Origin: an uncultured Oscillospiraceae bacterium
GTDB taxonomy: Bacteria; Bacillota; Clostridia; Oscillospirales; Oscillospiraceae
Assembly (NCBI GenBank): GCA_947626845.1
Contig: CANQTW010000014.1
Location: 1 to 53,945 of the forward strand
DNA: 53,945 nt
Direction: 5' to 3'
The position numbers and the translations under genes were made by a program. Of the stretch, positions 1 to 53,945 are shown piece after piece (the first letter of the stretch is position 1; each line of letters opens with the position of its first letter). The notes under the pieces are model-generated. The model had not been told where the DNA came from. It ran no database searches and worked only from the letters and a program-made list of their open reading frames with translations.

Positions 1-63
1 ACCATCCGCAGACTGTAACCCATGTCCCTTCCCGATGTGTTACCTATGTTGCTCTTGACATTG
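1..63. mobile_element. Possible insertion-sequence end at the window edge
   Basis: Two similar direct words, GTAACCCATGTCCCT (17-31) and GTTACCTATGTTGCT (39-53), are repeated in the first 55 bases. Spaced direct repeats of this kind are typical of transposase-binding ends of some insertion sequences. The element itself would lie outside the window, so this is a weak inference. Confidence 0.25.
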
Positions 64-138
64 AACCCGCCCCTACGAACAAGCCGGAAGATTCCCGTTT
101 CTACGCAAGCATTTAAAAATTCTCGTAGGGGCGGGTTC
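64..138. repeat. Inverted repeat downstream of the S66 peptidase gene
   Basis: GAACCCGCCCCTACGA (64-79) is the exact reverse complement of 123-138, giving a 16-bp stem around a 43-base loop. A partial copy, AAACCCGCCC, follows. It lies after the stop codon of the minus-strand S66 gene and could end its transcript, but there is no clean T-run. It resembles a dispersed REP-type intergenic repeat. Confidence 0.5.
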
Positions 139-155
139 TAAACCCGCCCGTTTCT

Positions 156-1202
156 TCACGCCTCCGCAGCGGGCTCCAAGAGGGTCAGCGTTTTTCTGTC
201 CGCGTCCAGGCGGGCGCGGACGCCGATGGGAAGGACGCCGATGGGCTCCGCGTGGCCGATGTTCACGTTGTACAAAATAGGAAGCTCCGGATGATGGGCC
301 TCAAAGCCCACCACCTTGCGGTAGACCTCTTTGTAGGACTCGTATTTGCTCCGTCTCGCGGGCTTTCCCACGAGTATGCCCCGAATGACATCAAAAAGCC
401 CCTGGGCCGCGAAGTTACGAAGATACCAGGTGAGCATATCGCAGGAGGGGTCGTCCTCGCTGGTCTCCAGAAACATGAGCTTTCCCGCCCACTTTTCCTT
501 TGTGGGCCAGAGGGACGTCCCTAAAAGCTCCACAAAGACGTCGATACACCCGCCTAAAAGCTCCCCCTCCACGGCTCCTTTCCCCTGGAGGACCTCATAG
601 CCGATTTTTTCCGGGTGGTAGGGCTTCAGGGTATTCATATTCTCCTCGCTCCACCAGATCTTCTCGTCCTCGTCGTCGTACCAGTAGGGCGCGGATGGGA
701 TATCCAACGTCTCAGGGGGATCAAAAAGGGTCTTGCGGATCATCTGGTCGGTGTAGTCGTTGATCCTGACATACTCCGAAAAATTCGTCATGACGCTGGC
801 CCCGTAGTAAGAGATAAGGCCGGCCTTGTACATCATGAAGTGGTTGGTGGTGGTGTCGGAAAAGCCCGTAAAAATCTTGGGGTTTTCCCGAAGAACGTCA
901 AAGTCGATATAGGGCAGGAGCCTTATGGTGTCATCCCCTCCGATAGAGTTAAAAACGGCCTTGACGCTCCGATCCCGGAAGGCGTCCATGAGGTCGGAGG
1001 CCCTGGCTTCCGGGTGTTCGTAGAGGTATTGCCTGCCCTTTAAGGCGTTGGGCATGACCTTGACGTTGAGGCCGAAGTCCCGCTCCAGGCGCTCTTTGGC
1101 GATATGGAGCTTGTGAATGGCCCAGGGTTCCCCCAACGTCCCCTCGGAGAGGCTGACGATGGCACAGGTGTCGCCGGGGCGCAGACGCGGGGGCTTTATC
1201 AT
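156..1202 (-). CDS. S66 family LD-carboxypeptidase / MccF-like peptidase
   Basis: A 348-residue protein of the S66 serine peptidase family, which includes LdcA (cleaves the L,D bond of peptidoglycan tetrapeptides during recycling) and MccF (cleaves microcin C-type conjugates). The expected nucleophile is visible in GFSDTT (Ser about residue 115), with the Glu in LETSEDD (about 248) and the His in NIGHAEP (about 320). The opening IKPPRLRPGD is typical. I chose ATG at 1202 over in-frame GTG at 1211 because AAGGAG lies 8 bases before the ATG and overlaps the GTG. It starts 12 bases after uppS stops and probably belongs to that operon, which favours a cell-wall role, but the MccF-like detoxifying activity cannot be excluded. 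No signal peptide is seen, so it is cytoplasmic. Confidence 0.88.
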   Translation of the reverse strand: MIKPPRLRPGDTCAIVSLSEGTLGEPWAIHKLHIAKERLERDFGLNVKVMPNALKGRQYLYEHPEARASDLMDAFRDRSVKAVFNSIGGDDTIRLLPYIDFDVLRENPKIFTGFSDTTTNHFMMYKAGLISYYGASVMTNFSEYVRINDYTDQMIRKTLFDPPETLDIPSAPYWYDDEDEKIWWSEENMNTLKPYHPEKIGYEVLQGKGAVEGELLGGCIDVFVELLGTSLWPTKEKWAGKLMFLETSEDDPSCDMLTWYLRNFAAQGLFDVIRGILVGKPARRSKYESYKEVYRKVVGFEAHHPELPILYNVNIGHAEPIGVLPIGVRARLDADRKTLTLLEPAAEA

Positions 1203-1214
1203 GTGGTCCACTCC

Positions 1215-1949
1215 TTACTTCTTCACGCCTCCATAACGACGGTCACGGGATTGATAGGCCAATATCGCGGCGTCCATGTCCTTTTCGGTAAAATCCGGCC
1301 AGAGGGTGTCGGTGAAATAAAACTCCGCGTAGGCCGACTGCCACAGGAGGAAGTTGGAGATGCGCTCCTCCCCGCTGGGGCGGATGATCAGGTCGGGGTC
1401 CGGCATCCCGGCGGTGTACAGGTACTTTGAAAGCACCGCCTCGCTCATCTCCTCCCGCTCCGGGTCGGACGCCCACGCCCGGACGGCGTGGATGATCTCG
1501 TCCCGTCCTCCGTAATTGACGCAGAGGTTGGCCTGGGTGTGGGTCTTTAGGGTCTCGTCGATGGCCTCCACCCTGTCGATGAGCGCGCGAAGCTCCGGGG
1601 ACAGGGGCGTAAGGTCGCCCAGTACCCGTATGCGCACGTTCTCACGGCGCATCTTCTCGATGGCCTCCTCCAGGTACTTTTTCAAAAGGCCCATGATGGC
1701 GGAGACCTCCTCTGCCGAGCGCTTCCAGTTCTCCGTGGAGAAGGCGTAGACGGTGAGGTATTCGATCCCCAAGTCCCGGCAGTAGGAGGCGATCCGCCGG
1801 AAGGTCTCGGCGCCGGCGGCGTGGCCCGCCGTGCGGGGCAGGCCCCGCTTTTGCGCCCAGCGCCCGTTGCCGTCCATGATGATGGCAATATGACGGGGCA
1901 GGACCGTCCCCTGCCCCGCCGTCTTTTGTTGTTTTTCCGTGTTCGCCAT
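1215..1949 (-). CDS. uppS: Isoprenyl transferase (undecaprenyl diphosphate synthase)
   Basis: A 244-residue cis-prenyltransferase that condenses isopentenyl diphosphate onto farnesyl diphosphate to make the C55 lipid carrier for peptidoglycan and other wall polymers. The signature IMDGNGRWA with the catalytic Asp is near residue 25. YAFSTENW and the C-terminal DLIIRPSGEERISNFLLWQ block are also present. The start ATG at 1949 overlaps the frr stop by one base (TGATG), so the two are translationally coupled. The longer reading frame to 1988 would run inside frr and is not needed. The usual downstream partner cdsA is absent; an S66 peptidase follows instead. Confidence 0.96.
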   Translation of the reverse strand: MANTEKQQKTAGQGTVLPRHIAIIMDGNGRWAQKRGLPRTAGHAAGAETFRRIASYCRDLGIEYLTVYAFSTENWKRSAEEVSAIMGLLKKYLEEAIEKMRRENVRIRVLGDLTPLSPELRALIDRVEAIDETLKTHTQANLCVNYGGRDEIIHAVRAWASDPEREEMSEAVLSKYLYTAGMPDPDLIIRPSGEERISNFLLWQSAYAEFYFTDTLWPDFTEKDMDAAILAYQSRDRRYGGVKK

Positions 1950-2512
1950 CAGATGGAGGTCAGTTCCTTTTCCTTCTTGGACGTGCACTCGTCCACCTTC
2001 TTGATGTAGTCATCGGTCATGGTCTGGAGGTCCTTCTCCATGATCTTCAGGTCATCCTCGGTGACGTCCGACGCCTTCTGCATCTTCTTGAATTTTTCGT
2101 TGGCGTCACGGCGCACGTTGCGCACCGCGGTCTTGGCGGTCTCGGCGTACTTGCGCACCTGCTTGATGAGGTCGGCGCGGCGCTCCTCGGTGAGCTGGGG
2201 GAAGGCAAGGCGGATGACGGAGCCGTCGTTCTGGGGGTTGATGCCCACGTCGGAGGCCAGGATGGCCTTTTCGATGGACTTCAGGAGGGACTTGTCCCAG
2301 GGCTGGATGACCAGGGTGCGGGGGTCCGGGGAGGAGATGGTGCCCACCTGGTTGATGGGCGTGGGGACGCCGTAGTAGTCCACGCGCAGATGGTTCAGCA
2401 CCGCGGCGTTGGCGCGGCCCGCCCTGACGGTGGCGAACTGGCTCTCCAACGCCTCGATGGTCTTGTTCATCTTGTCAAGATATTCCTTAAAAGCTGCGTC
2501 GTCGGTGTACAT
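1949..2512 (-). CDS. frr: Ribosome recycling factor
   Basis: A 187-residue RRF, which with EF-G splits post-termination ribosomes. The length matches the family (about 185). The three-helix-bundle sequence is recognisable: MNKTIEALESQFATVRAGRA near the N-terminus, VDYYGVPTPINQVGTIS in the small domain, and RRDANEKFKKMQK followed by an acidic and basic C-terminal helix. It sits between pyrH (66 bases upstream) and uppS (overlapping), the conserved bacterial order. Its ATG at 2512 is preceded by AAGGAGG. Confidence 0.97.
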   Translation of the reverse strand: MYTDDAAFKEYLDKMNKTIEALESQFATVRAGRANAAVLNHLRVDYYGVPTPINQVGTISSPDPRTLVIQPWDKSLLKSIEKAILASDVGINPQNDGSVIRLAFPQLTEERRADLIKQVRKYAETAKTAVRNVRRDANEKFKKMQKASDVTEDDLKIMEKDLQTMTDDYIKKVDECTSKKEKELTSI

Positions 2513-2578
2513 GATTTATCCTCCTTAAGATTATTGATTATGATAAAACACGCGGTTTATGGCCCTTGCGGATGGCGG

Positions 2579-3298
2579 TTATTTGACAACGGTGCCGATC
2601 TTCTCCCCCAAAATGGCCCGCTTGATGTTCTCCGGGTCCTTCAGGGCGAAGAGGAGGACGGGGATGCTGTTGTCCATGCTGAGGCTTGTGGCGGTGGAAT
2701 CCATGACGGCCAGGTGCTTGGCCAGCACGTCATCGTAGGAGATATGGTCGAATTTCACGGCCTCCGGGTCCTTCTTCGGGTCGGCGGAGTAGACGCCGTC
2801 CACGTTCTTAGCCAGGAGGATCACGTCGGCGTTGATCTCGGCGGCCCGAAGGACGGCGGCGGTGTCTGTGGAGAAATATGGGCTGCCGGTGCCGCAGCCG
2901 AAGATGACGATGCGGCCCTTGCGGAGGTGGCTGTCGGCCTTGAGGCGGATATAGGGCTCAGCGATGGAGCTCATCTGCACCGCGGTCTGGACACGAACCT
3001 GGGCGCCCATATGCTCCAAGACGTCCGCCACGGCCAGGCAGTTCATGACGGTGGCCATCATGCCCATGTGGTCGGCGCGGGTGCGCTCCATGAGGCCCCC
3101 GCCGTCCTTGACGCCGCGCCAGAAGTTGCCGCCGCCGATGACGATGCCGATCTCCACGCCCATATCGGCGCACTCCTTGACCACCTTGCAGACGCTCTCG
3201 ATGACCTTGAAATCAAGGCCGAAGCCCCGCTCCCCCGCCAGCGCCTCGCCGGAGAGCTTTAAAAGTACCCGCTTGTAGACAGGTTTCGCGTTGTCCAT
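2579..3298 (-). CDS. pyrH: UMP kinase
   Basis: A 239-residue amino-acid-kinase-fold enzyme that phosphorylates UMP to UDP. Visible family blocks are [12 protein letters not shown] at the N-terminus, [13 protein letters not shown] (nucleotide binding), [13 protein letters not shown], and the phosphate and base-binding [17 protein letters not shown] set the start at ATG 3298 because GGGAGGAACAAAAA immediately precedes it; the open frame continues to 3466 but that stretch does not resemble the family. It is the first gene of a pyrH-frr-uppS-S66 minus-strand operon. The usual upstream rpsB-tsf pair is not here; a divergent MecA-like gene is. Confidence 0.97.
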
Positions 3299-3476
3299 TT
3301 TTTGTTCCTCCCACACAACATTTTGAGTTTTGTGTAAAGTTAACATCATTATAGCCCATCTTCGCCAAAATTGGAAGTGGGTATTTGGATATTTACAAAA
3401 AATTCGGTTTTGACGAAGGGGGAGGACATGATTTCCGGCGCTTTCAAGCCTTTCCATTCCTTCCAACCATTTATTC

Positions 3477-3541
3477 TTTAAAAATCCGCCCTCCTGACGT
3501 ATAATGTTTTTACCCGTATCAGCTGGGACACGTCAGGAGGG
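3477..3541 (+). promoter_or_regulatory. mecA-like promoter inside an 11-bp inverted repeat
   Basis: A TATAAT box (3500-3505) with a weak TTTAAA at -35 (3477-3482, 17-base spacer) precedes the MecA-like gene. CCCTCCTGACG (3489-3499) is the exact reverse complement of CGTCAGGAGGG (3531-3541), which contains the ribosome binding site. The left arm lies upstream of the predicted transcription start, so only read-through RNA could fold it over the ribosome binding site. Confidence 0.5.
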
Positions 3542-3547
3542 GTTTTT

Positions 3548-4051
3548 ATGGACATTCAGGCCATCGGCAGCAGGGCCTTTGCGGTTTACATCGGGGAACC
3601 GGAGCTGCAAAAAAGACATATCGAGCCGCGGAACATCACCGTCAGCACAGCCAGGGAGCTGGTGCGGAACGTGCTGGACTGTCCGGACACGGGCACAGTG
3701 AGCCTGGAGCTTTTTCCGGGGAGGCATGAGCTGCTCATCTTCGTCCGGCGCAGCTCCGGGGAGCCGGAATTTTATGAATTTTCCGATTTTGAAACGGTGC
3801 TGTCGGCTCTGGCCGCTTTGCCGCGGGGCTCCGCGTCATCGCTTTTTTATCTTCACGGGGTCTACATACTGGCCGTATGGCCGGGCGAGGGGGCGCGTAT
3901 CCAGGCCCTTTGCGAGTTCGGGCGGGCGGTGAAACGGGAGCCGGCGTACCTTCTCCATCTGCGCGAGCACGCGGTCACAATCGCCGACGGGGACGCCTCC
4001 GAGACGCTGGGGCGGTATTTTTCCTGCGCGGCCTCTCCGAAAGCCCCATAA
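3548..4051 (+). CDS. MecA/YpbH-like ClpC adaptor protein
   Basis: A 167-residue protein that I assign to the MecA adaptor family, which delivers substrates to the ClpCP protease in Gram-positive bacteria. The C-terminal half follows the MecA pattern: a strand-rich [16 protein letters not shown], then [14 protein letters not shown], an EFG turn, and a terminal helix around ASETLGRYF. The N-terminal part (residues 1-60) has the substrate-binding-domain pattern of IxxIGSRAFxVYI and [16 protein letters not shown]. It is shorter than Bacillus MecA (about 218) because the acidic linker is missing. ATG 3548 follows AGGAGGGG. It lies just upstream of smpB, which also feeds protein quality control. 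The assignment is from pattern only. Confidence 0.72.
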
Positions 4052-4069
4052 AAAATTGCCATTTTCCCC

Positions 4070-4098
4070 TTTTATTTTTTCTTCCCATGTGGTATAAT
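4070..4098 (+). promoter_or_regulatory. smpB promoter (extended -10)
   Basis: TGGTATAAT at 4090-4098 is an extended -10 element. The -35 position (4070-4075, TTTTAT) is poor, which is common with extended -10 boxes. The transcript would start near 4105 and give a leader of about 55 bases that contains the hairpins described separately. Confidence 0.6.
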
Positions 4099-4106
4099 CT
4101 CAAAAG

Positions 4107-4158
4107 GACGGGAGTCGAACCCCCGTCACCTTACTGTGTAAAAAAAGGGGGTGACTCC
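4107..4158 (+). promoter_or_regulatory. smpB leader: two competing hairpins, one masking the RBS
   Basis: GGAGTC (4111-4116) pairs with GACTCC (4153-4158), and ACCCCC (4119-4124) pairs with GGGGGT (4147-4152). This gives a 12-bp stem with a 2-base bulge that covers the ribosome binding site up to the start codon. A competing local hairpin pairs GACGGG (4107-4112) with CCCGTC (4122-4127) and would free the site. The pairings are read directly; regulation is inferred. Confidence 0.55.
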
Positions 4159-4626
4159 ATGCCGAGGCAGAAGGGCGTCAAGCCTGTGGCGCAGAACAGA
4201 AAGGCCTACCACGATTATTTCATCGAGGACAGGTTCGAGGCCGGAATAGAGCTTTTCGGCACGGAGGTCAAGTCCATCCGGGCGGGCAGCGTGAATCTGA
4301 AGGATTCCTTCTGCACCGTCAAGGACGGGGAGCTTTTCGCCCACGGACTGCACATCTCTCCCTATGAGAAGGGCAACATCTTCAACCGGGACCCCATGCG
4401 GCCCAAGAGACTTTTGATGCACAGGCGGGAGATCAACAAGCTCCAGGCCAGGACCCAGCAGGACGGCCTGACGCTGATTCCCCTTTCGCTGTACCTGAAG
4501 GACTCCCGCGTAAAGGTGGAGCTGGGCCTTGCCCGCGGCAAGAAGCTTTATGACAAGCGGGACGCCGCCGCCCGACGGGACGCCGACAGGGAGATTGACC
4601 GCACCATGAAGGAAAAATTCAGATAA
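4159..4626 (+). CDS. smpB: SsrA-binding protein
   Basis: A 155-residue tmRNA-binding protein that delivers ssrA RNA to stalled ribosomes for trans-translation. Family blocks are [55 protein letters not shown] and the basic C-terminal tail [15 protein letters not shown], which enters the decoding centre. I place the start at ATG 4159 after AGGGGGTG; the longer frame to 3877 runs inside the MecA-like gene. Its RNA partner ssrA is 3.2 kb downstream on the same strand. An IS110-family element now separates smpB from the following cyclophilin gene. Confidence 0.97.
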
Positions 4627-4784
4627 AAGTCTAATGGTGTGAAGTCAAGAATGCAATAAGAGAAAATTTGCGAAAGAAGTACCCCACAAGAGTAGTAACC
4701 AGGGAAAAAGGCAACACCAATCCAAGCCCTGCCCCTGGGATTTTTTGAAACAGGGCTGGCAGCGTCAAAGGGGAGAGTGAATGC

Positions 4785-6011
4785 TCAGCCCTCCGGCGGG
4801 ATATACAGGCGGTTGTCCTTCAGCAGTCGAAAGACAAGCCGAACCAGTTTTCTGGCAGTTAAAGCGAGTGCGCGTTTATGCTGGAACTGGTTGACCTCCT
4901 TGAATTTGAGGTCGTAGTAGCGCCGAAACTCGGAGTCGCATCTTCTCACGGAGTTGGCGGCTTCCAGCAGGTAGTAGCGGAGGAAACGGTTGCCGGACTT
5001 GATGAGTTGGGTGTGCTGGGCCTCAAACTCACCGGACTGGTGCTGTGTCCAGACGAGGCCGGCGTACTTGGCAACAGAGGCTTGCGATTGAAATCGGTTG
5101 ATGTCGCCGATCTCAGCGATGATGCCGGCGGAGTAGACCTTACCGATGCCGGGGATCGAAGTCAACGTGTTAGGAATGATCTCAAACTGCTGCTCGATGG
5201 CCTTGTCCAGCGTTTTGATCTGGCTCTCCAGGGCGCGCATGGCGGCGATGGAGACGGACATGGCCTGGTTCACCGAATCGTTTACCGTCTTGGGCAGCCG
5301 GTAGGAGCCTTTGGCAGCGGCTTGAATGGTCTTGGCAGTGGCCTCCGGGTCAGCAAACCGGCCGCGTCCGGCTTCGGAGACAAACGAGGCAAGCTCTTCC
5401 AAATCCGCGTTTGCCAGGTCGTCGGCGGTTTCGAAGTGCTCCATAAGGGACAGGGTGGTGGCGCTGGTATTCGGAATGTCGCTGGCCTGGGCGATGCCGG
5501 AGCACTTGAGGAATAAGTAGTTGGCGAAGCGCTGTTTCTCCCGCGTGAGATTCTGGACCGCGTAGAATCTGGCCCTGGTCAGTGTCTGGAGCGCTTTGTA
5601 GCGGTAGTCGTCCATGTAGACCTCCTTCCCGATCCTTCCGAATCGGAGATGGTCGGCGATGACGAAGGCGTCCACAAAGTCATTCTTGGGCAGGTCCGGG
5701 TAGGCTTCCTTGAACTTCCTGACCTGCTTGGGATTGAGGACATGGAGCTTCCTTTGGAACTGACTCAGCTTCCCATCCTCCCGGAGCGCGTATACCAGGC
5801 TGTCTCCGTAGACAGAGGTGGATTCCATGCCGATGACCACATCGCGGAGTCCCATAGCCCCCATCGCCGACACGATCTTCTCTGTCAGCAGTTTAGCACC
5901 GCCCCGGTTGTTTTGTAAAGAGAAGCTGCCATACTTGCTGCCGTCCGGTCTCATGAGGTAAGCCACGTTGTTTCTGCTTCCCACATCAATGCCAACGTAA
6001 AGTGGATCCAT
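4785..6011 (-). CDS. IS110 family transposase
   Basis: A 408-residue DEDD recombinase of the IS110 family. The N-terminal RuvC-like part shows GIDVGSRNN (first Asp near residue 9), VVIGMESTSVYG (Glu) and KNDFVDAFVIADHLRFG (the final Asp pair). The C-terminal Transposase_20 part has LTSIPGIGKVYSAGIIAEIGD and KSGNRFLRYYLLEAANSVRR, where the catalytic serine is expected. ATG 6011 is preceded by GGGAGGTG and the frame upstream to 6086 is not family-like. Length is typical and no frameshift is seen, so the element may be active. Its RNA-guided mechanism would use an RNA from the 5' flank. Confidence 0.93.
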   Translation of the reverse strand: MDPLYVGIDVGSRNNVAYLMRPDGSKYGSFSLQNNRGGAKLLTEKIVSAMGAMGLRDVVIGMESTSVYGDSLVYALREDGKLSQFQRKLHVLNPKQVRKFKEAYPDLPKNDFVDAFVIADHLRFGRIGKEVYMDDYRYKALQTLTRARFYAVQNLTREKQRFANYLFLKCSGIAQASDIPNTSATTLSLMEHFETADDLANADLEELASFVSEAGRGRFADPEATAKTIQAAAKGSYRLPKTVNDSVNQAMSVSIAAMRALESQIKTLDKAIEQQFEIIPNTLTSIPGIGKVYSAGIIAEIGDINRFQSQASVAKYAGLVWTQHQSGEFEAQHTQLIKSGNRFLRYYLLEAANSVRRCDSEFRRYYDLKFKEVNQFQHKRALALTARKLVRLVFRLLKDNRLYIPPEG

Positions 6012-6043
6012 ATTTTTCACCTCCCCGCAGTGGGATTTCAGGA

Positions 6044-6305
6044 CCAGCAGGCAAAGGGATACCCATGGTAACCGGAGCGTCAGCAACCTCGCGTATTAGA
6101 ATCATTCCGGAGCGAGCCGATGCGAAAGCCCTCACTGCTGAAAGGGCGGTCTTGCTTCCGGCAAACAGCTAATGAGTTTGCAGCTTACTTCCGGTCCAGG
6201 GGGACTGACTTTGCATGAAGCCGCCTTGCGGCGCAACGGGAGGAATAAGAACTTGTCCCTGCTGTCCTACAGCCATTGTACCACGGGCATCCCTTTGCCT
6301 GCTGG
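6044..6305 (-). ncRNA. Candidate IS110 bridge RNA region with long inverted repeat
   Basis: The 5' non-coding end of IS110 elements encodes the bridge (seek) RNA that guides insertion. Here 6044-6070 and 6279-6305 form a 27-bp inverted repeat with two mismatches. It encloses about 208 bases with further short stems, such as CGCC-TTG-GGCG near 6222-6232. No reading frame with a credible start fills it. The RNA would run on the minus strand toward the transposase. Exact ends are unknown. Confidence 0.5.
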
Positions 6306-6332
6306 TTTTCCGGAGTGAATGACAGATAACAC

Positions 6333-6360
6333 TTACAAAATTCCTGTCAAATCTTATTAT
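6333..6360 (+). promoter_or_regulatory. Cyclophilin gene promoter
   Basis: TTACAA (6333-6338) and TATTAT (6355-6360) with a 16-base spacer precede the cyclophilin gene by 16 bases. It may lie at or just outside the right edge of the IS110 element. Confidence 0.5.
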
Positions 6361-6376
6361 ACGAGGAGAAATCATT

Positions 6377-6895
6377 ATGGCAAATCCCATCGCGACCATT
6401 GAAATGGAGGACGGCAAGGTCATCAAGGCCGAGCTCTACCCCGACATCGCTCCCATATCCGTGGCGAATTTCATCAGCCTCGCCGGCAAGGGCTTTTACA
6501 GCGGCCTGATCTTCCACCGCGTCATCAAGGACTTTATGATCCAGGGCGGCTGCCCCAAGGGGAACGGCACCGGCGGTCCCGGCTACTGCATCAAGGGCGA
6601 ATTTTCCGCCAACGGCGTGGCCAATCCCCTCAAGCATGAGCGCGGCGTTCTCAGCATGGCCCGCACCAACGTCCCCGACTCCGCCGGCAGCCAGTTCTTC
6701 ATCGTCCACGCCGATTCCCCCCATCTGGACGGCCAGTACGCCGCCTTCGGCAAGGTCATCGAGGGCATGGACGTGGTGGATGAGATCGCGTCTACCAGGG
6801 TGGACTACAACGACAAGCCCCGCAAGCCCCAGGTGATGAAGTCCGTCACCGTGGAGACCTTCGGCGTGGACTACGGCGAGCCCCAGAAGGTGTGA
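6377..6895 (+). CDS. Cyclophilin-type peptidyl-prolyl cis-trans isomerase
   Basis: A 172-residue cyclophilin that catalyses cis-trans isomerisation of X-Pro bonds. The active-site blocks are visible: [18 protein letters not shown] (catalytic Arg and the Phe/Met/Gln pocket), [18 protein letters not shown] and the [19 protein letters not shown] loop. No signal peptide or membrane segment is present, so this is a cytoplasmic single-domain form close to the family's minimal length. ATG 6377 follows GAGGAGAAATC. Its stop overlaps the ribosome binding region of the following SDR gene, so the two are probably co-transcribed. Confidence 0.95.
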
Positions 6896-6897
6896 CC

Positions 6898-7653
6898 ATG
6901 AAAACAGCCATCATCACCGGTGCCTCCTCCGGCCTCGGCAAGGAATACGCCCTGCAGTTGAAGGCCAATTTCCCCGATGTGGAGCAGGTCTGGCTCATCG
7001 CCCGGCGCAAGCCCCTCCTGGATGAGCTCGCTATGAAGCTGGACATCCCGGCGGTGTCCATGCCGCTGGATCTTACAAGCGACGCCGACCTCGGCGCCCT
7101 GGCCCGGAAGCTCAGCGAGGAGAACCCCGATGTGACCGTGCTGGTGAACTGCGCCGGGTGCGGGTATCTTGCCAACGTGGCGGAAACCGACCCGCAGCTG
7201 CTCTCCCGCATGACCGATCTCAACATCCGTGCCATGACGCTGGTGACCAGGGCGGCGCTCCCCTACATGGGCGAGGGGGCGAAGATCGTCAACGTAAGCT
7301 CCATCGCCAGCTTCTGTCCCAACGCCAGAATGACGGTGTACAGCTCCACCAAGGCCTATGTCTCCAGCTTCTCCCTGGGACTGCGCGAGGAGCTGCGGGA
7401 GCGGAAAATTTCCGTCACCGCCGTCTGCTCCGGCCCCATGGATACGGAGTTTTTGGACGTGGGGGGCATCAAGGGCAATTCCAAGATGTTCAAGACCCTC
7501 CCCTACTGCGACCCGAAAAAGGTGGCCGCGGGGTCATATAACGCCGTGAAGGCCGATCACGCCTTCTTCACCCCCAGAGCCTTTTTTAAGCTCTACCGAT
7601 TCCTTGCGAAGGTCCTTCCCAGCACCCTGATCGTCAAGCTGGCAAAGACCTGA
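6898..7653 (+). CDS. SDR family NAD(P)-dependent oxidoreductase
   Basis: A 251-residue classical short-chain dehydrogenase. The Rossmann nucleotide-binding motif TGASSGLGKEY is at residues 8-18. A CAG-type strand (VLVNCAGCGYLANV) is near 82, the catalytic Ser is in NVSSIASFC and the YSSTKAY catalytic Tyr/Lys pair follows. The C-terminal RAFFKLYRFLAKVLPSTLIVKLAK is hydrophobic and amphipathic, as in membrane-associated SDRs. I prefer ATG 6898 (AGAAGG 7 bases upstream) over GTG 6892. It follows the cyclophilin gene by 2 bases. The substrate cannot be read from the sequence. Confidence 0.9.
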   Translation: MKTAIITGASSGLGKEYALQLKANFPDVEQVWLIARRKPLLDELAMKLDIPAVSMPLDLTSDADLGALARKLSEENPDVTVLVNCAGCGYLANVAETDPQLLSRMTDLNIRAMTLVTRAALPYMGEGAKIVNVSSIASFCPNARMTVYSSTKAYVSSFSLGLREELRERKISVTAVCSGPMDTEFLDVGGIKGNSKMFKTLPYCDPKKVAAGSYNAVKADHAFFTPRAFFKLYRFLAKVLPSTLIVKLAKT

Positions 7654-7850
7654 TCTACGATAGATTCAACATTCAAATCCATTTTTCGCGGCGGCTTTGC
7701 CGCCGTGAAAAACCCCTCTTTCCACCAAACGCGAGCCCAGCGCCAGCGGGTCCGATTTGGAGAGGAGGAGCAGAGCCCGCGCCTGAGCCCTGGCCCAAAC
7801 GCCCTTGGCGTCTGGGACGGGGCGAGGTAAAGCGGCTCTTGCGACGACGA
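7654..7850. other. Intergenic region upstream of ssrA
   Basis: About 200 bases without a gene. It holds a strong hairpin (7682-7712, TTTTTC-stem-GAAAAA with a GCGGCGGC/GCCGCCGT core) that lacks a following T-run, and a second stem, CCCAAACGCC/GGCGTCTGGG, near 7794-7816. A weak candidate ssrA promoter is TTGGCG (7805-7810) with TAAAGC (7828-7833), 17-base spacer. Confidence 0.35.
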
Positions 7851-8207
7851 GGGGGCGTACCGGTTTCGACGGGGACGCGGAAGCTTGAATAGCGGGCGGA
7901 TGGGCCTGACATCCTTAAAACGGGCAATTATAAATTAAAGAACAACGATTACGCTGTTCCTGTCGCTGCTTAAGCAGTGACCGTTCCACCCCGGAGGTCA
8001 ACGGCCGGGGATGGGGCGTCGATGAGTTGAGAACGTGAGCGCGCAAAGCTTTGAGCGCGCCATGCACAATGAAGCTACCGGACTTTCAGGCGTGACGGCT
8101 TGCCTGTAAGCGAGGGAAACGGGGCGACCCGCAATAACCGTCTGCGCCCGGAGAAGTTCAGGGGGATGTGTTTTCGGACGCGGGTTCAACTCCCGCCGCC
8201 TCCACCA
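7851..8207 (+). ncRNA. ssrA: Transfer-messenger RNA (tmRNA)
   Basis: A 357-base tmRNA that rescues stalled ribosomes and tags incomplete proteins. The 5' end GGGGGCG (7851-7857) pairs with CGCCTCC next to the 3' ACCA (ends 8207), the tRNA-Ala-like acceptor stem. The 5' block CGTACCGGTTTCGACGGGGA and the T-arm GCGGGTTCAACTCCCGC are diagnostic. The tag reading frame ends in a TAA at 7971-7973 and reads ...KNNDYAVPVAA. If it resumes at GGC 7923 the full tag is GNYKLKNNDYAVPVAA. The C-terminal VAA suits recognition by ClpXP. A strong terminator follows directly. Confidence 0.96.
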
Positions 8208-8260
8208 TAAAAAAGCAGCCCTTTAGGGCTGCTTTTTTATGGTGGAGGCACGATTGTATC
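8201..8260. repeat. Left copy of the ssrA-end duplication (putative att site)
   Basis: This 60-base block covers the last 7 bases of ssrA, its terminator and the sequence up to CACGATTGTATC. It recurs at 8926-8983 with about 90 percent identity. The 3' end of ssrA is a well-known integration site for tyrosine-recombinase islands. Confidence 0.6.
8208..8240 (+). terminator. ssrA intrinsic terminator
   Basis: AAAAAAGCAGCCCT and AGGGCTGCTTTTTT form a 14-bp stem with a 2-base gap and a T-run just after the tmRNA 3' end. The palindrome continues outward, with TCCACCAT (8201-8208) complementary to ATGGTGGA (8239-8246). Confidence 0.9.
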
Positions 8261-8295
8261 GTTTAGCGCATTTCATCAGCCCTGCAAACGGGAAG

Positions 8296-8757
8296 TTACC
8301 CTATACTCATAACATATACCTGACATGGATTCCATTCATCCCACAAGGTAGGAAACACCTCAAATTCCTTAAAACCAAGAGAAAGATAAAATTTGTTTGT
8401 TCTGTCATATTCTTTATATTTGCCCATTTGGACTGTTTTGACCTGAATAAAGGAATATCCCTGTTTCACTGCTTCTTCTCTGGCTCTTCTGAATAATTCC
8501 CGCCCGATCCCTTTCCGATGAAACTCTTTCAAAACGCCCATAACGTACAATTCCACTGTAGCGCGGCCTGTTTCTTTCAAATACAGGAAACCGACAGGAC
8601 AATCACTTTCAAAAGCGCAAAAGAATATTTTTTGGCCGCTCTCCGCAATGTATGCCTCTCTTGCCTCCGGAATTCCAAACCAATCCGGAAGCGATTCAAG
8701 GATATGTCTTGTTATGCTTTTCTTCTCCCTATCGTCTGTGATTTGCCTTATCTCCAT
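8296..8757 (-). CDS. GNAT family N-acetyltransferase
   Basis: A 153-residue acetyltransferase of the GNAT fold, which moves acetyl from acetyl-CoA to an amine. The acetyl-CoA pyrophosphate loop appears as FHRKGIGRELFRRA (Q/RxxGxG/A type), after the strand VELYVMGVL. The later YLSLGFKEFEVF is the usual end of the fold. The coding sequence is clearly AT-richer than its neighbours and the gene lies alone between two copies of the ssrA 3' end, which suggests transfer. ATG 8757 has a distant AGGAG. The substrate is unknown; small-molecule or antibiotic acetylation is possible but unsupported. Confidence 0.88.
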   Translation of the reverse strand: MEIRQITDDREKKSITRHILESLPDWFGIPEAREAYIAESGQKIFFCAFESDCPVGFLYLKETGRATVELYVMGVLKEFHRKGIGRELFRRAREEAVKQGYSFIQVKTVQMGKYKEYDRTNKFYLSLGFKEFEVFPTLWDEWNPCQVYVMSIG

Positions 8758-8808
8758 TGTATCTGCTTTCTCCTATAACTCCCGATTAGTCAGTCTGTAC
8801 CGACAAAA

Positions 8809-8837
8809 ATTATACCATATCCATTAGCGAAAAACAA
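8809..8837 (-). promoter_or_regulatory. GNAT gene promoter
   Basis: Read on the minus strand: TTGTTT (8837-8832), a 17-base spacer, then TATAAT (8814-8809) preceded by TGG (extended -10). It is the clearest promoter for the GNAT gene. Confidence 0.7.
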
Positions 8838-8925
8838 TCCGCAGTTTGCCCCGTTCCGCCTATCCAGACTGTCAAGGGCCGGAGCATATTTTTCCCGTGA
8901 GGTGTTCTTTTACTAATGGGTCATG

Positions 8926-8983
8926 TCCACCATAAAAAAGCAGCCCTAAAGGGCTGTTTTTTTGGTGGAGACACGATTGTATC
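8926..8983. repeat. Right copy of the ssrA-end duplication (putative att site)
   Basis: A near copy of 8201-8260: TCCACCATAAAAAAGCAGCC is identical, then the terminator hairpin with four small differences, then GGTGGAGACACGATTGTATC. It is not attached to a tmRNA body, so it is a duplicate of the ssrA end. A perfect 8-bp hairpin, GGGGAACC/GGTTCCCC, follows at 8988-9008. Confidence 0.6.
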
Positions 8984-9112
8984 AGAAGGGGAACCATGAC
9001 GGTTCCCCAGAAATTCATCGTGGTACATGCTAATCATTCATTGGTGATTTTTCAAGCATCCGAAAATTAACTAACGGTAAAAATTAATTCCCTTTATTAA
9101 ATTGATGTTCAA

Positions 9113-9141
9113 TAGACTTTTGAGTTCCAATCAACTATACT
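9113..9141 (+). promoter_or_regulatory. Promoter of the XRE regulator gene
   Basis: TAGACT (9113-9118), 17-base spacer, TATACT (9136-9141), followed by a leader with GGAG. The rest of 8984-9184 holds no gene that I can see. Confidence 0.5.
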
Positions 9142-9184
9142 GTCCTCAGAATCGATTCAAAGATCATGAAGGAGATAGTTGAAC

Positions 9185-10225
9185 ATGACAATTGGAAATG
9201 TGATCAAAAAATACAGAAAGAATAAAGGGATGACACAGGAGGAGATGGCCTCCAGGCTCGGCGTGACCGCTCCCGCAGTGAATAAATGGGAAAAGGGCAA
9301 CGCCCTGCCGGATGTCGCTTTGCTCGCCCCTATCGCCCGATTGTTTGGTATTACGACAGACGAACTTCTGTCCTTTAAGGACGAGCTGACAGACGAAGAA
9401 ATAAACCGATATTTATCGGAGATTCAAAAAGACCTGGAGAGCAAAGACTACCATGAGGTATTTCTTTCCGTAAAGGAAAAAATCGAGGAATACCCTAATT
9501 GTGAAAAATTGATCTGGCAGGCGGCGGTCATTCTGGACGCAAAACGAATGACCGCGGAGCTTCCAAATAAAGACAGGTATGACAGCGTGATATTCGGATG
9601 GTTCGAGCGGTGTCTGCTCTCCAAAGATGAACGAATGCGTAATCAGGCGGCAGATTCGCTGTTCAATGCGTTTATTCGGCAAAAGAATTATAAAAAAGCC
9701 GTGCAGTATTTGGATTATTTCTCATTAGAAAATCCGGAACGCAAGCGCAAGAAAGCACTTGTGGACAGTAAAACAGGAAAACGGGCAGAAGCCTATCGTG
9801 CCTACGAGGAATTGATTTATACCGGATATCAGCACATACAAATGACATTAAATGATTTGCGCATTCTTTATATGGAAGACGACGATCATGAAATGGCAAA
9901 AAAACTGGTTGAAGTTTCGTCCTCTGTTGCGTCTGCATTTGAAATGGGCAAATACAATGAGGTTTGTTTTGGACTGCATGTTGCGATTTGGGAAAAAGAT
10001 GCCGCGTGGACGGCACAGCTTATGCGGGAAATATTGGACAGCATCGGAACGATAGGTGATTTTTCAAAATCCAAGCTTTATCAACACATGATGATAAAGT
10101 CTCTTGACCCTGATTTTTCAGTCGGTTTAAGGCAGGAGCTTTTGAAGTCTCTCGGAGACGCAACCTTTCAATATATGCAGGGAAATGAGGACTGGGAAAA
10201 ACTGAAAAGCGATGTTTATGAATAA
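9185..10225 (+). CDS. XRE-type HTH regulator with helical C-terminal domain
   Basis: A 346-residue protein with an N-terminal HTH_3 domain (residues about 5-60: VIKKYRKNKGMTQEEMASRLGVTAPAVNKWEKG). A long helical part follows, with TPR-like aromatic and leucine spacing. This architecture is common in Firmicutes single-gene regulators whose ligand is unknown. I favour ATG 9185 over TTG 9179 from ribosome-binding-site spacing (GGAG at 9171-9174). The gene is AT-rich compared with the flanking GH2 operon and lies next to the ssrA-end duplication, so it may belong to the same acquired patch. It is the nearest regulator upstream of the galactoside operon, but no evidence links them. Confidence 0.85.
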   Translation: MTIGNVIKKYRKNKGMTQEEMASRLGVTAPAVNKWEKGNALPDVALLAPIARLFGITTDELLSFKDELTDEEINRYLSEIQKDLESKDYHEVFLSVKEKIEEYPNCEKLIWQAAVILDAKRMTAELPNKDRYDSVIFGWFERCLLSKDERMRNQAADSLFNAFIRQKNYKKAVQYLDYFSLENPERKRKKALVDSKTGKRAEAYRAYEELIYTGYQHIQMTLNDLRILYMEDDDHEMAKKLVEVSSSVASAFEMGKYNEVCFGLHVAIWEKDAAWTAQLMREILDSIGTIGDFSKSKLYQHMMIKSLDPDFSVGLRQELLKSLGDATFQYMQGNEDWEKLKSDVYE

Positions 10226-10511
10226 CCCATGGCATTGTCAGAACAACTGTTTGAAGTCAAAAACCCATAAAAACTGCCGTGCGTCGGCAATAGAAAAACG
10301 CCGTGAAAGAGAGCGCTATCGGATAGGCCGCTTGCGCTCTCAATCCACTATGGTTTTGTGAGATTAAGATGATATGATTGGAACCCTTCTCAATTTGCAC
10401 AAAAATCGGGCTGAATATTTGTACAATGTGTTGATTTTCCACTTTCACCCTTGAAATTATACATAAAGAATAGCATAATGTAGTGAGAAAAATGTGTTTG
10501 GGAGGCGTTTT
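10226..10511. promoter_or_regulatory. Galactoside operon promoter and upstream region
   Basis: TTGAAA (10451-10456) and CATAAT (10474-10479), 17-base spacer, precede the GH2 gene. Further upstream, GAGAGCGC (10309-10316) and GCGCTCTC (10334-10341) form an 8-bp hairpin that may end the XRE transcript. No other gene is visible in these 286 bases. Confidence 0.6.
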
Positions 10512-12869
10512 ATGACACGGCTCAACAACGACTGGGAATTTACACCGGAGTGGAACGAGGAGTTTCTTTCCGGCGCGGGGACATACGAGCCGGTGCGGCT
10601 TCCCCACACGGTAAAGGAGACGCCTCTCCACTATGTTGACAGCGAGAGCTATCAGATGATCTGCGGATACCGCCGCGTCCTGCGCGTCCCCGATGACGCC
10701 GCCGGCAGGCGGGTCTTTCTGCGATTTGACGGGGCGGCCCACATCGCCACTGTTTTCTTGAACGGGCAGGCGCTCATGACCCACCGGTGCGGCTACACCG
10801 CCTTCCGCGTGGAGGTGACGGACGCATTGCGGCCCGGTGACAACCTCCTGGCGGTGCGGCTGGACACCACGGAGAATCCCCAGGTCCCGCCCTTCGGCTA
10901 CGTGATCGACTACCTGACCTTCGGAGGGCTCTACCGGGACGTGTGGATGGACATCCGGCCCCGCAAAATGATCTCCGAACTCTTTGTGACCACGCCGGAT
11001 TTGCGCTCGGTAAACATCTCCTGCAAGGCCGACCTGGGGCCGGAGGACTCCCTGCGCTTTGATATCCTTGATCCGTCGGGCCGCGCCGTCCTGTCGGCGG
11101 CGGATACCGACGGAAAACGCAAGACTTACCGCCCGGACGGGAAAATCCGTCCCTGGAGCGTGGACGATCCGGCGCTCTACACCTGTCGGGCCACCCTGCT
11201 GGAAAACGGCGTGGAGGGAGACGTTTTTGAGACCGTATTTGGCTTCCGCACGGCGGAATTTAAAGCCGACGGGTTCTATTTGAACGGGAAAAAGCTCTTT
11301 CTGCGGGGCCTCAACCGGCACCAATCCTATCCCTACATAGGCTACGCCGCCCCGGAGAGCCTCCAGCGGGAGGACGCCAGGATACTGAAGCGGGAGCTTT
11401 GCTGTAACGCCGTCCGCACCAGCCACTATCCCCAGAGCCAGTATTTTATCGACGAGTGCGACAGGCAGGGGCTTCTGGTGTTCACCGAGTTTCCCGGCTG
11501 GCAGCACGTGGGCGATATCCGCTGGCAGGATCAGGCGGTGGAAAATCTGCGGGAGATGATCACCCAGTACCGCAACCACCCCAGCGTCATCCTGTGGGGC
11601 GTGCGTATCAATGAGAGCCTCGACTACGACGATTTTTACACCCGCACCAACGCCGAGGCCCACGCGCTCGATCCCAGCCGCGCCACCTCCGGCGTTCGGG
11701 ACAGGGTGCAGAGCAGCTTTTTAGAGGACGTATACGCCTACAACGATTTCTCCCACAACGGCGCCAACGCCTGGTGCCGTGAGAAGAAAGACGTGACGCC
11801 CGACATGGGCAAGGCGCTTCTGATCTCCGAGTCCGTAGGCCACATGTTCCCCACCAAGCCCTTTGACCCCTGGGAGAAGCGTCAGGAGCACGCTCTGCGC
11901 CACGCCAGGGTCATGGACGCCGCCATGGCGGACGGGGAGCACGCCGGCTTTTTCGGCTGGTGTATGTTCGACTACAACACCCACAGGGATTTCGGCTCCG
12001 GGGACCGTATCTGCTATCACGGCGTACTGGACGCCTTTCGGAATCCCAAGCTGGCCGCCGCGGTCTACGCCGCCCAGGGGAACGAGACGCCGGTGCTGGA
12101 GGTGGGGTCCTCCATGGATATCGGCGAGTATCCCGCCTGCGATCCGGGGGCGGTCTGGGTCTTCACCAACGCCGATGAGGTGCGGCTCTACCGGAACGGA
12201 TACTTTGTGACAACGTTGAAGTCCGGCGCGGCCTTCAAGGCCCTGCCCCGAAGGCCCCTGGAGGTGACGGACACCATCGGGGAGCTTTTGGAGACCTGCG
12301 AGGGCTTTGACAAGGCCAAGGCCGCCGCCGTCCATGAGGTGCTGATGACGCTGAAGGGCCGGGGCGTGGAGGGCCTCTCCCCCGCCGCCAGGCTGAAGGC
12401 CGGCGCGGCGTTGAAAAAATACGGCCTCACCCTGGCCGACGCGGGGCGGCTCTACGGCAAATACATGTCCAACTGGGGCGGCATGTCCACCGTCTGGCGG
12501 TTCGACGCCTTCAAGGACGGGGCGCTTGTCTCCTCCGTCACCAGAGGGGGCGCCTCCGGCGATCTCCGTCTGGAGGTGAAGGTCAGCTCCACCGCCCTTC
12601 GCGAGGGGGACGCTTACGATATGAGCGCGGTACGGGTGCGGCTTTTGGACGGCTGCGGGAATCTGGCCCCCTACGCCCAGCTGCCCGTGACCTTCACCGT
12701 CAGGGGGGACGCCGAGATCGTGGGGCCCCGCACCGCCGTTTTAGAGGGCGGTTCCACAGGCACGTACATCAAAACGGCGGGGCGCGCCGGGAGCGCCGTG
12801 CTCACCGTTTCATCGGCTCAGACAGAGCCGGTAGATGTAAACTTTACAATATGGGAGGAACGCAAATGA
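10512..12869 (+). CDS. Glycoside hydrolase family 2 (beta-galactosidase-like)
   Basis: A 785-residue GH2 enzyme. In order: sugar-binding jelly-roll domain (about 1-180, with FLRFDGAAHIATVFLNGQ), Ig-like domain, then the TIM barrel with GLNRHQSYPYIGYA, NAVRTSHYPQS, the acid/base Glu in VRINES (about 368) and the nucleophile Glu in LLISESVG (about 440). A C-terminal beta domain follows. No signal peptide is seen, so it acts in the cytoplasm on imported oligosaccharides. ATG 10512 has GGGAGG 6 bases upstream. It overlaps the GPH transporter gene by 4 bases (ATGA) in a three-gene operon that ends in an alpha-galactosidase. Beta-galactosidase is the best guess; GH2 also includes beta-glucuronidases and beta-mannosidases. 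Confidence 0.92.
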   Translation: MTRLNNDWEFTPEWNEEFLSGAGTYEPVRLPHTVKETPLHYVDSESYQMICGYRRVLRVPDDAAGRRVFLRFDGAAHIATVFLNGQALMTHRCGYTAFRVEVTDALRPGDNLLAVRLDTTENPQVPPFGYVIDYLTFGGLYRDVWMDIRPRKMISELFVTTPDLRSVNISCKADLGPEDSLRFDILDPSGRAVLSAADTDGKRKTYRPDGKIRPWSVDDPALYTCRATLLENGVEGDVFETVFGFRTAEFKADGFYLNGKKLFLRGLNRHQSYPYIGYAAPESLQREDARILKRELCCNAVRTSHYPQSQYFIDECDRQGLLVFTEFPGWQHVGDIRWQDQAVENLREMITQYRNHPSVILWGVRINESLDYDDFYTRTNAEAHALDPSRATSGVRDRVQSSFLEDVYAYNDFSHNGANAWCREKKDVTPDMGKALLISESVGHMFPTKPFDPWEKRQEHALRHARVMDAAMADGEHAGFFGWCMFDYNTHRDFGSGDRICYHGVLDAFRNPKLAAAVYAAQGNETPVLEVGSSMDIGEYPACDPGAVWVFTNADEVRLYRNGYFVTTLKSGAAFKALPRRPLEVTDTIGELLETCEGFDKAKAAAVHEVLMTLKGRGVEGLSPAARLKAGAALKKYGLTLADAGRLYGKYMSNWGGMSTVWRFDAFKDGALVSSVTRGGASGDLRLEVKVSSTALREGDAYDMSAVRVRLLDGCGNLAPYAQLPVTFTVRGDAEIVGPRTAVLEGGSTGTYIKTAGRAGSAVLTVSSAQTEPVDVNFTIWEERK

Positions 12870-14248
12870 AGCTGACAACTTCGCAGAAGATCGCCTTCGG
12901 CATCGGCGCCGTGGGCAAGGACATGGTCTACGCCCTGTCCGCCACCTATGTGATGTACTACTATCAGGACATCCTGCACCTTTCCTCAGTCTTTGTGGGC
13001 ACCATCCTCATGATCGCCCGCATCTTTGACGCCCTGAATGACCCCTTTATGGGAATCTTGGTGGCCAAGACCAAGACGAGATGGGGCCGCTTCCGCCCCT
13101 GGCTCCTGTCCGGCTCCATCCTCAACGCCTTCACCCTCTACGCCCTCTTTGCCGCGCCCAGCGTCCAGGGCACCGGCCTCATGGTGTATTTCACCGTCAT
13201 CTATATCCTCTGGGGCACCACCTACACCATGATGGACATCCCCTACTGGTCCATGATCCCCGCCATCACCACCACCGCCGCTGACCGGGAGAACCTGTCC
13301 GTCATCGGGCGCACCTGCGCCGGCGTGGGTTCCGCCTTGATCCAGGTGGGAACGGTCATGGCCGTGGGCTTTTTGGGCGGCGACAACGAGCGGCGGGGCT
13401 TCGCCCTTTTCGCCCTGATCGTATCTGTCATTTTCGTCATCGCCGAGATCTTCTGCTCCCTGAAGGTGCGGGAGCATGATATAGGCCGCATGGAGACCTC
13501 CACCATCCCCCAGATGTTCAAGGCCCTGTTCCGCAACGACCAGGCCATGATCACGGTGCTGGCGATCCTCATGATCAACAGCGCCCTGTACCTCACCAGC
13601 AACCTGATCATCTACTTCTTCAAGTACGACTTCGGCGGCGCCGGATGGAAGGGCAGCTACACCATGTTCACCATGGTGGGCGGCGTATTCCAGATTTTAG
13701 GCATGATGGTGGTCTATCCGCTTCTGCGCAAAAAATTCGGCAACACCCAGATTTTCAAGGGCGCTTTAGGGACCGCCATGCTGGGCTACGCCCTCATTCT
13801 GGCCGTATGCTTTGCGGGCTTTTCCTCAAATATGATCCTCATCTGCGTCTGCGGCGCTCTTGTGTTCGCCGCCAACGGCATCCTGACGGTGCTGACCACA
13901 GTGTTCCTCTCCTCCTCCGTGGACTACGGGGAGCTGAAAACCGGCAAGCGGGAGGAGTCCGTCATCTTCTCCATGCAGACCTTCGTGGTGAAGGCCGCCT
14001 CAGGCCTGGCCGTATTCATCACCGGCATCGGCATCAAAATGATCGGCCTTGTGGGCGATACCGAGGAAACGGGCGAAATCATCGCCCAGACCGCCTCCAC
14101 CATCACGGGCCTTCGCCTGCTCATGACCATTTTGCCCATCATCGGGCTTGTGACAGCGTTCGCCTTCTTCGTGAAGAAATTCACCCTGACGGACAAGCGG
14201 GTGGAGGAGATCGCCCAGACGCTCCAAAACAGAAAGGGCGTTGAGTAA
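12866..14248 (+). CDS. GPH-family sugar:cation symporter (MelB-like)
   Basis: A 460-residue transporter of the glycoside-pentoside-hexuronide:cation symporter family. About twelve hydrophobic segments are visible. The N-terminal GIGAVGKDMVYALSATYVMYYYQD and the loop DALNDPFMGILVAKTKTRWGRFRPW are family hallmarks; the latter holds the acidic cation-site residues and the conserved basic loop. It lies between GH2 and GH36 genes with 4-base and 1-base overlaps, so all three are translated in series. This fits import of a galactoside such as melibiose, raffinose or a mixed alpha/beta-galactoside for cytoplasmic hydrolysis. Confidence 0.93.
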   Translation: MKLTTSQKIAFGIGAVGKDMVYALSATYVMYYYQDILHLSSVFVGTILMIARIFDALNDPFMGILVAKTKTRWGRFRPWLLSGSILNAFTLYALFAAPSVQGTGLMVYFTVIYILWGTTYTMMDIPYWSMIPAITTTAADRENLSVIGRTCAGVGSALIQVGTVMAVGFLGGDNERRGFALFALIVSVIFVIAEIFCSLKVREHDIGRMETSTIPQMFKALFRNDQAMITVLAILMINSALYLTSNLIIYFFKYDFGGAGWKGSYTMFTMVGGVFQILGMMVVYPLLRKKFGNTQIFKGALGTAMLGYALILAVCFAGFSSNMILICVCGALVFAANGILTVLTTVFLSSSVDYGELKTGKREESVIFSMQTFVVKAASGLAVFITGIGIKMIGLVGDTEETGEIIAQTASTITGLRLLMTILPIIGLVTAFAFFVKKFTLTDKRVEEIAQTLQNRKGVE

Positions 14249-15849
14249 TGCGGATAAGCTGGAAAGCGCTGGTCGACACGGCGGAGGGGCGGAAAACCCT
14301 CTCCGGCCAGGCCCGCTTTGACTGGAACAGCGTCCTGCGCCTCGCCGCCGATCTGCCGGAGGGCGTCATCGTCTCCGTCACCGCCAGGATCTGTCTGGCG
14401 GCGCTGGAGCGGGACAGGGTCTTCATGAACGGCTACCAGACCTGGACCTCCTGCCCGGAGTACGGCATCCATGACCGCATCTGGGACCTCCGGCGTGTGC
14501 CGGAGAGCGCCGTCCGGAAATACGCCTTTGACCGCTACGGGGACTACCACTTCGTCCACTACCCCTGTCGGGAGGGCGTCACCCACGGCTTCTCCTGGTG
14601 CTATCTCCGCCGACATAACGACTTTCGGCTCCTGGCCTCTCTGGACGAAACGCCCGGTTATACCATGTTCACCTACGACGCCGGCCTGGCGGTCCTCTAT
14701 TTGGAGCGGGACTGCAAGGGGATAAAATGCGGCGGGAGGTATCCCCTCTTCGACCTGTATGTTGGCCGCGGCGGCGAGGATCAGGTCTTTGACGGCTGGT
14801 TTGAGAGCCTCGGCGTAAAGCCCCTGCCCGCCCCGCCTCTGCGGGGATACACCAGCTGGTATAACCGCTACGAGAACATCACCGAGGAGACCATACGGGC
14901 CGATCTGGCGGGCGCCGCCACCCTCCTGTCCCCCGGCGACCTCTTTCAGATCGACGACGGCTGGGAACCGGCGGTGGGCGACTGGCTGGAGGCGGACGGG
15001 GAGAAATTTCCCAACGGCCTCAAGGCCCTGGCGGACGGCATCCACGCCGCCGGCTTCAAGGCCGGCCTGTGGCTGGCCCCCTTTGTGGCCAGGACGGATT
15101 CCCGCCTTGTACGGGAGCACCCGGACTGGCTACTGCGCGTAGACGGCCAGCCCTGGGTGTTGGGCTCCAACTGGGGCGGCTTCGTGTCCCTGGACATCGA
15201 CAATCCCGCCGTCACGGACTATCTCCGGCGTGTCTTTGACCGGGTCGTTCGGGAGTGGGGCTTCGACCTTGTAAAGCTCGATTTCCTTTACGGCGCGGCG
15301 CCCTTCGGGACGGAGCGTGAAACAAGGGCGGGCCGGATGATCCGTGCCATGGACCTGCTGAGGGAGCTTTGCGGCTCCGCCGCCATATTGGGATGCGGCG
15401 TCCCCGTGATGCCCGCCTTTGGCCGTGTGGAATACTGCCGGATCGGCTGTGACGTGAGCCTCACCTGGGATGACAAGCCCTTCATGCGGCTTTGCCACCG
15501 GGAGCGTGTCAGCACAAAGCAGGCCATCCTCAACACCCTGTTCCGTCGGGAGCTAAACCACAGGGCGTATCTCAACGACCCGGACGTGTTCTTCCTCCGC
15601 GAGGACAACATCGCGCTGCGGGACGATCAGAAGCTCCTGCTGGCCCGCATCAACGCCCTCTTCGGCGGCGTTTTGCTGCTGTCCGACGATCCGGGCGCCT
15701 ATACGGAAAAGGAGCGCGCCCTTTACCGGGAGCTCCTGGCCCTCTCCAGGGCGGAAAACGTCCGCTTCGACGCCGGCAATCTTATGATCAGCTTCGTTTT
15801 GGACGGCGAGGCCTATACCCTGCCCGTCCCGAAGGAGCTGTTTGAATGA
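14248..15849 (+). CDS. Glycoside hydrolase family 36-type alpha-galactosidase
   Basis: A 533-residue cytoplasmic glycosidase of clan GH-D. The nucleophile Asp is in LVKLDFLYG (about residue 345) and the acid/base Asp in CRIGCDVSLTWDD (about 402). The preceding FQIDDGWE and GLWLAPFV strands are typical. It is shorter than the 700-residue GH36 group I enzymes because the N-terminal beta domain is reduced. The start ATG overlaps the transporter stop (TAATG). Hydrolysis of alpha-galactosyl groups complements the upstream GH2 enzyme. No dedicated LacI or AraC regulator lies nearby. Confidence 0.92.
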   Translation: MRISWKALVDTAEGRKTLSGQARFDWNSVLRLAADLPEGVIVSVTARICLAALERDRVFMNGYQTWTSCPEYGIHDRIWDLRRVPESAVRKYAFDRYGDYHFVHYPCREGVTHGFSWCYLRRHNDFRLLASLDETPGYTMFTYDAGLAVLYLERDCKGIKCGGRYPLFDLYVGRGGEDQVFDGWFESLGVKPLPAPPLRGYTSWYNRYENITEETIRADLAGAATLLSPGDLFQIDDGWEPAVGDWLEADGEKFPNGLKALADGIHAAGFKAGLWLAPFVARTDSRLVREHPDWLLRVDGQPWVLGSNWGGFVSLDIDNPAVTDYLRRVFDRVVREWGFDLVKLDFLYGAAPFGTERETRAGRMIRAMDLLRELCGSAAILGCGVPVMPAFGRVEYCRIGCDVSLTWDDKPFMRLCHRERVSTKQAILNTLFRRELNHRAYLNDPDVFFLREDNIALRDDQKLLLARINALFGGVLLLSDDPGAYTEKERALYRELLALSRAENVRFDAGNLMISFVLDGEAYTLPVPKELFE

Positions 15850-15886
15850 GCCCGCGCCTTTGGGGCGCACATTTGTAAAATAAAAT

Positions 15887-15944
15887 GGGTTTTTCCCGAC
15901 GCACATGTCGCCGGAAAAATTACCGAATTTGAGTTTTTGACAAG
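15887..15944. repeat. Partial copy C of the ~200-bp dispersed repeat
   Basis: 58 bases match the 3' end of the repeat copies at 17415-17616 and 25759-25957: the CCCGACGCACATGTCGCCGG hairpin, then GAATTTGAGTTTTTGACAAGC. The 5' three quarters are missing. Confidence 0.75.
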
Positions 15945-15946
15945 CC

Positions 15947-15978
15947 AGGGCGGGGATTCTTCCCCGCCCTGCTTTATT
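15947..15978 (+). terminator. Terminator-like hairpin after the galactoside operon
   Basis: AGGGCGGGGA (15947-15956) and TCCCCGCCCT (15961-15970) form a 10-bp stem with a 4-base loop, followed by the weak T-tract GCTTTATT. Confidence 0.6.
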
Positions 15979-16011
15979 GCTTCGATAAAGTCAATTTATA
16001 CAAAAAATGTG

Positions 16012-16040
16012 TTGCTTTTTCGTGATATTTCTGTTATTAT
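16012..16040 (+). promoter_or_regulatory. MFS transporter gene promoter
   Basis: TTGCTT (16012-16017), 17-base spacer, TATTAT (16035-16040). The downstream leader carries AAAGGAGG before ATG 16069. Confidence 0.7.
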
Positions 16041-16068
16041 GTTTAGAAAGGAAAAAGGAGGAAGACCA

Positions 16069-17412
16069 ATGGAAAAATTGAAGCTGAACAACAAGCGCAC
16101 CATCCTGGTGGGCCTGGCCTTTCTGTCCATCAGCGCCTTCTGGCAGATGTATGACAACGTGGTGCCCAAGATTTTGACGCTGACCTTCCACATGCCCGAA
16201 TCCCTTGCCGGCGTCATCATGGCCGCGGACAACATTCTGGCGCTGTTCCTGCTGCCTCTTTTCGGCGGCCTGTCCGACAGGACGAACACAAAGCTTGGCC
16301 GCCGTATGCCCTACATCCTGGGGGGCACCGCCGGGGCGGTGATCCTGATGAACCTCCTGCCCATCCTGGACAACAGCTACGCCGCCGAGGCCGCGCCCTT
16401 CAAATTCGCCTCCTTTGTGGTGGTGCTGGGCCTGCTGCTCATCGCCATGGGCACCTACCGTTCCCCCGCCGTGGCGCTGATGCCCGACGTGACGCCCAAG
16501 CCCCTGCGGTCCAAGGGCAACGCCATCATCAACCTGATGGGCGCCGTGGGCGGCATCATCTACCTGGGCGTGGCAGCCGTTCTCTATCCCAAGTCAAAGG
16601 TGGAGGGCCTTGCCCACGTGGACTATCAGCCCCTCTTTATCATCGTCTCCGCGCTGATGGCCGCGGCGGTGGTGATCCTGCTTATCACCATTCGGGAGCC
16701 GAAGCTGGCCTCCGAAAACCAGGCTCTGGAAAAGAAGCACCCGGAGTGGGACCTGGCACGGGACGACGGCTCCGGCAATGAGATTCTGCCAAAGCCGGTG
16801 AAGAAGTCTCTGGGCTTCCTGCTGGCCTCCATCGCCCTCTGGTTCATCGGCTACAACGGCGTCACCACCTGGTTCACCACCTATATCGACGTGGTCATGG
16901 GCGAGGGCCTGGGCGGCGCGTCCACCTGCCTCATGGTGGCTACCGCCGGGGCCATCGTCAGCTACATCCCCATCGGCGTGGTGGCCTCCAAGATCGGGCG
17001 GAAAAAGACCATTCTGGGCGGCGTCATTCTGCTGGCCGTCTGCTTCCTGCTGGGCGGTATCCTGACCAACGTGTTTGACTCCATCAACATCATCATGTAC
17101 ATCGCCTTTGCCCTGGTGGGCCTGGCCTGGGCGGCCATCAACGTGAACTCCCTGCCCATGGTGGTGGAGATGTGCAAGGGCTCCGACGTGGGCAAGTTCA
17201 CCGGCTACTACTACACCGCCTCCATGGCCGCCCAAGTGATCACCCCCGTGATCGCCGGCTGGCTTTTGGAGCATGTGGGCTACTGGACCCTGTTCCCCTA
17301 TGCCGCCCTCTTTGTGGGTCTTAGCTTTGTGACCATGCTGTTCGTAAGGCACGGCGACGTGAAGGCAGAGCCCAAGCGCGGCCTGGACGCCTTTGAGGAT
17401 ATGGAGGATTAA
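16069..17412 (+). CDS. MFS transporter, SLC45/sucrose-type
   Basis: A 447-residue major facilitator with about twelve membrane segments. The loop GGLSDRTNTKLGRRMPYILGG between segments 2 and 3 is the MFS motif A in the form typical of sugar transporters related to SLC45 and to maltose/sucrose symporters. GVVASKIGRKKTILGG repeats it in the second half. The N-terminus is short and enters the membrane directly. ATG 16069 follows AAAGGAGG; the frame upstream to 15937 is not family-like. It has its own promoter after the galactoside operon, so it may import another sugar for the same catabolic block. The substrate is not certain. Confidence 0.85.
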   Translation: MEKLKLNNKRTILVGLAFLSISAFWQMYDNVVPKILTLTFHMPESLAGVIMAADNILALFLLPLFGGLSDRTNTKLGRRMPYILGGTAGAVILMNLLPILDNSYAAEAAPFKFASFVVVLGLLLIAMGTYRSPAVALMPDVTPKPLRSKGNAIINLMGAVGGIIYLGVAAVLYPKSKVEGLAHVDYQPLFIIVSALMAAAVVILLITIREPKLASENQALEKKHPEWDLARDDGSGNEILPKPVKKSLGFLLASIALWFIGYNGVTTWFTTYIDVVMGEGLGGASTCLMVATAGAIVSYIPIGVVASKIGRKKTILGGVILLAVCFLLGGILTNVFDSINIIMYIAFALVGLAWAAINVNSLPMVVEMCKGSDVGKFTGYYYTASMAAQVITPVIAGWLLEHVGYWTLFPYAALFVGLSFVTMLFVRHGDVKAEPKRGLDAFEDMED

Positions 17413-17414
17413 GG

Positions 17415-17616
17415 AGACTGTCGAAAAAGCCCTGAGGGGCTTTTTCCGACAAAGGGAACGTGCGGACATTTTTTCTGAATTTTGCGAAATTCAGAAAAAA
17501 TTGCCCTGCCGTCACGCCGCATGAGCCGCAAAGCGGCACACTTGCGTGACAAAAGGGATTTTTCCCGACGCGCATGTCGCCGGAAAAAATATCGAATTTG
17601 AGTTTTTTGACAAGCT
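17415..17616. repeat. Dispersed ~200-bp intergenic repeat, copy A (MITE-like)
   Basis: This copy starts GACTGTCGAAAAAGCCC and ends TTTTTTGACAAGCTG, so its ends are imperfect inverted repeats. Inside are nested hairpins: AAAAGCCC/GGGCTTTT, TTTTTCTGAATTT/AAATTCAGAAAAA and CGTCACGC.../GCGTGACA. The 9-base word GATTAAGGA flanks it directly on both sides (17408-17416 and 17617-17625, overlapping the edges), which looks like a target-site duplication. It closely matches copy B at 25759-25957. It encodes no credible protein. Confidence 0.75.
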
Positions 17617-17654
17617 GGATTAAGGACCTTGTATTGCATAAAAGGAGGCATCCC

Positions 17655-18494
17655 ATGAAATCCCTTTCCAAAGCCGCCGCCGGCCTTACCGCCGGCGCGG
17701 CGCTGACCGTGGGGGCGTATCTGGCCGCCCTGACTCCCCGGCGGAATATGACCGGTTGGGAGGAACTGCAAAAATACCGCTACGCCCACCGGGGCCTGCA
17801 TGATTTAGAGGCGGGCCGGCCCGAAAACTCCCTCTCCGCCTTTCGTGCCGCCGTGGAGCGCGGCTTCGGCGCGGAGCTGGACGTCCATCTGATGCGCGAC
17901 AGCTCCCTGGCCGTGGTCCACGACAGCGATCTTACCCGCGTCACCGGAAAGACCGCCCAGGTGGAGGAGCTGACGGCGGAGGAGCTGGCCGGATATCCCC
18001 TGAAGGGCTCCGGCGAGACCATCCCCCTTTTTGAGCAGGTCCTGGAGGTCTTCGCGGGAAAAACGCCGCTGATCGTGGAGCTGAAAACCGCCGGCTCCAA
18101 CGCCGCCGCCCTGACCGCCGCCGTGATGGAGCGGCTCCAAAGCTATAAGGGCCTCTACTGCCTGGAGTCCTTCGATCCCTCGGTGCTGATGTGCTTGAAG
18201 AAGAATTACCCCTCCGTGATCCGCGGCCAGCTCAGCGAGAACTTTATGCGCTCCAGGCCCGCCAGCCTCAACCTCCCCCAGCGGGCCGCCATGACCTATC
18301 TTCTGACTACCTTCCTCACCGCCCCGGACTTTATCGCCTACAACTGGATCGACAGGCGCCAGCCCAGCTTAAAGCTCATGAAGAAGCTCTACGGCGTCCA
18401 TGAGGTCAGCTGGACCGTCCGCGACCCCCAGCTCATGACCGCCCTGGAGGCGGAGGGCGTCGTCCCTATTTTCGAGGGCTTTGTCCCCGTTTAA
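17655..18494 (+). CDS. Glycerophosphodiester phosphodiesterase family protein
   Basis: A 279-residue GDPD-fold enzyme that hydrolyses glycerophosphodiesters to glycerol-3-phosphate and an alcohol. The metal and catalytic residues are in AHRGLHDLEAGRPENS (catalytic His, Glu), GAELDVHLMRD (Glu, Asp) and VVHDSDLTRVTG (second catalytic His); IVELKT follows. The N-terminal 30 residues, with AAAGLTAGAALTVGAYLAAL, form one membrane segment, so the domain is probably anchored at the membrane. ATG 17655 follows AAAGGAGG. Phospholipid-headgroup turnover or teichoic acid glycerol salvage are likely roles. Confidence 0.9.
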   Translation: MKSLSKAAAGLTAGAALTVGAYLAALTPRRNMTGWEELQKYRYAHRGLHDLEAGRPENSLSAFRAAVERGFGAELDVHLMRDSSLAVVHDSDLTRVTGKTAQVEELTAEELAGYPLKGSGETIPLFEQVLEVFAGKTPLIVELKTAGSNAAALTAAVMERLQSYKGLYCLESFDPSVLMCLKKNYPSVIRGQLSENFMRSRPASLNLPQRAAMTYLLTTFLTAPDFIAYNWIDRRQPSLKLMKKLYGVHEVSWTVRDPQLMTALEAEGVVPIFEGFVPV

Positions 18495-18543
18495 CCCAAC
18501 ACATTCCTGAAAAACTGTCCCATCAAATTCTACAATCCAGTAA

Positions 18544-18583
18544 AATCCTGCCTATTGTCAAAGGCAGGATTTTGCTGTACTAT
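18544..18583 (+). promoter_or_regulatory. GDPD terminator overlapping the degV promoter
   Basis: AATCCTGCCT (18544-18553) and AGGCAGGATT (18562-18571) form a 10-bp terminator hairpin followed by TTGCT. The same bases hold a promoter: TTGTCA (18555-18560) in the loop and right arm, 17-base spacer, TACTAT (18578-18583). Termination of one unit and initiation of the next are superimposed. Confidence 0.6.
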
Positions 18584-18633
18584 AGTAATCAGCATAATAT
18601 AACACTGTGTTGGTTTAATGGGAGGTGTTACCT

Positions 18634-19536
18634 TTGTCTTACAGGATCATCTCTGACGGCTCGTGCGATCTGCCGGACGCGCTTTGCAGGGAAAAGAACA
18701 TTCACGTCGTCCCCTTCTACGTCACCATGGACGACAAAAACTACATCAAGGAAAATATCGAGATCACCAAATCCGACTTCTACAAGTGGATGGTGGAGCA
18801 CAAGGGCCAATTCCCCAAAAGCTCCATGCCCCCCACCAGCGACTTCCTGGAGGCCTTTGAGGAGGCCGCCAAGGCCGGCGAGGACATCATCTGCATCACC
18901 ATCACCCGCAAATTCTCCTCCTGCTATGAGGTGGCGCTGGCCGCCAAGGCCCTTCTGGCTGACGAATACCCCGCTGTCAAGGTGGAGGTCATCGACTCCA
19001 CCGTGGACACGGTGCTCCAGGGGCTGGCGGTGCTGGAGCTTGTGAAGCTGCGCGACGCCGGTTTTGATTTTGAGGAATCGGTGAAGCGCCTTCGGGCCAT
19101 CCTCCCCACTGGGCGCATCTTCTTTACCGTGGGGAATCTGGACTACCTGCGGGCCGGTGGCCGCATCGGGAAGCTGGCCGGCATGGCCGGATCGCTTCTG
19201 GGTATCCGCCCGCTGATCACCCTGAAGGAGGGCGAGATTTTCCCCTCCGGCATCACCCGTTCCCGTAGTAAATCCATGGACATGGTGGGCAAGTTGGCGG
19301 TGAAATACGTTAACGAGACCTTCGCGTCCACCGGCGAGTACGTGGCCGATATCGGCTACGGGTACGACTACGAGGAGGGCCAGGTCTTTCGGGACGTGAT
19401 CGCCGCGCACCTTCGGGAGGCCGGCCACCAGCCGGAGTTGCCCATCTACCACATCGGCGCGGCCATCTCCGTCCACACCGGCCCCTATCCCCTTGGCTTC
19501 TCCCTCATCAAGAAAGCGGACTTATCCAAAAATTGA
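18634..19536 (+). CDS. DegV family fatty-acid-binding protein
   Basis: A 300-residue DegV-family protein, which binds fatty acids and in many Firmicutes presents them to fatty acid kinase FakA. The N-terminal YRIISDGSCDLP, VPFYV and KSSMPPTSDF blocks, the central ITRKFSSCYEVA (Ser near the carboxylate site), DYLRAGGRIGK and the C-terminal HIGAAISVHTGPYPLGF (His, Thr, Gly) are all present. I set the start at TTG 18634, 8 bases after GGAGG; GTG 18625 overlaps that site. It has its own promoter and terminator. Confidence 0.93.
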   Translation: MSYRIISDGSCDLPDALCREKNIHVVPFYVTMDDKNYIKENIEITKSDFYKWMVEHKGQFPKSSMPPTSDFLEAFEEAAKAGEDIICITITRKFSSCYEVALAAKALLADEYPAVKVEVIDSTVDTVLQGLAVLELVKLRDAGFDFEESVKRLRAILPTGRIFFTVGNLDYLRAGGRIGKLAGMAGSLLGIRPLITLKEGEIFPSGITRSRSKSMDMVGKLAVKYVNETFASTGEYVADIGYGYDYEEGQVFRDVIAAHLREAGHQPELPIYHIGAAISVHTGPYPLGFSLIKKADLSKN

Positions 19537-19553
19537 ATCAATTATTCGCATAG

Positions 19554-19582
19554 AAAAAACCCCGGATTTCTCCGGGGTTTTT
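19554..19582 (+). terminator. degV terminator
   Basis: CCCCGGA (19560-19566) and TCCGGGG (19571-19577) form a stem flanked by six A and five T, so it can act in both directions and may also stop the minus-strand ABC operon that ends at 19687. Confidence 0.88.
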
Positions 19583-19635
19583 CGTTGTCTCTATGCTCAA
19601 GTATTAGAAAACTTAAATTTATTTTAAAATAATGC

Positions 19636-19664
19636 TTGACAAATACTTTGTCCTGTGGTATACT
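19636..19664 (+). promoter_or_regulatory. Orphan near-consensus promoter facing an opposed gene
   Basis: TTGACA (19636-19641), 17-base spacer, TATACT (19659-19664). It would start transcription near 19671 on the plus strand, directly into the 3' end of the minus-strand DUF4340 gene. No plus-strand gene follows for more than 6 kb. Confidence 0.6.
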
Positions 19665-19686
19665 CTATACGCTGGCAAAGCGCCGG

Positions 19687-21024
19687 TCAGCCGAGGACAA
19701 GGGAATTGACCGCCTCGATCAGGGTGACCACAGTGGAGCGGGACACCGCGGCCACGGTCTCGCCGTTGACCTTCGCGGTACAGAGGGAGCCGTCCAGCCG
19801 GTAAAGCTCCAGGGTAAGGGTGGGGTGCGCCTCATCGCTCAGGCGGAGCGTCAGGGCTATTTCCAGCCTGCCCGACGGCTCCTCAGTGGTGAAGCTGTGG
19901 GCGGAAAGGGCCTCCACGGCGGCCTCCAGGGAGGTAAAGGCCTTCTCCTGGCCGTCCAGGGTCCATACCGTTTCTCCGTCGCCGTTCTCCCCCTTTTCAA
20001 AGGCGTAGGTCTTTTCCTCCAGCGTCACAGTCAGGCCCGTCACCGTGTCAAAGGGCGCGGTGACAAGCTCCCTGTGGCGCAGATCGTCATATCCGCACTG
20101 GGTCAGGAGGGTATAGTTGTCCGGGGACAGGGAATAGACGATCTGGCTTCCGTTTACGCGGACGTAGGCCTTTGTCTCCTCCCCGCTGTCCTCCGGGGGC
20201 ACCAGCTGGGAGAACTCCAGGGTCAGCGTCTCCCCCTCCTTCTGCGTGAGGGAGACGGTCAGGTCGGGCTCGTCAAGGCCGTACGCGGCCAGCTCCTCCG
20301 GCGTGGCGTTGTAGGTCACGTAATCCGTCAGCGGCAGGGACGCGAACCTGTCCAGCCAGGTTTCCACCCGGTCCGTATCCATCGGCAGGCCGTCCGCGGT
20401 AAAGTACACGTCCTCAGCGCAATAGCTGTCCCCTTCCTCGGTGTACGTGGCGCTCAGCTCCGCCGCCCCGCTCACCGTGAAGGAGGACGGGTCAAGGGCG
20501 GGGATACGGTCATTCTGAATCAGGTCAGTAAGCTCCACATCGTAGTCATCCAGGGGATCGTCCGCCACCAGATACACCTTCCCGTCGCCGATGTCCACAT
20601 AGCGCTGTTCATCCAGCGCGCTGTACGCCCCCAGCTTCACCGTTGTTTCCGTCTCCCCCGCAGTCAGGCGGACGGTACACTCCGGCTCCTCAAGGCCGTA
20701 CTGTCCGTAGTCCGTCACATCGTCGATGACAAAGGCGGCGGTCATGTTTTCAAAGGGGGCCAGGAGCTTGGCTACCTTATCCTGATCCACGGGGAACGCT
20801 TCGTCATCGTCCCAGCGCCAGCCATCCATTTTGTTAAAGGCAAAATCCGCGTCCCCGCGCGTCCACGCAAGAGCCGTCACACTGTCCGCGGGGATGGCAA
20901 GGAAGGTCTCGCCGGAGGTTTTGATGGCCTCCTTCCGCTCTTTGATCTGCGAGACGGCCAGCGCGGCGGCAACGACCACGACCAGCACCCCCAGAAGGAT
21001 CAAAACACGCTTATACCGTTTCAT
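19687..21024 (-). CDS. DUF4340 domain-containing membrane-anchored protein
   Basis: A 445-residue protein with one N-terminal membrane segment (residues 6-25, RVLILLGVLVVVVAAALAV) and a large external part made of two or three similar beta-rich units, such as DGWRWDDDEAFPVDQDKV and YGLEEPECTVRL, later YGLDEPDLTVSL. This is the DUF4340 pattern. These proteins accompany GldG-type ABC systems; their function is unknown. Its start overlaps gldG by 14 bases and it is the last gene of a five-gene operon beginning with HtrA. Confidence 0.85.
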   Translation of the reverse strand: MKRYKRVLILLGVLVVVVAAALAVSQIKERKEAIKTSGETFLAIPADSVTALAWTRGDADFAFNKMDGWRWDDDEAFPVDQDKVAKLLAPFENMTAAFVIDDVTDYGQYGLEEPECTVRLTAGETETTVKLGAYSALDEQRYVDIGDGKVYLVADDPLDDYDVELTDLIQNDRIPALDPSSFTVSGAAELSATYTEEGDSYCAEDVYFTADGLPMDTDRVETWLDRFASLPLTDYVTYNATPEELAAYGLDEPDLTVSLTQKEGETLTLEFSQLVPPEDSGEETKAYVRVNGSQIVYSLSPDNYTLLTQCGYDDLRHRELVTAPFDTVTGLTVTLEEKTYAFEKGENGDGETVWTLDGQEKAFTSLEAAVEALSAHSFTTEEPSGRLEIALTLRLSDEAHPTLTLELYRLDGSLCTAKVNGETVAAVSRSTVVTLIEAVNSLVLG

Positions 21025-22450
21025 TGGTTACCCTCCTTCTGCGAACAACGACAACGATCCCGATTCCCAGGAACGTCAGGGGCACAAGCCCGATCATCAC
21101 GGTCTTCAGGACGCCTGACGTGGACTCAGAGATGGTCAGATAGTTATAATTCAGGGACTTTGAGCGGATGGCCAGGGCCTCCCGCTCACCGATGAGCGCG
21201 GACAGGGCGTTCATCACCAGGTCGCTGTTGGCCCCGGAGGAGTAGGCGTTGTACATATCGTCCAGAAGCTGGTCGCACCCAAACCAGATGAGTTCTCCGC
21301 CCCCGTCGTCCTCGATATCCACCGCCAGGGCGAAGGGACCGTCGATGTCCCCTTCCTCCTTTTCGTAGGTATCCCGGTCATACCCCGCGATTTTGCTGAA
21401 CGCCGCATCAGAGGTAGTAAGCAGCTCCGTCACCGTGCCGTTGACATTGCCGCCTGTCACAAGGCCCTGGGCGATGGGCAGCATGGGATAATAGCGGTCC
21501 TCCATGAGAGGCTCCGTGATCTGGCTCTCGCCCATATCCGGGATCAGGATAAGGGGCTGCTGGAAGCCGTAATGGGCCCGGTCAGCCTCCACGACGATGC
21601 CGTCTTGGGCGGTAATACCGTAATTATCCAAAAGGCCGGTGAGATTGGTAAGGGTCCCGTCCTCCACAGGCCCCGCCAGCACCAAGAGCTTCCCGCCGGC
21701 GGAAACGTAGCCTGCCAGCATGGTTTTCTCCTCCTCGGAGATATCGCTTTGAGGGGCGTAGATCATCAGGGCGTCCGCGTCATCGGGGATCGCGTCAACG
21801 GTAGCCAGGGCAAGGCCGGCGGTCTCGATATTCTCCTTGCCCAGCGTCTCGGCAAAGCCGTCGGGCAGGTCCGCCTCGCCGTGTCCCTCCACGAGGTACA
21901 GCGTGGGCAGGTCGTCGCTTGTCACATAGTCGATGGCGGAGGTGATGGCCCCCTCGCCGTCAAAGCTGGTGGTGTAGGAGTAGGAGTAGTAATCCACGTC
22001 CGTCACGAAAATCTCATCATACGGGATATACCGGCTCCGCTCCCCGCACTCCACTACAAGGGAATTGTTCTGGACCTCCTCGTCCGTGTACTTCTCCACA
22101 AAGGCGGGGTATACGTCCGGGTTGCGCTTCACCACCGTCAGGTGGTCGGAAAGACTGTCGTATTTCTCCAAAAGCCGCTCCAGAATGGTGTTTTCCTGGT
22201 CCGCCTGGACGATCCAGTAGACGGTCACATCGTCCTGAAGGCCGTTGACCACCACCTTCGTATTGCTGGTGACGGAGTAGAGCTTGGTGGAAGAGATATC
22301 GGGTTTTGTGTATGTGGCGGGAAGGCTTTCGGCAAGCACGTTCACCGCCACCATGATCGCCAGCACCACGGCGGTGATCGCCAGGGAATAGACGCCGCCT
22401 CGAAGGGCCAGCTTATTCATCCGTTTTTTATCCCGCTGTGCTTTTTTCAT
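21011..22450 (-). CDS. GldG family protein (ABC-type auxiliary component)
   Basis: A 479-residue protein with one N-terminal membrane segment (about 18-40) and one near the C-terminus (VMIGLVPLTFLGIGIVVVV followed by RRRR). Between them is an external domain with KLYSVTSNTKVVVNGL, YLVEGHGEADLP and an alpha/beta core (GGKLLVLAGPV). This is the GldG / ABC_transp_aux arrangement known from gliding-motility ABC systems and, in Firmicutes, from exporters of unknown cargo. It overlaps the permease stop by 1 base (TGATG) and DUF4340 by 14, so all are coupled. Confidence 0.87.
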   Translation of the reverse strand: MKKAQRDKKRMNKLALRGGVYSLAITAVVLAIMVAVNVLAESLPATYTKPDISSTKLYSVTSNTKVVVNGLQDDVTVYWIVQADQENTILERLLEKYDSLSDHLTVVKRNPDVYPAFVEKYTDEEVQNNSLVVECGERSRYIPYDEIFVTDVDYYSYSYTTSFDGEGAITSAIDYVTSDDLPTLYLVEGHGEADLPDGFAETLGKENIETAGLALATVDAIPDDADALMIYAPQSDISEEEKTMLAGYVSAGGKLLVLAGPVEDGTLTNLTGLLDNYGITAQDGIVVEADRAHYGFQQPLILIPDMGESQITEPLMEDRYYPMLPIAQGLVTGGNVNGTVTELLTTSDAAFSKIAGYDRDTYEKEEGDIDGPFALAVDIEDDGGGELIWFGCDQLLDDMYNAYSSGANSDLVMNALSALIGEREALAIRSKSLNYNYLTISESTSGVLKTVMIGLVPLTFLGIGIVVVVRRRRVTNETV

Positions 22451-23313
22451 CAGTTGTACCTCCGCTTCTCCAGGGACTGGACGGTCAAGAAGAGGAAAAA
22501 GACGATGGCGGTCAGATAAAAGACAACGCCCGTCAGGTCAAAGACCCCGTCCACAAAGGTATAGAACCGCTCAAAGAAGGAGAGCTTTTCCATGATCTCA
22601 GGCAGCAGCCCCTCTAAAAGCTCCGGCTTGAAGTACAAAACGCCCGAAAGGCCCAATATCAGCACCACCGCCGCGCCGTAGGCCAGATCGGTGTTCTTCG
22701 TCATGTACCGGATCAGCAGGCACACAAGGACGGCGATGACAGCCAGGGCGACGCCGGAGCCCACGGTGGTGCGGGAAACGTACTCCGAAAGGCTGACGCT
22801 GTAATAGTTTAAGAGCATCACGGCCACCCCCAGCCCCGCGGCGAGGCCCTGGTTTTCCGTGAGGGAGGAGATGAATACGCCCAAGGCGATCAGTGCCGCG
22901 CCCATGAGGAAGAAGGCCGCCAAAGCGCCGTAGGCGGTGGGCAGATAGACGTCGCCGTACCCCGCGAAGATCAGCGGGTAAAGGCATACGATCAGCAGAG
23001 GCACGGCGAAAACGATCAGCAGCGCCAGGTATTTGCCCAGCACCACCTGAACGGCGGTGACGGGCAGGGAGTAGAGCAGCTGATCGGTCCTCTGCCGCCG
23101 CTCCTCGGCGATGGTCCGCATGGTCAGCAGGGGCACGATGATGGCAAGGACGATGGAGCAGTAGCCCAGCACATACTCAAAGTTGCTGACAGCCGCCTTC
23201 AGATTGTACTGGAGCGCCCCGATCCCCACAAAGCACAGCAGAAAAGCTCCGAAAAACCAGGCGGTCAGGGCGTGGAAATTGGCCTTCAGCTCATGTCTCA
23301 GGATCGCCGTCAT
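22450..23313 (-). CDS. ABC-2 type transporter permease (GldF-like)
   Basis: A 287-residue permease with six hydrophobic segments and the ABC-2 pattern: MTAILRHELKANFHALTAWFF, then TMRTIAEERRQRTDQLLYSLPVTAVQVVLGKYLA, which is the coupling region. It matches the GldF-type permease expected between the ATPase and GldG genes. ATG 23313 has GGGAGG 9 bases upstream and lies inside the last 23 bases of the ATPase gene. The substrate is unknown. Confidence 0.88.
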   Translation of the reverse strand: MTAILRHELKANFHALTAWFFGAFLLCFVGIGALQYNLKAAVSNFEYVLGYCSIVLAIIVPLLTMRTIAEERRQRTDQLLYSLPVTAVQVVLGKYLALLIVFAVPLLIVCLYPLIFAGYGDVYLPTAYGALAAFFLMGAALIALGVFISSLTENQGLAAGLGVAVMLLNYYSVSLSEYVSRTTVGSGVALAVIAVLVCLLIRYMTKNTDLAYGAAVVLILGLSGVLYFKPELLEGLLPEIMEKLSFFERFYTFVDGVFDLTGVVFYLTAIVFFLFLTVQSLEKRRYN

Positions 23314-24310
23314 GGTCTGTCGCCTCCCTTTCAGCAAAATCGTTTTTCCCGCCGTCCTCTACGGGAACGGCGGCGGTGTCCTTCTCCGTAAGCTCCAGGA
23401 AGATATCCTCCAGAGTGGCCTTTTTGACGGCCATCTCCAAAATAGGCACGTCCGCCTTCGCGAAGGCGCCGAAGAGGGCGCGGGTCATATCGTAGGGGTC
23501 GCCGTCTCCGGCGCTGAGCCGGAAGGTGGAGACGCTCCCCTCCTCCGCGGCATCCAGGGCATGAAGGCCCTCGATTTGGGACACGATCTCCGCCGCCTCC
23601 ACAGAGCCGGCGTCCGCGGTGAGAATGATCTCGTTTTCTCCGGCCAGCCTCCGCTCCAGCTCCTCCGGCTCCCCCTGGGCCACAAGCCTTCCGTGGGCGA
23701 TGATGAGGATGCGGTCACAGACGGTCTGCACCTCGGAGAGGATATGGGAGGAGAAGATGACGGTGTGGGTGCGGCCAAGCCGGCGGATAAGCTCCCTGAT
23801 CTCAAGGATCTGGATGGGATCAAGGCCCACCGTGGGTTCATCCAGGATGATGACACGCGGGTCGCCCAAAAGGGCCTGGGCGATGCCCACCCGCTGGCGG
23901 AAGCCCTTGGAGAGGGCGCCGATGCGCTTATTCCTGACCGGCTCGATGCCCGTGGCCTCCACGGCACTTTCGATCTCCGTCCGCAGGCGCTCCCCCCGCA
24001 GGCCCTTGGCCTGCCCGACAAAAGTGAGATATTCCTCCGGCGTCTCGCCCTGGTACAGGGGCGGCTGTTCGGGTAAGTACCCGATGAGCCTTTTGGCGGC
24101 GCGGGGCTCTTCAAAGATATCGTGGCCGTCGATGCTCACCGACCCTTCTGTGGCGGAGAGGCACCCGGTCATGATGTTCATGGTGGTGGACTTCCCCGCC
24201 CCGTTGGGGCCCAGGAAGCCGTAGACATGGCCCTCGCCGATCTCAAAGGAGAGGTCGCTGACGGCCAGATGCTCGCCGTAGTATTTTGTCAGATGGTTGA
24301 CGCTGATCAC
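23291..24310 (-). CDS. ABC transporter ATP-binding protein (GldA-like)
   Basis: A 339-residue ATPase. Walker A is GPNGAGKST (about residue 35), the signature is LSKGFRQRVG (about 134), Walker B VIILDEPT, followed by the H-loop FSSHILSEV. The C-terminal 120 residues are the extension common to ABC-2 ATPases. It starts with GTG at 24310, overlapping the HtrA stop by 4 bases (GTGA), and overlaps the permease gene by 23 bases. With the permease, GldG and DUF4340 it forms one export or envelope-remodelling machine. Confidence 0.93.
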   Translation of the reverse strand: MISVNHLTKYYGEHLAVSDLSFEIGEGHVYGFLGPNGAGKSTTMNIMTGCLSATEGSVSIDGHDIFEEPRAAKRLIGYLPEQPPLYQGETPEEYLTFVGQAKGLRGERLRTEIESAVEATGIEPVRNKRIGALSKGFRQRVGIAQALLGDPRVIILDEPTVGLDPIQILEIRELIRRLGRTHTVIFSSHILSEVQTVCDRILIIAHGRLVAQGEPEELERRLAGENEIILTADAGSVEAAEIVSQIEGLHALDAAEEGSVSTFRLSAGDGDPYDMTRALFGAFAKADVPILEMAVKKATLEDIFLELTEKDTAAVPVEDGGKNDFAEREATDHDGDPET

Positions 24311-25602
24311 AGGTCCTCACCCTCCGATCCGCCCCGAACGTAGCCGCCGCCAAAGGGCCAGCCGTACTCGCTCCAGCCTGTGGCGGGCTGTTCCTCCACA
24401 GGCGCGGAGGACTTCTCATCCAGCGTAACGGAGACGGTGACGCTCTCGCCCTGGCGGTAGAGGACGATCTCCACCGTATCCCCGGCGCGTTTGCTTTTCA
24501 CGGCTGTGACCAGCTCATCCCCGGAGCCGATGGTCTTGCCGTCAAAGGAGGTGATGATGTCGCCCACCTGGATGCCGGCCTTCTGGGCGCAGGAGCCGGA
24601 GACGACCTCCTCCACCGCCGCGCCGGCAGGGATGCCGTAACGGCGCATAACGCCCGATACGCTGCTGACGGAGACGCCCAGCTGGGGCTTGCCCGTCACA
24701 TAGCCGTATTCGATCAGATCGGACAGCACGGTCTTCACGTCGTCGATGGGGATGGCGAAGCCCAGGCCCTCGGCGCTGACGGTGCTGGAGGCGTTGGTAT
24801 ACTTGGCGGTGACGATTCCCACGACCCGTCCCCGCTCGTCAAAGAGCGGCCCGCCGGAGTTGCCGGGGTTGATGGCGCAGTTGGTCTGGAGCATGTTCAT
24901 GCTCTCCCCGTCCTCGGTGGAGATGACCCTGTCCAGGGCGGAGACGCGCCCGTCGGAGAAGGAGAAGGTCAGCTCTCCCAGGGGGTTGCCCACGGTGCAG
25001 ACCCACTGGGCCACCCGCAGGGAATCGCTGTCCCCCAGGGTAACGGGGGTCAAATCCTGGGCATCGATTTTGATAACGGCCACGTCGGCCTCCTCGTCGC
25101 CGCCCACCAGCGCGGCGGTATACCTTTCGCCGTTGGCGAAGGACACCTCGATGGCGGCGTTATTTTCGGCGGCCTCCTCAATGACGTGGTAGTTGGTGGC
25201 GATATAGCCGTCGGCGGTCAGCACAAAGCCGGAGCCGGAGGCGGCGGAGGTGGTAGTCTGTCCGAAGATGTTCACCGTAGTGGACACCGTGATGCCCACA
25301 CAGGAGCCCAGCACGGCCTCATAGAGGTCCTCGGCGGACAGCTCGCCCGACGCGAGGGCGGCCATATTCACAGGCCCGTTGGTCATATCGCCCACCGGGG
25401 CGCTGTCCTCCGGCTGAGCGAACCTGGCGTAAAGGGCCGCGCCGCCAAGGCCGGAGACACCGCACAAAAGGGCCAGCGCCAGCAAAAGAGCGGCGGCCTT
25501 AACCAGCTTACCGTGACGGCGGGACTTCTTCTTAAACGGGACCATGGCCGTTTCCTCGTCCCGGCTGTCCGCGCTTTCCATGGTGTATTCATACTTTTCC
25601 AT
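24307..25602 (-). CDS. HtrA/DegP-like S1C serine protease with PDZ domain
   Basis: A 431-residue membrane-anchored protease. A cytoplasmic N-terminus of about 45 residues is followed by a membrane segment (LVKAAALLLALALLCGV), a trypsin-like domain with the triad His139 (TNYHVIEE), Asp173 (ADVAVIKID) and Ser249 (GNSGGPLF), and a PDZ domain (about 325-410, with GIQVGDIITSFDGKTI). It degrades or refolds damaged exported proteins. ATG 25602 follows AAGGAGAG. It is the first gene of the Gld-type ABC operon, which is unusual, and its promoter carries the same tandem repeat as the two-component system genes at 29-31 kb. Confidence 0.94.
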   Translation of the reverse strand: MEKYEYTMESADSRDEETAMVPFKKKSRRHGKLVKAAALLLALALLCGVSGLGGAALYARFAQPEDSAPVGDMTNGPVNMAALASGELSAEDLYEAVLGSCVGITVSTTVNIFGQTTTSAASGSGFVLTADGYIATNYHVIEEAAENNAAIEVSFANGERYTAALVGGDEEADVAVIKIDAQDLTPVTLGDSDSLRVAQWVCTVGNPLGELTFSFSDGRVSALDRVISTEDGESMNMLQTNCAINPGNSGGPLFDERGRVVGIVTAKYTNASSTVSAEGLGFAIPIDDVKTVLSDLIEYGYVTGKPQLGVSVSSVSGVMRRYGIPAGAAVEEVVSGSCAQKAGIQVGDIITSFDGKTIGSGDELVTAVKSKRAGDTVEIVLYRQGESVTVSVTLDEKSSAPVEEQPATGWSEYGWPFGGGYVRGGSEGEDL

Positions 25603-25651
25603 AAAAGACTCTCCTTTCGGGGTTTCATACAATCCCCCTCTGATTGCTTCC

Positions 25652-25684
25652 ACTATACCCCCCGAACCTGAAAAAAAGCTGAAA
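25652..25684 (-). promoter_or_regulatory. htrA operon promoter with tandem CTGAAA operator
   Basis: On the plus strand CTGAAA occurs at 25668-25673 and 25679-25684, exactly 11 bp apart, i.e. TTTCAG repeats on the transcribed strand. The -10 box TATAGT is at 25657-25652. The nearest repeat lies 16 bp from the -10, as in the two other promoters with this motif (29073-29106 and 31070-31102). Confidence 0.65.
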
Positions 25685-25728
25685 AATCGTTGAACACTTT
25701 TTGAACAAAGGGTGGAAAATATATGAAC

Positions 25729-25756
25729 ACAGCCGGAAGCGTGAACTTCCGGCTGT
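25729..25756. terminator. Hairpin, copy 1 of 2 flanking repeat copy B
   Basis: ACAGCCGGAAG and CTTCCGGCTGT form an 11-bp stem. An identical hairpin is at 25960-25987. On the minus strand it is followed by a T-rich tract, so it may terminate the carbohydrate-binding-protein transcript. Confidence 0.6.
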
Positions 25757-25758
25757 GA

Positions 25759-25957
25759 GACTGCCGAAAAAGCCCTGACGGGCTTTTTCCGGCAAGGGGA
25801 ACGTGCGGGAAAAATATCTGAATTTTGCGAAATTCAGGTATTTTCCCCTGCCGTCACGCCGCGCGCGCCGCAAAGCGGCACACTTGCGTGACAAAAGGGA
25901 TTTTTTCCGACGCACATGTCGCCGGAAAAAATATCGAATTTGAGTTGTTTGACAAAC
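25759..25957. repeat. Dispersed ~200-bp intergenic repeat, copy B (MITE-like)
   Basis: A second full copy of the element at 17415-17616. It keeps GAATTTTGCGAAATTCAG, CCTGCCGTCACGCCGC, GCCGCAAAGCGGCACACTTG and the ACATGTCGCCGGAAAAAATA block. Changes in one hairpin arm are often matched in the other (TGTCG/CGACA in A, TGCCG/CGGCA in B), so the fold is conserved. It lies exactly between two identical hairpins (25729-25756 and 25960-25987). Confidence 0.75.
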
Positions 25958-25959
25958 TG

Positions 25960-25987
25960 ACAGCCGGAAGCGTGAACTTCCGGCTGT
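25960..25987. terminator. Hairpin, copy 2 of 2 flanking repeat copy B
   Basis: Identical to 25729-25756. It lies 20 bases after the end of the minus-strand carbohydrate-binding-protein gene and is its likely terminator. Confidence 0.65.
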
Positions 25988-26006
25988 GGAGAGGGGAAAA
26001 ATTATA

Positions 26007-27676
26007 TCAGTGTTTGGTTTTCGCGGCGATGAAGATGCCCGCCAACAGCAAAAGGGCGGAAATGGCCGTCAGCAGGATCGTCTGCCGGTCCACAGGCGCG
26101 GCCTGGGCCGCCGTTTGGCCGCCTGTCTGCGTCCACTGGCCGCCCATATTGTGACGCTGGCCGCCCATTGTGGGCCGTTGCGCGTCCGTCTGGCCGCTCA
26201 TATCCGGGCGCTGTGTGTCAAGTTGGCCGTCTGTTTGCCCGTTTCTGTCGGGTATCTGGCCGCCCGTCTGGCCGCTCATATCCGGACGCTGGCCGCCCAT
26301 GGTGCCTCTGCCGCCTCCCATGCCGCCAAAGCCGCCCATACCGCCCATACCGCCGAAGCCGGAGAGGGCCTGGTTGGAGACGGTGATAGCGGTCTCCGCC
26401 CCGTCCACCGAGAGCGTCACCGCGTCCCCCACCGCAAGACCGGGGGTACTGAGGATCAGGCTGGAGAAGGCGCAGGGGACGGTTTCGTCCAGGAGCGTAT
26501 GGCCCTGGGCGTCCGTCAGCGTCACCCTGGCCCCCGCCGCGCCGGTGACGGTCTGGGTCACAAAGCCCTGGGGCGAGGCGGCGTCGAAGCTCTCCGCCAT
26601 CGTGGAGGCGCCGGCGGCAGGACGGTGCCGCCGGAGATCAGGCACACGCCGCCTGTCTCCGTGCCCGCGTCCAGCGCCGCGTTCCCGCCGCTGCCGGACA
26701 GGCTGATGAACACGTCCCCGCCGGTGATGTAAATACTGCCGTTGGAGTCCAGGCCGTCCGCGTCGCGGCCCGACTGGTTGACGATCCGAATGTTCCCGCC
26801 GCTGATCTCAAGGACGGAGCCTGTCTCTTTGGCGTTGAAGCCGTCATCCTGGGGCCGGAGGTCGATGCTCCCACCGGCCACGGTGATCTGCTGGGCCTCC
26901 ACGCCCTCATAGCAGGCGGGGACGGTGAGCGTACCCGACTCCATGTAGAAACAGCCGGTAAGGGCGTCGTTGGAGACGGTAACGCCGTCATCTCCGGCGT
27001 TTACGGTGATCTCCGCTGTCCGGATGCGCACGCTGTCGTTGGCGTGGAGCCCGTCCTCCGCGGCGGTGACGGTGACGCTCCCGCCGGTAAGAACAAGATC
27101 GTCGTTCCCCACGATGCCGTGGCCGGCGCTCTCCACCGTCAGCGCGCCGGAGCCGTTGATGGTGAGGTCATCGCGGGAATAGAGAGCGCCGTCCACGCCG
27201 GAGGCGGTATCGGTGAAGGCCTGGGAGATCAGGCTGTTCTCCGTGCCCTCCCTAAGCGTCAGGAACACCTTCTCCGCCTGGGCGATCTCCAGGGCCGCGC
27301 CGTCCCGGTTCGTAACGGACGCGCCCGCCAGGCAAAGCCATATCTTATCGGACTTCTGGGCGTCGATCAAAATCTGCCCGTCATCCAGCGTCCCCGTGAC
27401 CACATACCTTCCCGCGGAGACGATGTGGACGGCCCCGTCCAGGAAGTATCCCCCGCCGGAAATCTCCGCGCCGCCGCCTGTGAGGGTGACGGTATACGCG
27501 CCGGAGGCGTCCCAATCGCCGTCCAGGTCGTTCTCCGTAAAGTACCCCTCCCCCGCGTCTCCGTCGGAGACGGGCGTCAGGCCCAGCGCCTCGCCGTTCA
27601 TGAAAAGGACGGTGATAAGAAGCGCCAGGACTGTGATCGTCACGCAGATCAAATCGATCCGTTTGCTCGCCGCCAT
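26007..27676 (-). pseudogene. Carbohydrate-binding domain membrane protein, frameshifted
   Basis: Two overlapping frames together make one protein of about 555 residues. Frame 1 (27676 to about 26625) has a membrane segment near the N-terminus (residues 8-28) and the repeated beta-helix-like units GGGYFLDG, DDLTINGSGALTV, DGLHANDSVRI, DGLDSNGSIYITGGD of the carbohydrate-binding (DUF4353-type) family. Frame 2 (about 26620 to 26007) continues with AAGAS.MAESF, a Gly/Met-rich stretch (GGMGGMGGFGGMGGG), Gln/Gly-rich repeats (QRPDMSGQT) and a final membrane segment. One missing base near 26620, after GGTVL, restores the frame. Start ATG 27676 lies 4 bases after the DUF4956 stop. It may be a true mutation or a sequencing error. 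Confidence 0.75.
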
Positions 27677-27680
27677 CCCG

Positions 27681-28352
27681 TCACCCCATGTACTCGCCGT
27701 TGTAGCTGACAAGCGCCGCGCTTTGGACGCCCCGCAGGGCGCTGAGAGCGTTTATAAAGTCCGTGTCGCCGTCCTTGAGGCGCACGTCGTAATTGACCTC
27801 GATCCGGCCCGGACGGGCGGTCTTGCTCTTGACGCGGCACAGCTTTGTGGCCTTTTGCAGGAACTCACCGGCCTGCCGCTCGCTGTCCTGCCCGTCGCAG
27901 CTGAGCACCAGGATATAGGGCTCGGCGTGGGATTTGCGGTTGACGAAAACAAGCAGGATGACGCCGATAAGGACGCTTCCGATGACCGCCAGGGGGATCA
28001 TCCCCGCCGCTAAGACGATGCCCGCGGCGATGGCCCAGAAGAGAAAGGCGATGTCCAGCGGCTCCTTGATGGCCGTGCGGAAGCGGACGATGCTGAGAGC
28101 GCCCACCATGCCCAGGGACAGCACCACGTTGCTGGTCACCGCCAGAATGACCAGGGTGGTGATCATCGTCAGGGCGACGAGCGTCACGCCGAAGGAGGTG
28201 GAGTACATCACGCCCTGATAGGTCTTTTTGTAGACAAGGAAAATGAAAACGCCCAGTCCGAAGGACAGGATAAGGGCCAGCGCCATATCCAGGACGCTCA
28301 CCGCCGTCACGTTTTCAAGAAAGCTCGATTTGAAAATATCCGAAAAAGTCAT
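27681..28352 (-). CDS. DUF4956 domain-containing membrane protein
   Basis: A 223-residue protein with four membrane segments in the first 130 residues. They include the conserved VVLSLGMVGALSIVRFRTAIKEPLDIAFLFWAIAAGI block of DUF4956. A soluble alpha/beta domain follows (about 145-223, HAEPYILVLSC to GVQSAALVSYNGEY). In Firmicutes this family is found next to VTC-domain and CotH or carbohydrate-binding proteins, as here. Its function is unknown; a link to polyphosphate or surface polymer handling is inferred from neighbours only. ATG 28352 follows GGAGGAAAC. Confidence 0.9.
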   Translation of the reverse strand: MTFSDIFKSSFLENVTAVSVLDMALALILSFGLGVFIFLVYKKTYQGVMYSTSFGVTLVALTMITTLVILAVTSNVVLSLGMVGALSIVRFRTAIKEPLDIAFLFWAIAAGIVLAAGMIPLAVIGSVLIGVILLVFVNRKSHAEPYILVLSCDGQDSERQAGEFLQKATKLCRVKSKTARPGRIEVNYDVRLKDGDTDFINALSALRGVQSAALVSYNGEYMG

Positions 28353-28373
28353 TGCTGTTTCCTCCCAATGGTT

Positions 28374-29045
28374 TTATCCGTATATTCTGCTTTGCGCGTA
28401 TTTTGAAAAGGCGCCCGCCCGCCGGCCCGGAAGCTCCAGAAGCTTTTGGATGACCTGGGGCAGAAAGCCGTCCCACTTGACCTCCAAAAGGATCGGGTCG
28501 CCGGGCACCGGTACGGTGACGAGGCCGGCATCCAGAAAGTCCGTGGCCAAAAGGCCCGTGCGGATATCATAGTCCAGCGTCACCCGCACGCCGCCGGGTC
28601 CGTAGACGAAGGGCTCCCGCATGTACTCCACCACAGTTTTGGGGCGAAGGCCCTCGGTGGTCATTTTGACGTAAAGCTCCCGCACGAGCTCCCGTCCGTC
28701 CTCCCGCATCCAGAGGGTGTCGCCCCGCAGAAGGCGCTCCGTCTCGGCCCGTGACAGCTCCGCCGCCTGCTTATTGCCCAGGCCAGCCAGCTTCGATTTT
28801 TTCTCCAGGTGGACAACGGACGTGTCGCCGTTATAACAGCGCAGTCTGAATTTCTCCCGTCGGGAGACGCCGCTCAGCTTTTCCCGCAGCGCCCTGTCCG
28901 TGGGCGTCTCAAAATAGAGGCTGCGGATCAGATACCGGCCCTCTGACGCATGGGGGTCCGGCTCCATCACCGCCGCCAGACGCTGGCGGAGGATCAGTCT
29001 GTCGGCGGCGTTTATCTCATATTTCCATTCGTGTCTCAGTTCCAT
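28374..29045 (-). CDS. VTC domain (polyphosphate polymerase-like) protein
   Basis: A 223-residue protein of the VTC superfamily, related to the catalytic tunnel domain of eukaryotic polyphosphate polymerase Vtc4. Features are the N-terminal RHEWKYEI, basic residues in IRSLYFET and KFRLRCYN, the acidic-basic strand VHLEKKSK, and the ending PILLEVKWDGFLPQVIQKLL with the conserved Glu and Lys. Bacterial members lack direct biochemical proof in most cases. ATG 29045 follows GGAGGTGAAC. It heads the VTC-DUF4956-carbohydrate-binding operon, with its own regulated promoter downstream of the histidine kinase gene. Confidence 0.88.
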   Translation of the reverse strand: MELRHEWKYEINAADRLILRQRLAAVMEPDPHASEGRYLIRSLYFETPTDRALREKLSGVSRREKFRLRCYNGDTSVVHLEKKSKLAGLGNKQAAELSRAETERLLRGDTLWMREDGRELVRELYVKMTTEGLRPKTVVEYMREPFVYGPGGVRVTLDYDIRTGLLATDFLDAGLVTVPVPGDPILLEVKWDGFLPQVIQKLLELPGRRAGAFSKYAQSRIYG

Positions 29046-29072
29046 TTGTTCACCTCCCTGACGCTTGCGGCC

Positions 29073-29106
29073 ATTATATCGGATCGATGCTGAAAAGAAC
29101 CTGAAA
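29073..29106 (-). promoter_or_regulatory. VTC operon promoter with tandem CTGAAA operator
   Basis: CTGAAA occurs at 29090-29095 and 29101-29106 on the plus strand, with spacer AGAAC and an 11-bp period. The -10 box TATAAT is at 29078-29073 on the minus strand, 17 bp from the nearer repeat. There is no recognisable -35 box, which suits an activator-dependent promoter. Confidence 0.7.
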
Positions 29107-29136
29107 AGGAAATAAACAATTTGTGAACACGCTCTC

Positions 29137-30342
29137 TCAACCCGCCGTGGGAAGCTCCACGAAGAAGGTGTTCCGCCCTTCCCCGCTCTCCGCCCAAATC
29201 CTGCCGCGGTGCTCCGTGACGATCTCGCGGGCGATGGCCAGGCCCAGGCCGTAGCTCTCGTTCATGGCCCTGACTTTATCGGCCCGGTAGAAGCGCTTGA
29301 AGATATCCCGCAGCTCCTCCTTAGACAGCTCCTCCCCCGGCGTTGAGACGGTGAGAAGGCACCGGCGGCCCTGGCGACCAAGGCGCACCGTGACGGTGCC
29401 GGGGGTCTGGGAATATTTCAGGCCGTTGTCCAGCAAAATCTCCAGCGTCTGGCGAAGATGCAGGGGCGAGCCGTTCACGGCGATCCCCGGCGCGATCTCC
29501 GCCTCCAAGGTAAGCCCTCGTTCAAAATAGAGGGGTTCAAAGGGCAAAAGGGCGTCCCCCGCCAGGGCGGACAGGTCAAGGCGCTCCATGGTCTTTTCCA
29601 CCGCGCCGTTTTCCACCCTCGTCAGATCGAGCAGGCTCCCCACAAGCCCCCGCATCCGCTCAGCCATGGTGAGGATACCGGCGGCGTACCGGCCCTTTTG
29701 CTCCTCCGACGCCGTAGGCGAGCCCAGAAGCTCCGCGTTGGTGAGGATCACCGCCAGGGGCGTTTTCAGCTCATGGGAGGCGTCGGCCACAAATTGCCGC
29801 TGCTGTTCCCAGGCCCGCTCCACCGGACGGACGGCCCAGCGGGCCAGGAAGAGGCTGATGAGGAAAAAGGCCGCCAGCGCGATGACGCCAATGGCAAGGC
29901 ACGTCCTCACAAGATTGGAGAGGGTGGCCCGCTCGCTGGAGGTATCCGCGAAGACCACGCACTCCCCCCAGGCGCTCCTGCCGAAGCAGTAGCGGAAGCC
30001 GTATTCCGGAAGGTCGCCCGTCTCCTGCCCATCGGCTCTGGCGGCCTCTAAAAGCTCCGACAGCATGGCCTGATCGGTCAGGTCAAAATGGCCGCCCACC
30101 GCGGCTAAACTGCCGTTAGGACTGAATTGGAGCACAAAATAGGGCAGTTGTATCCTGTCATCCCGCTCCCCAGGCCGCCACATCCGCATGGGCTCCGCCG
30201 CCACGGCCCGCAGCGTCCTGACGCTCTCCGCCCTGAGATCGCGGCTGGTGATGCCGTACACCAGGCCGAACATGACCAGCAGGACCGTCAGCACCAGGCC
30301 CATATTGATGGCGATGAATTTGGCTTTCAGCTTCCTGATCAC
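29137..30342 (-). CDS. Sensor histidine kinase
   Basis: A 401-residue membrane sensor. A first membrane segment (about 10-30), an extracytoplasmic domain of about 115 residues, and a second segment (about 148-166) are followed by the DHp domain with phospho-acceptor His190 in DASHELKTPLAV and a catalytic domain with N (LEILLDNGLKYS) and G boxes (YGLGLAIAREIV). The start is GTG 30342, overlapping the response regulator stop by 4 bases (GTGA). With the regulator it forms a two-component system whose likely targets, from the shared operator, are the VTC and HtrA operons. The sensed signal is unknown. Confidence 0.93.
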   Translation of the reverse strand: MIRKLKAKFIAINMGLVLTVLLVMFGLVYGITSRDLRAESVRTLRAVAAEPMRMWRPGERDDRIQLPYFVLQFSPNGSLAAVGGHFDLTDQAMLSELLEAARADGQETGDLPEYGFRYCFGRSAWGECVVFADTSSERATLSNLVRTCLAIGVIALAAFFLISLFLARWAVRPVERAWEQQRQFVADASHELKTPLAVILTNAELLGSPTASEEQKGRYAAGILTMAERMRGLVGSLLDLTRVENGAVEKTMERLDLSALAGDALLPFEPLYFERGLTLEAEIAPGIAVNGSPLHLRQTLEILLDNGLKYSQTPGTVTVRLGRQGRRCLLTVSTPGEELSKEELRDIFKRFYRADKVRAMNESYGLGLAIAREIVTEHRGRIWAESGEGRNTFFVELPTAG

Positions 30343-31013
30343 GGCTTTTTCACCTCCAGATGGTAGCCCAGACGGCGCGCGGAGACGATCTCCACGTCGG
30401 AGCCGATGGCCGCCAGCTTCTTGCGCAAAAAGCCGGCGTAGACCTCCACGTGGTTCTCCACCGCGTTGGAGTCGAAGCCCCAGACCCGCGCCAGGATCGT
30501 CTCCTTGCTGAGGTTCCGCTCCCCCGCCTGCATCAGGGCGCGCATCACGTCAAATTCCCGCGCCGAGAGCCTGACTTCACGGTCCCCGCACACCAGCGTG
30601 GAGGTGGACAGGTCCAGGGACGTGTTGCCATAGCGCAGCTCGTCCACCTCGTTGCCCTGCCGCCGCAGGAGGGCGTTGACGCAGGCCAGCAGCTCCCGTG
30701 AATCGAAGGGCTTTGTCAGGTAGTAGTCCGCTCCGGCGTTCAGTCCGGCGATCCTGTCCTCGATGGCGCTTCTGGCCGTCAGCATCAGGATCGGCGTGGC
30801 GTTTCGTTTGGTCCGTACGGCCCGCGCCACCTCCAGCCCGTTCATGCCGGGCATCATCACATCCAGGATCAGAAGGTCGTAGACGCCGGTGAGGGCGTAA
30901 TCCGCGCCGGATTCCCCGTCATAGACCGCCTCCGCCTCAAAGCCCTTGTCCCGCAGAAGATCAACCAGGGCGTTGGCCAGCATCTTCTCATCCTCAACGA
31001 TCAATATTTTCAT
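30339..31013 (-). CDS. OmpR/PhoB-family response regulator
   Basis: A 224-residue response regulator: receiver domain (1-118) with the acidic pocket VEDE and phospho-acceptor Asp51 (LLILDVMMPG), the Thr in MLTAR and Lys in YLTKPF, then a winged-helix DNA-binding domain (about 128-220, with SAREFDVMRALM and VEVYAGFLRKKL). Members bind tandem direct repeats with about 11-bp spacing. Exactly such repeats lie in its own promoter and in the VTC and htrA promoters. Confidence 0.95.
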   Translation of the reverse strand: MKILIVEDEKMLANALVDLLRDKGFEAEAVYDGESGADYALTGVYDLLILDVMMPGMNGLEVARAVRTKRNATPILMLTARSAIEDRIAGLNAGADYYLTKPFDSRELLACVNALLRRQGNEVDELRYGNTSLDLSTSTLVCGDREVRLSAREFDVMRALMQAGERNLSKETILARVWGFDSNAVENHVEVYAGFLRKKLAAIGSDVEIVSARRLGYHLEVKKP

Positions 31014-31066
31014 CGTATTTGCCTCCCCTATGGCGGCAGGAATCGTCCCTCCGCCACCTTAACAGC

Positions 31067-31102
31067 ATAATAGTACCACGTAATTCTGAAATGAACCTGA
31101 AA
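31067..31102 (-). promoter_or_regulatory. Response-regulator promoter with tandem CTGAAA operator
   Basis: CTGAAA at 31086-31091 and 31097-31102 (plus strand), spacer TGAAC, period 11 bp. The -10 box is TACTAT (31075-31070) or the overlapping TATTAT (31072-31067). It suggests autoregulation. Confidence 0.65.
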
Positions 31103-31121
31103 AAACGGTAAACTTTTTCGC

Positions 31122-31149
31122 AAAAAAATCCCACCGGAAACCGGTGGGA
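31122..31149 (-). terminator. Terminator of the zinc-ribbon gene
   Basis: TCCCACCGG and CCGGTGGGA (31129-31149) form a 9-bp stem with a short loop. On the minus strand it is followed by a run of seven T (31128-31122). Confidence 0.85.
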
Positions 31150-31237
31150 CAGATGGTTTTGGAGATTCGGCTTTCAGACGACTCCCAATTCCCTTTTTGT
31201 GTTCACAAAAGTATGGCCAAGGAGCCCAATGCAGTTT

Positions 31238-31398
31238 ATACTAATATCTATTTAAAAGGAGACACCGAGCGGTGAGGATTTTTCGTGTCAGGCAAGGAAG
31301 ACGCCGCAGGGAATACTGTATGTATTCCCAAGGCGGCTGACGCAGCATGGCACGAAAAAGACCGGCGCGAATGTCTTATTTTAATTAGATATTAGTAT
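31238..31398. repeat. 161-bp foldback element (MITE-like)
   Basis: The ends 31238-31257 and 31379-31398 are complementary at 19 of 20 positions. Inside are further nested pairs: AGACA/TGTCT, TTTTTCGTG (31277-31285)/CACGAAAAA, GCCGC/GCGGC and GGGAATAC/GTATTCCC at the tip. The whole block can fold into one long hairpin. It carries no gene and is AT-rich only at its ends. Confidence 0.75.
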
Positions 31399-31423
31399 TA
31401 TATCTCACAGCCAAACTAAAGTC

Positions 31424-31621
31424 TCATTTCAGCTTGCTTGTGTCTTCAAGATAAATAGATACTTCTCCACATTTAGGGCAGATCGCCACTTTTGGCGGGC
31501 CCATTCTGCCTCCGAACCTCTTGTTTTCATCAGAGGTTAAAACAATTCCGTATCCGTAACCCCCTACTTTAATTCCACAGTCTTCCTTCATATCTGAACC
31601 ACATCTGACGCACTTTCTCAT
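31424..31621 (-). CDS. Small zinc-ribbon protein
   Basis: A 65-residue protein with two CxxC pairs: KCVRCGSDM at the N-terminus and CPKCGEV near residue 53, enough for one zinc ribbon. The middle (GIKVGGYGYGIVLT) and the ending VSIYLEDTSKL are conserved in small Firmicutes proteins often labelled nucleic-acid binding, without proof. ATG 31621 follows GGAGG at 8 bases; the longer frame to 31636 includes that ribosome binding site. It stands alone with its own terminator. Confidence 0.8.
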   Translation of the reverse strand: MRKCVRCGSDMKEDCGIKVGGYGYGIVLTSDENKRFGGRMGPPKVAICPKCGEVSIYLEDTSKLK

Positions 31622-31685
31622 AATCGATACCTCCAATTATTGTCCTTGCTCTTGCGATATTACTAAATCAAGAAATCCGCTTATT

Positions 31686-33308
31686 TCACGCGACCTGTTG
31701 ACGGGCTGTCGCCGGCTCTAAATTGTACACGTTCGTGAACCGGGCTTTTCTCTCCGGAGCAAGATGGTGGCTGACCAGGATCAACGTCAGCTCCGGGTTG
31801 GCCAGCAGGCTCTCCTCCACGATGCCCGCGTTCTTCTGATCCAGGGCGCTGGTGCCCTCGTCCACTAAGAGGATGGAGCGGTCATGTATGAGCGCCCTGG
31901 CGATAGCGACACGCTGTTTCTGCCCGCCGGAGAGATTACTGCCGTCCTCGCCCACCGGGGTGTCCAGACCCGCCGGCATGGCCATGAGGTCCCCCGCAAG
32001 GGCGCTGTCCTGCAGGGCCTTTTCCATCTGAGCCTCGGAAAAGTCCTCGCCCAGGGTGATGTTGTCCCGGATGGTGGTGTTAAACAGGAACACGTTCTGC
32101 TCGATGTAGCTCATCTGCTCCTGAAGCTGCTCCGGCGTAAACTCATGGGCGTCCGCGCCGTCAAAACGGATGGCGCCTTTATAGTCCGGCAGCCAGCCCA
32201 GCAGGAGCTTCAAAAGGGTGGACTTGCCGCACCCGGAGGGGCCGGTCAGAGCGTACTTGCCGCCCTTTTTGAAGGTGAGGGACAAGCCATCAAGGACGGG
32301 CTTCTCGTCATATTTGAAGGTCAGGTTCTTCACGGCGATGGCGCTTCTGATTGGCTCAAATCCCCCGCTTTCTTTGTCCTGAATACCGTCTCCGTGGACG
32401 GAAATCTTCTCAAAATACGGTTTTGTGGAGGAGAAGGACAGCAGGTACTGGGCCAGGCTGCCGACGCTGTTGGAGAGACCTCCCACCAGATTTCCCCCAC
32501 CCATCAGGGCGCCCTGGAGAATCACGCCCCGGATGGACAGCACGCCGATCAAAAGATTGATCAACATTTGGCAGCCTACGTTTACGCAGCCGAATCCGGC
32601 GGTTATGAAAGCCTTCACAGTTCTCAACCTGAACCTGGGCTTTTCTATCTGTTCACTGGCACCGTCCGCACCTTGGCAGAAGCGCGGTTCCCGGCCAAAG
32701 GAGCGCAGGACGTCGAAGCCGGACAAAATATCCTTCAGTTTTCCGGTGGCCTTAGCCTGCTCCGTCTCACAGGATTCGCCCAGCTTCTCCATGCGCTTGG
32801 TGAAAAACTGTGGGGCAAGCAGCATAACTGCCGCGTTGACCAGCGCCGCCACCAGCAGCGACCAGTGGAGCGTCAGCAGAGCGGCGACGCAGAAGATGGC
32901 GGTGGCCGCGAGATCCACACACTGATAGAAGGGGGCCCATGCAAGATCCTCCATCTGATTAACGTCGCTCACGAACCAAGACAGGTATTCCCCCGTGTCC
33001 TTCCCGTGGAACTCCACATGGGACTTATGAAGCAGTGTCGCCGCCATGTCCCTCCGGACCGCGTTGTTCATAGCCCTGATGGCGCGGGCCTGGAAATAAT
33101 CCCGCAGACTGCCGACCCACAAAAGAATGACCCAAGCACCCGCCATCATCAACATCCAAAAGATAAAGCCGCTCAGATCGCGGTCAATGATGCTATCAAA
33201 GGACCGCATCATCAAAAGATCGTTTCCGACCTGCAGGGCGCACACGACAAGCCCCGGCAGGATCGCCAAAAGATTGGCAACCCAATATTTTTTCAAATAA
33301 TAGCGCAT
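31686..33308 (-). CDS. ABC exporter, fused membrane and ATPase domains
   Basis: A 540-residue half-transporter: six membrane segments in residues 1-300 (with the coupling region around GRDTGEYLSW and FGREPRF), then an ATPase domain with Walker A GPSGCGKST (about 368), signature LSGGQKQRV, Walker B SILLVDEGT and switch His in LILVSHH. The Glu after Walker B Asp is present. It likely works as a homodimer exporting a drug, lipid or peptide. It begins 27 bases after an XRE regulator gene on the same strand, so the pair resembles a substrate-inducible efflux unit. Confidence 0.92.
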   Translation of the reverse strand: MRYYLKKYWVANLLAILPGLVVCALQVGNDLLMMRSFDSIIDRDLSGFIFWMLMMAGAWVILLWVGSLRDYFQARAIRAMNNAVRRDMAATLLHKSHVEFHGKDTGEYLSWFVSDVNQMEDLAWAPFYQCVDLAATAIFCVAALLTLHWSLLVAALVNAAVMLLAPQFFTKRMEKLGESCETEQAKATGKLKDILSGFDVLRSFGREPRFCQGADGASEQIEKPRFRLRTVKAFITAGFGCVNVGCQMLINLLIGVLSIRGVILQGALMGGGNLVGGLSNSVGSLAQYLLSFSSTKPYFEKISVHGDGIQDKESGGFEPIRSAIAVKNLTFKYDEKPVLDGLSLTFKKGGKYALTGPSGCGKSTLLKLLLGWLPDYKGAIRFDGADAHEFTPEQLQEQMSYIEQNVFLFNTTIRDNITLGEDFSEAQMEKALQDSALAGDLMAMPAGLDTPVGEDGSNLSGGQKQRVAIARALIHDRSILLVDEGTSALDQKNAGIVEESLLANPELTLILVSHHLAPERKARFTNVYNLEPATARQQVA

Positions 33309-33335
33309 TTTTACTGCTCCTTTCTATCAATCATG

Positions 33336-34232
33336 TCATTTCGAGATTTCTTTTTTCCCGTCTTCCCATTTTTCATCCGGCCCAAAGAGCGGTAGCGGGG
33401 CGTACAGCCGCAGATAGTTTGACTCGGACTGCATCAGCGTCCGGGTGAGCAGGAGGAAGGGAATCAGCTTCCAGGGCTCCGAAACCTCATAGACACTTGT
33501 CTCGCCCTCCTCCAGCTCAAGCTCCATGGAGGATACCAGCTCCAACTCCGCAAGCGCCTTAAGTAGCGCCTCCACGGTCTCCCGTGCCATTTGCAGATGC
33601 TTCGTCACGACGCTTGCAGAGAACCAGCCTATTTTCCGGTTATAGATGTACTCCATCAGCTCCAGACAGCCCGGCTTTGCCAAAACCGCAAAGAGCCTTC
33701 GGTAGTCCTCCTTGGGCGCCAGCCACTTCGCCCAGCCGTCCTTGGGCCTTGGCCAGAGCGTCACGAAGGACAGGTCCTCGGCGTGAACGTCAAAGAGAAT
33801 GCCGCCCTCCACCGCGATTTGCGAAAGCATAAGCTGATATGTAACGTCGCCGGAGGCGATCTGGCAGGAATCAAGATAGCCCCATCTGGGCAGGTTGATC
33901 TCACCGAACTCGTCTGATATGAAGTGCTCTCTGGAGGACCAAACCAGCCGGCAGAACTGATCTATCCGTTCCCTGGCGGGAAATCCCCGCAGCCACCGGC
34001 CCACCGCCTCCGCCGGGTCCTCCTGCTTACCGCCCTCCATGCCAAAGAGGGCGTCGATGGTCACGCCCAGCTGCCGTGACAGGATCGGCAGCAGCTCCAC
34101 ATCCGGCGTGCCGCCCTTCTCCCACTTGCTCACGGCCTGGGCAGACACGCCCACCATATTTCCTAACTGTTCCTGTGTGAGTCCGCGCTCTTTTCGCAGA
34201 GAGGCGATCCGCTCGCTCAGTTCATTTGCCAT
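33336..34232 (-). CDS. XRE-type HTH regulator of the adjacent ABC exporter
   Basis: A 298-residue protein with an HTH_3 domain (residues about 4-60, RIASLRKERGLTQEQLGNMVGVSAQAVSKWEKG). The C-terminal region, with ASVVTKHLQMARETVEALLKALAELEL, resembles a second winged helix, so the protein may be a dual-HTH sensor. ATG 34232 is chosen over GTG 34241 because the AAAGGACGG site is better spaced. It is the first gene of a two-gene unit with the ABC exporter and probably regulates it; this is inferred from position. Confidence 0.85.
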   Translation of the reverse strand: MANELSERIASLRKERGLTQEQLGNMVGVSAQAVSKWEKGGTPDVELLPILSRQLGVTIDALFGMEGGKQEDPAEAVGRWLRGFPARERIDQFCRLVWSSREHFISDEFGEINLPRWGYLDSCQIASGDVTYQLMLSQIAVEGGILFDVHAEDLSFVTLWPRPKDGWAKWLAPKEDYRRLFAVLAKPGCLELMEYIYNRKIGWFSASVVTKHLQMARETVEALLKALAELELVSSMELELEEGETSVYEVSEPWKLIPFLLLTRTLMQSESNYLRLYAPLPLFGPDEKWEDGKKEISK

Positions 34233-34513
34233 GCAAAACACCGTCCTTTCGGCTTGATGGTTGAATTATAGCAAAAACGCCGGTTGAATACAATAGAGGT
34301 GCTTTTGCACTTTTTCAACAGATAGTTGAGCTTTTTAACTTGCATTGTATTCTGTAATGATTGTTTTTTCTCACACTTCCTGATAGATATAGATACAGCC
34401 AAGCTGCACGATCATATGTAGAACAATCCCGCCGAAATACACCGGCGGGATTATGACAAATATATTGATATTACGTATCAATTTCTACTGGGAACAAAAA
34501 GTCGAATTGGGAC
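34233..34513. other. Intergenic region with terminator hairpin
   Basis: TCCCGCCG (34427-34434) and CGGCGGGA (34443-34450) form an 8-bp hairpin that probably ends the minus-strand SLH gene transcript. The rest is AT-rich and I see no gene in it. Confidence 0.55.
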
Positions 34514-35968
34514 TCAGGCGAAAAAGGAATACGCGCGGGAGATGACGGCGGCGTACTCGGCGCGGGTGGTCGTCCCCTTCGGGGCCAGAAGGCCGTCGGC
34601 TCCGTTGATGATGCCCTTGTTGATGGCCCAGCTCATGGCGGTGACGTATTGATCGTCCACCTGGGCCCAGTCCGGGAAGCGCTCCAAGGAGTAGCCGTCA
34701 TCGGCGGGGCTTTCGGCGGTCCTCCAGATCATATACACCAGCTCCTGCCGCTCCAAGGTGTCAGCCGGTCCCTTCCCGAAGGTGATCCCGGCTGTCTCCG
34801 CCCATTTCATCCCGGCGGCATACCAGGGACTGCCGGCGTCGTCAAGGCCCAGCGCTCTCGCCATGACGGTGGCGGCTGAGCCCAGGTCCATGGGCTTGTC
34901 AGGGGCGAAACGGCCCACATCCACGCCGCCCATCAGGCCGTGAATGAACACGAAATTCACATACGGAATGGCCCAGTGCCGCAGGGGGACGTCATAAAAA
35001 TCGGGGACGCCGCAGTTTACGGCGATGTCCGGGGACAGGCCCGTGTCGCCGCTGACCTCCATCAGCCGCTTCCAGCCGGCGGCACTGCCGGCGAAGCTGA
35101 CGGAGGCGAGGGCGGAGCACCCGGAAAAGGCGTCCTTGCCGATAAACTCCAGGCCCGCCGGAATGGTCAGATGCCGCAGGGACTCACAGCCGGCGAAGGC
35201 CCTCTCCCCCACGGTACGGACGCCGTCGGGCAGGGTGACGCTCTCCAGCTGGACGCAGTTTTCAAAAGCGCCCTCGCCAATGGCCGTGACGCCTCTGCCG
35301 TTGATCTTTTCGGGGATATCCGCGGCCTGGATATAGCCGTCGGCGTCCATCACAACGCCCTGGGCGGCGTCCAAATAGATGTTCCCGCCGTCCATCGTCA
35401 GGGACACCTGGCCGTACCCGGCCAGGACAAGAGCGGAATCCTCCACGGAGGCGGCGTAAGGCAGGGCGTCAGGCTCCTTGGAGCAGACCATCAGGAAGCT
35501 GTCGCTGAGGACCTCTTTCCCATAGGTCACCTCAACGGCTTCCGCCCACTCGGTATAAAGGGGAAGCTCCCCCGGCGCGTAGAGATACCAGACCTCGTCC
35601 GGGTTGGGGCCGATGGGCTCGATGTTATAGACGTCGCCAAGAACGCTGTCCTTCCCCGCGGGCCCCACCTTTAGGGTGGACTCCATGCGCTGGCAGGTCA
35701 TCTTCCAGACGCCGGCGCCCATCCGCTGGATGTCCCGGAAGGCGCCCTCATAGGCCCACCGGCTGTATGAATCCATATCCTCGTCATAGCCGCTCCCCTC
35801 AAAGGACCCGTCGGCGTACAGCGTCAGCTCGCCCGCCCAGGCGCCCACGCCGCTGGTGTAGGCAAAGGTCAGGCTCTCAAAGGGGAGCGGCTCCCCGGCT
35901 GACGCGGTCACGGCCAGGCCGCACAAAAGCGCCAGCGCCACAAGGATGGAACCCATCCGTTTTTTCAT
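34514..35968 (-). CDS. Secreted SLH-domain protein with BspA-type LRR
   Basis: A 484-residue exported protein. The signal peptide is clear (KKRMGSILVALALLCGLAVTASA, cleavage near residue 24). Residues 25-210 are a beta-rich domain of unknown family. Residues about 220-300 hold BspA/LRR_5 units (AIGEGAFENCVQLESVTLPDGV, VGERAFAGCESLRHLTIPAG, IGKDAFSGCSALASVSFAGS). Residues about 315-484 are three SLH repeats (DVPLRHWAIPYVNFVFIHGLMGG, AAGMKWAETAGITFG, AMSWAINKGIINGADG) that bind secondary wall polymers. It is a surface adhesin-like protein, monocistronic, ATG 35968 after AAAGGGGG. Confidence 0.9.
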   Translation of the reverse strand: MKKRMGSILVALALLCGLAVTASAGEPLPFESLTFAYTSGVGAWAGELTLYADGSFEGSGYDEDMDSYSRWAYEGAFRDIQRMGAGVWKMTCQRMESTLKVGPAGKDSVLGDVYNIEPIGPNPDEVWYLYAPGELPLYTEWAEAVEVTYGKEVLSDSFLMVCSKEPDALPYAASVEDSALVLAGYGQVSLTMDGGNIYLDAAQGVVMDADGYIQAADIPEKINGRGVTAIGEGAFENCVQLESVTLPDGVRTVGERAFAGCESLRHLTIPAGLEFIGKDAFSGCSALASVSFAGSAAGWKRLMEVSGDTGLSPDIAVNCGVPDFYDVPLRHWAIPYVNFVFIHGLMGGVDVGRFAPDKPMDLGSAATVMARALGLDDAGSPWYAAGMKWAETAGITFGKGPADTLERQELVYMIWRTAESPADDGYSLERFPDWAQVDDQYVTAMSWAINKGIINGADGLLAPKGTTTRAEYAAVISRAYSFFA

Positions 35969-36058
35969 AAATATCCCCCTTTTCTGAAAAAGGTTTGAAC
36001 GGAACCGTTTCTATTTAACATAATATTTCCCCGTCTGTCAAGAGGGGCAGCGCTTAAA

Positions 36059-38188
36059 TTAGATTTCCCGCGGGCCCTCCGGGACCGTCACCTCAAAGCG
36101 CAGAGGCGTTTTCCCGGTGAGGGCGGCAGTCCGTTTATCCGGCTGGCCCGTGCCCAGGAAGAGCCGGAACTTCCCGCCGTAGAGGCAGTTCCCATCCCCG
36201 TCCACCACGGTGAAGGTCCGGTCCGGCAGGGGGATGGACACCGTATCGTGGCCCCACACGGGGAGCCACACCCGCTTTATGGCGCACAGGGCGGGATTCG
36301 GCGGGGCAAAGGGCGAATCCAGGCGCTTGCAGTAGACCTGCAATACCTCCCCGGTATCTTTGGGGCCTCGGTTGCCGATATCGGCCTCCAGGGTAAAGCC
36401 CCTGGCGGCGTCCCCCTTGAGACGGGCGGAACGGATGATCACGCTGCCGTATGTAAGGCCGTAGCCGAAGGGGTATTGGACAGGCTTTTGGACATACCGG
36501 TACGTCCTGCCGGTCATGGAATACTCCTCAAAGGCAGGCAGATCGTCCACGCTCCGGTAAAAGGTGACGGGAAGCTTGCCGGAGGGGGACTGCTCCCCGA
36601 AAAGGATCTCCGCCAATGCCCTGCCGCCCATGGAGCCGGGATACCACAGGTCCAGGATGGCCCCGAAGCGCTTTTCCGCGAAGGACAGGTCTACGGCGCC
36701 TCCGGCCATCAGGCAGAGGACCGTGGGCTTGCCCGCCCTGGCCACAAGCTCCATAAGCTCCCGCTGAACTTCCGGCAGCTCCAGGGTGTCCCTGTCGCCG
36801 GAGGCGCGGCTGTCGGAGGCGTCCCCCTCCTCGCCCTCCAGGGTCTCGTCCAGGCCCAGGACAAGAATCACCGCGTCGCTGGCCTCGCACACCGCCGCGG
36901 CCTCGCTGAGACGGTCTCCGCTTTTGGCCAGGCCCTCGGTCCTGTCTCGGTCAAGCTCACAGCCAACGCTTGTGAGGATACGGATGCCGCTGCCGTACAG
37001 GTAATCCTGAAGCCCCTCCTGGACGGTGATGTACCGGGAGGCGGAGCCGTGATAATTCCCCAAAAGCGCCCGCCGGCTGTTGGCGTTGGGGCCGATGACC
37101 CCCAGGGTCTTGAGCCTGTTCCGGTCAAGGGGCAGAAGTCCGTCGTTTTTCAAAAGGACGATACTCTCCAAGGCCGCCTTCCGCGCCAGGTCCAGATGCT
37201 CCGGGGACTCCACCTCCGTGTAGGGGATGTTGTCCCAGCCGGTTTTGCCGAAAAGGCCCAGCATGTACCGGGTGGTAAAGAGGCGCACACACGCCTCGGT
37301 GATCGTCTCCTGGGAGACAAGGCCCCGCTCGTAGGCCTCTAAAATAAAGTGATAGGTGTCGCCGCAGTTTAAGTCACAGCCTCGGTTGATGGCCAGGGCC
37401 GCCGCGTCCACGGCGTTATCACTGACCCCGTGGCCGGTGAAGAAGTCCTTGACGGCCCAGCAATCGGAGACGAAGTGACCCTCAAAGCCCCACTCCCCCC
37501 GCAGCTTCTCCTGCAAAAAGGCGCTGGCGCAGGCCGGCTCGCCGTTGACCCGGTTGTAGGCCCCCATGACCGCCTCCACCTTCGCCTCCCGTACCAGGGC
37601 CTCGAAGGCGGGCAGATACGTCTCCGCCAGGTCTTTTGGGGACACCCTGGCGTCAAAACGGTGGCGCTCCCCCTCCGGACCGGAGTGGACGGCGAAGTGC
37701 TTGGCGCAGGCGGCGGCCAGCATGGTCCCGCCCTGGGCGGCGTCCTTGCCCTGCAATCCACGGACAAAGCCCACGCCCAGGCGGGCGGTGAGGTACGGGT
37801 CCTCCCCGTAGGTCTCCTGGCCTCTCCCCCAGCGGGGGTCTCGGAAAATATTCACGTTGGGGGACCAGAAGGTCAGCCCCTTATAGATATCCCTGTCGCC
37901 GAATTTCGTCTGGACGTTATATTTGGCGCGGGCCTCCCTGCCGATGGCCTCGCCGATCCTGCGCAAAAGGACCTCGTCAAAGGTGGCCCCAAGGCCGATG
38001 GCCTGGGGGAACACCGTGGCGTTGCCGGCGCGGGCTACCCCGTGGAGGGCCTCGTTCCACCAGTTGTAGGTGGGGATTCTCAGGCGTTTTATGGCCGGGG
38101 CGTCAAAGCGCAGCTGGGCGGCCCGTTCCTCTACGGTCATACGCGCCACCAGCCGTTTGGCGCGGGCGCGGGCGTCCTTACGGTTCAT
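36059..38188 (-). CDS. Glycoside hydrolase family 3 (beta-glucosidase/xylosidase-like)
   Basis: A 709-residue GH3 enzyme in the usual order: (alpha/beta)8 domain with NWWNEALHGVARAG, the Lys-His pair AKHFAVHSGPE, and nucleophile Asp about 242 in FVSDCWAVKDFF; then the alpha/beta sandwich (VILVLGLDETLEGE, LWYPGSMGGRALAEIL), ending in a fibronectin-III-like domain. NWWNEALHG and SDCWA are typical of the beta-xylosidase/arabinosidase branch. No signal peptide is seen, so it acts in the cytoplasm. Its ATG overlaps the DUF1667 stop (ATGA), so it is translated with the FAD oxidoreductase operon. Confidence 0.92.
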   Translation of the reverse strand: MNRKDARARAKRLVARMTVEERAAQLRFDAPAIKRLRIPTYNWWNEALHGVARAGNATVFPQAIGLGATFDEVLLRRIGEAIGREARAKYNVQTKFGDRDIYKGLTFWSPNVNIFRDPRWGRGQETYGEDPYLTARLGVGFVRGLQGKDAAQGGTMLAAACAKHFAVHSGPEGERHRFDARVSPKDLAETYLPAFEALVREAKVEAVMGAYNRVNGEPACASAFLQEKLRGEWGFEGHFVSDCWAVKDFFTGHGVSDNAVDAAALAINRGCDLNCGDTYHFILEAYERGLVSQETITEACVRLFTTRYMLGLFGKTGWDNIPYTEVESPEHLDLARKAALESIVLLKNDGLLPLDRNRLKTLGVIGPNANSRRALLGNYHGSASRYITVQEGLQDYLYGSGIRILTSVGCELDRDRTEGLAKSGDRLSEAAAVCEASDAVILVLGLDETLEGEEGDASDSRASGDRDTLELPEVQRELMELVARAGKPTVLCLMAGGAVDLSFAEKRFGAILDLWYPGSMGGRALAEILFGEQSPSGKLPVTFYRSVDDLPAFEEYSMTGRTYRYVQKPVQYPFGYGLTYGSVIIRSARLKGDAARGFTLEADIGNRGPKDTGEVLQVYCKRLDSPFAPPNPALCAIKRVWLPVWGHDTVSIPLPDRTFTVVDGDGNCLYGGKFRLFLGTGQPDKRTAALTGKTPLRFEVTVPEGPREI

Positions 38189-38526
38189 GGCATCTCCCTG
38201 GCGGCAACCACCGCCACGCCGGTGCCGCAGACGTCCCCGATCACCGTCTGGCCCACCTTCACCGGAGCCGAAAGCGTGACGCGCCCGATGGCCTCCATCA
38301 CGTCAAAGACCTTCTCCTTCGGCACCGGCGCGGCTGTCTTGACGGGACAGCGGGGATAGGACGCGCCGGTGATCCTGACGGTACTGGTGACCACGCGGGT
38401 GGGGTGGGTCAGCTCCGCCTTGGCGTAAGCGGCGCCCCGCGGGCAGAAGTTTCCGGTCACGTTGAGGCCGTCATCCACCTGCATGTGGCACCCTCTGGGA
38501 CATACGATACAGATAAGCTCCCGCAT
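38185..38526 (-). CDS. DUF1667 domain protein (GlpC-like partner)
   Basis: A 113-residue protein with four cysteines in its first 65 residues: the pair CIVCPRGC near the N-terminus and the later NFCPRG and YPRCPVKT. This pattern marks DUF1667 proteins and suggests an iron-sulphur or metal centre. They occur with GlpA/GlpB-like flavoproteins and probably pass electrons. ATG 38526 follows GGGAGG and lies 1 base after the flavoprotein stop; its own stop overlaps the GH3 start. Confidence 0.9.
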   Translation of the reverse strand: MRELICIVCPRGCHMQVDDGLNVTGNFCPRGAAYAKAELTHPTRVVTSTVRITGASYPRCPVKTAAPVPKEKVFDVMEAIGRVTLSAPVKVGQTVIGDVCGTGVAVVAAREMP

Positions 38527-38527
38527 C

Positions 38528-39775
38528 TCACACCTCCCGAATTTCTACGGTGATCTCCCCCGCGACGCCCTCTAAGAGCTTCACGGGGACTGCTATATTC
38601 TCCATCTCGCCGGGGGCCAGCCTGTCCCGCTTGAAGCGGCAAAGCTCCCGCTCGCCGGCGCGCACAACGATCTCGCTTTTTCCAAAGATACGGTTGACCC
38701 GGAAAAACACGTTGAAGGACTTCTCCACGTTTTGGGGCCTCACCCGCTGGGGGACGGTGTAGCTGACGCCGAAGCCGTTTTTCAGGGCGACGCTCTCCCC
38801 CGCCGCGGGGCCCCGCAGGACATAGTTTGCCGCCGCCGCGCCGGCCCGCTGGCTCTCGGCGCTGACGAAGTCCACCAGGTCGTGGACGTGGGTAACGTTC
38901 CCGCAGGTAAAGATACCGGGAACGGAGGTCTCCATGTTCTCGTAGACCACGGCCCCTTTGGTGCGCGGGTCAAGCTCCACGCCGGCCCGCCCCGTCAGCT
39001 CGTTTTCCGGGATAAGCCCCACGGACAGCAGGAGCGTGTCGCAGTCAAAGACCATCTCCGTGCCGGGGACGGGCCTTCTGCCCTCGTCCACCGCGCTGAC
39101 GACCACCTGCTCTACCCGGTCCCTCCCCCGTATCTCGGTGACGGTATGGCTCAAATAGAGGGGGATATCGAAGTCCTGGAGGCACTGGACGATGTTGCGG
39201 GTGAGACCGCCGGAATAGGGCATCACCTCCACGCAGGCCAGCACCTTCGCGCCCTCCAGGGTCATACGGCGGGCCATGATGAGGCCGATGTCGCCGCTGC
39301 CAAGGATGACCACCCGTTTTCCCGGAAGCCAGCCCTCCACATTCACGTACCGCTGGGCCGCTCCGGCGGTGTAGACGCCGGCGGGGCGGGTACCGGGGAT
39401 GCCGATGGCCCCGCGTGTGCGCTCCCGACAGCCCATAGCCAGGATGACGCTTTTGGCCCGCTCGATCTTATACCCCGCGGCGGGGCCGGTCATGTGGACC
39501 TGAAGGTCGGGCGTCACGTCCAGCACCATGGTGTCTGTCCGTACCTCAACGCCCGTTTTGGAAAGCATTTCAATAAACCTGTGGGCGTATTCAGGGCCTG
39601 TAAGCTCCTCCTTGAACCAGGTGAGGCCGAAGCCGTTGTGGATGCACTGGTTGAGGATGCCCCCCAGGTCTCGGTCACGCTCCACGATAAGGATGCTCCG
39701 AAGGCCGTTTTCCCAGGCCGCGCAGGCCGCGGCAAGGCCCGCCGGCCCGCCGCCCACCACGATCAGCTCATACAT
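38528..39775 (-). CDS. FAD-dependent NAD(P)-disulfide-type oxidoreductase
   Basis: A 415-residue pyridine-nucleotide-disulfide oxidoreductase-like flavoprotein. FAD binding is shown by IVVGGGPAGLAAACAA at residue 4 and by TLLLSVGLIPEN and GIFTCGNVTHVHDLVD near 300; the NAD-binding GSGDIGLIMARRM is near 170. It resembles the GlpB-like partner of anaerobic glycerol-3-phosphate or hydroxy-acid oxidases. ATG 39775 overlaps the upstream gene by 8 bases. With the GlpA-like and DUF1667 proteins it likely forms a soluble complex that moves electrons to NAD or to a quinone substitute. Confidence 0.9.
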   Translation of the reverse strand: MYELIVVGGGPAGLAAACAAWENGLRSILIVERDRDLGGILNQCIHNGFGLTWFKEELTGPEYAHRFIEMLSKTGVEVRTDTMVLDVTPDLQVHMTGPAAGYKIERAKSVILAMGCRERTRGAIGIPGTRPAGVYTAGAAQRYVNVEGWLPGKRVVILGSGDIGLIMARRMTLEGAKVLACVEVMPYSGGLTRNIVQCLQDFDIPLYLSHTVTEIRGRDRVEQVVVSAVDEGRRPVPGTEMVFDCDTLLLSVGLIPENELTGRAGVELDPRTKGAVVYENMETSVPGIFTCGNVTHVHDLVDFVSAESQRAGAAAANYVLRGPAAGESVALKNGFGVSYTVPQRVRPQNVEKSFNVFFRVNRIFGKSEIVVRAGERELCRFKRDRLAPGEMENIAVPVKLLEGVAGEITVEIREV

Positions 39776-41204
39776 CGGCCCTGCCTCCTTTCGTCTCCTC
39801 CACAAGGATATTCATTCCGGCCCTGTCCTTGACGATCTCCCCCGGCGATACCTTCAGCTCCCGCGAAAGTATCTCCACCACTCGTGGCGCGCAGAAGCCG
39901 CCCTGGCACCGGCCCATGCCGGCGTTGACACGCCGCTTGACGCCGTCTACCGATACCGGCGGGATGGGCGTCCGCAGGCAGGCCAAAATCTCCCCCTCCG
40001 TCACCGTCTCGCACCGGCAGATGACCCGCCCGTAAGCGGGGTCGCGCTCCACAAGCGCCTGGCGCTCCGCCTCGGAAAGCTCCTGGAAGCGGATACGGCG
40101 GCGCCGGAGGAGGAAGCTCTCCTTCTTATTAAGCTCCAGCCCCTCCCCCGCCAAAAGCTCCACGGCGTACTCGCCGATGGCGGGGGCCGAGGTGAGTCCC
40201 GGCGAGCAGATGCCGGCCAGGTCCACAAATCCCGGCGCGGCGACGCCGATGAGGAAGTCGTCCCGGCCTGTGTTGGCCCGCACGCCGGCGAAATTGCGGA
40301 TGGATTTGGAGAAATCCACCTTCGGTACGGAACGCTTCGCCGTCTCACGGACAAAGTCAAGGCCCTGGGCGGTGGTGGCCAGATCGTGCCTGTCCGATCC
40401 CTCGGCGTTGGGGCCTACGATCAGATTCCCGTGGACCGTGGGCGACACCAAAACGCCCTTGCCCCGCTCGGAGGGGCACTGAAAGACAACGGTGTTCACC
40501 CGTGTCCCCTCGGCCTTATCCAAGAGGTAATACTCCCCCCGGCTGGGCTTTATGTCAAAGCTGTGGGGGGCGGCCATATCGTGGACAGCGTCGGAGTCCA
40601 CCCCGGCGGCGTTGATCACATATCTTGTCTCAATATCCCCGGCGTTTGTGCGGACAAGCCAGCCCTGCTTGCGTTTTTCAAGTCCTGTGACGGCGGTGTT
40701 GCGCCGGAGCTCCGCGCCGTTTTTCACAGCCGTTTCGGCGAAAGCCAGACACAGCTCCCAGGGGGAGACGATGGCCGCCGTAGGCGCCCAGAGGGCCGCC
40801 GCGACGGTGTCCGCCAGCTCCGGTTCTCTAACTCTGGCCTCGTCCCCTGAGAGGAGCTCAAGGCCGGGAACGCCGTTTTTGACGCCCCGGTCCAAAAGCT
40901 CCCTGAGAGTACCGGTCTCCTTCTCCGAAAAGGCCAGCACCATGGAGCCGCACTGGCGGTAAGGCACGTCCAGGGCGGCGCAGTATTCCCGCGCCAATTG
41001 GGAACCGCGCACATTGAGCCGCGCCATCAGGGTGCCGGGTTTTGGGTCGTATCCGGCGTGCAGGATAGCGGAATTGGCCTTTGTGGTGCCCACCGCCACG
41101 TCATTTTCCCGCTCTACGATGACGATATCCAGCTTGTATCTCGAAAGCTCCATAGCCGCCGCGGCGCCGATGACGCCGCAGCCGATGATCACAACATCCG
41201 TCAA
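39768..41204 (-). CDS. GlpA-like FAD oxidoreductase with BFD [2Fe-2S] domain
   Basis: A 478-residue DAO-family flavoenzyme (VVIIGCGVIGAAAAMELSRYKLDIVIVE at the N-terminus) with a C-terminal BFD-type [2Fe-2S] domain: VICRCETVTEGEI and GMGRCQGGFCAPRVVEIL give the four cysteines. This arrangement is known from glycerol-3-phosphate dehydrogenases and related L-2-hydroxy-acid oxidases. I place the start at TTG 41204, 8 bases after GGGGG, rather than TTG 41210, which is too close to it. No glpK or glpF lies in the window, so glycerol-3-phosphate as substrate is not proven; a sugar-derived hydroxy acid is possible because a GH3 gene shares the operon. Confidence 0.87.
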   Translation of the reverse strand: MTDVVIIGCGVIGAAAAMELSRYKLDIVIVERENDVAVGTTKANSAILHAGYDPKPGTLMARLNVRGSQLAREYCAALDVPYRQCGSMVLAFSEKETGTLRELLDRGVKNGVPGLELLSGDEARVREPELADTVAAALWAPTAAIVSPWELCLAFAETAVKNGAELRRNTAVTGLEKRKQGWLVRTNAGDIETRYVINAAGVDSDAVHDMAAPHSFDIKPSRGEYYLLDKAEGTRVNTVVFQCPSERGKGVLVSPTVHGNLIVGPNAEGSDRHDLATTAQGLDFVRETAKRSVPKVDFSKSIRNFAGVRANTGRDDFLIGVAAPGFVDLAGICSPGLTSAPAIGEYAVELLAGEGLELNKKESFLLRRRRIRFQELSEAERQALVERDPAYGRVICRCETVTEGEILACLRTPIPPVSVDGVKRRVNAGMGRCQGGFCAPRVVEILSRELKVSPGEIVKDRAGMNILVEETKGGRADV

Positions 41205-41251
41205 GAGCAATGCCCCCTTCGTTGATAATTTTATAAAATATATACAAGAAT

Positions 41252-41280
41252 AGTATCTCTTTTTTGCGGCATTTTGTCAA
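41252..41280 (-). promoter_or_regulatory. Promoter of the FAD oxidoreductase-GH3 operon
   Basis: On the minus strand TTGACA (41280-41275), 17-base spacer, GATACT (41257-41252). A perfect 12-bp palindrome, ATTTTATAAAAT (41228-41239), lies between it and the gene start and could be an operator. Confidence 0.65.
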
Positions 41281-41297
41281 TAGCGGATTTAAAAATA

Positions 41298-41326
41298 TTG
41301 CCAAACCCCTTTCCGTGTGCTATGAT
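41298..41326 (+). promoter_or_regulatory. Promoter of the permuted GH3 gene
   Basis: TTGCCA (41298-41303), 17-base spacer, TATGAT (41321-41326). It is back-to-back with the minus-strand promoter; the -35 boxes are 17 bases apart, so both could be controlled from one site. Confidence 0.65.
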
Positions 41327-41364
41327 GAACAAAAGCAATCGTATCACGCGGAGGAGGTACGGGT

Positions 41365-43794
41365 ATGGAAAAATACGAACGGGAGCACCGGGAGCGGGTG
41401 CGGGAGCTGGCGGCGGGGTGTGTGGTCCTGCTGCGCTCCGACGGCTCCTTCCCCCTGGACGCCGCCTGCGACGTGGCCCTGTACGGCGGCGGCGCTCGCC
41501 GGACAGTCCCCGGCGGCACAGGCTCCGGCGAGGTGAACACACGCTTTAACATGTCCGTGGAAAAGGGACTGGAGAAGGCGGGCTTTCACATCACCACCAA
41601 GGACTGGCTCACCCGCTACGATCAGGAGTACGCCGCGGCGCGGCGGAGATTTGTCAACGATATCCGCAAAAGGGCGCGGGCGGCCCATATGAACCCCGTC
41701 TCCTTCGGCATGGGCGCGGTGATGCCTGAGCCTGAGTACCGCATCCCGCTGACAGGCACGGGGGATACGGCTGTCTATGTGCTGGCGCGCAGCTCCGGCG
41801 AGGGAGCGGACAGAAGCCCTGTTCCGGGGGATATCCTTCTCACCGAGACGGAGAAGCGGGACATCCTGTTCCTCCAGCGCAAATATAAACGCTTCCTGCT
41901 GGCGCTGAATGTGGGCGGCGCGGTGGACCTGTCTCCCCTGGAGGAGGTCAAAAATATCCTGCTCCTCTCCCAGTTGGGCTCCGTCACCGGCGAGGTGCTG
42001 GCGGATATCCTTCTGGGCAGGGCCGCTCCCTCCGGACGGCTTGCCGACACCTGGAGCGCCTGGGGCGACTACCGCGCGGAGGGCGACTTCGGTGGCAAAA
42101 ACGACACCCGCTACAGCGAGGGCATCTATGTGGGCTACCGCTATTTTGACGCGGTGGGCAAAAAGCCCCTGTTCCCCTTTGGGTACGGTCTTTCCTACAC
42201 CAGCTTTTCCACGCAGATCGTAAAGACCGCCCTGGAGCGCGAGACGGTGACTGTGACGGCGGAGATCGAGAACACCGGCTCCCTGCCGGGACGCGAGGTG
42301 CTGGAGGTCTATGTCTCCGTCCCCGCGGGTAGGTTGGATCAACCGCCGAAAACCCTGGCGGCCTTCGCCAAGACCCGCACCCTGAAGCCGGGGCAGGCCG
42401 AGACGGTCACCGCCTCCTTCCGGCTCTCCGAGATCGCCTCCTATGACGAGGAGCGCTCCGCCTGGGTGCTGGAGGCCGGGGCGTATATCGTCCTTACGGG
42501 CCGGGACTCCCAAAACGTATCCCCCGCCGCGGTGGTGAAGCTCCCCCAGAACGTCGTTACCCTGAAGGTAAAGCGCGCCTTCGCGGGAGCCGGTTTTGAG
42601 GACTGGAAGCCCGCCGCCCCCGCAAGGCCGGAATTACCCGACAACATCCCCGTTTTCACGGCGGACTGCGCGGCCATATCCCACGGCCAGACAGACTACC
42701 GGCGCGTGGACGTGATCGATCCGGCGGTGACGGCGCTGACGGATGAGGAGCTGGTCTATCTTGGCATCGGCGCCTTTTCCCCCAAGGGCGGGATCATGAG
42801 CGTCATCGGCAATCAGGCCGCCGCTGTGGCCGGTGCCGCGGGGCAGACCACGACGGCCCTTGCGGACAAGGGCATCGGCTCCCTGGTGATGGCGGACGGC
42901 CCCGCGGGCCTCAGACTGACGCCGCGTTTTTACAGGGACGCGGAGGGCGCCCACGGCATCGGCGCCGGTATGCCGGAGAGCTTTTTGGAGTATCTGCCCT
43001 CCCCCGCCAGGGCCGTGATGAGGCTCCTGAACAAAAAGCCGCCCAAGGACGCTGTGATCGAGGAGCAGTACGCCGTGTCCATCCCCATCGGCACCGCCCT
43101 GGCGCAGAGCTGGGACCCCAGGCTCTGCGAGAGCTGCGGCGACCTTATCGGCAGTGAGATGGAACGGTTCGGCGTCCATCTGTGGCTGGCGCCGGCGCTG
43201 AACCTGCACAGGGATATCCGCTGCGGGCGGAATTTTGAGTATTACTCCGAGGACCCCCTGATCGCCGGCCTAACCGCCGCGGCCATTACCCGCGGGGTCC
43301 AGCGGCACCAGGGCAGGGGCGTCACCATAAAGCATTTTGCCGCCAACAATCAGGAGACAAACCGCTACAACTCCAACAGCCGCATCTCGGAGCGGGCCTT
43401 CCGGGAGATGTATCTGCGGGGATTCGGCATCTGCGTGCGCCGCGCCCGACCCAGGGCGGTGATGACCTCCTACAACCTGGTGAACGGCGTACACACCTCG
43501 GAGAGCCGAGAGCTGATCGAGGACGTCCTGCGGTGCGAATTTGGCTTTGACGGCATCGTCATGACCGACTGGGTCATCGCGGGGCAGTCGGACAGCGAAT
43601 CCGTATACCCCGGCGCGGCCAGCCCCAACGTGGCGAAGGCCGGCGGCGAGCTATTCATGCCCGGCTCCGCCGAGGACTACAAGGCCCTGCTGGACGCCGT
43701 CAAGGAGGGAAAGGTGGAGCGGGCGCAGCTTCTCCGGAACGCCTCGCATCTTGTGCGGATGATCGCGGAGCTGACGGAACAGACCGGCCTGTGA
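41365..43794 (+). CDS. GH3 glycosidase with permuted domain order
   Basis: An 809-residue GH3 enzyme whose domains run in the reverse order of the neighbour at 36059. Residues 1-230 are the alpha/beta sandwich (GRLADTWSA, PLFPFGYGLSYTSF at its end), about 240-400 the fibronectin-III-like domain, and about 440-809 the catalytic (alpha/beta)8 domain with MADGPAGLRL, KHFAANNQETNR and the nucleophile Asp735 in VMTDWVI. This order is known in a subset of gut beta-glucosidases. No signal peptide. ATG 41365 follows GGAGGTACGGGT. It is divergent from the FAD oxidoreductase operon. Confidence 0.92.
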   Translation: MEKYEREHRERVRELAAGCVVLLRSDGSFPLDAACDVALYGGGARRTVPGGTGSGEVNTRFNMSVEKGLEKAGFHITTKDWLTRYDQEYAAARRRFVNDIRKRARAAHMNPVSFGMGAVMPEPEYRIPLTGTGDTAVYVLARSSGEGADRSPVPGDILLTETEKRDILFLQRKYKRFLLALNVGGAVDLSPLEEVKNILLLSQLGSVTGEVLADILLGRAAPSGRLADTWSAWGDYRAEGDFGGKNDTRYSEGIYVGYRYFDAVGKKPLFPFGYGLSYTSFSTQIVKTALERETVTVTAEIENTGSLPGREVLEVYVSVPAGRLDQPPKTLAAFAKTRTLKPGQAETVTASFRLSEIASYDEERSAWVLEAGAYIVLTGRDSQNVSPAAVVKLPQNVVTLKVKRAFAGAGFEDWKPAAPARPELPDNIPVFTADCAAISHGQTDYRRVDVIDPAVTALTDEELVYLGIGAFSPKGGIMSVIGNQAAAVAGAAGQTTTALADKGIGSLVMADGPAGLRLTPRFYRDAEGAHGIGAGMPESFLEYLPSPARAVMRLLNKKPPKDAVIEEQYAVSIPIGTALAQSWDPRLCESCGDLIGSEMERFGVHLWLAPALNLHRDIRCGRNFEYYSEDPLIAGLTAAAITRGVQRHQGRGVTIKHFAANNQETNRYNSNSRISERAFREMYLRGFGICVRRARPRAVMTSYNLVNGVHTSESRELIEDVLRCEFGFDGIVMTDWVIAGQSDSESVYPGAASPNVAKAGGELFMPGSAEDYKALLDAVKEGKVERAQLLRNASHLVRMIAELTEQTGL

Positions 43795-43802
43795 AAAAAG
43801 GC

Positions 43803-43826
43803 AAAACCGCCCCAGGCCCCGGTTTT
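43803..43826. terminator. Bidirectional terminator
   Basis: AAAACCG (43803-43809) and CGGTTTT (43820-43826) flank a GC loop. It can stop the GH3 transcript on the plus strand and a short transcript from the minus-strand promoter at 43883-43855. Confidence 0.6.
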
Positions 43827-43854
43827 TACTCCACCCGTGCCTTTTACATGAAGC

Positions 43855-43883
43855 ATTATAACATAGCCCCAAGTATTTGTCAA
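43855..43883 (-). promoter_or_regulatory. Perfect consensus promoter without a gene
   Basis: On the minus strand TTGACA (43883-43878), 17-base spacer, TATAAT (43860-43855), with A-tracts upstream. It points into the 3' end of the GH3 gene; the first terminator is met after about 50 bases. Confidence 0.7.
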
Positions 43884-43889
43884 GTACTT

Positions 43890-43926
43890 TTTTGAGATTT
43901 TTTTAATTATTTTTTAGCATAGATTT
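43890..43926 (+). promoter_or_regulatory. YitT gene promoter
   Basis: TTGAGA, a 17-base T-rich spacer and TAGCAT lie in this stretch, back-to-back with the minus-strand consensus promoter. Confidence 0.45.
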
Positions 43927-43986
43927 GCACAGCATCCAAAGGGTATGCCGAGATACGGATTTTCCGTGGAAAGGAGCGCGAAAGGG

Positions 43987-44901
43987 TTGAAGAAAAAGCC
44001 GCGTATACATGAGCGCGGACTTGCGCTCAAAAGGGAGCTTCATGAGCTTCGGCCCGTCAACTTTCTTGTTCTGACGGGCGCGGGCATCGTCAACGCCTTT
44101 GGCGTGACCATGTTCCTCTATCCTGTAAAGCTCTATGACAGCGGCATATCGGGTCTGTCCATGCTGCTGGATCAGGTCACGCCGGCCTGGCTGTCTCTGT
44201 CCGTATTCCTCATTCTCCTTAACTTCCCGATTTTTCTGTTCGGCCTCAGACGCCAGGGGCTCCCCTTCACGGTCTATTCTCTCTATACCATCGCCGTCTA
44301 TTCGCTGGTCTCGTACCTCATCATGTATGTCCTGCCTGTGGACGTGGATTTCGTCTCTCCCCTGGCGGGCACCGATCTGCTGCTGTGCGCGGTCTTTGGC
44401 GGGGTGATTTCCGGCATCGGAAGCGGGCTTACCATCCGCTTCGGCGGGGCCATCGACGGCGTGGACGTGCTGTCGGTGATCTTCGCGCGGGAGATCGGCA
44501 TCTCCATCGGCACCTTTGTGATGGCCTTCAACACCCTTCTCTACATCGTCTGCGGCATCGTCATCCACAGCTGGATACTGCCCCTCTACTCTATCGTCAC
44601 CTATTTTGTAGGCTCCAAGACCGTGGATTTCCTGGTGGAGGGCTTTGACCGCTCCATGTGCGCCATGATCGTGACCACAAAGGCCAAGCAGATTTCGGCG
44701 GCGCTCAATGAACAGTTCAAGGCCGGCGGCACCATCGTCAACGCCACCGGCGGCTACTCCAAGAACGAAAAGCAGATCATCTACTTCATCGTCAACCATT
44801 TTCAAATCAACAAGCTCAAGAAGCTGGTCACGGGCATCGACAAAAACGCCTTTATCTCCCTGCAGAACGTGGCCGGGATCGTGCGGAGGGCAAGGGAATG
44901 A
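43987..44901 (+). CDS. YitT family membrane protein (DUF161 + DUF2179)
   Basis: A protein of about 304 residues with five or six membrane segments: VLTGAGIVNAFGVTMFLYPVKLYDSGISGLSMLLDQ, LSLSVFLILLNFPIFL, the GSGLTIRFGGAIDGVDVL motif, and further segments to about 210. A C-terminal soluble DUF2179 domain (about 225-304, KQISAALNEQFKAGGTIVNATGGYS) is PII-like. The role is unknown. The start is uncertain: TTG 43987 is preceded by AAGGAG at 10 bases; ATG 43945 gives 318 residues but has a poor ribosome binding site. Confidence 0.88.
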   Translation: MKKKPRIHERGLALKRELHELRPVNFLVLTGAGIVNAFGVTMFLYPVKLYDSGISGLSMLLDQVTPAWLSLSVFLILLNFPIFLFGLRRQGLPFTVYSLYTIAVYSLVSYLIMYVLPVDVDFVSPLAGTDLLLCAVFGGVISGIGSGLTIRFGGAIDGVDVLSVIFAREIGISIGTFVMAFNTLLYIVCGIVIHSWILPLYSIVTYFVGSKTVDFLVEGFDRSMCAMIVTTKAKQISAALNEQFKAGGTIVNATGGYSKNEKQIIYFIVNHFQINKLKKLVTGIDKNAFISLQNVAGIVRRARE

Positions 44902-45012
44902 ACGGGCGGCAAGGCTGAGCGCCTCATAAACGGGGCGGCGGACGGCCCCGCATTTTCACCGCGCCGCACAGGCGAAGATAATAAAACGAACCCAGAACAA
45001 GGAGTGATAAAC

Positions 45013-45783
45013 TTGATCAAAAAATGGAAGGTCACACTGCCGGAACTCTCCGGCGAGAAGCCCAGATACGCCTATGTCTATATCCCGACGCAGGCGGAGG
45101 CGGAGCCGGACGCCCGCTTCCCGGTACTGTACATGTTCGACGGCCATAATGTCTTTTTTGACGAGGACGCCACCTACGGCAAGAGCTGGGGGATGAAGGA
45201 ATATCTGGAAAAGACTGAGACGCCCCTCATTGTGGCCGCCGTGGAATGCAACCACGGCGTCAAGGGCGAACGGCTGTCGGAATACTCCCCCTTTGACTTC
45301 CGCGCCCCGAAATACGGCGTTCTGACAGGGCGGGGTAAGGAGACTATGGAGTGGTTCGTCCACACCTTCAAGCCATACGTCGACAGCCGCTTCCCCACCC
45401 TGCCGGACCGGGAGCACACCTTTATCGCGGGCAGCTCCATGGGCGGGCTTATGAGCCTCTACGCCGTCACGGCCTACAACAGCGTCTTTTCCAGGGCGGC
45501 GGCGCTGTCCCCCTCGGTCATGATCACCGCCCAAAAGCTGGACGCGCTGTTACGCACCGCTCCCATGGCGCCGGATACCGTCATTTACATGGACTACGGC
45601 GCTCAGGAGATGAAGCATCTCCCCTGCCTGAAGATCGCTAAGCGGTTCGGCCAGGTCACGTCCCTTCTCATGGGGCGCGGCGCGTTGGTCACCTCCCGCG
45701 TCGTTCCGGGGGGCGAGCACTGCGAGGCCAGCTGGGAGCGCCAGATTCCGTTTTTCATGGATACGCTGTTTTACGGGGGATAA
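45013..45783 (+). CDS. Alpha/beta hydrolase, esterase D/Fes-like family
   Basis: A 256-residue putative esterase. FPVLYMFDGHNVFFD is the first strand and oxyanion region, the nucleophile Ser is in AGSSMGGLMSLYA (about residue 143), and the likely His is in PGGEHCEASWERQ (about 240). The acidic member is probably the Asp in YMDYGAQE. No signal peptide is present. I prefer TTG 45013, 8 bases after AAGGAG; GTG 45004 overlaps it. The following ATP-grasp gene starts 20 bases later, so the two may act on a common substrate, for example release and reuse of an acyl or ester-linked compound. The substrate is unknown. Confidence 0.88.
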   Translation: MIKKWKVTLPELSGEKPRYAYVYIPTQAEAEPDARFPVLYMFDGHNVFFDEDATYGKSWGMKEYLEKTETPLIVAAVECNHGVKGERLSEYSPFDFRAPKYGVLTGRGKETMEWFVHTFKPYVDSRFPTLPDREHTFIAGSSMGGLMSLYAVTAYNSVFSRAAALSPSVMITAQKLDALLRTAPMAPDTVIYMDYGAQEMKHLPCLKIAKRFGQVTSLLMGRGALVTSRVVPGGEHCEASWERQIPFFMDTLFYGG

Positions 45784-45803
45784 TAGACAGAAAGGACGAA
45801 ACG

Positions 45804-47006
45804 GTGAACGCTATGAAAAACATCATCTTTATTTCCCCCAACTTCCCCGCCAACTATTGGCTCTTCTGCCGGGAGCTGAAAGCCAACGGCATGAACGTAC
45901 TGGGCATCGGCGACGAGCGCTATGAGCGCCTGAGCCAGGGGCTTCGGGAGAATCTGACCGAGTATTACAAGGTGGACAACCTGGAAAACTACGACGCGGT
46001 ATACCGGGCCGTGGCCTTCCTCATCTTCAAGCACGGCCCCATCGACTGGCTGGAATCCAACAACGAGTACTGGCTGGAGCGGGACGCCAAGCTGCGCACG
46101 GCGTTCCACATCACAACGGGCTTTCAGGAGGCGGACATGCCCGCCATCAAGCTGAAATCCCAGATGAAGGAGTATTACCGCCGCGCCGGCATCCCCACGG
46201 CCCGTTACCATATCGTGGAGGGCATAGAGGACTGCAGGGATTTCATCGCCCAGGTGGGCTGGCCTGTGGTGGTAAAGCCCGACAACGGCGTGGGGGCCGC
46301 CGACACCCACGCGCTGAAGTCCGACCAGGAGCTTGCCGCTTTTATGGACAGGCGAAACCCCAAAATCAGCTATATCATGGAGGAGTATGTCCACGCGGAG
46401 GTCAACTCCTACGACGCCATCTACGATTCCCACGGCGAGCCTATGTTTGAGACGGGGAACGTGACGCCCATGTCCATCATGGACATCGTCAACGACGGGG
46501 ACAACTCCATCTACTACATCCTCCGGGACCTGCCCGACGACACCCGCGCCGCGGGCCGCGCCACCGCCAAGGCTTTCGGCGTCAGGAGCCGGTTCATCCA
46601 CTTTGAGTTTTTCCGGCTTACCCAGGACCAGGAGGGCCTTGGGAAGAAGGGGGAGCTTGTGGGGCTGGAGGTCAACATGCGCCCCAGCGGCGGCTACACC
46701 CCGGACATGATCGACTACGCCCACGGCACCAATGTCTACAAGGTCTGGGCGGACATGATCGCCTTTGACAAGACAAGCATCCCGGAGAAGGACCGCTATT
46801 TCTGCGCGTACCTGGGCCGCCGGGACGGGAAAAATTTTGTCATGAGCCACGAGGACATCATGCGCCTGTATGGCGCCCGCATGAAGCTGGTGGGGCGCAT
46901 CCCCCAGGTGCTGGCCGGCGCTATGGGCGATCAGATGTATATCGCCGTCTTCCCCACCAGGGAGGAAATGGACCGGTTCTATCAGGACACGCTGGCATGC
47001 CGGTGA
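45804..47006 (+). CDS. ATP-grasp domain-containing protein
   Basis: A 400-residue protein with a pre-ATP-grasp Rossmann-like part (KNIIFISPNFPANYWLFCRELKA), an ATP-grasp core (GWPVVVKPDNGVGAADTHAL for ATP phosphate contact, ISYIMEEYVH, and the metal-binding GLEVNMRPSGGYTPDMIDYA), and a C-terminal domain. ATP-grasp enzymes join a carboxylate to an amine or similar nucleophile through an acyl phosphate. No closer family is recognised. GTG 45804 fits the AAAGGA site better than ATG 45813. It is the second gene of a unit with the esterase. Confidence 0.88.
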   Translation: MNAMKNIIFISPNFPANYWLFCRELKANGMNVLGIGDERYERLSQGLRENLTEYYKVDNLENYDAVYRAVAFLIFKHGPIDWLESNNEYWLERDAKLRTAFHITTGFQEADMPAIKLKSQMKEYYRRAGIPTARYHIVEGIEDCRDFIAQVGWPVVVKPDNGVGAADTHALKSDQELAAFMDRRNPKISYIMEEYVHAEVNSYDAIYDSHGEPMFETGNVTPMSIMDIVNDGDNSIYYILRDLPDDTRAAGRATAKAFGVRSRFIHFEFFRLTQDQEGLGKKGELVGLEVNMRPSGGYTPDMIDYAHGTNVYKVWADMIAFDKTSIPEKDRYFCAYLGRRDGKNFVMSHEDIMRLYGARMKLVGRIPQVLAGAMGDQMYIAVFPTREEMDRFYQDTLACR

Positions 47007-47020
47007 CCTAACAGACGCAA

Positions 47021-47066
47021 AACGCCCCTCTCTCCCGGAACAGCCGTTCCAAGAGAGAGGGGCGTT
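47021..47066. terminator. Strong bidirectional terminator
   Basis: AACGCCCCTCTCTC (47021-47034) is the exact reverse complement of 47053-47066, with an inner GGAAC/GTTCC stem. It separates the convergent ATP-grasp gene and the small membrane protein gene. Confidence 0.85.
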
Positions 47067-47079
47067 CCTTATGCCTCCC

Positions 47080-47463
47080 TTATTTCATCAGCTCGTCGGA
47101 AAGGCGCATGATCTCCGGCGCTATCTTGGCGCGCTTGCGCCTGACCAGGCGGGTGTAGAGCGGGTAGGCCGCGATCATGCCCGCGATGCCCAGGAGGCCG
47201 ACGGCAATGCCCGAAACGAAATATTGCTCCCAGCCGGCAAGCATGGTACAGCACATCCCCACGCCCAGCAGCAGGGCGCTGAGGATGCCGATAATCAGCG
47301 ATACGACAGACGCTCCCTTGGTGGCGCTCCTGTCCAGGCGGCGAAGCTGTTCCATGGTTGACACCTCTTTTGCCGGGGGCGCGTATTTGTCCCGGATTTT
47401 TCTGATCTCCTCCTGCTCCTTGGCGGAATAGGTATAGGTGAAGGTCTCCTTCTTCTCTTCCAT
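47080..47463 (-). CDS. Small two-TM membrane protein, related to the 50722 gene product
   Basis: A 127-residue protein of unknown function. Residues 1-50 are charged (KKETFTYTYSAKEQEEIRKIRDKY), then two membrane segments (about 52-72 and 80-102) around LGVGMCCTMLAGW and SGIAVGLLGIAGM, then a basic tail. The LGVGMC...W...GI.VG..GI pattern recurs twice in the protein at 50722-51090. ATG 47463 follows AAAGGAGTC. Its promoter lies in the 3' end of the upstream gene and shares a 28-base motif with the promoter at 51137-51179. Confidence 0.75.
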   Translation of the reverse strand: MEEKKETFTYTYSAKEQEEIRKIRDKYAPPAKEVSTMEQLRRLDRSATKGASVVSLIIGILSALLLGVGMCCTMLAGWEQYFVSGIAVGLLGIAGMIAAYPLYTRLVRRKRAKIAPEIMRLSDELMK

Positions 47464-47495
47464 GATCCATGACTCCTTTCAGGATTTACGCGGAT

Positions 47496-47538
47496 ATTGC
47501 AACAGTCAGCTGTTTGCGAAACTTTCAAGTTATGTTTG
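47496..47538 (-). promoter_or_regulatory. Promoter with the second two-component-system motif
   Basis: On the plus strand TGTTTGCGAAACTTTCAAGT followed by TATGTTTG (47511-47538) matches 51152-51179 at 26 of 28 positions. A -10-like TGCAAT (47501-47496, minus strand) lies at the same 15-base offset as TACAAT at the other promoter. Confidence 0.6.
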
Positions 47539-48444
47539 GGAAGAGTTAAGTTCAATTTCTTTAAGACTTTTGGTCGCCCGCCAGATCATGTAGATCGCCA
47601 TACCGATGACCATGGTGCAGACGGCTCCGCCCGTGGCGCCGGTCATGACACGGCGGAACACGGGGTCATCGTCCCCGCCGAACTGGGAGAGCATGGCGGT
47701 TTCCAGCGAGAGGATGGACACCAGCGCGGCCACAAGGTTGATGGCCTTGGCCGCGGACAGGAGGGGGCTTTTGTGCCGTCGGGTCTTGACGATGTTGATG
47801 ATGGCGACGGTGACGGCATAAAAGGAATAGGCGGCCATGGCGTAGATCAAAAATCCCGGATAGACAAAGCCCCGGTTCTGACGGACCATAAAGACCACAA
47901 TGCCGGTGAGGGCCTGGTTCATAAAGAGGAGCATGATCCCGCACAGTCTGTACCGGCGCAGCTCAGATGCCTCGTCCTGGGCGTCTAAGCGCCGCGCCAG
48001 CAGAAAGCGCATCAGGGCCAGCAGGAGATAGTAGACCGCCAGGGCGATGAACCACGCGGAGCGGTACACGACGCCCGACACTAACTTGACGGCGATATAC
48101 AGGAGGTTCACGAAAAGGCCCTGATACAGGGAGATGCCCGTCCGAAAGCGCACATCGGTCATGTATTTTTCGCCCACCTTGGTGGAGCGGAATTTTTTCA
48201 TTATCGGATGGTTGGCGACGTAGTTTCTGACGCCGCCTATGGCTGTATTGATATAGACAGATCCCGTGACGGTGACGATCAGCGCGTAGGCGGAGGCGAT
48301 GTAGGAGGCGTATCGCAGGACGGGATTTTGAATATCGAACGCAAACACGGCGATCACAAAGCCGTAACCGAAAAGCACCGCCAGGACCGTCCAGCGCGGG
48401 GGCAGGCAGAACAGCTTTTTAAGGATTTTTTTGACTGTCTCCAT
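47530..48444 (-). CDS. Polytopic membrane protein of unknown function
   Basis: A 304-residue protein with about seven hydrophobic segments: RWTVLAVLFGYGFVIAVFAF, YIASAYALIVTVTGSVYI, GLFVNLLYIAVKLVSGVVY, AWFIALAVYYLLLALM, and three more to the C-terminus. A cytoplasmic loop holds VGEKYMTDVRFRTGISLYQG. I do not recognise a named family. Its start overlaps the histidine kinase gene by 26 bases, so it is part of the RR-HK operon and may be its accessory sensor or its effector. ATG 48444 lies in the kinase coding region. Confidence 0.8.
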   Translation of the reverse strand: METVKKILKKLFCLPPRWTVLAVLFGYGFVIAVFAFDIQNPVLRYASYIASAYALIVTVTGSVYINTAIGGVRNYVANHPIMKKFRSTKVGEKYMTDVRFRTGISLYQGLFVNLLYIAVKLVSGVVYRSAWFIALAVYYLLLALMRFLLARRLDAQDEASELRRYRLCGIMLLFMNQALTGIVVFMVRQNRGFVYPGFLIYAMAAYSFYAVTVAIINIVKTRRHKSPLLSAAKAINLVAALVSILSLETAMLSQFGGDDDPVFRRVMTGATGGAVCTMVIGMAIYMIWRATKSLKEIELNSSQT

Positions 48445-49519
48445 CCGCCGCCCTCCTGATCTTTACGGTGAAGGTACTCCCCTTCCCGACCTCGCTCTCT
48501 ACGGATATATCGCCGCCCACGATGTCCACCACCCGCTTCACCAGCGCCAGTCCCAGGCCGTTGCCCTGGGTGGCATGGGAGGTGTCGCCCTGGTAGAATT
48601 TCTCGAAGATGTGTTGGCCCGTCTCCTGGGAGATACCGCAGCCGGTGTCCGTCACCCGAACGGTTGCAAACTCGCCCTCGGTTTTCAGCGACACGGACAC
48701 AGCGCCGCCGGGTTCGGTGAACTTCAGGGCGTTGGAAAAGAGGTTGTTCCAGACCAGGGACAGAAGCTCGTCATCCGATTGGACAAATACCTCTTCCTCC
48801 AGGTCCGTCTCAATGTCGATGCTCTTTTTCTCCCAGGTGCTTTCAAAGTTCAAAAGGCACTCGGCAAGCTGTTCGCCAAGATTGAATCTCTTCGCCGCCG
48901 GATAAATCTGCTGGTTTTCCAGACGGTTGAGCTTCAGGATATTGGTAATGAGGTCCGCCAGGCGGCGGGACTGCTCGGTGACGGCCTTGGCGTACTCCAG
49001 CCGCTGTGCCTCACTGAGGTCCGGGCTTTGGAGCATGGTGCCGTAATTCTGCATGACGGCCAGGGGCGTTTTCAGCTCGTGGGACACGTTGGCGATGAAA
49101 TCCGTCCGCAAAGTCTCCACGCCGGAGAGCTCCTCCGCCACGCGGTTGAAGCAGTCGATGATGACGTCGAACCCGGCGTCGCTGTCGATGCTGTGGAACG
49201 GCTCGATCCGCGCGGAGAAGTCGCCCCGCATGAGCCTTGAAGCACCCTCTACAATGCGCCGCACCGGGCGCTCCACCATGTATTTCCGGCGCACGCCGTC
49301 GATGACGGTGCATAAGAAGCTCAGAAAGATCACATTGACAAAGGTGGAGACAGCGGCCAGACGAATCCCCCGCTCGGTATAGGTGATCTCCATGGAGCTT
49401 GCCAGCGTTTTCAGGAACAGCAGCATACAGCAGGTGATCACGAAGGACATCAGCAGGAAAAAGGCGGCATAGCTTCTCAGGGAGAACAGGAAACGCCGGA
49501 ATTTGGAATCTTCTTTCAT
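48419..49519 (-). CDS. Sensor histidine kinase
   Basis: A 366-residue sensor with two membrane segments (about 16-36 and 58-76) and only a very short loop between them, so it probably senses within the membrane or through the adjacent membrane protein. A HAMP-like linker (VERPVRRIVEGASRLMRGDFSARIEP) leads to the phospho-acceptor His147 in NVSHELKTPLAV and a catalytic domain (N box VWNNLFSNALKFT, G boxes DTGCGI and GNGLGLALVKRVV). Intramembrane-sensing kinases often respond to cell-wall antibiotics. ATG 49519 overlaps the regulator stop by 4 bases. Confidence 0.94.
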   Translation of the reverse strand: MKEDSKFRRFLFSLRSYAAFFLLMSFVITCCMLLFLKTLASSMEITYTERGIRLAAVSTFVNVIFLSFLCTVIDGVRRKYMVERPVRRIVEGASRLMRGDFSARIEPFHSIDSDAGFDVIIDCFNRVAEELSGVETLRTDFIANVSHELKTPLAVMQNYGTMLQSPDLSEAQRLEYAKAVTEQSRRLADLITNILKLNRLENQQIYPAAKRFNLGEQLAECLLNFESTWEKKSIDIETDLEEEVFVQSDDELLSLVWNNLFSNALKFTEPGGAVSVSLKTEGEFATVRVTDTGCGISQETGQHIFEKFYQGDTSHATQGNGLGLALVKRVVDIVGGDISVESEVGKGSTFTVKIRRAADGDSQKNP

Positions 49520-50187
49520 AAAATCACCGCCTTGTAGCCCAGGCCGTGGACGGTTTTCAGCTCAAACTCCGGGCATTTCTCAAACTTTCCCCGGAGCTTC
49601 GTCATGTAGACGTCAACGGCCCGCGGCGCGGTGTCGGTGTCCGGGTCCCAGAACTCGTCCATGAGCTGGGTGCGGGTGAAGGTCTTGCCGGGATAGGAAA
49701 GGAGCTTGTAGAGGATGTTGAACTCCCGCGTGGTCAGGGGGATCTCCTCGCCGTCATAGACCGCCGTGCGCTCGTCCATGTCGAGCCGGAGCTTGCCGAT
49801 CTCCAGCTTGTGGGAGGCGGCGATCTTCGCCCGCCGCAGAAGGGCGCCGATCCGCAGAAAAAGCTCGTCTAAGTCGATGGGCTTGACCATGTAATCGTCG
49901 ATTCCGATCCGATAGCCCCTCTGTTTGGAGGCGAAATCGTCCCGCGCCGTCATAAAGAGGATGGGGATGTCCTGGTTGAGGGAGCGCACGGTCTTGGCGA
50001 AGTCGTACCCGTCGATGCCGGGCATCATGATGTCAGAGACGATAAGGTCGAAGGTGGTCTGGTACATGGCCTCAAAAGCTTCATTGGCACCGAGGCACCC
50101 CACCGCCTGATAGCCGTTGCCGTTCAGGAAGGCGCAGACGGTGCGGTTCAGGTCCTTGTCATCCTCCACCACCAAGAGCTTAAACAC
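49516..50187 (-). CDS. OmpR/PhoB-family response regulator
   Basis: A 223-residue regulator: receiver domain with VVEDDKD, phospho-acceptor Asp52 (LIVSDIMMPGIDGYDF), Thr in FMTAR and Lys in YMVKPI, then a winged-helix domain (LTTREFNILYKLLSYPG, RAVDVYMTKLRGKFE, VHGLGYKAVI). It is the first gene of the RR-HK-membrane protein operon. Its promoter contains words shared with the two neighbouring promoters (AAATGTTAAA and TGTTTGC), so autoregulation is likely. Confidence 0.95.
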   Translation of the reverse strand: MFKLLVVEDDKDLNRTVCAFLNGNGYQAVGCLGANEAFEAMYQTTFDLIVSDIMMPGIDGYDFAKTVRSLNQDIPILFMTARDDFASKQRGYRIGIDDYMVKPIDLDELFLRIGALLRRAKIAASHKLEIGKLRLDMDERTAVYDGEEIPLTTREFNILYKLLSYPGKTFTRTQLMDEFWDPDTDTAPRAVDVYMTKLRGKFEKCPEFELKTVHGLGYKAVIL

Positions 50188-50213
50188 GGATAGGCCCCCT
50201 TGCGTTTTTTCTT

Positions 50214-50247
50214 ATGATAACACACAAATGTTAAAGTTTTGTTTGCG
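50214..50247 (-). promoter_or_regulatory. Response-regulator promoter with variant of the shared motif
   Basis: AAATGTTAAA (50226-50235) is identical to 51183-51192, and TGTTTGCG (50240-50247) matches the start of the motif at 47511. A -10-like TATCAT lies at 50219-50214 on the minus strand. Confidence 0.5.
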
Positions 50248-50279
50248 TTTTGGCTTTTTCAAAAATTTTTTCATAAAAT

Positions 50280-50312
50280 ATGCGCCGCACGGAGAAAATC
50301 CGCGGGGCGCAT
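50280..50312 (-). terminator. Terminator of the 93-residue protein gene
   Basis: ATGCGCC and GGCGCAT with an inner CGGA/TCCG form a long imperfect stem. On the minus strand an AT-rich tract follows. Confidence 0.75.
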
Positions 50313-50319
50313 AGGGGGT

Positions 50320-50601
50320 TTAGTGCTTTTCTGCGTTCTTGCCGGCCTCTACGCCGGCTTTGGCGGCGGCCTCACGCTGCAGCTTCTCCTCGTGAAGCCG
50401 CTTCTCCGCGTCCTCCACGGTCTCGCCCTCGCGGGTGAGGAATTTGTCCACAAACCCGTCCTCCATCTTTTTGAAGGCCCCAGTGACGCCATCCTCGATC
50501 TTTTTATAGCCGCCCACAACGCCTTCTTCGATCTTCTTGTACCCGCCGACCACTGCGCTGGCGACTTTTTCGTTTGCCTGTACGAGCTTTGACTTTGCCA
50601 T
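50320..50601 (-). CDS. Small amphipathic repeat protein
   Basis: A 93-residue protein of unknown function. It has three tandem 11-residue units, VVGGYKKIEEG, VVGGYKKIEDG and VTGAFKKMEDG, followed by a charged helix rich in Glu, Lys and Ala. There is no signal peptide or membrane segment. The 11-residue period predicts an amphipathic helix that could lie on a membrane or coil with itself. ATG 50601 follows AGGAGG. Its position between the two-component operon and a small membrane protein gene suggests the same envelope-stress context. Confidence 0.75.
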   Translation of the reverse strand: MAKSKLVQANEKVASAVVGGYKKIEEGVVGGYKKIEDGVTGAFKKMEDGFVDKFLTREGETVEDAEKRLHEEKLQREAAAKAGVEAGKNAEKH

Positions 50602-50721
50602 GATAAAATCCTCCTGTATGTTTAATATTGATTTGCCGTTTTACGGCGAATAACCGTGATGACTGCCGCCGCAGCGCCGGCTACGGCTGTTGCGATTGTG
50701 GGAATGAACCCAATATGTACC

Positions 50722-51090
50722 TTATTTCAGCCCCTTGACCACGGGGATCAGGCAGAGCAGCAGGACGATGCCGACGACGCCAACGACGATGCCCCAGACC
50801 AGCATATCCCACACCATGACCATGCACATCCCCACGCCCAGAACGATGACGCCGGCGATGGCCAGAAGCGCCGTCCCGATGGCCTTGCCGTTCAGGACGA
50901 TCATGGGCTTGCCGTCCATCTTCCGGCGGATGAGCACCATCAGGAGCAGGATCGCCGCGCCGGCGGCGCCCACCACGATGCCCTCTGTCAGCGCGTCCCA
51001 CTCCGGGAGAAGCCCCATGCACATTCCCAGGGCGAAAAGAAGTCCGCCCACCACGCTCATGATCAGGGTCACAAAGTTTTTCTTTTTCAT
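50722..51090 (-). CDS. Small four-TM membrane protein with internal duplication
   Basis: A 122-residue protein with four membrane segments in two similar halves: GLLFALGMCMGLLPEWDALTEGIVVGAAGAAILLL and GVIVLGVGMCMVMVWDMLVWGIVVGVVGIVLLL. The halves share LG.GMCM...W.....GIVVG..G. A polar loop with RRKMDGKPMIVLNGKA joins them. The same unit occurs once in the product of 47080-47463. The function is unknown. ATG 51090 follows GGAGG at 10 bases; the longer frame to 51126 includes that site. Confidence 0.8.
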   Translation of the reverse strand: MKKKNFVTLIMSVVGGLLFALGMCMGLLPEWDALTEGIVVGAAGAAILLLMVLIRRKMDGKPMIVLNGKAIGTALLAIAGVIVLGVGMCMVMVWDMLVWGIVVGVVGIVLLLCLIPVVKGLK

Positions 51091-51136
51091 TGAAATGCAC
51101 CTCCAATTTTTTAAGTGATCTCTCACTTGCGGGCTT

Positions 51137-51192
51137 ATTGTACCGCCTGTATGTTTGCAAAACGTTCAAGTTATGTTTGATAAATGTTAAAA
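51137..51192 (-). promoter_or_regulatory. Promoter with the second two-component-system motif
   Basis: TGTTTGCAAAACGTTCAAGT followed by TATGTTTG (51152-51179, plus strand) matches 47511-47538 at 26 of 28 positions. AAATGTTAAA (51183-51192) recurs in the response regulator promoter. The -10 is TACAAT (51142-51137); there is no good -35, which suits activation. Confidence 0.6.
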
Positions 51193-51206
51193 TTGAGAAA
51201 ATAACT

Positions 51207-51231
51207 GCCGCCAGACTTAAAGTCTGGCGGC
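51207..51231 (-). terminator. Terminator hairpin of the HxlR unit
   Basis: GCCGCCAGAC (51207-51216) and GTCTGGCGGC (51222-51231) form a 10-bp stem with a 5-base loop, followed on the minus strand by a T-rich tract. Confidence 0.75.
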
Positions 51232-51264
51232 TATGGCTGTTATGGCAGTTGAATCGCGGGGAAA

Positions 51265-51405
51265 TCACACGCCGGAATGGGCGGCGAAGCCCGCGTCTAT
51301 CGGCAGGACTACGCCGGTGACGGCGGAGGCGGCGAAGCACATACCGTGAATCTGGCGTATTTCCTCCAGGGTCACGGGGTCACTGTCGCCGTACCAACTT
51401 TTCAA
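51265..51405 (-). pseudogene. C-terminal remnant of an SDR oxidoreductase
   Basis: A 46-residue frame that begins at TTG 51405 after AGGAG and reads into DPVTLEEIRQIHGMCFAASA and VTGVVLPIDAGFAAHSGV. The last part is the standard C-terminus of short-chain dehydrogenases (VTGxxLPVDGG). The catalytic and nucleotide-binding parts are absent, so it is the tail of a deleted gene. It starts 20 bases after HxlR stops. HxlR regulators often control such reductases, so this may be their lost target; alternatively it is expressed as a short peptide. Confidence 0.7.
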
Positions 51406-51424
51406 GGTTTTTCTCCTAATCGTC

Positions 51425-51772
51425 TTATATCCCGGATTCCGGCTGACCCTGGGAGGCCCTATAGCTCTCTCCCCAGGCCTTCATGGCGTCGAGGATCGGC
51501 TTCAGAGACTCGCCCAGCTCTGACAGCGCGTACTCCACCCTGGGCGGGACCTCCGGGTAGACGGTGCGGGTAATGAGGCCGTCGGCCTCCATGGAGCGGA
51601 GGCTGTCCGTCAGCACCTTCTGGCTGACCCCTTCAAGGGAGCGCTGCAGCTCGTTGAAGCGCCAAGGGCGGTCAAGGAGATTGCGGATGATGAGGAGCTT
51701 CCACTTGTTGCCGATGAGCTGGACGGTTGCCGCCACGGGACACGCGGGAATGAGTTCGGCCTTCGTTTTCAT
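51425..51772 (-). CDS. HxlR family transcriptional regulator
   Basis: A 115-residue winged-helix regulator of the HxlR family. The block CPVAATVQLIGNKWKLLIIRNLL at the N-terminus carries the conserved, often redox-sensing cysteine (Cys11). RFNELQRSLEGVSQKVLTDSLRSMEADGLI is the recognition helix and wing, and YALSELGESLKPILDAMKAWGE the dimer helix. ATG 51772 follows CAGGAGG. It is divergent from the ACGX peptide gene; a shared 188-base region holds both promoters and candidate operators, so it probably regulates itself and perhaps the peptide system. Confidence 0.93.
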   Translation of the reverse strand: MKTKAELIPACPVAATVQLIGNKWKLLIIRNLLDRPWRFNELQRSLEGVSQKVLTDSLRSMEADGLITRTVYPEVPPRVEYALSELGESLKPILDAMKAWGESYRASQGQPESGI

Positions 51773-51796
51773 AAAAACGCCTCCTGCACGAAAATT

Positions 51797-51839
51797 GAAT
51801 GTTACATTCCATTTTAATGTGTCGTTCTACTCCCGTCAA
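51797..51839 (-). promoter_or_regulatory. HxlR promoter with palindromic operator candidate
   Basis: On the minus strand TTGACG (51839-51834), 17-base spacer, TAAAAT (51816-51811). GAATGTTACATTC (51797-51809) is a 13-base palindrome lying over the predicted start point, well placed for autorepression. Confidence 0.65.
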
Positions 51840-51846
51840 GTAGTTA

Positions 51847-51908
51847 CAAAAAGGTGCGTATCCCACAAAAAAGTGCGTACTTGCGGGAGGCAGAAAAAAC
51901 CGTACAAT
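51847..51908 (+). promoter_or_regulatory. ACGX peptide operon promoter with direct repeats
   Basis: TTGCGG (51881-51886), 16-base spacer, TACAAT (51903-51908). Two direct repeats, AAAAAGGTGCGTA and AAAAAAGTGCGTA, start near 51848 and 51867 and lie just upstream of or over the -35, a fitting place for a regulator site. Confidence 0.55.
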
Positions 51909-51960
51909 GAAAATTACAGGAGGCGAAAAGCTCCCTGAATCCATAAAGGAGGACACGATC

Positions 51961-52173
51961 ATGGCACTTTCTAATTTAGCTGGATGGACTGAGGACAAGG
52001 CGGCTTCCGCCTGCGGTGCCGCTTGCGGCGCCGCGGACAAGCCCGCCGCGGCCCCCGCTACTTGTGGTGCTGCCGACAAGCCCGCCGAGGCTCCTGCCGC
52101 GTGCGGAGCCGCGGACAAGCCGGAGGAGAAGCCCGCCGCCTGTGGGACTGCCTGCGGAGCCGGGGACAAATGA
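51961..52173 (+). CDS. ACGX-repeat precursor peptide (RiPP candidate)
   Basis: A 70-residue peptide. Residues 1-16 are a short leader-like part (MALSNLAGWTEDKAAS). The rest is made of Cys-Gly units, ACGA, ACGA, TCGA, ACGA, ACGT, ACGA, joined by ADKPAAAPA-type linkers of 9 residues. The six cysteines are at 18, 22, 35, 48, 61 and 65, so spacings are 4-13-13-13-4, a symmetric pattern. ATG 51961 follows AAAGGAGG at 8 bases. It is followed after 66 bases by a radical SAM/SPASM gene. Haft and co-workers predicted ACGX-repeat peptides as radical SAM substrates from gene neighbourhoods; the product is, as far as I know, unknown. An alternative view is a metal-binding Cys-rich protein. Confidence 0.85.
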   Translation: MALSNLAGWTEDKAASACGAACGAADKPAAAPATCGAADKPAEAPAACGAADKPEEKPAACGTACGAGDK

Positions 52174-52178
52174 CAAAC

Positions 52179-52194
52179 GGCCCCTACGGGGGCC
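52179..52194 (+). promoter_or_regulatory. Hairpin between precursor and maturase genes
   Basis: GGCCCC (52179-52184) pairs with GGGGCC (52189-52194). There is no T-run after it, so it is more likely an RNA stability or attenuation element that keeps maturase levels below precursor levels than a full terminator. Confidence 0.5.
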
Positions 52195-52239
52195 AGGTCA
52201 TTCATCGTTTATCGATTTCACATAGATATGGGGGCGCTT

Positions 52240-53280
52240 ATGCAATACTTCTCTTTTCAATGGCACATCACGGATGAGTGCGATCAGCGGTGCAAGCACT
52301 GTTATATTTTCTCCGGGGATAAGTGCCATGAGCTTAAAAGCATGAATTGGGCGCAGATGGAGGACACCTTTTATAACTGTCTGGACTTCTGCGAGGTGTA
52401 TGGCCGCTTGCCCTATTTCTATCTCACCGGTGGCGACCCTATCCTGCACCCGGATTTCTGGCGACTGCTGGCGCTGTTCAAAGAACACCATGTCCCGTTT
52501 ACCGTCATGGGCAATCCGTTCCATTTGAACGACCAGGTGTGTCGGGAGATGAAATTCTTTGGCTGTGAGAAGTACCAGCTCTCCCTGGACGGCCTCCGGG
52601 AGACACACGACTGGTTCCGCAAGCCTGGCTCCTTTGATTGCACCATGGAGAAAATCGGCTGTATCAACCGCTCCGGGATGCGAAGCGCCATTATGACCAC
52701 GGTATCCAAGACAAACCGCATGGAGGTGCCGGGGATCATCGACGCGGTGGTGGAGGCGGGGGCAAATGTATTTGCCTTTTCCCGCTATGTCCCCAGCGGC
52801 GGCGATCTGGACGCCTCCATGACGCCCCAGGAGTACCGGGAGCTGCTGGCCATCTGCGATAAGAAATTCAAAGAATATGAGGCGGAGGGCTGCCAGACCT
52901 ATTTCAACAAAAAAGACCATCTCTGGACGCTCTACGAGTATGAGACGGGAGCCTTCAAAATCCCTGCAGATGCCAAAGAGGGCATGATCTACGGCGGGTG
53001 CAACTGCGGCAACTGTCATATCACCATCCTGCCCACCGGCGACGTGTACGCCTGCCGCCGTGTTGCGGACAGCAAGGTAGGCAACGTGTTTACTGACCGG
53101 ATGGCCGACGTGTGGGTGTGCGAAATGGAGCAGTACCGAGATTATGATAAATTCGTCAAATGCAGCAAGTGTGAATTAAAGGCGTGGTGTCGTGGCTGTC
53201 CCGCCGTTGCAAAAGGGACGAACGGTAACTTTTATGCAGCCGACCCACAATGTTGGAAAGAAATCAAGGAGGTAGAATAA
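52240..53280 (+). CDS. Radical SAM/SPASM peptide maturase, ACGX system
   Basis: A 346-residue radical SAM enzyme. The [4Fe-4S] motif is CX3CX2C at Cys14, Cys18 and Cys21 (DECDQRCKHCYIF), followed by the GGDP motif in YFYLTGGDPILHP and QLSLDGL. The C-terminal SPASM region has many cysteines: GGCNCGNCH, DVYACRR, then KCSKCELKAWCRGCPA and PQCW, enough for auxiliary clusters. SPASM maturases install thioether or C-C cross-links in peptides. I prefer ATG 52240 (GGGGG 5 bases upstream) over ATG 52228. It lies between the ACGX peptide and a nitroreductase gene 1 base after its stop, so the three form one operon. Confidence 0.92.
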   Translation: MQYFSFQWHITDECDQRCKHCYIFSGDKCHELKSMNWAQMEDTFYNCLDFCEVYGRLPYFYLTGGDPILHPDFWRLLALFKEHHVPFTVMGNPFHLNDQVCREMKFFGCEKYQLSLDGLRETHDWFRKPGSFDCTMEKIGCINRSGMRSAIMTTVSKTNRMEVPGIIDAVVEAGANVFAFSRYVPSGGDLDASMTPQEYRELLAICDKKFKEYEAEGCQTYFNKKDHLWTLYEYETGAFKIPADAKEGMIYGGCNCGNCHITILPTGDVYACRRVADSKVGNVFTDRMADVWVCEMEQYRDYDKFVKCSKCELKAWCRGCPAVAKGTNGNFYAADPQCWKEIKEVE

Positions 53281-53281
53281 A

Positions 53282-53869
53282 ATGAGTGAACTGAAAGAGA
53301 CGATCCTGCACCGCCGGGCGATTCGGCGGTTTGAGGAAAAACAAATCGATGAGGATGTCTTACAGCAGATATTGGAGGCAGGTATGTATGCTCCAAGTGC
53401 GGGAGGACGTCAGGGCGTACTGTTTGTGGTTTCACAGGACAGAGTGGTAAATGAAAGATTGGGGAAAATCAAGCGGGCCAACTTCCGCCCACTAACGACG
53501 ACGACAACAAACCGAGTATCAAATGAGCAGCCCAGCATTGTAGATGACCCCAATCTCAAGAACGCCTTTTACGACGCTCCAACGGTAATTACGCTGTTTG
53601 CGCCAAAGAATTTCCTTTTTTCGGCGGAGGACTGTGCCTGCGCTGCCGAAAATATGATGCTCATGGCCGATTCCCTCGGCGTCGGCTCTTGCTATATCGG
53701 GCAGGGCTGGATGGCGTTTGCCGACCCATACGGGCAGGAGGTTTTACGCCGCTGGAATATCCGCACCGACTATTATGCGGTGATGCAGCTTCTGCTCGGT
53801 TATCCGAAAGAGGGGGACAGTCACCCGGCGCCGAAGCCCCGCAAAGACGGACGGGTGCTGCGGTTTTGA
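53282..53869 (+). CDS. Nitroreductase family flavoprotein
   Basis: A 195-residue FMN-dependent enzyme of the nitroreductase family. HRRAIRRFEEKQIDEDVL is the N-terminal FMN-binding block, MYAPSAGGRQGVLFVV the second, and CACAAENMMLMADSLGVGSCYIGQGW the central helix and loop. The ending LLLGYPKEG is typical. The cofactor-binding Arg and Ser positions look intact. It starts 1 base after the radical SAM stop, so it is co-translated. In other RiPP pathways nitroreductase-fold enzymes dehydrogenate peptide rings; here a role in modifying the ACGX peptide or in supplying electrons is inferred from position alone. Confidence 0.9.
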   Translation: MSELKETILHRRAIRRFEEKQIDEDVLQQILEAGMYAPSAGGRQGVLFVVSQDRVVNERLGKIKRANFRPLTTTTTNRVSNEQPSIVDDPNLKNAFYDAPTVITLFAPKNFLFSAEDCACAAENMMLMADSLGVGSCYIGQGWMAFADPYGQEVLRRWNIRTDYYAVMQLLLGYPKEGDSHPAPKPRKDGRVLRF

Positions 53870-53945
53870 GAAAGCCTGCAAATAAAAAGTCAACCCCAAC
53901 CGCGAAAAAATTCGAACAAAGAGTGGCGGTAAAAATGGGCAACAC

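Follow-up and report, generated by a model that had tools for sequence, protein, structure and literature searches.

A predicted ACGX radical SAM peptide module in a possible thiol- and electrophile-stress operon of an uncultured Oscillospiraceae bacterium

The genes described here lie in a window (the whole stretch of DNA analysed) of 53,945 nt of contig CANQTW010000014.1, from an uncultured Oscillospiraceae bacterium of gut type; all coordinates are window positions. They may constitute an ACGX radical SAM RiPP module within an operon directed against thiol and electrophile stress, the product of which would be a cytosolic peptide with cysteines modified to thiooxazoles, a reading that we tentatively prefer and consider close to evenly balanced. 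The coordinates and gene anatomy given in a preliminary description of this DNA were confirmed by a check of the open reading frames and by the profile scores of all four genes. The features are as follows:

51425 to 51772, minus strand: divergent regulator of the HxlR/DUF24 type with N-terminal Cys11 (ACPVA); PF01638, 113 bits
51849 to 51880, plus strand: two direct repeats AAAARGTGCGTAY (51849-51861 and 51868-51880), probable HxlR operator; exact motif matches
51961 to 52173, plus strand: ACGX-repeat precursor peptide of 70 aa with six Cys-Gly units; TIGR04341, 84.2 bits
52178 to 52195, plus strand: six-pair G+C-rich hairpin in the peptide-maturase gap, a possible expression-ratio element; lowest-energy fold
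52228 to 53280, plus strand: radical SAM/SPASM maturase (AcgM) of the ACGX system, alternative start at 52240; TIGR04340, 586 bits; PF04055, PF13186
53282 to 53869, plus strand: nitroreductase-family flavoprotein, probably an exchangeable redox partner; PF00881, 91 bits

The proposed peptide/maturase pair is borne out by both matching NCBI models and by adjacency: the peptide exceeds the cut-off of 28 bits of TIGR04341 (target_ACGX), the maturase that of 400 bits of TIGR04340 (rSAM_ACGX), and the maturase gene starts 54 bases downstream of the peptide gene. For the locus survey, the best 80 of 215 relatives were taken, and 102 loci were reduced to 93 by removal of 5 duplicates and of L002, L019, L020 and L021. 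The peptide was found by rule in 87 of these 93 loci, and five of the six misses start no more than 117 bases from a contig end. L068 was rejected as a peptide-less locus, because it encodes a two-unit peptide that falls below the three-unit rule; once it is included, all 79 loci that extend 1 kb or more upstream have the peptide gene ahead of the enzyme gene (78 by rule plus L068). This arrangement argues against a plain metallothionein-type thiol or metal buffer beside an enzyme that has a different substrate or introduces only a slight change, a reading that would suit a Cys-rich hydrophilic repeat in a stress setting and that we consider improbable. Widespread occurrence of such peptides in the absence of a radical SAM gene had been named as evidence that would count against the pair; the search favoured pairing, given that 15 of the 17 genomes with peptide matches (among 391) also hold the radical SAM gene. 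Free-standing ACGX peptides were rejected, since the two apparent exceptions are G215, which stops at a contig end, and G197, where a deletion has left a truncated peptide and part of a nitroreductase.

Within the window peptide, cysteines stand at positions 18, 22, 35, 48, 61 and 65, each followed by Gly, and the six Cys-Gly units were kept in none of 20000 residue shuffles. The Cys codons are TGC or TGT and the Gly codons of the units are GGT, GGC, GGT, GGA, GGG and GGA; since the codons differ between units, the repeat appears to be maintained at the protein level. There is no in-frame TGA that could specify selenocysteine in the window precursor. Across the family the conserved unit is A-C-G-x-x-D/E, as expected from the earlier suggestion of repeated near-identical units: Ala and Gly flanking Cys are nearly invariant, and Gly directly follows 516 of 525 family cysteines and all 7 of those in the archaeal cassette. 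The symmetry of the spacing, also thought meaningful at first, proved not to be a family trait and was rejected as a design feature. The pattern 4-13-13-13-4 is common to 6 loci, the window included, unit number ranges from 2 (L068) to 10 Cys, the commonest intervals are 13 (n = 214) and 4 (n = 178), and the spacing is palindromic in 31 of 84 distinct peptides. The peptides share a conserved N-terminal segment, MALSNxxxW, through which the SPASM enzyme would bind them without an N-terminal recognition domain; such a domain is apparently missing from the window enzyme, because its first cluster Cys is residue 18, compared with residue 119 in the excerpted account of PapB.

The peptide would be produced in excess over the enzyme. 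A hairpin in the gap between the two genes forms in its lowest-energy fold, the stem-loop scan lists it on the minus strand, and the window gap is weakly folded overall (z -0.9, mononucleotide shuffles). Hairpins of at least 6 bp occur in 72 of 84 peptide-radical SAM gaps, by a rule that takes the longest match and omits the window's own stem. Rfam gave no match in 50000-53945, and the sigma-70 scan listed no plus-strand site ahead of the peptide gene.

The CX3CX2C motif of the maturase corresponds to C18/C22/C25. In an alignment of 91 sequences, from which the short frames L039 and L066 were left out, cysteines 18/22/25, 258/276/324 and 312/315/321/342 are conserved in 90-91 and C55, C105, C113 and C260 in all 91. 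The second-best model for the window maturase is SbtM (TIGR04082), with 149.8 bits against a cut-off of 350 and an alignment confined to model positions 197-515 of 516, followed by AhbD with 113.7 bits. SbtM ranks second in all eight ACGX maturases scanned (150-175 bits, with 110-146 for AhbD), and the PapB model reaches 60-65 bits in the seven for which it was listed. Judged by model score, SbtM is probably the nearest characterised family, ahead of the thioether makers and with a modest lead over AhbD. At E 1e-60, none of 398 genomes from the phylum gave a match to SbtM itself, in a search of a kind that cannot show absence. SbtM converts Cys or Sec to thio- or selenooxazole with loss of 4 H (PMC11002830, in excerpt), and Cys/Sec-Gly is likewise used by two known thiooxazole systems, as SGUG in the selenobacteriocin substrate of SbtM (PMC13188914, Table 1, in excerpt) and as EGKCG in the 5-thiooxazole peptides of MNIO enzymes (PMC12668002, in excerpt). 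On these comparisons 5-thiooxazoles are the favoured ACGX product, with Cys-Asp thioethers (CX3D) a serious rival. The Cys of each A-C-G unit would be oxidised by four electrons in an SbtM-like manner, a chemistry inferred from the family and the weakest chemical step of the proposed mechanism. Against it stand the conserved Asp/Glu at +4, which thiooxazoles alone would leave unexplained and which fits the CX3D motif of PapB, the approximately 196 extra N-terminal positions of the SbtM model, and the action of SbtM on Sec peptides.

The thioether links of the preliminary description are possible, although the nearest characterised maturase makes thiooxazoles. In such a ranthipeptide a PapB-like enzyme would join each Cys to the Asp/Glu at +4 (CX3D/E) with a loss of 2 Da per link, the first Cys of each doublet being left free or linked elsewhere. 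An acid does occupy +4 for 319 (Asp 302, Glu 17) of the 347 family cysteines without a Cys there, the divergent group has 22 acids and 7 Cys among 29, PapB acts on six CX3D motifs (PMC9413430, in excerpt), and the maturase Cys set has PapB-like spacing (PapB ligands from PMC10470005, in excerpt). However, +4 is Cys instead of an acid for 178 of all 525 family cysteines, and the near-invariant Ala and Gly around Cys contrast with the varied residues that PapB accepts there (PMC9413430, in excerpt). Furthermore, the PapB model NF047865 gives the window maturase 61.7 bits, below its cut-off of 340 and 88 below SbtM, and the archaeal peptide has its acid at +3, which alone does not exclude a thioether since PapB tolerates other spacings. 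We regard thioether formation as somewhat unlikely.

The nitroreductase gene starts 1 base past the radical SAM stop, and a nitroreductase fills the slot after the maturase in 58 of 89 loci, so that the linkage noted in the preliminary description often holds in the related genomes. The dehydrogenation step suggested for it fares less well. A dedicated peptide-tailoring dehydrogenase would agree with this close linkage and with a distant PDB sequence match to albonoursin synthase (8uc3, E 2.7e-6), which we take to be a dehydrogenating member of the nitroreductase family; the closest PDB sequence is nevertheless an ordinary nitroreductase, 3ek3, and no NCBIfam model was over its cut-off for the window protein. 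Moreover, a quinone-reductase-like MDR protein occupies the slot instead in 25 of the 89 loci, never together with a nitroreductase, and the nitroreductases are of two distant types, about 40% identical, which swap. On a quickly built maturase tree the slot switches between states no fewer than 12 times, a count in which L051 was assigned, doubtfully, to the window's nitroreductase type. Of the six loci with neither gene, L024 has a nitroreductase match 2.3 kb on, L029, L038 and L043 have weak matches (45-47 bits), an alcohol-dehydrogenase-like frame follows at a greater distance in L096, and no nitroreductase match was found in locus L044. Because the slot is exchangeable, a dedicated tailoring step is unsupported and, in our judgement, highly doubtful.

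A divergent HxlR gene is present in 76 of 79 loci and absent in 3, in line with the linkage predicted for it. Its N-terminal Cys is conserved in 80 of 80 HxlR neighbours, 79 of the CPV/CPI type and L022 as CDV. Among PDB sequences compared by phmmer, 7kd3 comes first (103 bits) and YybR (4a5m), presumably HypR, second (97 bits), and Cys11 aligns with Cys14 of the CPV motif in the latter. The window protein combines the HxlR fold with the conserved N-terminal Cys of the redox-sensing HxlR/DUF24 regulators (HypR, YodB, CatR), and falls under the cut-offs for RrpB (120 against 175 bits) and RrpA (88 against 185 bits). HypR, YodB and CatR sense HOCl, quinones and diamide through this Cys, and the nitroreductase YodC lies within their regulons (PMC6943732, in excerpt). 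By family resemblance, the window regulator would sense oxidants, quinones or other electrophiles via its N-terminal Cys and control the divergent operon at the direct repeats, which are its probable operator. The motif has two exact matches in the window against 0.01 expected and occurs between the HxlR and radical SAM genes in 67 of 80 loci, in two copies in 26, with 0 matches elsewhere in those loci in 1.39 million strand-bases. In L132, from a genome without an ACGX maturase match, it occurs a single time, immediately ahead of a macrodomain/Sir2 pair.

Downstream sequence of 3.5 kb or more is available for 55 loci; a flavin/ferredoxin gene is present in 42 of them, and a macrodomain gene, a Sir2 gene or both in 37. 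In the class sample, a macrodomain is encoded in 16 of 16 ACGX genomes and in 55 of 375 others (Fisher p 3e-13), or in 9 of 9 ACGX genera and 38 of 213 others, in a post hoc test that shares some genomes with the loci (the macrodomain lies within 3 kb in 12 of the 16) and handles kinship by the genus tally only. SirTM/Zn-macro pairs form part of the response to oxidative stress (PMC4518038 and PMC11490716, both in excerpt). Other parts of the stress would fall to the macrodomain/Sir2 pair, to the flavin/ferredoxin protein and to whichever reductase, nitroreductase or quinone-reductase-like, fills the partner slot. Alternatively, the modified peptide might be a polythiol redox carrier and itself a substrate of the neighbouring Sir2-like/macrodomain pair, with an ADP-ribosylated Asp beside the modified Cys as an off/on switch; this reading, modelled on SirTM acting on lipoyl-GcvH-L (ADP-ribosylated on Asp), has in our view an outside chance.

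When neighbouring frames of at least 110 codons were clustered in 32 fully flanked loci, only HxlR, radical SAM, flavin/ferredoxin, macrodomain, Sir2, nitroreductase, MDR and antisense/peptide-frame clusters exceeded 8 of the 32, and no exporter or protease/peptidase cluster recurred. Since no such gene recurs nearby, the product is proposed to stay in the cytosol, where it would act as a multivalent soft-thiol peptide trapping electrophiles or soft metals. Many radical SAM RiPPs are exported signals or antimicrobials, the outgroup of the maturase adjoins agr genes, and in one Roseburia locus an MFS transporter gene lies beyond the regulator. The lack of a recurrent transporter cluster in this survey and a core in which Ala and Pro are almost the only hydrophobic residues nonetheless make an exported signal or antimicrobial very improbable.

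The setting, with a redox-type HxlR and its own operator, exchangeable reductases and a macrodomain in 16 of 16 ACGX genomes, turns an "unknown RiPP" into a specific claim, namely that anaerobes use against stress a multi-thiol peptide that is modified by a radical SAM enzyme and kept inside the cell. Should the peptide carry an array of 5-thiooxazoles, the same soft-ligand peptides would have been reached independently by radical SAM and by MNIO enzymes. If the ADP-ribosylation switch were real, the peptide would, to our knowledge, be the first RiPP to be controlled by reversible ADP-ribosylation and would give macrodomain/sirtuin pairs without GcvH-L a target.

Among known systems, the ACGX system itself (TIGR04340/TIGR04341; acgM/acgA) shows no structural difference from the window, which passes both models far above cut-off; the models name the pair only, and a Roseburia sp. 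831b plasmid annotated acgA-acgM-nitroreductase has the same gene order. The pair belongs to a family already predicted, for the product of which no description was found in the literature searched, and neither HxlR regulation nor the macrodomain link is stated in the records or literature examined. SbtM/SbtA (TIGR04082/TIGR04081), the nearest characterised maturase family, likewise has a substrate with Cys/Sec and then Gly; the window system differs in its below-cut-off score and missing N-terminal model positions (about 196), in having Cys only and no Sec, and in its repeat array and stress operon. PapB/PapA (freyrasin) resembles it in CX3D spacing, present at 4 of the 6 window cysteines, and in the same RS, AC1 and AC2 Cys pattern by spacing, whereas the window maturase scores far less than the PapB cut-off (61.7 against 340 bits) and has the extra invariant C260, and a third of ACGX-family cysteines have Cys, not an acid, at +4. 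The MNIO captophorins/bufferins, EGKCG 5-thiooxazole metallophores, also have a peptide of repeated Cys-Gly that is linked with metal and oxidative stress; the ACGX system has a radical SAM enzyme in place of the MNIO, and by clustering alone (same frames and 32 loci) no further enzyme cluster fitting an MNIO recurs. In the SirTM/Zn-macrodomain operon (lipoyl-GcvH-L, OYE), a Sir2-like/macrodomain pair similarly stands with flavin/NAD(P)H oxidoreductases in the context of stress. No LplA-sized cluster recurs in the 32 fully flanked loci, where GcvH-L may be too short for the 110-codon limit, and the ACGX operon is set apart by its Cys-repeat peptide and radical SAM enzyme.

The window is the complete contig G000:C14 (53945 bases); the ACGX module lies at its right end and consists of the following features:

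51425-51772, minus strand: gene for the HxlR regulator
51849-51861 and 51868-51880: two direct repeats, AAAARGTGCGTAY, the probable HxlR operator, before the peptide gene
51961-52173, plus strand: gene for the 70-residue peptide (TIGR04341, 84.2 bits, cut-off 28)
52228-53280, plus strand: radical SAM/SPASM gene (TIGR04340, 586 bits, cut-off 400)
53282-53869, plus strand: nitroreductase gene, downstream of the radical SAM/SPASM gene

These coordinates and model scores bear out the order of peptide, radical SAM/SPASM enzyme and nitroreductase (51961-53869) proposed in the preliminary description. Because both peptide and enzyme score far above the cut-offs of the NCBI ACGX models, and the equivalent pair in a Roseburia plasmid record is already annotated as acgA and acgM, the pair belongs to an already known predicted family. 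A search of a library of open-access papers for literature on ACGX with radical SAM, TIGR04340/TIGR04341 or acgM/acgA found none on the subject, subscription papers being mostly outside its reach. Two small minus-strand genes lie upstream (50320-50601 and 50722-51126); one product (93 residues) contains GGYKKIE repeats but matches no Pfam family, and the other (134 residues) is membrane-like with a sub-threshold match only.

Within the class, a maturase match is present in 19 of 391 genomes (above cut-off in 16) and a peptide match in 17. The three sub-cut-off genomes carry an outgroup adjoining agr genes (L019-L021; L021:1462-2535, 2562-3161, 3197-3370). This radical SAM/SPASM enzyme is 35-37% identical in sequence and scores 285-308 bits against TIGR04340. 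It neighbors AgrB (PF04647, 151 bits in L021) and, both recognized by eye, an AgrD-like peptide of 55-57 residues that matches no Pfam family and a kinase-like gene; the enzyme may modify a quorum-sensing peptide. A pattern scan of a species-genome collection yielded 215 relatives, of which the best 80 were used; many of these 80 are from bins labeled Lapin (presumably rabbit) or from goat, sheep or deer gut samples. Of 102 loci, 93 were kept once 5 duplicates and four loci representing outgroups or paralogues had been set aside. ACGX loci on short contigs in metagenome bins labeled Prevotella and Succinivibrio (L069, L083) are probably misbinned, or possibly reflect transfer. One locus (L119:762-2161) is a deletion remnant, with the peptide truncated, the maturase lost and the nitroreductase fragmentary, which keeps the HxlR, flavin/ferredoxin and macrodomain genes. 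A cassette on plasmid pNP174 of the methanogenic archaeon Methanosphaera sp. ISO3-F5 (L127:4140-7024) encodes an HTH regulator, a seven-unit CG peptide, a maturase annotated in two pieces in different frames and a zinc-type dehydrogenase; a BREX gene lies 3 kb beyond.

Across 84 distinct peptides with 525 cysteines in total, Cys is preceded by Ala in 509 cases and followed by Gly in 516; position +4 is Asp in 302, Glu in 17 and Cys in 178, and 171 of these 178 carry Asp at +8. The prevailing unit is thus ACGxxD, with an optional ACGx in front; the L016 peptide consists solely of single ACGxxD units. Six divergent peptides, whose maturases are <70% identical to that of the window, have CG at 28 of 29 cysteines, with an acid (22) or Cys (7) at +4, and the archaeal plasmid peptide has Glu at +3 instead of an acid at +4. 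C-G is thus the most stable part of the unit, and the nearby acid is almost as stable, its exact position being able to shift. Ala and Pro aside, the core contains hardly any hydrophobic residues, and an N-terminal Trp is kept in 76 of 84 peptides.

Linkage was counted in related genomes, as the preliminary description had recommended. Among the 79 loci whose upstream sequence extends to 1 kb or more, the maturase is accompanied by the peptide gene in all (78 by rule, L068 by eye) and by a divergent HxlR gene in 76 (missing in L010, L016 and L095). The 89 loci whose downstream sequence reaches 650 bases or more have a nitroreductase after the maturase in 58 cases, an MDR protein in 25 and both in none. 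The nitroreductases are of two types, ~40% identical to each other; L026, L027 and L030 share 93-94% maturase identity with the window but just 43-44% nitroreductase identity. A quick maturase tree implies no fewer than 12 changes of state in this slot, or 6 counting nitroreductase versus MDR only. Because the slot is so readily replaced, the additional peptide-tailoring step earlier considered for the nitroreductase is disfavored: the partner is exchangeable, and a peptide-shaping enzyme should not be this replaceable. For the one MDR protein scanned, the closest family is that of the PIG3 quinone reductases (149 bits, below the 297 cut-off).

All 80 of the HxlR regulators compared carry the N-terminal Cys. 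Of 80 intervals, 67 contain the operator motif, and the 1.39 million strand-bases of those loci hold no copy outside these intervals, a contrast inflated by relatedness; the motif is also found in L015, L017, L018 and L022, whose maturases are only 55-57% identical. According to PMC6943732, related Bacillus regulators sense HOCl, quinones and diamide via this Cys, and their regulons include the nitroreductase YodC, which takes part in detoxifying diamide and quinones. In HxlR-less L016, a LysR-like gene (3565-4032, by eye) takes the regulator's position. Peptide-enzyme gaps contain a hairpin with 6 bp or more in 72 of 84 cases (mean z -3.2 versus mononucleotide shuffles); the gap in the window is outside the 72 (z -0.9), yet folds a six-pair stem.

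Further downstream, the 55 loci that extend for 3.5 kb or more encode a flavin split-barrel protein with 4Fe-4S motifs (42), a macrodomain (34) and a Sir2-like protein (35), families being assigned from representatives. The macrodomain representative scores 365 bits (cut-off 272) against PRK04143 protein-ADP-ribose hydrolase, which we take to be the zinc type. Pfam SIR2 is slightly below cut-off in L081, and the L056 Sir2-like protein has no Pfam match. The Roseburia record displays the complete gene order, downstream genes included. In the window's own genome, the flavin/ferredoxin, macrodomain and Sir2-like genes are on contig C49, with an epoxide-hydrolase-like gene (PF06441; L129:4490-5728) between the first two on the opposite strand. 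Since C49 ends 86 bases before the flavin/ferredoxin gene and the window stops 76 bases past the nitroreductase gene, C49 probably continues the window, with the epoxide-hydrolase-like gene inserted.

In the class sample, a macrodomain is encoded in 16 of 16 ACGX genomes versus 55 of 375 others (Fisher p 3e-13) and, per genus, in 9 of 9 versus 38 of 213 (p 4e-7), both tests having been made after the link was seen; in 12 of the 16 it lies within 3 kb on the ACGX contig. Three of 10 inspected among the 55 ACGX-less macrodomain genomes (L133, L138, L140) have HxlR, flavin/ferredoxin, macrodomain and Sir2 genes together, without the peptide. In one of the 10, G151, which has no ACGX maturase match, the operator motif directly precedes the macrodomain/Sir2 pair (L132, roughly 2673 bases from its end on the reverse strand), as if the pair were in the ACGX regulon. 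ACGX thus appears to have been added to a redox-stress regulon, and a stress function is fairly probable. In a further, unlikely reading, the modified peptide would be ADP-ribosylated on its conserved Asp by the Sir2-like enzyme. PMC4518038 and PMC11490716 link SirTM/macrodomain pairs with oxidative stress; the known target is lipoyl-GcvH-L, and the Streptococcus protein is modified on an Asp. From the macrodomain pairing, we infer that the Sir2-like proteins of ACGX loci are SirTMs. However, since the regulon exists without ACGX, the Sir2-like enzyme in those genomes has to act on something else, which argues against the peptide as its substrate.

The product of the module is quite likely cytosolic. 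In all eight ACGX maturases scanned, the runner-up model was SbtM (TIGR04082; 150-175 bits), followed by heme b synthase AhbD (110-146) and, where listed, PapB (60-65). SbtM takes four hydrogens from Cys or Sec to form a thio(seleno)oxazole (PMC11002830); a 2026 table, crediting the SbtM paper, gives SGUG as the selenobacteriocin family motif (PMC13188914), and MNIO enzymes form 5-thiooxazoles on EGKCG repeats (PMC12668002). Conversion of Cys to 5-thiooxazole has about an even chance of being the ACGX chemistry. PapB-like thioethers between Cys and Asp/Glu (CX3D) are less likely but a serious rival. By spacing only, maturase Cys 18/22/25, 258/276/324 and 312/315/321/342, each kept in 90 or all of 91 sequences, match the RS, AC1 and AC2 ligands of PapB as described in PMC10470005, and an additional C260 is kept in 91 of 91. 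Compared with the SbtM model, the window maturase lacks the 196 N-terminal positions, because it begins at its radical SAM domain.
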